Below, piece after piece: positions 1-22,109 of a stretch of 22,109 nucleotides of DNA. Origin of the DNA: a virus. The stretch lies in the IMG/VR virus record IMGVR_UViG_3300020215_000146, positions 1 to 22,109 of that record; one strand, given 5' to 3'. Numbering within the stretch: the first letter of the stretch is position 1; every line of letters begins with the position of its first letter. The notes beneath the pieces were generated by a model, which worked only from the letters and a program-made list of their open reading frames with translations, searched no databases and was not told the DNA's origin. The position numbers and the translations under genes were made by a program.

Positions 1-75
1 GAAAAAGTTATATCGACTTTATCTCTCTTAAGATCGGCGTCAGGGGAGTCCTATACCCTCACGATGCCTATACAT

Positions 76-94
76 CAGTGCCGCTCTAGCACTG
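76..94. repeat. Perfect 6-bp inverted repeat (hairpin)
   Basis: CAGTGC at 76-81 pairs with GCACTG at 89-94 across a seven-base loop. No T-run follows on either strand, so a terminator is not indicated. It lies 14 bases from a second inverted repeat, which makes a structured RNA or protein-binding region possible. Confidence 0.5.
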
Positions 95-107
95 TACTCG
101 CACCTAT

Positions 108-136
108 CCTATCGATAACGTATTGTCATTGATAGG
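108..136. repeat. 12-bp imperfect inverted repeat, 5-base loop
   Basis: CCTATCGATAAC (108-119) and GTCATTGATAGG (125-136) flank GTATT. Ten of twelve positions are Watson-Crick complementary, one is a G-T wobble and one is a mismatch. The dyad could be an operator for a dimeric repressor, an origin element or an RNA stem. No regulator gene is present here to link to it. Confidence 0.5.
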
Positions 137-308
137 GTCTAGATTGGCTCTGGATGCGGATTGTAGAGTTATTGCTGTATCGTTTTGAGCGCGAGCTTGG
201 ACCGTAAAACATATCAATAGTCGTCGCATACTAAAGCCCGCGCCACACACCGGCCTCACCCTCCCAAAAATTTTTTGCAAAAATATTCGCACCCCCCCAA
301 CTCTCGAT

Positions 309-337
309 TTTCCGCAAAAGGCATTAATTCATATATA
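309..337 (+). promoter_or_regulatory. Weak sigma70-like promoter candidate for the small-gene cluster
   Basis: TATATA at 332-337 resembles a -10 box. TTTCCG at 309-314, 17 bases upstream, is a poor -35. Transcription would begin near 344, inside the GC hairpin and about 30 bases before the first start codon. Position supports it more than sequence does. Confidence 0.25.
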
Positions 338-339
338 GA

Positions 340-357
340 ACGCGCGCGCACGCGCGT
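340..357 (+). promoter_or_regulatory. GC-rich hairpin directly upstream of the first ribosome binding site
   Basis: ACGCGCG (340-346) and CGCGCGT (351-357) are perfect complements around a CGCA loop. The hairpin ends about seven bases before the AGAGAGGGG Shine-Dalgarno stretch (364-372) of the first gene. It could stabilise the 5' end of the transcript or modulate initiation; that role is inferred. Confidence 0.45.
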
Positions 358-374
358 GGAGAAGAGAGGGGTGT

Positions 375-731
375 ATGGGATACGAGAAATTCCAGGGCTT
401 CGAGAGCTTGGACGACATTAGGTCCAAATTCGAAGTTAGTGAGGATGAAAAGCTATTTCCGACCGAAGATGAATTGTTGCTGGCCTATAATGAGTCGTGT
501 AATGACGGCTACGCCGAAGAGGCCCATATTTATTTCGTGAGAGACGGTCAGCTTTATGCTGTTTATGCCTCTCACTGTAGCTGCTATGGGTATGAGGATA
601 AATGGGGGCCGGAAAAGGAAGATTGGGAGCTCGTTAAGAAGCATCTCGAATCCTGGTCTGAGGACACTTGGTTGAAGGAGCGATTTGAGGCCGTTAATAA
701 GATGTTCGAGATGTTCGGGCCTGGAAAGTGA
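375..731 (+). CDS. Conserved-looking phage protein of unknown function, 118 aa
   Basis: A soluble acidic protein with no membrane segment. Residues 65-78 hold a His-Cys-x-Cys patch (H67, C68, C70) followed by Tyr-Gly-Tyr-Glu and a Trp. From memory, small phage proteins with a similar S-H-C-S-C then glycine/glutamate pattern exist without known function; I could not check this. The ATG at 375 follows AGAGAGGGG at a suitable distance, and no other plausible start exists. It is the first gene of the small-gene cluster and ends two bases before the next ATG. Metal binding by the H-C-x-C patch is possible but not shown. Confidence 0.8.
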   Translation: MGYEKFQGFESLDDIRSKFEVSEDEKLFPTEDELLLAYNESCNDGYAEEAHIYFVRDGQLYAVYASHCSCYGYEDKWGPEKEDWELVKKHLESWSEDTWLKERFEAVNKMFEMFGPGK

Positions 732-733
732 TT

Positions 734-868
734 ATGAGCCTTGATAAGTATTTCGTACTGGCCTTTATTAGTTTTTCGCTTGGTTTTAGTACGGGTTGGT
801 ATCTTAGGGAGGAAGCGGCCGTAACTGAAGTAGTGGAGTTTATTAAACATCGAGAGGGCATCGAATGA
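734..868 (+). CDS. Small single-pass membrane peptide, 44 aa
   Basis: ATG at 734 gives a 44-residue product. A hydrophobic segment spans about residues 6-24 (aromatic and Ser/Gly containing), followed by an Arg-Glu-Glu stretch and a short acidic helix. The stop overlaps the start of the next gene in an ATGA. A GGAAAG stretch at 723-728 may serve as the ribosome binding site. Length, topology and tight packing between neighbours support a real gene. No function can be assigned; lysis or membrane modulation are possibilities only. Confidence 0.6.
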   Translation: MSLDKYFVLAFISFSLGFSTGWYLREEAAVTEVVEFIKHREGIE

Positions 869-1086
869 TCGCGCGCATTCTATTGGCAGCCAGTCTTATT
901 GGCTGGGCGTATACGTATTACACGCTCGATCAGGAGCGGCAGGAACATATTAAGTTCACAATCGAAGTCATTAGAGCTCTGGAGGATATGAAGAATGGAA
1001 AATCAAATCCTGTTCATCGCAATAATGGTGCTGGGAAACCTGTTTCTGAGCCTCTTTATTTTGCTGGGATTGCTGGATATCGCTAA
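865..1086 (+). CDS. Small membrane-anchored protein, 73 aa
   Basis: The start overlaps the previous stop (ATGA), with GAGAGGG about seven bases upstream. Residues 3-20 form a hydrophobic N-terminal segment and residues 21-44 look like an amphipathic charged helix. The last 30 codons overlap the next gene (start 995) in another frame and read as low-complexity sequence, so this gene's tail may be shaped by the overlap. The N-terminal anchor plus helical stalk resembles the plan of spanin-like proteins, but there is no lysin nearby and no sequence support for that. Confidence 0.55.
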   Translation: MIARILLAASLIGWAYTYYTLDQERQEHIKFTIEVIRALEDMKNGKSNPVHRNNGAGKPVSEPLYFAGIAGYR

Positions 1087-1225
1087 GGACATTGCCGGAC
1101 TTTTGAGCGGGAATTTGCAGATTATTGCACAGGTTAAGGATGACGGAGAAGACGAGGAAGATTTTCAGGAACAGGAGACTAGGATACTTGGTGACCCTTT
1201 TGAGCGAGAATCGGACGACAGTTAA
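995..1225 (+). CDS. Small membrane protein with acidic tail, 76 aa
   Basis: ATG at 995 has an excellent ribosome binding site, GGAGG at 981-985. Residues 4-30 are strongly hydrophobic (Ile/Leu/Phe rich). The last third is very acidic, with a run of Asp and Glu from about residue 48. One membrane pass with the acidic tail on one side is the simplest topology. The gene lies inside the end of the upstream ORF and itself overlaps the next one. Function unknown. Confidence 0.7.
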   Translation: MENQILFIAIMVLGNLFLSLFILLGLLDIAKDIAGLLSGNLQIIAQVKDDGEDEEDFQEQETRILGDPFERESDDS

Positions 1226-1343
1226 GGTAATCGTTCATAGCAATTCAGGGGTCTTCAAGTTGGATAAGAAGGACTTTTACTCGAGGTTTTACGAAGAACG
1301 GATGTTTAATCATCTCGAACCGCTAGGATTCTTGGGGCGATGA
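1191..1343 (+). CDS. Small hypothetical protein, about 51 aa
   Basis: The frame is open from a TTG at 1125, but the region before 1191 overlaps the acidic tail of the previous gene and is Arg/Lys rich like a shadow frame. I prefer GTG at 1191 (or TTG at 1188), which has AGGA at 1181-1184 and GGAG at 1174-1177 upstream. The product is soluble, with basic and aromatic residues and a beta-like N-terminus. Its stop overlaps the next ATG in an ATGA. Start uncertain; function unknown. Confidence 0.55.
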   Translation: MTLLSENRTTVKVIVHSNSGVFKLDKKDFYSRFYEERMFNHLEPLGFLGR

Positions 1344-1549
1344 GCCACGTTTATACTGAGGAAATTGATTCTGAAATCAGAAGGCTTGAGTCTATCTCGA
1401 ACCGAAACTTGGATGAGCATAAGAAGCTGGATATTTATCGTCTGGCCTCGTTTGGCAGATTTATGTTGAAAGAAATGGGTAGAATTCGAGAATCCGTGGA
1501 CGATATCGAGACTCAGTTTGAGCGATATAAGAGGAATTATTGGGTATGA
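1340..1549 (+). CDS. Small helical protein, 69 aa
   Basis: The ATG at 1340 overlaps the previous stop (ATGA) and its own stop overlaps the next start in the same way. The whole chain is charged and heptad-like (Glu, Arg, Leu, Ile spacing), suggesting a short coiled coil. There is no cysteine, signal or membrane segment. Coupled translation with its neighbours is likely. Function unknown. Confidence 0.7.
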   Translation: MSHVYTEEIDSEIRRLESISNRNLDEHKKLDIYRLASFGRFMLKEMGRIRESVDDIETQFERYKRNYWV

Positions 1550-1713
1550 ACGGACTTACTGAAGCGCAGATTATTGAGATCGCGGACAAGCTTTACTGGC
1601 TCAGGTTCTGGAATGAACTGAAGATGTCGGCTTATGTATTGGGTGGTATTGCCCTGGTTTTTGGGGTCCTTCTCATTGCTCAGGCTTTTTTGAGTGGTAG
1701 GAGTTGGCTTTGA
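1546..1713 (+). CDS. Small single-pass membrane peptide, 55 aa
   Basis: The ATG at 1546 sits in an ATGA overlap with the previous stop. Residues 1-28 form a charged and aromatic N-terminal helix, and residues 29-51 are a clear membrane segment rich in Leu, Val, Ile and Gly. It ends four residues later. This is the fourth small membrane gene within 1 kb. A holin-like role is conceivable from size and topology, but nothing specific supports it. Confidence 0.65.
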   Translation: MNGLTEAQIIEIADKLYWLRFWNELKMSAYVLGGIALVFGVLLIAQAFLSGRSWL

Positions 1714-1967
1714 TTTCCACTAAAGATCTTAAGGGCATGCTGGGGGTTGTCGAGGCTGATTACGGTGCTGAAAGGTATAAGCCTAGTTTGACGGTAGAAA
1801 TGGATCCTGAATCTTTTAAGGACCTAGCCAATTTTGTACTTGAGTCAGCCTCAATTCTTAGATTCTTGGTTGATAACGGGGACGCGGTAGAGTGGGATTG
1901 GCAGACTGATATTTATTGCGAGGCGAGAGATAGGTCTAAGGAACTGCTTAAAATGCTGGAGGATTAA
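1710..1967 (+). CDS. Hypothetical protein, 85 aa, TTG start
   Basis: The frame also offers a TTG at 1704, but AGGAG at 1699-1703 would touch it. The TTG at 1710 lies six bases after AGGAG and forms a TTGA overlap with the previous stop, matching the ATGA and GTGA junctions around it. I therefore choose 1710. The product is acidic and probably helical, with a Trp-rich stretch near residue 62. No known motif. Confidence 0.7.
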   Translation: MISTKDLKGMLGVVEADYGAERYKPSLTVEMDPESFKDLANFVLESASILRFLVDNGDAVEWDWQTDIYCEARDRSKELLKMLED

Positions 1968-2206
1968 TGGGCGCCAATAGCCATTCAGTTTGTGATAAGT
2001 GTAGGGGTTACGGCCGAGTACGGACTTGGTATAACGATTGGCTGGAGACTACTTACTGTGATGAGTGCTTTGGACACGGAGTAGTGCCTAATGCCTTGGT
2101 GGGATCTGATAGAGGAAAAATGGGAGAAGCGGGTAACAGAGCCGAAGGCGATAAAGCCGGAACGGAAGATAGTAAGATGGTTGTGTGTAAACTGTGCGGT
2201 AAGTAG
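1967..2206 (+). CDS. DnaJ-type zinc-finger protein, 79 aa
   Basis: Two perfect C-x2-C-x-G-x-G motifs, at residues 9-16 (CDKCRGYG) and 31-38 (CDECFGHG), form the cysteine-rich zinc-binding repeat known from DnaJ/Hsp40. A further C-x2-C (CKLC) lies at the extreme C-terminus. There is no J domain, so this is not a chaperone homologue. Small phage zinc proteins of this type usually bind protein or nucleic acid, but the target is unknown. The ATG overlaps the upstream stop (TAATG) with GGAGG just upstream. Its last 116 bases overlap the next gene in another frame. Confidence 0.7.
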   Translation: MGANSHSVCDKCRGYGRVRTWYNDWLETTYCDECFGHGVVPNALVGSDRGKMGEAGNRAEGDKAGTEDSKMVVCKLCGK

Positions 2207-2534
2207 GAATTTCGCGCATCCCAATAAGTTTGATACGTGCTTACTGTGCGGCCTTAAGTGCAATCTAGTTCCTAAGTTCGAGCCTCTAGATTTCGGCAAT
2301 CATGATGATGCGGTTTATAGGCCAAGCCTGACCTTTAAGGGTATCCCGATAATTTGGGATGAGCCAATTAAGGTCGAGCAGGTATTTCATGATTTTAGTG
2401 GAGGCAAGTTTAACGAATATTTCAACTCAGAATGGTCCTATAAGACCATCAAGGATAAGTTCAATCGAGATACATTTGAGGATTTGTGGAAGCTGCTAAA
2501 CGAGATGCCTAATAGAGCACCATGGAGTATGTAA
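2091..2534 (+). CDS. Four-cysteine (zinc-ribbon-like) hypothetical protein, 147 aa
   Basis: ATG at 2091 has GGAG at 2078-2081. Residues 32-35 (CVNC) and 50-53 (CLLC) could bind one zinc ion. The rest is a mixed alpha/beta region rich in aromatic residues and has no motif I recognise. The start lies inside the preceding zinc-finger gene. The overlap is long for phage, but both frames read as plausible protein. The stop is shared in a TAATG with the next gene. Confidence 0.7.
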   Translation: MPWWDLIEEKWEKRVTEPKAIKPERKIVRWLCVNCAVSRNFAHPNKFDTCLLCGLKCNLVPKFEPLDFGNHDDAVYRPSLTFKGIPIIWDEPIKVEQVFHDFSGGKFNEYFNSEWSYKTIKDKFNRDTFEDLWKLLNEMPNRAPWSM

Positions 2535-2764
2535 TGTCTCCCGATGGAGAGGCTGATTTTCTAAGATCCCTCATTAAGCTGGCTCAAGATACTATCGAGG
2601 AAAATAAAGACCTGATCGGACATCTTAAATTCGTGATTAGTGATACGCCTGGCGATGAATATAAGGGTGTTCGAGATCGGTGGCAGGAAGAAATTGATCA
2701 GTATGAGAAGCAGAATTATAAGCTGGGTGAGGCCGTAGAGATTGTTCGGAGGTATTTGCTGTGA
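2534..2764 (+). CDS. Helical hypothetical protein, 76 aa
   Basis: An ATG at 2522 is also in frame, but the ATG at 2534 overlaps the previous stop (TAATG) and lies six bases after GGAG (2524-2527). I choose 2534. The product is highly charged and probably an antiparallel helical pair. The stop overlaps the next start in a GTGA. No cysteines, membrane segment or recognisable domain. Confidence 0.7.
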   Translation: MSPDGEADFLRSLIKLAQDTIEENKDLIGHLKFVISDTPGDEYKGVRDRWQEEIDQYEKQNYKLGEAVEIVRRYLL

Positions 2765-2964
2765 TTGACGTGCCTGTCCCTTTTCTGATTAGAATTCTTG
2801 AAGAAGCTATTGCGGATAATCTTGACGCCATGAATGCAGCTACGGATCGGGTAGGCTTTTATGAGGGAATGACTCAGGAAGAAGTGGATTTTCACATAGC
2901 AGAATGCCAGGCGGAGAACATCAAAATTAGGGAAGGTATCGAGTTCTTGGAGCGGTTCCTTTAA
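2761..2964 (+). CDS. Small acidic helical protein, 67 aa, GTG start
   Basis: GTG at 2761 overlaps the preceding TGA, with GGAGG nine bases upstream. The chain is acidic and helix-forming, with Leu/Ile at heptad-like spacing towards the C-terminus. Its stop overlaps the next ATG (TAATG). In length and character it resembles the preceding gene, but I could not align the two convincingly. Function unknown. Confidence 0.7.
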   Translation: MIDVPVPFLIRILEEAIADNLDAMNAATDRVGFYEGMTQEEVDFHIAECQAENIKIREGIEFLERFL

Positions 2965-3314
2965 TGGACAGGTTCGACTGCTTTGATATGTTCGGCCGGC
3001 TCATTAATAGGGGTGATTTCTTTCTATACCCAGATGAATACGCCGACCGGAAGTGTTTTAGGATCTGTAAAGTAGTGGATTTCGACTACGATAAAGGTCG
3101 GGTCATTGTTCAGTCTGGTAAGTGGGTATTTGAGGAATTTAGGCCTAGCTCAAAATATGGGTGGGTCGAATTTCCTGAGCGAGCGTTTGTAGTTATTAAA
3201 AATAATATCCCTGATGATGTAGTCAGGGCTCTAGAAGAAATTCCGGAAAAACAAGATAATAATGAAAATAAAGTTGACGCCGGAAGAAAGAAAGAGAAGG
3301 CATGCAGAGGCTAG
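2964..3314 (+). CDS. Hypothetical protein, 116 aa, SH3-like beta pattern
   Basis: Residues 1-80 alternate short beta-prone stretches and charged turns: a loop entering at Asp-Met-Phe-Gly, then Gly-Asp-Phe-Phe-Leu-Tyr, Val-Val-Asp-Phe and Val-Ile-Val. This looks like a small barrel of the kind found in RNA- or DNA-binding phage proteins, though that fold is only inferred. The last 25 residues are Lys/Glu/Asn rich and overlap the HNH gene by 53 bases. The start overlaps the previous stop. Confidence 0.7.
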   Translation: MDRFDCFDMFGRLINRGDFFLYPDEYADRKCFRICKVVDFDYDKGRVIVQSGKWVFEEFRPSSKYGWVEFPERAFVVIKNNIPDDVVRALEEIPEKQDNNENKVDAGRKKEKACRG

Positions 3315-3663
3315 GGCCTCGTGGAGGAAGAGAAATCGCGATAGGGTTAGGGCATATGGAAGGAATTTTCAAGCTAGGCTAAGAAGGGAGATCTTAGCTC
3401 GATACGGTGGGGCGTGTGCCTGTTGCGGAGAGACAAGGGAGGAGTTCCTAAGCTTCGACCACATTAATGGGGATGGGGCGTCTCATAGGAGAGAGATCGG
3501 CCGGGGTGGATTCATTATGGCTGTATGGATTAAGAAGAATGGCTTTCCTCCAACTATTCAGTTGTTGTGCTACAACTGTAACTGCAGTAAGGGCTTCAGG
3601 GGCTACTGTCCGCATGCTAGACGCAATACATACCTTACGTTCGATTTATATGAAGCTGCGTAG
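3262..3663 (+). CDS. HNH endonuclease, 133 aa
   Basis: The protein starts with a basic helix (residues 7-45) that probably contacts DNA. An HNH core follows: C52-x2-C55 and C103-x2-C106 as structural zinc ligands, Asp66-His67 in DHINGDG as the metal/base residue, and Asn105/Asn107 in CYNCN for the second half of the finger. The C-terminal Cys-Pro-His is also common in this phage subfamily. Such nucleases cut one or both DNA strands; some lie near terminases and aid packaging. Here the minus-strand integrase separates it from the terminase. No strong Shine-Dalgarno precedes the ATG at 3262. Confidence 0.8.
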   Translation: MKIKLTPEERKRRHAEARASWRKRNRDRVRAYGRNFQARLRREILARYGGACACCGETREEFLSFDHINGDGASHRREIGRGGFIMAVWIKKNGFPPTIQLLCYNCNCSKGFRGYCPHARRNTYLTFDLYEAA

Positions 3664-3795
3664 ATACCACTTTAGTGCCACCGGCTACCCTATAGATTGG
3701 TGCGCAGAGATAGCGTAGATCCTTATTTAGACAGCGGACCAGATCCATGGAGAGAAACCAGCCCGCCAGACCGGCGGGGAAGAGCACGAACGGGT
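3664..3795. other. Intergenic gap between convergent HNH and integrase genes; possible attP region
   Basis: 132 bases with no gene. Contents seen: a short palindrome CACTTTAGTG near 3668 and a GC hairpin at 3762-3778. Phage attachment sites often lie beside the integrase gene, so attP could be here, but no tRNA-like core or arm-site set can be recognised by eye. Confidence 0.35.
3762..3778 (-). terminator. Candidate terminator of the integrase transcript
   Basis: CCCGCC (3762-3767) and GGCGGG (3773-3778) pair across a five-base loop. Read on the minus strand the hairpin starts about 18 bases after the integrase stop and is followed by a T/C-rich stretch (TTTCTCTCC). On the plus strand no T-run follows, so termination of the HNH side is less likely. 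Confidence 0.4.
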
Positions 3796-4776
3796 TTAGC
3801 TATCCTTGCTATCCTTACGAACCACCGTCATACCTCCGAGATGCTTACGAACGCTAGCAATTGAATCCGGAGATAGATGTGAGTATCGCTGTAGCATGAC
3901 TAAGCTAGAATGTCCGGACACTTCCTGAATCACCCTCAAGCTCACCCCAGCCATAACCAATTTAGAGATAAACAGATGCCGGAGCAAATGCCACCGGAAC
4001 CTTACTCCAGATTTCAGAGACAACCTAGTAGCTTGCCGCGGCCATCCTTTTACTGGGAAACACCTTTCATTTCCACTGGCCTGAGCTCTAATAGCCTCTG
4101 CCACTTCTTCAGATATCGGGATAGTTCGGCCTTTCCCTGTCTTAGTACTGGCTCCAGGTATCCTTATCATCATACCCTTCCAGTCAACCCAGGCTGGCCG
4201 TAGAGCGGCGATCTCTCCCCTTCTCATCCCAGTACCAATTGCTACAATCAAAGCCCGCCTAATCGAATCTGACCAAGCTGCCGCATATACCCTCGCAACT
4301 TCCTCATCCGTCAATAGGTAAGGCTCTCGAACTAGGGTTAATCGCGGTAACGTAATATTCTTGGCGGGGTTGTCTACTATGTATCCAAAGCTTACCGCTT
4401 TGCTGAGTAGAGATTTAAGAGCCCCCAAATTCCTTTTAATAGAGCCCGGAGCCATCTTAAGCTTGTCCACCCAAAGTTGAATTGAGTGCCTGGTAATACT
4501 CGCTACCGGCATATCTCCGAAGTCTCTAGCTAGTCTGGCATTCCAGATCTTAGTAGATCCCACGCCTTTCTTGATTAGATCCCATACATCCCTCAGCCTT
4601 TTACTGCGATCCGGCAATCCTACCTGATTCCGCGCATTAGCTGACTTCTGCTGTCTTACCCACTCCCTCGCCGCTTCCCTATCCCAAAACGTTCTCCAAA
4701 TCCTCTTACCACCTACATAAACCGATACTTGGTAGCCATGCTGTTTCTTTCGTCTCCGCATATTTCTACCCGCCAC
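3796..4776 (-). CDS. int: Tyrosine recombinase integrase, 326 aa
   Basis: Site-specific integrase that recombines phage attP with a host attB. Residues 1-60 are a basic arm-binding-like region, 61-145 a SAM-like core-binding domain, and 150-315 the catalytic domain. All catalytic residues are visible: R185 in TGMRRGE, K212 in TKTGKGR, H263-x2-R266 in HLLRH, H289 in SGH and the nucleophile Y298 in QRYSH. GTG at 4776 follows GGAA; an ATG at 4761 is the alternative start. The C-terminus repeats Lys-Asp-Ser twice because of a 9-bp tandem repeat (3799-3816). It is the only minus-strand gene and is divergent from the terminase. Intact, so lysogeny is expected. Confidence 0.95.
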   Translation of the reverse strand: MAGRNMRRRKKQHGYQVSVYVGGKRIWRTFWDREAAREWVRQQKSANARNQVGLPDRSKRLRDVWDLIKKGVGSTKIWNARLARDFGDMPVASITRHSIQLWVDKLKMAPGSIKRNLGALKSLLSKAVSFGYIVDNPAKNITLPRLTLVREPYLLTDEEVARVYAAAWSDSIRRALIVAIGTGMRRGEIAALRPAWVDWKGMMIRIPGASTKTGKGRTIPISEEVAEAIRAQASGNERCFPVKGWPRQATRLSLKSGVRFRWHLLRHLFISKLVMAGVSLRVIQEVSGHSSLVMLQRYSHLSPDSIASVRKHLGGMTVVRKDSKDS

Positions 4777-4859
4777 AACATCATTTCCACTTGATCATTA
4801 CTCGCTCCCATGTTAACCCTATATCTCGTACTGTAGCAATTTGCGACACACAATACCTA
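4777..4859. promoter_or_regulatory. Divergent control region between integrase and terminase
   Basis: These 83 bases separate the preferred starts of the two divergent genes, so promoters in both directions are expected here or inside the flanking coding ends. The region is moderately A/T rich, but I found no pair of boxes close to the sigma70 consensus. Confidence 0.3.
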
Positions 4860-5558
4860 GTGGCCACGCCTAAAAAGAAACTGACTGAACGTGAATCTAT
4901 GCTCCGCGCTGGAGGCCCACTCCCGAAACGGGATGGGGATAAGGTTCGTCGCGGCATTCATCAAACGCTATTAGAAGACAACCCCGAACTATTGCCCGAG
5001 CCCAACCAAGAACAAGCAGAAACTATTGCAATCGAAAACGGTTTAGGTCGGAGGCCCGGGCAAGTTTGGTTTGCTTTTCATATCGTTCGAGGAATGGAAC
5101 CTTATCAAGCTTTTATTGAGTCCGGACACCGGGTGTTAGGCGTAAATGCCGATAAACCGGGCCAGGGTGTTCATACCGAGGAAGCTGCTAAAACCAAAGC
5201 TCTATCCTGGTCTCGTTCTAAATGGTGTCAGGAATTGATGAATCAGTTTAGGCGGCCCCTGGCTGAAGAGACTGAGCTTCTTATGTATGAAGGTATTCCG
5301 GTCCTTAGAGGGGCTATGCGCGCCACATATGCTACGGGAAATCCCGATTGGAATACTCGACTTAACGCGCTTCGCTTGAATGCAGAAATTGCTTATAGAC
5401 AGGCCAGGCTTAGGTTGGACGCTCAAAAGCTCGAAGAAGAAACGAGACATAAGGAAGCAATGGAACGAGCCCGGGCCGAAGCTCCTATTGATCCTGACCT
5501 TAAGAGACTTCTGGAAGAAGCTATAAAGCTGAACGGCGGCGGTACTACACAAGAGTAG
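4860..5558 (+). CDS. Probable terminase small subunit, about 232 aa
   Basis: Its place immediately before the large terminase is the main evidence. The N-terminus is Lys-rich, and residues 60-130 look like a helical DNA-recognition region of the kind TerS proteins use to bind the packaging start. Residues 180-215 are a charged coiled coil suited to ring formation, followed by a short acidic tail that could contact TerL. The frame is open to a TTG at 4791, but the GTG at 4860 gives a typical Ala-Thr-Pro-Lys-Lys-Lys start; no start has a clear Shine-Dalgarno. Nineteen bases separate it from TerL. An unrelated DNA-binding protein is the alternative. Confidence 0.7.
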   Translation: MATPKKKLTERESMLRAGGPLPKRDGDKVRRGIHQTLLEDNPELLPEPNQEQAETIAIENGLGRRPGQVWFAFHIVRGMEPYQAFIESGHRVLGVNADKPGQGVHTEEAAKTKALSWSRSKWCQELMNQFRRPLAEETELLMYEGIPVLRGAMRATYATGNPDWNTRLNALRLNAEIAYRQARLRLDAQKLEEETRHKEAMERARAEAPIDPDLKRLLEEAIKLNGGGTTQE

Positions 5559-5577
5559 TATTACTGATTTACCATTC

Positions 5578-7167
5578 GTGAGTAGTAACAACGAGAGGGC
5601 TTATGAAGCTCTTAATAATCTCTACGCCAAGAACCCGATTCTTTGGATGCGACAGATTGTTAAGACCTTTGATGAGCACGACGCGAAAGAACCTGTAAAG
5701 CCCTTCCCTATTGATAAGCCGTATCTCCTCTCTGCGGCTAAAGTATGGCTCGAAAGCTATCTACTCTTCATCGAAAAATCGCGTCAGTTAATGTTCTCTT
5801 GGCTCCTTATTATCCTCCATTTACATCTCGCCCAATTCACCCCTCACAGGAGGATTTTTTTTCAATCTAAACGCGAAGACGACGCTAAGGCAATGATTGA
5901 TCGGGCATGGTTCGTCTGGGAATCGCAACCTACTTGGATTAAAACTCTCCACCCTGCTACTCGCACGACTACCAAGATAGAGTTTGCTAACGGTTCCGAA
6001 ATTGTTGGTATTCCACACGGGCCTAATGTCCTGCGCCAGTATACGAGTTCCGCCGTTTTATCCGATGAACAAGCTTTCCAAGAAGATGCGGAAGAATCTT
6101 TTGGCGCTGCCATGCCGACGATTACGGGCGGTGGAAGATTTACAGGTGTTAGTACGGCTAATCCTGGTTTCTTCTATTCGGCCACCACTAAAGCCAAGGA
6201 ACAGGCTAGATCGGAAACTCAGATTCAGGAAGGTGTAACTTACTGGAAGGGTGCGGACGGTAAATTTTCAGTTCTCCGAGTACATTATAGCGCCGATCCC
6301 GATCCTAAGACTCAACAGAAAGTTAACGAAGCCAAGGATGCTTATATCTCTGCCGGTCGTATCGCCTGGTTTAAGAAAGAGTATGAGATCGATTACGGAG
6401 CGCTGTCCGGAGAACTGATTTGGCCCGAGCTTAATCCTGAAGTTCATATTCTGACTCCGTTTTCCATTCCTCATGATTGGCCGCGATACCGTGCTATTGA
6501 TCCTGGCTGGCGTAATCCGTGTGGTGTGATATGGGCCGCCGTCGCTCCTTTAGGTTGGAGAGATTGCCAGATAAACGGTAAATCCATATCTCCCATTATC
6601 ATCTACAGAGAGTTTCGAGAAAGCCAGTGGACCGTTCCGGATATTGCTAAGGCCATCAAACACCGCTCTCTAGGTGAATCATTCGTTACGACTCTAATAG
6701 ATCCTTCCGCAAAGATTACTCGAGGAAACGAGTCGGCCGGTCGTAATACGTTCGAACAATTTCAGCAAGAGGGCTTAGGGGTTATTCCTGCTAATAATGC
6801 CGTTGATGCGGGACTAGATGACGTTCGCCGACGACTGTGCATTTACGGAAAATCTCCCGCCCTCTATTTTTTCTCTAATCTCACTCATACTTGGCGCGAA
6901 ATCACACACTATCGATACCAGCAACTCAGTGCCCGAGTAATGGAAACGGCCGATCCTCCGGAAAAGCCTATGAAGAAAGACGATCATTTGGCCGACTGTG
7001 TCCGATATCTGTGCTCTTATGCTCCGCTCAGGCTTCCGGATGAATATAAGTACAAGCCCGTAGAAACCCCGAAACGAACCTTCAAGCAAGTCCTTAACCA
7101 GCAAACCCAAATTGCCTATCAGCGCGGCCTTCTAGGTAACGCATTTTTTCGTAATAGAGTCCTGTAG
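5578..7167 (+). CDS. terL: Terminase large subunit, ATPase-nuclease, 529 aa
   Basis: The motor that cuts concatemeric DNA and drives it through the portal. The ATPase half carries a non-classical P-loop at residues 67-75 (KSRQLMFSW), Walker B with D163-E164, and the coupling motif Ser-Thr-Ala-Asn at 192-195. The RNase H-like nuclease half has D308 (RAIDPG), D375 (LIDPS) and D469/D473 in KKDDHLADCVRY. All expected motifs are in order, and the length is usual. The P-loop lacks the GKT/S core, which is common in phage terminases. GTG at 5578 has no strong ribosome binding site. The stop overlaps the portal start (TAGTG). Confidence 0.95.
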   Translation: MSSNNERAYEALNNLYAKNPILWMRQIVKTFDEHDAKEPVKPFPIDKPYLLSAAKVWLESYLLFIEKSRQLMFSWLLIILHLHLAQFTPHRRIFFQSKREDDAKAMIDRAWFVWESQPTWIKTLHPATRTTTKIEFANGSEIVGIPHGPNVLRQYTSSAVLSDEQAFQEDAEESFGAAMPTITGGGRFTGVSTANPGFFYSATTKAKEQARSETQIQEGVTYWKGADGKFSVLRVHYSADPDPKTQQKVNEAKDAYISAGRIAWFKKEYEIDYGALSGELIWPELNPEVHILTPFSIPHDWPRYRAIDPGWRNPCGVIWAAVAPLGWRDCQINGKSISPIIIYREFRESQWTVPDIAKAIKHRSLGESFVTTLIDPSAKITRGNESAGRNTFEQFQQEGLGVIPANNAVDAGLDDVRRRLCIYGKSPALYFFSNLTHTWREITHYRYQQLSARVMETADPPEKPMKKDDHLADCVRYLCSYAPLRLPDEYKYKPVETPKRTFKQVLNQQTQIAYQRGLLGNAFFRNRVL

Positions 7168-9269
7168 TGGATAAATTTACTCATAAGTCGACCGCGCAAT
7201 TGTGGTTGGACCGCATTAAGAACGCCCGTACTGCTCGCACGCATTGTGAGGAAGATTGGGAAGAAAATAGGCGCATGATTAACGCCTCTTCCTATATTGA
7301 TCGCCCATCCCAGTATGACCGGGTTTGGGTTAATCACATGCTCTCCCTGACTCGTATTGTAGTGCCTTTGCTGTACTACAAGAACCCCGAGTTTACGTGT
7401 CTTCCTATGAGGGAGCAGGATGAGCCTAGGTATCGAGTCGTTCAGGAAGCTATTAATCATTGGGCCAAAGTTATCAAGCTCAAACACCCCGCTAAAGAGG
7501 CCATTCTTGATGCACTGGTCGCATCATTCGGCTGTCTTAAAGTCGGTTGGGTCATTGAAGAAGTCGAGCTTAAGGTTGCGGTAGACGAAGCCGGTAATAA
7601 GACTGTGGTTGACGAGTCGAAGGATATCCCGCTCTCTGCCGCTCAGGTTCATTTAGTTCAAGCTGGTATTGGTAGTAGGCCGTTCACCCTTAGAGTGAGT
7701 CCTTGGAATATCGTCCGTAACGTTGGCTCTACCTCCATTAAGAATGCATCTTGGGTAGCGGAACGGATCTTTAAGAGACTGGGCGAAGTTAAGAAGGATA
7801 AGCAGTATAAGCACACTAAAGATCTTAGGCCTAATGCTACTCCTATGATGGAGGCTCGCGACTTTTCTGGTGATGGAATGATTTCCATGAATCAGAACGG
7901 GGATGATATAGCCGCTGCTCGAGCCCTTATTGATCCTGACGACGAACTGGTAGAGCTCTGGGAAATTTGGGATAGGTCCGATCCTTCCGAGCCTAAGAGG
8001 TACGTCATTGCTGAAGGCGTAGATAAGCCTCTACTTGAGGATGACTGGCCCTATGACCTGGACGGCCGCTTTCCCTATATCGAGCTCAGACTTGTTGATG
8101 TACCGGACGAACCATACCCGGTCAGTTTCCTATCTGCTGTCAAAGAGCTTATACGCGAGCTCAATATCATATCTACTTACGAACTCGATTTTGTTAAGAG
8201 AGCTAACCCCCGCGTTGCCTACGATAAAAATGTCATTACTGACGAGAATGAAATCCAGGCCCTGAAGCGCGGGGAACCCGGCAACGTATTAGGAATTAAT
8301 GGAGACCCGAATAGGGCGTTTGCACAGGTCGGTGGAGCTAATCTCAGTCCAGATTTGAAATGGGTTCATATGAAGGCACAAGAAAACCTTCAGCTCATTT
8401 CTGGTATTGGGGACATCTTTAGAGGCGGGGAAGCTCAACCTGGAGAACTGGCAACCGTTGCTAATATCCGCTCTCAGGCTCTCTCAGTAATGGTGCAGGA
8501 TCTACAGGATCGCGTATCCGATATGATGGTCGAGTGGGCCGAAGATATCGATATGCTCGCTAAAGAATATTGCGATAAGCCTGAAATGATCCGCATTACT
8601 GGACAGGTCGGGTTTAGCTGGACTTCCTTTAGCAAGACGGATCTTCAGGGTAAGTACGAGCATCAGATTGTTCCGGGCTCTCTGCAGCCCATGAATAAGG
8701 AAGTCGAGCTTAAGCAAAGGCTGGATTTCTTTAACTTGGTCGCGCCTTTTATTAACCCGATGGAAATGCAGATTAACGGGAAAGAGTTGGTTCGCGCCAT
8801 TGCTGAAGTGTTCCCTATTAAGGGCCTGAATAAGATTCTAATGGACGAGCAACCCCCGCCTCCCGCAGTTCCTGCTGAAGAGAATTTCCTTATTCAAGAG
8901 GGCGGCTCCCCTACTGTTAGTCCGGAAGAAGACTTCGATGAGCACCTTGCAATTCATACTCAGTGGCTCGAGCAGCTCCTCTCTAATCCTTCCGTTGATC
9001 CGGCCCTCATTTATCGATTGAAGAAGCATATCGTAGATACCTACCAGGAACAGCTTAAGCAGATGGCCCTGCAGCAAATGATGGGTCAAGGAATGGGTAT
9101 GGGTATGGGCATGCCCGGTCAACCGACTCAGCTCAATAGAGGCCCTGGTAATGGTGGTCCTGCGAATAATAACCCGATCCGTCCCCGATTAATGTCCGAA
9201 CAACAGCCGACTACTGGCGGCATTTTGAGTGCAACAAACAGGAGTGAATCGCCATTTCAGCCGAAGTAA
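7167..9269 (+). CDS. Portal protein, 700 aa
   Basis: Forms the dodecameric ring at the head vertex through which DNA enters and leaves. Support is its place directly after TerL with a one-base overlap, a size close to the P22 portal (about 725 residues), and a sequence of the P22-like kind: charged helical N-terminus, a Trp-Val-Asn-His region near residue 53, a wing-like beta domain around 180-330, and a stem/crown region at 390-560. The C-terminal 150 residues are low-complexity: Pro-rich near 570, then a Met-Gly repeat around 632-654, then Asn/Gly/Pro rich. The GTG at 7167 starts it. A long helical barrel at the C-terminus is not obvious. Confidence 0.85.
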   Translation: MDKFTHKSTAQLWLDRIKNARTARTHCEEDWEENRRMINASSYIDRPSQYDRVWVNHMLSLTRIVVPLLYYKNPEFTCLPMREQDEPRYRVVQEAINHWAKVIKLKHPAKEAILDALVASFGCLKVGWVIEEVELKVAVDEAGNKTVVDESKDIPLSAAQVHLVQAGIGSRPFTLRVSPWNIVRNVGSTSIKNASWVAERIFKRLGEVKKDKQYKHTKDLRPNATPMMEARDFSGDGMISMNQNGDDIAAARALIDPDDELVELWEIWDRSDPSEPKRYVIAEGVDKPLLEDDWPYDLDGRFPYIELRLVDVPDEPYPVSFLSAVKELIRELNIISTYELDFVKRANPRVAYDKNVITDENEIQALKRGEPGNVLGINGDPNRAFAQVGGANLSPDLKWVHMKAQENLQLISGIGDIFRGGEAQPGELATVANIRSQALSVMVQDLQDRVSDMMVEWAEDIDMLAKEYCDKPEMIRITGQVGFSWTSFSKTDLQGKYEHQIVPGSLQPMNKEVELKQRLDFFNLVAPFINPMEMQINGKELVRAIAEVFPIKGLNKILMDEQPPPPAVPAEENFLIQEGGSPTVSPEEDFDEHLAIHTQWLEQLLSNPSVDPALIYRLKKHIVDTYQEQLKQMALQQMMGQGMGMGMGMPGQPTQLNRGPGNGGPANNNPIRPRLMSEQQPTTGGILSATNRSESPFQPK

Positions 9270-9286
9270 GCCCCGAACCGCATGAA

Positions 9287-9604
9287 TTGGAAGAGAACCC
9301 GCAGATTGTCCCGGAAGACCAACATATCCCACTCCCCTTTCCTCTCTTGGTTGCGAACACTGGATCACACCTTGTCCTCGCCGAAATTAAGGAAAATAAA
9401 GGCGCTATACTCGCGATCCTTGAAACGCAAACTAACAACTTTGTGGCTGAAGGGGCTATCGAGTTTAATGCGCCGCCGATTGGGATGGAAATTAGCACGT
9501 TCTGGACTGAAGCACTGCAGCATGCGGCTCGAGAAATGCTCGCCGGACTTGATAAAAGATTGGCCACTCCTAAACGAAAGCTCGTCGTTGTTGGGGGAAA
9601 GTGA
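9287..9604 (+). CDS. Hypothetical protein, 105-116 aa, unusual start
   Basis: Soluble, with a Pro-rich N-terminus, a central beta-like segment and a C-terminal helix ending in a basic patch. No known motif. TTG at 9287 is the only conventional start in frame but has no ribosome binding site. An ATT at 9254 lies nine bases after AGGAG (9240-9244) and would add 11 acidic, natural-looking residues; the frame is closed further upstream by a TGA at 9245. The stop overlaps the next gene (TGATG). It sits between portal and zinc-ribbon protein, a place often used for small structural or assembly genes. Confidence 0.65.
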   Translation: MEENPQIVPEDQHIPLPFPLLVANTGSHLVLAEIKENKGAILAILETQTNNFVAEGAIEFNAPPIGMEISTFWTEALQHAAREMLAGLDKRLATPKRKLVVVGGK

Positions 9605-9960
9605 TGGCCCTGTATTTGGGTTTATGCCAGATACATGGTCGGGTCGATGTTTGGGCATCTATGCAAGACGGTATCGAAGGTAACTTATCTTGTCCCGAAT
9701 GTCTTAGGAAAGTCGAAAGAGTCTATACCGCCCCATACGATCATTCCGAGAATACTTGGAGACCCTACTACTCAGAGCAGCTTAGTCCGGGCAGAGACCC
9801 CGTGTATGTCAAGAGCCGTTCTGATTATTATGGTCTAATGAAGAATTCAGGTCTAAGGCCGTATGAGTCTGGCATGGATAAAGATAAAGCCCGTAAGCGG
9901 GCCGAAGAACACGAAAAATCTATAGATGAAACCTGGAAAAAAGTCACTGAAACATTGTGA
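9604..9960 (+). CDS. Zinc-ribbon protein (FmdB-like), 118 aa
   Basis: Residues C8-x2-H11 and C30-x2-C33 form a zinc ribbon, followed by the Val-Glu-Arg-Val-Tyr-Thr-Ala-Pro stretch typical of the small FmdB-type ribbon proteins common in phage head modules. The middle is Tyr/Ser/Arg rich and the last 30 residues are a charged helix. ATG at 9604 overlaps the previous stop and follows GGGGG; a GTG at 9601 is possible but worse placed. The role in phage is not established; a virion or assembly function is inferred from its position. Confidence 0.75.
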   Translation: MALYLGLCQIHGRVDVWASMQDGIEGNLSCPECLRKVERVYTAPYDHSENTWRPYYSEQLSPGRDPVYVKSRSDYYGLMKNSGLRPYESGMDKDKARKRAEEHEKSIDETWKKVTETL

Positions 9961-10057
9961 AGATGAGGAAGAGGAAGACGAGCCGCCTAAGCAGAAAGAT
10001 CCTAAAATGAAGGAAGCTAAGCGTAAGTTGTTTCTCGCCTATCTCAATAAGAAGTAA
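9926..10057 (+). CDS. Possible 43-aa peptide with acidic block and basic helix
   Basis: The ATG at 9926 lies inside the end of the zinc-ribbon gene. The product has an unbroken acidic block (residues 12-19), a Pro-Pro turn, and a Lys-rich helix ending in Leu-Ala-Tyr-Leu-Asn-Lys-Lys. The non-overlapping part reads like real protein rather than chance sequence and fills the gap before the scaffold gene. No ribosome binding site is visible before 9926; a shorter product from the ATG at 10010 is possible. Confidence 0.45.
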   Translation: MKPGKKSLKHCEDEEEEDEPPKQKDPKMKEAKRKLFLAYLNKK

Positions 10058-10084
10058 AATAATAAAAAGGTGTATTAACCCCTA

Positions 10085-10978
10085 ATGTCCGAACCTATTA
10101 AGCCTAGCGAAACTCCTGCTCCTACTATGGACCAAGCCTTTGATGAGGCCGTCGCTGAAAGTACTGAACAGGAACACGTCGGAGAGGCGCCGGTAGAGCC
10201 TGATAAGTCGAGCGAAGCATCCGAACCTTCGTTCACCGATATCGACCCTAAGACTCTTCCGCCCGAACTTCAGAAGACCTATAAGAATCTCCAGGCCGGG
10301 TTTACTCGTAAAATGCAGGAACTCGCCGAACAACGAAAGAGTATTGAGCAAGAACGGAAGTTTAATGAAGCCTGGCGCCCCTTCCAGGAAGCCTATAATA
10401 CCGACCCCGCCATCAGGGCGCGCGTAGATAAGGCACTGGAAATGGCCGAAGAGGCTGCTATTGAATCCGGGGCTACTACTCCCGACGAATTCGCTGCATT
10501 TCTCGAAAAGTATGATCCCGCCGACCATGAAACCCTCAAGTCTCTAAAAGCAACCATCGAAAAGACCGTTACCTCCAAGTTTGAAAGGGAGCTCTCCGCA
10601 CTTAAGCAGGAACTCTCCAAGACTGTCGGACAAGTAGACGGCGTTAAGATGGAACAGTTGAGACGAGATGCGGAAGTGGAAGCGAGGAAGTTTGAGAAGA
10701 AATACCCTGATTGGCGTGAGAATTTGACTCCGCGTCAACAGAAGATCTTCCATCTCGAACTAATGGAGAGGCCCGACGCTACGCCTGCAGAGATTTATGA
10801 GGAAATTGTTTCGGAATTCGAATCTCTGTCTAAGAAAGCTGAATCACAAACCCTAGATAAGCTAATCGAGCGCGCTAATAAGAAGCCGACAAAGCCCAGC
10901 CTGCCTAAAGCCACTTCTGTAGAGAAGGTCGACAGCATTGATGAAGCTTTTGAAGCGGCCATGCGCGAACTCTCGTAA
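10085..10978 (+). CDS. Probable capsid scaffolding protein, 297 aa
   Basis: Acidic, Pro/Glu-rich N-terminus (residues 1-60), a long charged helical middle (60-215) with coiled-coil spacing, and a basic C-terminus with a Lys-Pro-Thr-Lys-Pro stretch at about 265 and a final short helix. This plan, the length near that of the P22 scaffold (303), and its place directly before the capsid gene support a scaffold that guides shell assembly and contacts the coat through its C-terminal helix. AAGG lies about 14 bases before the ATG. An embedded protease is not seen. Confidence 0.75.
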   Translation: MSEPIKPSETPAPTMDQAFDEAVAESTEQEHVGEAPVEPDKSSEASEPSFTDIDPKTLPPELQKTYKNLQAGFTRKMQELAEQRKSIEQERKFNEAWRPFQEAYNTDPAIRARVDKALEMAEEAAIESGATTPDEFAAFLEKYDPADHETLKSLKATIEKTVTSKFERELSALKQELSKTVGQVDGVKMEQLRRDAEVEARKFEKKYPDWRENLTPRQQKIFHLELMERPDATPAEIYEEIVSEFESLSKKAESQTLDKLIERANKKPTKPSLPKATSVEKVDSIDEAFEAAMRELS

Positions 10979-10990
10979 GCCCACCTAGAT

Positions 10991-11000
10991 CACTATAAAG
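10991..11000 (+). promoter_or_regulatory. CACTATAAAG motif upstream of the capsid gene
   Basis: CACTATA matches the core of single-subunit phage RNA polymerase promoters; TATAAA inside it could instead act as a -10 box, but the position expected for -35 is poor (TCTCGT). No phage RNA polymerase gene lies in this window and I found no second clear intergenic copy. It may be chance. Confidence 0.2.
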
Positions 11001-11015
11001 GCCCTAATAAAGGGC
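11001..11015 (+). terminator. Weak hairpin in the scaffold-capsid gap
   Basis: GCCCT (11001-11005) and AGGGC (11011-11015) flank an AATAA loop, followed at short distance by ATTTTAGTTT. The stem is only five pairs, so it would be a partial terminator or an RNA-processing or stability element that sets capsid mRNA levels. Confidence 0.3.
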
Positions 11016-11033
11016 ATCCCATTTTAGTTTAAT

Positions 11034-12014
11034 ATGGCTACTACTTCTTTGTCGCTGAATTATGGCGACATGCTCTCTACTACCCTTTTTAAGTGGTGGA
11101 AATCGGGCGGAATTCCCGATCAGATTTTTAAGGGCCTGACCCTTTTTAAGTACCTTGATAAGCGCGTCGAGAAGGTTGACGGCGGCGATCGTATTCAGAT
11201 TCCCATTATGTGGCAGGAGAATCCTACCGCCGGCAGCTATCGACATTTCGATTTGCTGAATATGACCCCATCGGAGCCCTTTACTTCGGCCTTTTTCGAT
11301 TTCAAGCAGTTCGCGGTAGGTATCTTTATCTCCGGCCTTGAAATGCTTGCGAATAATGGTGCGTCACAGGTCTTTAATCTGTGGAAACAGCGATACAATT
11401 CGGCCGTTCTTAGCGCTCAGAAGAGGCTTAATGACCATTTGTGGTCGGACGGCACGGGTAATAACAGCAAGGATTTCCTGGGTATCCAGGCCATTGTAAG
11501 CACGACTCCCACTACTGGGACGATCGGTGGTATTAACCGGGCTACCGCTTCTAACGCATTTTGGCGTAATAAGGCTGACACGGTCGGTTCTTTCGAATCG
11601 AACGGCATTAAGAAGCTCCGGGAAATGTGGGTTGACGTTAGTGAGAATGTTCCGGCCGGTAAGCCGACCGTGCATTTCGTCGATCCCGATACCTATACCC
11701 GCTACGAAAATACGCTGCAGCCGCTCGAGCGATTTACTCAGGTTACTGGTGGCCAGAAGGGCGATGCCGGTTTCGGTTCGTTGACCTGGAAGCAGGCTCC
11801 GGTTGAGTTCGATAACGCGTGCCCAGCTAATAGCTGGTACATGCTCAATACGAACTTCCTTCATTTCGTGGTGCACAAGGATTGTTACTGGAAGCCTACC
11901 GAACGAGAACGGCCGGTTGATCAGCACGCTTATGCTCAGCATATCCTTCTGATGGGGGAACTCTGCTTTAGCGCTGCTCGTTTCTTCGGGGTTCTGAGCT
12001 CCATTACCGACTAA
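11034..12014 (+). CDS. Major capsid protein, 326 aa
   Basis: Expected to form the icosahedral shell with an HK97-type fold. The evidence is its position after the scaffold, a fitting length, and sequence features of phage coat proteins: a hydrophobic N-arm, a beta-strand region (Asp-Gly-Gly-Asp-Arg-Ile-Gln-Ile-Pro near residue 50), a helical spine (about 105-140), a Gly/Asn-rich loop with Trp-Ser-Asp-Gly-Thr-Gly near 138, then an A-domain-like region ending in hydrophobic strands. No ribosome binding site precedes the ATG. There is no obvious N-terminal propeptide, consistent with a separate scaffold. Confidence 0.85.
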   Translation: MATTSLSLNYGDMLSTTLFKWWKSGGIPDQIFKGLTLFKYLDKRVEKVDGGDRIQIPIMWQENPTAGSYRHFDLLNMTPSEPFTSAFFDFKQFAVGIFISGLEMLANNGASQVFNLWKQRYNSAVLSAQKRLNDHLWSDGTGNNSKDFLGIQAIVSTTPTTGTIGGINRATASNAFWRNKADTVGSFESNGIKKLREMWVDVSENVPAGKPTVHFVDPDTYTRYENTLQPLERFTQVTGGQKGDAGFGSLTWKQAPVEFDNACPANSWYMLNTNFLHFVVHKDCYWKPTERERPVDQHAYAQHILLMGELCFSAARFFGVLSSITD

Positions 12015-12023
12015 CATTAAATC

Positions 12024-12614
12024 GTGTCCCGAAACCGAAAGCTATCAGATCTGTCAGCACTTGGCCTCAGGGCACAAGACCTGATAGACGACAGGATTGT
12101 CTCAGCGGATGGTTATGTTTGGGGTGGGATATCTCGTTGGGTGAGTTCTTCTACGAATCTAACAGTTGTTAGGTCCGCTTCAGGAATTTACCTATTTAGA
12201 AGAGCCTCCACCCTAGGCGAAACTCACTCATTCGGCTGGTCCATCATTCAGTTTTCTAGGCTAACGACAGCCAAGGGTTTTAATCCGGTAGAAGTGTCAC
12301 TCTGCTACGAAATATCGGGTGCGGCCGCTACTAGTGCGACTGTGGAGCTTAAATTGGTTACCTATAGTTCTTCAGGCGCTACGGCTTCTAATTATGGCGG
12401 AACGCTTACTTACGATTCGGGGCATGATACCGCGGCCGAGCGGGCCGCGATCGGAACTCATTTCCTCACCGCTACTTTAGGTGAGACCCAATACATTACT
12501 ACTGAGCACGCCGCTCTCGTTATAGATTTCACTGTAGTAATGCCGGCTGCCGGAGGCGGATGGACACTGGATATGTACGGTGGCGGGATACGATTTGAAC
12601 ATAAGTACGACTAA
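12024..12614 (+). CDS. Putative capsid-associated protein, 196 aa (paralogue 1)
   Basis: Residues 84-196 align without large gaps to residues 98-212 of the next gene: a KGF/KGW start, the stretch A-T-S about 20 residues on, and a shared HDTAAER (134-140 here). The domain is beta-rich, Ser/Thr/Gly rich and lacks cysteine clusters, like virion surface proteins. N-terminal 83 residues differ from the paralogue and may fix each copy to a different partner. GTG at 12024 has no ribosome binding site. Position right after the capsid gene suggests a decoration or head-fibre protein; this is inference. Confidence 0.7.
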   Translation: MSRNRKLSDLSALGLRAQDLIDDRIVSADGYVWGGISRWVSSSTNLTVVRSASGIYLFRRASTLGETHSFGWSIIQFSRLTTAKGFNPVEVSLCYEISGAAATSATVELKLVTYSSSGATASNYGGTLTYDSGHDTAAERAAIGTHFLTATLGETQYITTEHAALVIDFTVVMPAAGGGWTLDMYGGGIRFEHKYD

Positions 12615-12623
12615 ATCATAATA

Positions 12624-13262
12624 ATGGCCAGATATACCCATCTTTTTAGAAACGTAGGAACCAACCTTACGATCGACGAACTTACTACCTCCCAGTCCAC
12701 TACCGCTACCCAGACCGTTCTCGATGCCCTTGCTGATAAGACGGATGGATACGTCTTTGTGGACGCTACGAAGTGTGGAGTAACTTCCGATGCTACGCTC
12801 CCGGCTCTTACGCGTAACGCAGTAGGAGATTACAGCCTTAATAGGACGGCCGGCGGAGCCGAGAACATCTTCGTTTTCGCCTCGATGCCTCTGATGATCC
12901 GGACCACTACTGATAAAGGCTGGAAGATTAGAGACGTATACGCCATTTACCAACTTGGGGTGGTCGATGCCACTTCGGTTGATATGGTGCTTAAGCAAAC
13001 GACTTTCGCTAATGCGGTCGCTAACTCAGTTGCCGATCATGGATCCACGCTTTCCTATAATACCAGCCACGATACGGCAGCAGAAAGACGCGCCTCGGCC
13101 GGCGGCTCCAATCCTCACGTTCTCGCAGTTACCCTGAGTTCTCAGTCTTACGTCAATCCGCTGCACAGGATTATTTTCCCTGAATTGCAAGTCGTTCTCG
13201 CCAATACTGGTACTTTCCGATTCTACGGTTTCGCCTTTAACTTCACTTACGATTATCTCTAA
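12624..13262 (+). CDS. Putative capsid-associated protein, 212 aa (paralogue 2)
   Basis: The second copy of the pair. KGW is at residue 98, HDTAAER at 149-155, and the distance between them and to the C-terminus differs by one residue from paralogue 1. Aromatic alternating residues at the end (Phe/Tyr) suggest edge strands of a beta fold. The N-terminal 97 residues, Thr/Ala rich, are unlike paralogue 1. The ATG at 12624 follows an A/T-rich spacer with no Shine-Dalgarno. Tandem duplication followed by divergence is the simplest history. Confidence 0.7.
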   Translation: MARYTHLFRNVGTNLTIDELTTSQSTTATQTVLDALADKTDGYVFVDATKCGVTSDATLPALTRNAVGDYSLNRTAGGAENIFVFASMPLMIRTTTDKGWKIRDVYAIYQLGVVDATSVDMVLKQTTFANAVANSVADHGSTLSYNTSHDTAAERRASAGGSNPHVLAVTLSSQSYVNPLHRIIFPELQVVLANTGTFRFYGFAFNFTYDYL

Positions 13263-13280
13263 TAAAGAAATAATAATAAA

Positions 13281-13790
13281 ATGTCTACTGCTGTAATTGG
13301 GTTTGATTTGACCCGTGTTTATACTTCCGTTAGTCCTTCTGGTAGCGGCGAACAGTCGCCTAGGCTTGGACAGGTCTATATTGATGGGCAGGGCAATAGG
13401 TATCGGTTCGTCAAGAACCTCCACTCTTCTACGCTTGCCGTTGGCGATGTTGTTTTTTACGACTACACGAACGGCGTAAGCTATGAAGTAGCTAGGCTTG
13501 GCACTGGGATTTCAGGGCTCGATGCTATGGCTGGGGCCGCTATGGGCACTATTGCTACTAACGGTTTTGGCTGGATTCAGATCGCTGGAGACGGCACCGC
13601 TCTGGTGCATGGCGGTACTGCTGTTACTATCGGGGATTCGCTTAAGGGTAGCAACGCTCAGCTTTATGTGATCAAGGACGCAGATATCGGTACGGCTCCG
13701 GCCCATCATAATCATATGAGGGTTAGGGTCGATTATTCGACCGCTTCGGGCGCATTGAAGGCCGTCACGATCAATTGTCATTCCTGGTAA
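13281..13790 (+). CDS. Putative head decoration or structural protein, 169 aa
   Basis: A small beta-rich protein: Gly-Asp-Val-Val-Phe-Tyr (about residue 55), Gly-Phe-Gly-Trp-Ile-Gln-Ile near 95-101, and a Val-Thr-Ile-Gly-Asp turn near 117. From memory, proteins with this pattern often sit next to phage capsid genes and are described as structural or decoration-like; that could not be checked. A His cluster (H142, H143, H145) precedes the last strands. The ATG follows an A/T-rich spacer with AAAGAAA but no canonical Shine-Dalgarno. Confidence 0.7.
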   Translation: MSTAVIGFDLTRVYTSVSPSGSGEQSPRLGQVYIDGQGNRYRFVKNLHSSTLAVGDVVFYDYTNGVSYEVARLGTGISGLDAMAGAAMGTIATNGFGWIQIAGDGTALVHGGTAVTIGDSLKGSNAQLYVIKDADIGTAPAHHNHMRVRVDYSTASGALKAVTINCHSW

Positions 13791-13808
13791 TTTGGAGGGG
13801 ATCCTAAA

Positions 13809-14075
13809 TTGGCATCTGACTCTAACAAGGTCGTTTACCCGCCCTGGGCTAATTATGTCCCGGAAAATGGGGTAAAGGGCTCCAACTCTAATCAGGATGA
13901 CGGATATCCGCCCTGGGCTAACTATAGACCTGGAAAACCTGAAGAAGCGGAAGCCGTTAAGGCCGAGGCTAAGGTTGCAACTCCGTCTCCCTATTTGTGT
14001 TGTGATAAAGACTGGTTGACGCCGCGACAGCTTCGCGGCCATAAGCTTGGTGCGCACAAGGAAAAACCGCAGTAA
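13809..14075 (+). CDS. Small protein with duplicated YPPWANY motif and degenerate C2H2 finger, 88 aa
   Basis: TTG at 13809 follows a strong Shine-Dalgarno, GGAGGGG (13794-13800). YPPWANYVP at residues 10-18 and YPPWANYRP at 33-41 are near-perfect copies, each within a disordered Gly/Asn/Pro context. A Glu/Ala/Lys linker (44-57) leads to a C-terminal finger-like end: C64-C65, then Trp, Leu, Gly-H78 and H83 with the 12- and 4-residue spacings of C2H2 fingers, but with the usual two residues between the cysteines missing. Probably a minor virion or assembly protein; the motif could be a short docking peptide. Function unknown. Confidence 0.7.
   Translation: MASDSNKVVYPPWANYVPENGVKGSNSNQDDGYPPWANYRPGKPEEAEAVKAEAKVATPSPYLCCDKDWLTPRQLRGHKLGAHKEKPQ
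13836..13931 (+). repeat. Two copies of a 9-residue YPPWANY-x-P coding repeat
   Basis: Copies lie at 13836-13862 and 13905-13931, 69 bases apart in phase. At DNA level both contain CCGCCCTGGGCTAA, while third positions around it differ. This points to an old, selected duplication rather than a recent slippage event. Confidence 0.7.
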
Positions 14076-14080
14076 TTTAG

Positions 14081-14971
14081 ATGACGCCCACTGAAATGGT
14101 TTCGAAAATCTCTGATGAATTGCATGATCAGGGATTGGGGACGCGTCCGTATGACTGGATAAATAAGGTCCAGGAAGATATGAACGCGCGATGTTATTGG
14201 TCGGTCCTGGAAGTGGGCACGCCCTACTTGTTCCAAATTAAAGCCCCCGTCACGGCCGGCACTGTCACTGCTACTAATGGTTCTACAACCGTTACCGGCT
14301 CTGGTACGAGCTTCAGTAATAGTCTACACGCAGGCCAGATTATTCAGATCGCGTCCGAGAGCTCCTACTACTTCATCTCATCTGTTTCAAGCTCTACCTC
14401 ACTGACTCTCACTACTCCCTATATCGGGACGACCGGATCGGGCAAAACCTATTCGATCGACTACCTCAACTACTCCCTGCCGTCCGATGTATCCGTCCAA
14501 AAGATTAAGTCGATAGTCATCCAGAACCCGCACGTTAAGCTGTGGAGAATGGATCAATCGCAGAGGGACGAGGTATGGCCCAATTTGGTCGGATACCGTG
14601 GTAAGCCGATTGCATACTTGGACTGGGGAGAAACTAAGCTCCAGCCATACCCACTCTCCGATGCCGATTACCTTGCAGTGATAAGGTACCAGAAAAAGCC
14701 GTCTGAGGTTAATTCGGACTCTACTAGCTTCGACTGGCCGGCTCAATATCACTGGGCGATTCTTACCGGAGCATTGGCTTTAGGCTGGGATTGGAAAGAC
14801 GACCAAACAATGTCGGAAAAGGTGACGACCGATTACGAGAAGATGCTTCAGTGTCACATTAGAGAAAATAACCGACATATGGACACCCACTCTCAGATGA
14901 GAGCCTTCGACGAAGATTGCCACCCTCAGTTTAGACTTACCCGCCTTATTACAGGCCAGCATATCGGCTAA
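14081..14971 (+). CDS. Head-tail adaptor or tail accessory protein, 296 aa
   Basis: The helical N-terminus (1-45) and the C-terminal part (130-296, with Trp-rich helices around 235-250) look like a phage connector protein that binds under the portal. Between them, residues 56-129 form a Thr/Ser/Gly-rich beta domain (Gly-Thr-Val-Thr-Ala-Thr-Asn-Gly ... Gly-Lys-Thr-Tyr-Ser-Ile) of a kind found in many phage tail proteins, apparently inserted. Order after capsid and decoration genes and before the nozzle-like gene supports the call. P22 gp4 does this job but is much smaller, so homology is not claimed. Confidence 0.6.
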   Translation: MTPTEMVSKISDELHDQGLGTRPYDWINKVQEDMNARCYWSVLEVGTPYLFQIKAPVTAGTVTATNGSTTVTGSGTSFSNSLHAGQIIQIASESSYYFISSVSSSTSLTLTTPYIGTTGSGKTYSIDYLNYSLPSDVSVQKIKSIVIQNPHVKLWRMDQSQRDEVWPNLVGYRGKPIAYLDWGETKLQPYPLSDADYLAVIRYQKKPSEVNSDSTSFDWPAQYHWAILTGALALGWDWKDDQTMSEKVTTDYEKMLQCHIRENNRHMDTHSQMRAFDEDCHPQFRLTRLITGQHIG

Positions 14972-14977
14972 AGCCGA
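14964..14977 (+). repeat. 6-bp inverted repeat across the adaptor stop codon
   Basis: TCGGCT (14964-14969) and AGCCGA (14972-14977) are perfect complements around AA, and the stop TAA falls inside. The two-base gap means the real loop would need to open one or two pairs. Confidence 0.35.
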
Positions 14978-14994
14978 ATCTATCGGATAACGCC

Positions 14995-15012
14995 GCTATT
15001 CTATTGAATAGC
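14995..15012 (+). repeat. 7-bp perfect hairpin upstream of the nozzle gene
   Basis: GCTATTC (14995-15001) and GAATAGC (15006-15012) flank TATT. It ends 11 bases before the ATG at 15024 and occupies the place where a ribosome binding site would be expected. No T-run follows, so an RNA stability or translation-control role is more likely than termination. Confidence 0.45.
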
Positions 15013-15023
15013 CCTTCTGTACA

Positions 15024-16523
15024 ATGCCATTTCGCGGTCAGATTAAGCGTCTTCTCCCCACTAAAGGGATAGATAATTCTCAGGGAGAGGAAAACATTGG
15101 TGACGATTACGTCTATGGCGCTCAGAACGTGCGATTCGCCGATAATGATATCCGCCAAAGATCGGGATACGCCAAGCATATTACAAGCGCCATTTCGGCC
15201 AGTCCAGTAACTGCAATACGTCAATGCAAATTTAGGGATGCTACTTCGAGGCTAGTGGCGGCTTCTGGTACATCTTTAGTGGTAGATTCGGGTGCGTCCT
15301 GGACATCTATCAAAGGAGCCCTGACGTTAACGAGCGGAGCTACGAATTACTTCACTTGGGCGTCCCTAAATAATACCGTAATAGGCACGAACGGCATAGA
15401 CCAATTGTTTCAGGTTCCTAATACTGGCAATGCCACCGCCTTAACGGGAACTCCACCGACTAAAGCTGTAGCGCTTCTAAGTTTTAGGCAGCGACTCTTG
15501 GCTGGAAATGTCACTAATGATGCCGGAAAAGGCAAGATTCAGTGGACCATTCTTAATAATCCTAATGATTGGGTAGGGGCCGGGTCCGGTTCCGCTACTC
15601 CTAAGCTTGAGTCTGAAGAAGAAATTAGAGGGATGGCGGCGGTCGGCAATGAGGCTTTTCTATTCTACGACAAGTCGATTTATCGTATCGTCCCTCAGGG
15701 AGACCCCAAGAACGCGTTCGCATTTCCCGAACACGATTCAGGTGTAGGCTGTATTTCGCCTCAGTCGATCGTTACCGTACCCGATAACGGCCTTATCTAT
15801 TTTGTAGGTATCAGAGGCATCTATGAGATGGCGGGCCCGGGCTATCTCGCTAAACGCATTTCTAAGCCTATAGACGGCACTTGGGACTCCCTCAATAAAA
15901 CTAGGCTTCGATACACGCAAGCTGTCGTTAATCCGTTCAAAAATGAAGTATGGTTTTCGGTATCACTTGGGGCTGAGTCGACGCACTCCCTGATTCTCGT
16001 ATGGGATTACGATAGACGAACCTGGACCACTTTTTTGGGCATTGCTGCAAATGCTCTTGGACAATTCGAAAACACGAGCGGCCAGGTAACGATTCTTCAC
16101 GGAAACTATACCGGAACGGTCTTTGTAAATGAATCGGGCTCAAGTGACGACGGAACCGCTATTTCCGCTCATATTACCAGCAAAATCTATCCCATCGTCG
16201 ACGGCTATAGAAGGGGATCGGTTCGTTTCATTAACACTCAGCTAGGCATTCAGGGCTCCAACTCTAACATTCAGGTAGAGTACGGATATGATTTTGAGGG
16301 GCTCTCTAATCAAGGTCAGATATCGCAAGCTTCGGCAGGTTCGACCTATGACATTACCGGCGTGTACGATACCTCGACATTTGCGGGTGAAGGCCAGCTA
16401 GTGGGGGCGCTCAATACTAACGGTCAAGGAAGATTTTTTCAGTTCAAGCTGAGTCAGTCCGTAAAAGATGATACGTTTCGATGCTACGGCATTCAGCTTG
16501 GAGTTATCACTGAAGGCGCATAA
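15024..16523 (+). CDS. Tail nozzle/hub-like protein, probable beta-propeller, 499 aa
   Basis: Almost wholly beta in character, with repeated blades marked by Trp-containing strands such as Phe-Thr-Trp-Ala-Ser-Leu (about 110), Ile-Gln-Trp-Thr-Ile (about 170), Leu-Ile-Tyr-Phe-Val-Gly (about 255) and Trp-Asp-Tyr-Asp-Arg-Arg-Thr-Trp (about 327). Length and placing fit P22 gp10, the nozzle protein closing the channel under the adaptor. An early Gly-Ile-Asp-Asn ... Ala-Gln-Asn-Val-Arg-Phe segment is typical of such phage proteins. The stop overlaps the fibre gene. No identified enzymatic motif. Confidence 0.65.
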   Translation: MPFRGQIKRLLPTKGIDNSQGEENIGDDYVYGAQNVRFADNDIRQRSGYAKHITSAISASPVTAIRQCKFRDATSRLVAASGTSLVVDSGASWTSIKGALTLTSGATNYFTWASLNNTVIGTNGIDQLFQVPNTGNATALTGTPPTKAVALLSFRQRLLAGNVTNDAGKGKIQWTILNNPNDWVGAGSGSATPKLESEEEIRGMAAVGNEAFLFYDKSIYRIVPQGDPKNAFAFPEHDSGVGCISPQSIVTVPDNGLIYFVGIRGIYEMAGPGYLAKRISKPIDGTWDSLNKTRLRYTQAVVNPFKNEVWFSVSLGAESTHSLILVWDYDRRTWTTFLGIAANALGQFENTSGQVTILHGNYTGTVFVNESGSSDDGTAISAHITSKIYPIVDGYRRGSVRFINTQLGIQGSNSNIQVEYGYDFEGLSNQGQISQASAGSTYDITGVYDTSTFAGEGQLVGALNTNGQGRFFQFKLSQSVKDDTFRCYGIQLGVITEGA

Positions 16524-17554
16524 TGTTTCTCCGTAAAGAAATACTCACCACGATACTATTTACCGTTCTTACGAGCGGTTTCGTAACTACGTTCATACTG
16601 CGGCAGGCACTCGCAGATAACGTTAGTACTCCGACTAGGCTGTATACGTTCGCTTCCGGCGGCACCATTAAGTCTGCAGAAATTAACGGCGAATACAACA
16701 ATATTATTACAGCGCTGGCCAATATTGGTACCGCTAACATCATTGCGAGCGGCGTCAATACAGATGAATTGGCGAGTGCGTGTGTTACTGAGGCGAAACT
16801 TGCTTCGGCCGTTACCCAAAAGCTGGAACAGACTGGAGTAATGAAGGACTACTTAGGTACGACGGCTCCGGCGGGATATGTACTCGCTAGTGGTAGAACG
16901 ATCGGAAGTGCGGCCTCCGGAGCTACTGAGCGAGCTAATGCTGATACCCAGGACCTATATACCCTGCTTTGGACTAGCATGGCGGATGCTCAGGCTCCTG
17001 TTAGTGGGGGCCGTGGTGCTAGTGCTGCCGCGGATTTTAACGCCAATAAAACCCTGACTCTTCCCGACCTAAGGGGACGAGTGAGTGCCGGAGACGATAA
17101 TTTAGGCGGAAGTACGGCCAGTAGAATTAGTGTGGCGGGAGGATCTTTCGATGGAACGATTCTAGGCAATTCCGGAGGGCTTCAAAATCACACTCTCACG
17201 ACCGCTCAACTCCCAGCACATAACCACGGAGTCACGGATCCGGGCCATAATCATACCCATACTGATCCTGGACATCTTCACGGAGTAAATGATCCGGGTC
17301 ACGTCCACACCCATGAAAGAGCCTATCTTCTCGGAACCGCTGACGGTTCCGCGGGAGGAGCCAGTCTTTTCCAGAACACTCGTGAGACCGTGAACACCGG
17401 CAGCACTGCCACTGGCGTAACGATCCAGTCAAACACCACGGGTATTACTAACAATTCCGCGACGACTGGAATTTCCACGAACAACGCCGGCTCCGGTTCT
17501 GCTCACCCAATCGTACAGCCTACTTACGTAGTGACTAGGATCATTAAGCTTTAA
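16523..17554 (+). CDS. Tail-collar fibre protein with signal-like N-terminus, 343 aa
   Basis: Residues 110-190 are a phage tail-collar domain (Gly-Thr-Thr-Ala-Pro-Ala-Gly-Tyr ... Leu-Pro-Asp-Leu-Arg-Gly-Arg). From 233 to 264 there are ten His in 32 residues, in three nonapeptide repeats starting DPGH, the HxH type that holds metal ions on the axis of trimeric fibres such as T4 gp37. A Thr-Gly-Ile/Val repeat and a hydrophobic strand ending Val-Val-Thr-Arg-Ile-Ile-Lys-Leu follow. The job is host binding. Odd: residues 1-31 look like a Sec signal (Arg-Lys, hydrophobic 7-26, then Ala-Leu-Ala before Asp). The segment after it (Tyr-Thr-Phe-Ala-Ser-Gly-Gly) is a usual fibre start. Confidence 0.8.
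   Translation: MFLRKEILTTILFTVLTSGFVTTFILRQALADNVSTPTRLYTFASGGTIKSAEINGEYNNIITALANIGTANIIASGVNTDELASACVTEAKLASAVTQKLEQTGVMKDYLGTTAPAGYVLASGRTIGSAASGATERANADTQDLYTLLWTSMADAQAPVSGGRGASAAADFNANKTLTLPDLRGRVSAGDDNLGGSTASRISVAGGSFDGTILGNSGGLQNHTLTTAQLPAHNHGVTDPGHNHTHTDPGHLHGVNDPGHVHTHERAYLLGTADGSAGGASLFQNTRETVNTGSTATGVTIQSNTTGITNNSATTGISTNNAGSGSAHPIVQPTYVVTRIIKL
17237..17317 (+). repeat. Three tandem 9-residue DPGHxH coding repeats
   Basis: Nonapeptides start at residues 239, 248 and 257, each Asp-Pro-Gly-His-x-His plus three variable residues (His-Thr or Gly-Val types). DNA copies differ at wobble positions, so selection on protein is evident. They probably form stacked metal sites on a trimer axis. 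Confidence 0.75.
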
Positions 17555-17555
17555 T

Positions 17556-18524
17556 ATGGGCATCTTTGATTTTCTATTCGGCAAGAAACCTAAGCGTCCC
17601 GAAGTTCCTGAGCCTGCCTCTAATCCATACCAGCCCCAGACTATTCAGGGCCAGGCCTATACTCCCACTCAAGAGAGATACGATGTATCCGGCGCCCTGA
17701 ACCCGCAATCTGCTAGCAATCTCAACTATTCTATGGACCAAGGGGCCGAAAGCGCCCTAAGAGATGTTCTCCTCAATAGAATGCTTGGGAATTATCAGAA
17801 GGGCCTGCCGATTCTCGAGCAGGGCTATAGGAATGCTGTGCTGGGCAGGGCTAAATCAGGACTCGATGAATCGGCTATGGAGAGCTCTAATATGCTTTCT
17901 GAACGGCTGAATTCTATGAACCTACTTGGTTCTACTGCGCACGGCACTGGCTTGGGAGATATTCAGAAAGAGCGGCTTAGAGGTCTTACTGACGTAGAGA
18001 ATAATCTCGTTCAGCAGGAACTGGGGCAGCTTAACTCTGCCATTTCAGGAGCGTTCAACCTTAATGATGCGCTGGCCCAAAGGGCCGCTAGAGAACTGGG
18101 AGCTAAACAGTGGGGCATGGGATTCGATACCCAGAATAAGCAGTGGGCGGCCAACTTCCTGTCTGGCGAGAATAGGAATCAGTTCAACTCGAACTGGAAC
18201 TCCCAGATGGATGCTAACCGGTTTAATCAGTCCGAGCGTTCTATGCAGAATAGTACGAATCAGCGCAATAATGAATTCGCCTACAACGCTAGAAACGCTC
18301 AGTACGAAAACGATATGAACCGTCGCAATGTTATGATCGGGAATGCTCTAGGATTGGCCGGAGATATCGCCAAACCACTTGCTTTCGGTATTCCCGGTAC
18401 CGAATGGGGCGGCCTGGTAGGTACGCTGACTAAACGTAAGAATCGGTTTTCGGGAGCTTCGTCTAGATATGGGGCCAGGGGAGAACCCTTCGGCGGAGCC
18501 GGAGCGTATGGAAGTATTCGATAA
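17556..18524 (+). CDS. Putative internal virion/ejection protein, Asn/Gln-rich, 322 aa
   Basis: Begins with a short hydrophobic Phe-rich helix and a basic patch, then a Pro/Gln-rich linker (20-45), helical segments with Ala/Leu/Gly (60-190), and an Asn/Gln/Met-rich stretch (about 191-258). A Gly-rich segment with possible membrane affinity (265-290) and a Gly/Arg-rich end follow. Genes of this composition after the fibre often encode ejected head proteins, but I recognise no family. Only one base separates it from the fibre stop and two from the next gene. Confidence 0.6.
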   Translation: MGIFDFLFGKKPKRPEVPEPASNPYQPQTIQGQAYTPTQERYDVSGALNPQSASNLNYSMDQGAESALRDVLLNRMLGNYQKGLPILEQGYRNAVLGRAKSGLDESAMESSNMLSERLNSMNLLGSTAHGTGLGDIQKERLRGLTDVENNLVQQELGQLNSAISGAFNLNDALAQRAARELGAKQWGMGFDTQNKQWAANFLSGENRNQFNSNWNSQMDANRFNQSERSMQNSTNQRNNEFAYNARNAQYENDMNRRNVMIGNALGLAGDIAKPLAFGIPGTEWGGLVGTLTKRKNRFSGASSRYGARGEPFGGAGAYGSIR

Positions 18525-18526
18525 AT

Positions 18527-19690
18527 ATGGCTATCGACTGGTCTCCCCTCAGAGTTAAATTCGATCTCTACGATACGCTACTTCAGCGCGAAAAGCAGCG
18601 ACAAGAAGCCGAAACCCAGAAGTATCACGGTCAACTCTATAAGGCTCAAGCCGAAAAGGCCCAGTATGAAACGGATGAACTTAGGAATTGGCAGAGTTTT
18701 AGGACTCAGGCGCCCCAAGTTCAAAACCTCGTTCAAAGGCCGAGCTGGTATAGGGACTCTAATACTCCGCGCAGCGTAAGTGACGATCCGTGGAAGTCTA
18801 GACTCTTCGATGCTAAGTCCCGGAAATACGATCAGTTGCGGCAGGAATACGAGTCCCTTAACCCAGATTTAAATCGCCAGGCTTATCCTGACAGAAAGTC
18901 TTACGATACTGCAATCGCTCTCTACAGGCAGAAAATTGCCTCTATTCCTAGAGAAGTGGATCAGCTTACGCTTACAGACATCAAGGCCGAAGACTCGTAT
19001 TTGAATCAGGGCAAACGCCAGGAAATGGCCGAAAAGATTTATCAGCTTAGAATGAAGGGTGAGGAGCGCCAAGCTCGAAATCTAGAATCTCTGATGAATC
19101 ATCGGTTTGCCCAGCAGGATCATATGGCGTTCAATCAGGAACGACTGAGCACCTATAATCCATATGATATGGCCTTGCTCAAGCATCAGCTCGATGCGGA
19201 GAACATCGCCAAGACCAGCCAAAAGTCCTTACTGAACATTCTAGTTGCTCAGAGACTGATACCTCAGGAAAAGGCTGCGGAACTTCTGAATGGAGTATTG
19301 GGTGGCGGTACTCTTAGCCCCAGCTCCGAAAGTACGTGGTATGGTGGTTCTAGACCTACTCTTGAAGTAAAAAAGCCCGATGCCGAAACCGGACTTTCTA
19401 GGGCCCCTACAATTCAGAGAGTTCAACCCACTATCAAACCCCGATCCGAAAGAGCTCCTAAACCCCAGCCTAGTCCATCCTATAACCCCGATAACGTAGA
19501 GCGAGAAACGAAGCGTAATACTCCCAATAATCCCCAGAGGATGACTACGGACAAAGCTACTGCCGGAGAACCTAAAGAAGACGCTCGATCTTATTCCACC
19601 AAAGATCCTACTAGGTCCGGGGCTGGTATGAATGTGAAGAAGAAGGGCGGCAAATGGCGCTCTATGCTTGAAAAGAACGGGTTACTGTAA
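18527..19690 (+). CDS. Putative internal virion protein with coiled coil, 387 aa
   Basis: Residues 18-55 are a strong Gln/Glu/Lys coiled coil and residues 90-215 a charged helical region. A short Leu/Ile-rich helix (about 230-260) follows. The last 120 residues are Pro/Lys/Arg/Ser rich, probably disordered, and end with a basic Lys-Lys-Lys-Gly-Gly-Lys segment suited to nucleic-acid contact. No enzymatic motif. The stop overlaps the next start (TAATG), so the last genes form one unit. Ejection role is inferred from place and composition. Confidence 0.6.
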   Translation: MAIDWSPLRVKFDLYDTLLQREKQRQEAETQKYHGQLYKAQAEKAQYETDELRNWQSFRTQAPQVQNLVQRPSWYRDSNTPRSVSDDPWKSRLFDAKSRKYDQLRQEYESLNPDLNRQAYPDRKSYDTAIALYRQKIASIPREVDQLTLTDIKAEDSYLNQGKRQEMAEKIYQLRMKGEERQARNLESLMNHRFAQQDHMAFNQERLSTYNPYDMALLKHQLDAENIAKTSQKSLLNILVAQRLIPQEKAAELLNGVLGGGTLSPSSESTWYGGSRPTLEVKKPDAETGLSRAPTIQRVQPTIKPRSERAPKPQPSPSYNPDNVERETKRNTPNNPQRMTTDKATAGEPKEDARSYSTKDPTRSGAGMNVKKKGGKWRSMLEKNGLL

Positions 19691-22109
19691 TGCCAATCGA
19701 TGATAATGATGGACTGGAATGGGTAGCCGGACAGGCTCTCATTAGTGGTGAAATTGATCAGGCTGAGCACGATGCTATCGTAGCTAAGATTAAAGAGCGC
19801 CGCAATAGTAAGACGGAGTTCTCACTTCCGGATGAAGCGACCGAAGAAGCCGATCTAATCTCGAAAGAGAAATACGAAAGGGTCCGGTCAGACGTTCCGA
19901 TTGCCCCTCAAATTAAGATGCCGAACGGCCCTAAGACCGTGGAATTTGGATTGGGAGGCCATCTTAATGCCGGCTTAGAGGGTATGGCTAATGCTCCGGG
20001 CTTCAGTAAGGGCGATGTCCGTAAGGGTCTAAATAAGGTTCTTGGCGCCCTAACGTTTGGCCGAGTTCAGGAAAATAGTCCTACTCCGATGCCGTGGGAA
20101 CATGCGATTCGCGGCCTTATTAACATTCCTAGTGGTGCGGCTAGGATGATTGGGGGTTTGGGTACTTTCGCTCGAGACGCTACTAATGAAGTATTGGGCG
20201 AAGCATTCGTTAGTCCGGAATCTGATCCTGTAGCGGCCGGGCCTAAAATGGCAGGTACTCGATTTGATCCAGGAATTTCTAATCAGGGCTCGTTTTCCGA
20301 TCGTACATTAAAGGCAACGGGCGCTGCTCTAGATAAGGGCTTGGAATTTGGTAAGGGTTTCGTTGAAGGCCCTATTGACTATACCAGGAAGCTTTATGAT
20401 CGGTATCAGGCCGGAGGCTTGGCCGGTGTAGCGGATGAAGTAGCTGAAGATCCTGTAGCGGGATGGATGAATACTGTAGGTGCTGCGGAGTTTGGGGCTG
20501 GTATTACCAAGTCAGGTTTAGCTAAGGGGAGAGCTCTTAGTAGAAAAGCCGGCTTGCCCGATATCCCAGTTCCTAGAATTCCACTTTCGCCCGAAGCCAG
20601 GGCCCTTAAAAGGTCTCAGTCTCTAGTAAGCCCGGAAGGTCCTGGCACTGCCGCCCCTGAAAATCCTGGGTATATGTATGTCGCCGATCCTACCGGAGAA
20701 ATTACATTCTCTAGAGCTAAGGCAAATTATCCTGGAATTCGCAATCCCGGACGTCAATTTACCGCGCCGCAAGTGTCTCGACCAAATGCTTCTCCTCCAG
20801 AAGGCACATTCAAGGTAACCCCAGGTACCGAGCTTAGCCCTTCTGTCGACCCTAATATTGATACTCCAGCCTATCTTAGGAAAGGCGCTGCAACTCAAGG
20901 TCAACCCGGACCCTATTATGGTGCGGAATGGGGTAATGCGGCCGATCCTAATATCGAAACTCCGGCTTATATGCGTCGGGGTGTTCAGTTGAGTCCTGGA
21001 TCCGAACCCTATCCTACTCAACAATCCCTTACTCCCCCTACCGTTGAAGGCGTTAGGTTGCCGCCTCAGCAAAGCGCTGTTCCACCCTCTCGATATGCTC
21101 CGCTAGTTCCTGATAATGGCCGAATGATGCCCGGCCTTCAGCCTCCAGTGCCGTATATGTCGGATCAGTACCTTAATCCGCAGACCTTTGAGGCTCCATA
21201 TAAGCAGCCAGCATTTAACCCTCCCAAACCACCGCTAGATCCGTCTCAGACTTATGATCCTTCCCTTTCATATCTTGAGGCTATTAGGGCCAGCCAGGAA
21301 CTCGATAAGGGTCCACTCCCTAATTCTATGGGCCAAAGGCCCCGTCTCTTAACTCCGATCGCCCCTAATCCTGTCGGCACCAAGCTTCGAGACATCGTTG
21401 AAAATCAACAGATGGGCGAGCTTCAGGGTGCTATGAGGGATATGGCTATACAGAAGAGGGGAGCCCCGTCATCGGAGAATAAGCCGGCCGAAAACATCCT
21501 TCCTAGGCCAGTAGAAAAGAACAATGTATACAAAGTAGAGCCCAGTGTAGAGCCGCAGGAAGCACCTGAAGTAGACAGGGAATACAAGCCCCCTCCTACT
21601 ATGTCTATGCGCGAAGCGGCCGAACTCCAGACTAAACCTAAAGCTCTACCGAAGCCGAAATCCCAGCCTATCGAACACATTGACCTCACTAAATGGACAG
21701 ACGAACAAGTTCAGAACCGATACGTTGAAGTTACGGAGGCTCTAGGTAAGCTCGAAAACGCGAAGAATAGGGACGGTCTTCTTAAGGCTAGAGATCGACT
21801 TAAAAAAGAAATTGACCGGCGTAGCGCGAAGCCAACTAGTACATCCCTCGATCAGGATAAAATCGATACCGCGCAGCGCATGGCTCGTAATGGCTGGAAA
21901 ACTAAGGATATCGTCGAAGAAACCGGGCTCCCTAAAGAAGAAGTAGAAAGGATAACCTCAAGTTTTCAGGAAGCCCCGGCGGGCCCGGGGCAGGAAGTGC
22001 AGTTTCCGAACGATCTAACTCCGGACCAGAGTATCAAGTTTCTGGACAAGCCAAAGAAAAAGCCCCTTCAATTGCCCAAACAAAAGCCAAGCCCGGAAAA
22101 GATGAATCA
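19690..22109 (+). CDS. Large Pro-rich putative ejection protein, partial (at least 806 aa)
   Basis: Open from the ATG at 19690 to the right edge with no stop, so the C-terminus is missing. Residues 1-75 are acidic-helical; 90-290 hold Gly/Ala-rich segments that could approach membranes; 290-660 are Pro-rich and low in secondary structure. A 13-residue stretch (DPNIDTPAYLRKG) recurs at 20848-20886 and 20944-20982 with small changes. Near 665-715 is a helical pair, and at 725-755 a helix-turn-helix-like segment. Size and place suggest the largest ejected protein of a short-tailed phage; a downstream enzymatic domain (such as lytic transglycosylase) may lie outside the window but is not seen. 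Confidence 0.65.
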   Translation, partial: MPIDDNDGLEWVAGQALISGEIDQAEHDAIVAKIKERRNSKTEFSLPDEATEEADLISKEKYERVRSDVPIAPQIKMPNGPKTVEFGLGGHLNAGLEGMANAPGFSKGDVRKGLNKVLGALTFGRVQENSPTPMPWEHAIRGLINIPSGAARMIGGLGTFARDATNEVLGEAFVSPESDPVAAGPKMAGTRFDPGISNQGSFSDRTLKATGAALDKGLEFGKGFVEGPIDYTRKLYDRYQAGGLAGVADEVAEDPVAGWMNTVGAAEFGAGITKSGLAKGRALSRKAGLPDIPVPRIPLSPEARALKRSQSLVSPEGPGTAAPENPGYMYVADPTGEITFSRAKANYPGIRNPGRQFTAPQVSRPNASPPEGTFKVTPGTELSPSVDPNIDTPAYLRKGAATQGQPGPYYGAEWGNAADPNIETPAYMRRGVQLSPGSEPYPTQQSLTPPTVEGVRLPPQQSAVPPSRYAPLVPDNGRMMPGLQPPVPYMSDQYLNPQTFEAPYKQPAFNPPKPPLDPSQTYDPSLSYLEAIRASQELDKGPLPNSMGQRPRLLTPIAPNPVGTKLRDIVENQQMGELQGAMRDMAIQKRGAPSSENKPAENILPRPVEKNNVYKVEPSVEPQEAPEVDREYKPPPTMSMREAAELQTKPKALPKPKSQPIEHIDLTKWTDEQVQNRYVEVTEALGKLENAKNRDGLLKARDRLKKEIDRRSAKPTSTSLDQDKIDTAQRMARNGWKTKDIVEETGLPKEEVERITSSFQEAPAGPGQEVQFPNDLTPDQSIKFLDKPKKKPLQLPKQKPSPEKMN
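20848..20982 (+). repeat. Two 13-codon imperfect repeats in the large partial gene
   Basis: DPNIDTPAYLRKG (20848-20886) and DPNIETPAYMRRG (20944-20982) are 96 bases apart in phase. Changes are conservative (Asp/Glu, Leu/Met, Lys/Arg), which argues for function as a short binding motif in a disordered region. Confidence 0.7.

Follow-up and report, generated by a model that had tools for sequence, protein, structure and literature searches.

What does a gene for 88 amino acids do directly before the adaptor gene of a podovirus-like phage, when its product carries one seven-residue peptide twice and ends in what resembles a zinc finger with its two cysteines side by side? The answer we favor, at a rough probability of 40%, is that its product is small and largely disordered and assists assembly of the head-to-tail neck through two docking peptides. 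The gene was analyzed in a single virus record of 22,109 bases with unknown coverage, and this whole stretch is hereafter called the window.

Gene neighborhood

The open frame at 13809-14075 on the plus strand gives 88 aa, and the coordinates and residues of the original prediction were correct. The gene and the neighbors used for orientation are the following:

11034..12014, plus strand: major capsid gene, the synteny anchor (phrog_9953, E 2.4e-59)
13281..13790, plus strand: 169-aa gene 5' of the 88-aa gene, with a weak match to phrog_29386, a virion structural protein family (E 1.4e-6)
13809..14075, plus strand: 88-aa ORF with a TTG start, an orphan without a family match in the slot directly 5' of the adaptor gene
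14081..14971, plus strand: SU10-type adaptor gene, the 3' neighbor (PF24175, E 5.6e-12)

The TTG start is preceded by GGAGGGG-ATCCTAAA, a good Shine-Dalgarno sequence, and the gene lies 18 bases from the 169-aa gene on its 5' side and 5 bases from the adaptor gene on its 3' side. Along the plus strand the window reads terminase, portal, likely scaffold, major capsid, three genes, the 88-aa gene, adaptor, and tail genes, with the terminase and scaffold labels based on relatives and gene position. The 88-aa gene lies in the head-tail operon of a podovirus-like phage, which is probably temperate given a tyrosine integrase gene at 3796-4776 on the minus strand (PF00589, E 1e-21); no tRNA genes were found in the window. 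An antisense ORF of 181 aa (13512-14057) was rejected as a true gene solely on the operon fit of the plus-strand frame. The predicted disorder of the 88-aa protein is based on its composition and on a low-confidence single-sequence model (AlphaFold2 without an alignment; pLDDT 56, no finger).

Two further features of the window were recorded. Positions 9601-9960, between the portal and likely scaffold genes, encode 119 aa that weakly match a zinc ribbon, below the cut-off (PF23549, E 0.0013), and the adaptor (14081-14971) contains an extra stretch, at about residues 57-130, that matches tail-fiber families (phrog_1980 and others) and is absent from the aligned Mx8/Mx9 adaptors.

Searches for relatives

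The original prediction named no family with such a plan, and Pfam and PHROGs likewise gave no significant match to the full 88-aa protein, nor did Pfam to its halves; a match to phrog_27754 (E 0.055, 14 residues) was judged to be chance. The whole protein had no homolog in IMG/VR, where one locus (L001) was confirmed out of 21 pattern stretches, with an overlap limited to residues 71-84, the end of the finger. That locus encodes, at 4329-5045, a 238-aa protein with a C-x4-C finger at its end and the same RGHKLGAHK terminus. None of 117 pattern-matching stretches in GTDB genome contigs was related to the 88-aa protein, the full protein had no match in a PDB sequence search, and tblastn against GenBank phages gave no matches with the whole protein, the repeat, the L001 finger, or the L108 protein described below. 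The finger itself returned five phage records, none with an E below 2 and all in integrase or hypothetical genes, which we took as chance. As for recurrence of the duplicated motif in other phage proteins, scans of IMG/VR viral contigs for exact YPPWANY and for YPxWANYxP gave zero hits, while a looser tandem YPPW yielded one plausible case, L108. The searched collections may omit records very near the window's own; with no homolog found, the 88-aa protein shows no conservation outside this one record.

As single queries, the window's major capsid protein and adaptor found no relatives among viral contigs, and neither did the capsid protein in genome contigs or the adaptor in phages. With the terminase as query, ten distant loci were recovered from viral contigs and 46 weak records from phages; the next tail gene yielded three weak records. 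In the literature, we found no publication linking YPPW with phage and none combining a phage structural protein, a C2H2 zinc finger, and an AT-hook, and titles and abstract openings held no description of such a protein.

A duplicated peptide

The repeat comprises the following features:

13815..13880, plus strand: duplicated unit, copy 1, SDSNKVVYPPWANYVPENGVKG, from DNA repeats D1 and D3, shuffles, and codon alignment
13836..13856, plus strand: YPPWANY copy 1, from DNA repeats
13881..13952, plus strand: duplicated unit, copy 2, SNSNQDDGYPPWANYRPGKPEEAE, with homology clear only as far as YPPWANYRP
13905..13925, plus strand: YPPWANY copy 2, with two synonymous and no amino-acid differences from copy 1

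YPPWANY occupies residues 10-16 and 33-39 of the 88-aa protein, and the near-identity predicted for two nine-residue motifs holds, with the YPPWANYxP pair agreeing at 8 of 9 residues. Two DNA repeat families, spaced 69 and 66 bases apart, show that the repeated unit is longer than this motif. The units align as SDSNK-VVYPPWANYVP against SNSNQDDGYPPWANYRP, with one 3-base indel between the copies. At the DNA level the duplication spans about 22-23 codons in tandem, and YPPWANY is its conserved core. When the protein was shuffled 200,000 times, an exact 7-mer repeat came up twice, and the alignment scores of the protein halves and of the two 72-base DNA units were reached in 0 of 20,000 and 0 of 5,000 shuffles, respectively. 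Between the units, residues changed at none of the 7 motif codons and at 6 of the 10 flanking codons (Fisher P 0.03, with the motif chosen post hoc), and this constant motif amid drifting flanks hints at selection on YPPWANY.

A finger-like tail with adjacent cysteines

The C-terminal part of the protein holds one further feature:

13992..14057, plus strand: C2H2-like tail, YLCCDKDWLTPRQLRGHKLGAH, with vicinal Cys, from the consensus, shuffles, and the gap against 2yt9; no Pfam match

A finger with C2H2 spacing and vicinal cysteines had been predicted, and YLCCDKDWLTPRQLRGHKLGAH indeed fits Y-x-C-(0)-C-x3-W-x5-L-x2-H-x4-H. Its only deviation from the listed C2H2 positions is the missing two-residue Cys-Cys spacer: W, L, and H-x4-H stand in register, and the two or four residues that C2H2 fingers have between their cysteines are absent. 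The full pattern, written post hoc, arose in 0 of 200,000 shuffles and the loose pattern C-x0-5-C-x12-H-x3-5-H in 16 of 200,000; the shuffles disfavor a chance origin of the repeat and of the finger-like tail alike. Against the PDB, phmmer aligned the tail to one C2H2 chain, 2yt9, at a non-significant E of 0.84, and the alignment opens a gap of two residues at precisely the point where the cysteines meet. No Pfam family matched the tail alone at E 10, a test with little power because the control C-x4-C finger of L001 also went unmatched. AlphaFold2 models were discarded, the 88-aa protein being modeled at low confidence and the matched L001 control fragment not being folded as a finger. Since the two spacer residues are gone, canonical tetrahedral zinc binding by the tail is, on general grounds, probably lost.

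The chief alternative to a neck-assembly protein is that the gene is decaying or weakly constrained, in which case the duplication would be recent neutral slippage, the finger would have lost two residues, and neither feature would work. With 78% identity left across 32 bases of the duplicated DNA, the motif may be merely young; moreover, no conservation can be demonstrated outside one record, and an in-frame loss of six bases between two TGT codons would be an easy mutation. Against decay speak the open frame with its strong ribosome site and tight operon spacing, the 7 of 7 motif residues held while 6 of 10 flanking codons changed, and the remaining finger core (Tyr, Trp, Leu, His, His), which is intact, and we regard decay as unlikely, if still a serious contender.

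More doubtful is a true zinc finger with vicinal cysteines, in which one or both Cys and the two His would coordinate zinc with unusual geometry, or two chains in a ring would share a zinc. Every consensus position outside the spacer is kept, the two Cys and two His among them, and there are proteins, metallothioneins for example, in which neighboring cysteines can both coordinate metal. Yet two neighboring residues on one zinc are rare in a small finger, and the absence of a Pfam match at E 10 also speaks against it.

The slot before the adaptor gene

The window's capsid protein has relatives in phages such as Mx8 and Mx9: it matched 11 phage records at 25-35% identity, with at least 80% of the query covered in 10 of them. 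We scored 91 loci, namely 80 of 503 relatives kept from an IMG/VR capsid scan, loci L003-L012 from named and environmental phages, and the window; 22 with less than 2.8 kb downstream were dropped, leaving 69. The scoring models drew on 8 p50 proteins and on 9 adaptors, the window's own among the latter. A p50-like ORF and an adaptor ORF occurred together in 67 of the 69 loci (67 of 68 without the window), a count that does not equal independent events because near-identical contigs were kept and 8 p50 and 8 adaptor members had trained the models. The two ORFs were adjacent (gap -60 to 120) in 63 of the 67 by longest-ORF starts, a choice that can mask small genes like Mx9_p84; L026, L104, and L011 have larger gaps, and L091 has both in one ORF. 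The exceptions among the 69 were the window, with the adaptor alone, and L009, with neither at the cut-off.

No plus-strand ORF of the window matched the eight-protein p50 model at E 10, and the 88-aa gene lies, like p50, 3' of the capsid and decoration genes and 5' of the adaptor gene. What is new here is a phage that lacks p50, otherwise near-universal in its lineage, and has the 88-aa gene in its place. In the 90 other loci, the 5 kb that follow the capsid gene contain no convincing YPPW or C2H2 ORF, the scattered matches being, by our reading, short or shifted frames.

The joined ORF of L091 (4487-5527) contains the first two thirds of p50 and most of the adaptor (positions 10-128 of 192 in the p50 model and 22-233 of 236 in the adaptor model) and is a natural fusion, a deletion, or an assembly chimera.

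Tandem YPPW and small slot proteins in other viruses

The looser scan of IMG/VR sought two YPPW codon strings 40-70 bases apart, with the first Tyr as TAT only, and returned six loci with one plausible coding case, L108 (IMGVR_UViG_3300024518_001753). L107 and L109 were set aside as the same low-complexity ORF, L106 and L111 as repeat-rich frames, and L110 because its repeat spacing is not divisible by three. The minus strand of L108 encodes, at positions 6632-7606, a 325-aa protein with ELGKDFYPPWEGEN in tandem (region FELGKDFYPPWEGENLEGGPTELGKDFYPPWEGEN). Its gene lies directly 5' of an SU10-type adaptor gene (PF24175, E 3e-8), and another gene of this type follows further downstream (E 1.5e-21). 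YPPW occurs in 2 of 2,000 forward-strand ORFs of at least 80 aa from the collected loci, the window gene and the low-complexity L109, and the L108 gene falls outside this count because its locus carries it on the minus strand. The L108 and window adaptors match each other pairwise at chance level (15.8 bits, E 1.4). A tandem YPPW 5' of an adaptor gene in two unrelated viruses is suggestive as a parallel with n = 1. Residues 74-155 of the L108 adaptor also match a tail-fiber family.

Gene order was compared in three phage regions, HMO-2011, Pam5, and ctype202. Pam5 gene 07 encodes 81 aa with an AT-hook-like tail (PF02178, E 0.086, below the cut-off) directly 5' of a gene annotated as adaptor, and ct52p938 (L009) has a 106-aa protein with an AT-hook-like tail directly 5' of a PF24175 gene (E 6.8e-19); both loci are without a p50-like ORF in the slot. 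No small AT-hook or finger protein was seen in the HMO-2011 and ctype202 slots, and AT-hook-like tails occur in 3 of 81 p50 ORFs. The GRPRK AT-hook tail is absent from the 88-aa protein, and no sequence common to this protein and the small slot genes of other phages was detected.

The AT-hook-like tails of the L009 and Pam5 slot proteins, together with the C2H2-like basic tail of the 88-aa protein, would also suit a DNA-binding regulatory or accessory cargo gene among the structural genes, with its finger on DNA and without a virion role. This is improbable for a gene on the same strand as its neighbors, at gaps of 18 and 5 bases and in place of p50, whose product has no detected DNA-binding domain. 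The loss of two codons from a normal finger by faulty assembly or sequencing is very improbable, since the missing bases would have to number exactly six and leave the frame intact, and indel errors usually break it, although the record is single, with unknown coverage and no second record.

A possible role in neck assembly

We thus return to the neck-assembly reading. The 88-aa gene stands where relatives keep a different head-tail gene, so its product probably helps build the head-tail joint. Counting for this are the 5-base gap to an SU10-type adaptor gene, the co-occurrence of p50 and adaptor in 67 of 68 other loci with p50 absent from the window, the retention of the motif while its flanks changed, the tandem YPPW before the adaptor gene in L108, and the small AT-hook-tailed proteins in the L009 and Pam5 slots. 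Counting against it are the lack of a homolog beyond one record, the status of L108 as a single case with an otherwise unrelated protein and a chance-level adaptor match, the lack of a convincing YPPW or C2H2 motif in 90 other loci, and the lack of detected sequence likeness to the slot genes of other phages.

Mechanistically, the protein, known here from its gene alone, would be made together with the virion genes. Its gene arose partly through tandem duplication with both copies retaining YPPWANY, and each YPPWANY would be a short putative docking peptide whose aromatic side chains fit into a pocket on a partner built as a ring. The likeliest such partner would be the adaptor ring (dodecameric in phage SU10) or the portal to which the adaptor is joined. 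Two copies per chain could provide avidity across neighboring subunits. The tail was likely derived from a C2H2 finger, and what remains as a basic tail may contact DNA or the ring. A precedent for aromatic docking in a tail of this kind is found in phage SU10, where, as described in PMC9509320, nozzle dock-loop tryptophans hold the short tail fiber.

A bolder version, in which p50 was replaced by a neck-assembly protein with its twin YPPW on the adaptor ring, a device evolved independently in L108, and with a vicinal-Cys metal-binding tail, has little likelihood as a whole. If twin YPPW did bind adaptor rings in two unrelated viruses, it would constitute a testable docking code at the head-tail joint. 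In the Mx8-type capsid lineage a p50 protein, from a family without an annotated function, nearly always precedes the adaptor, and a p50-less phage with an 88-aa peptide-like protein offers a small handle on the role of the pre-adaptor position.

Among known systems, the p50 family (phrog_20268) of Mx8-type podoviruses shares the pre-adaptor place in the capsid lineage, whereas its members have about 200 aa and no sequence match to the 88-aa protein. The C2H2 finger of 2yt9 resembles the tail in aromatic-x-Cys, Cys-x3-aromatic, and x5-Leu-x2-His-x4-His, but the tail has no residues between its cysteines and no Pfam match. The L001 protein (IMGVR_UViG_3300037247_000506), also from a viral contig, shares a C-terminal finger with the RGHKLGAHK end and differs in its C-x4-C spacing, its 238 aa, and its lack of YPPW. 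The L108 protein has the tandem YPPW and the position directly 5' of an SU10-type adaptor gene, yet at 325 aa, without a finger and with other flanks (ELGKDFYPPWEGEN), it is otherwise unrelated. Finally, Pam5 gene 07 and the ct52p938 slot protein carry an AT-hook-like tail instead of a finger and are without YPPW, but like the 88-aa protein they are short, end in a basic C-terminal tail, and are encoded directly before the adaptor.
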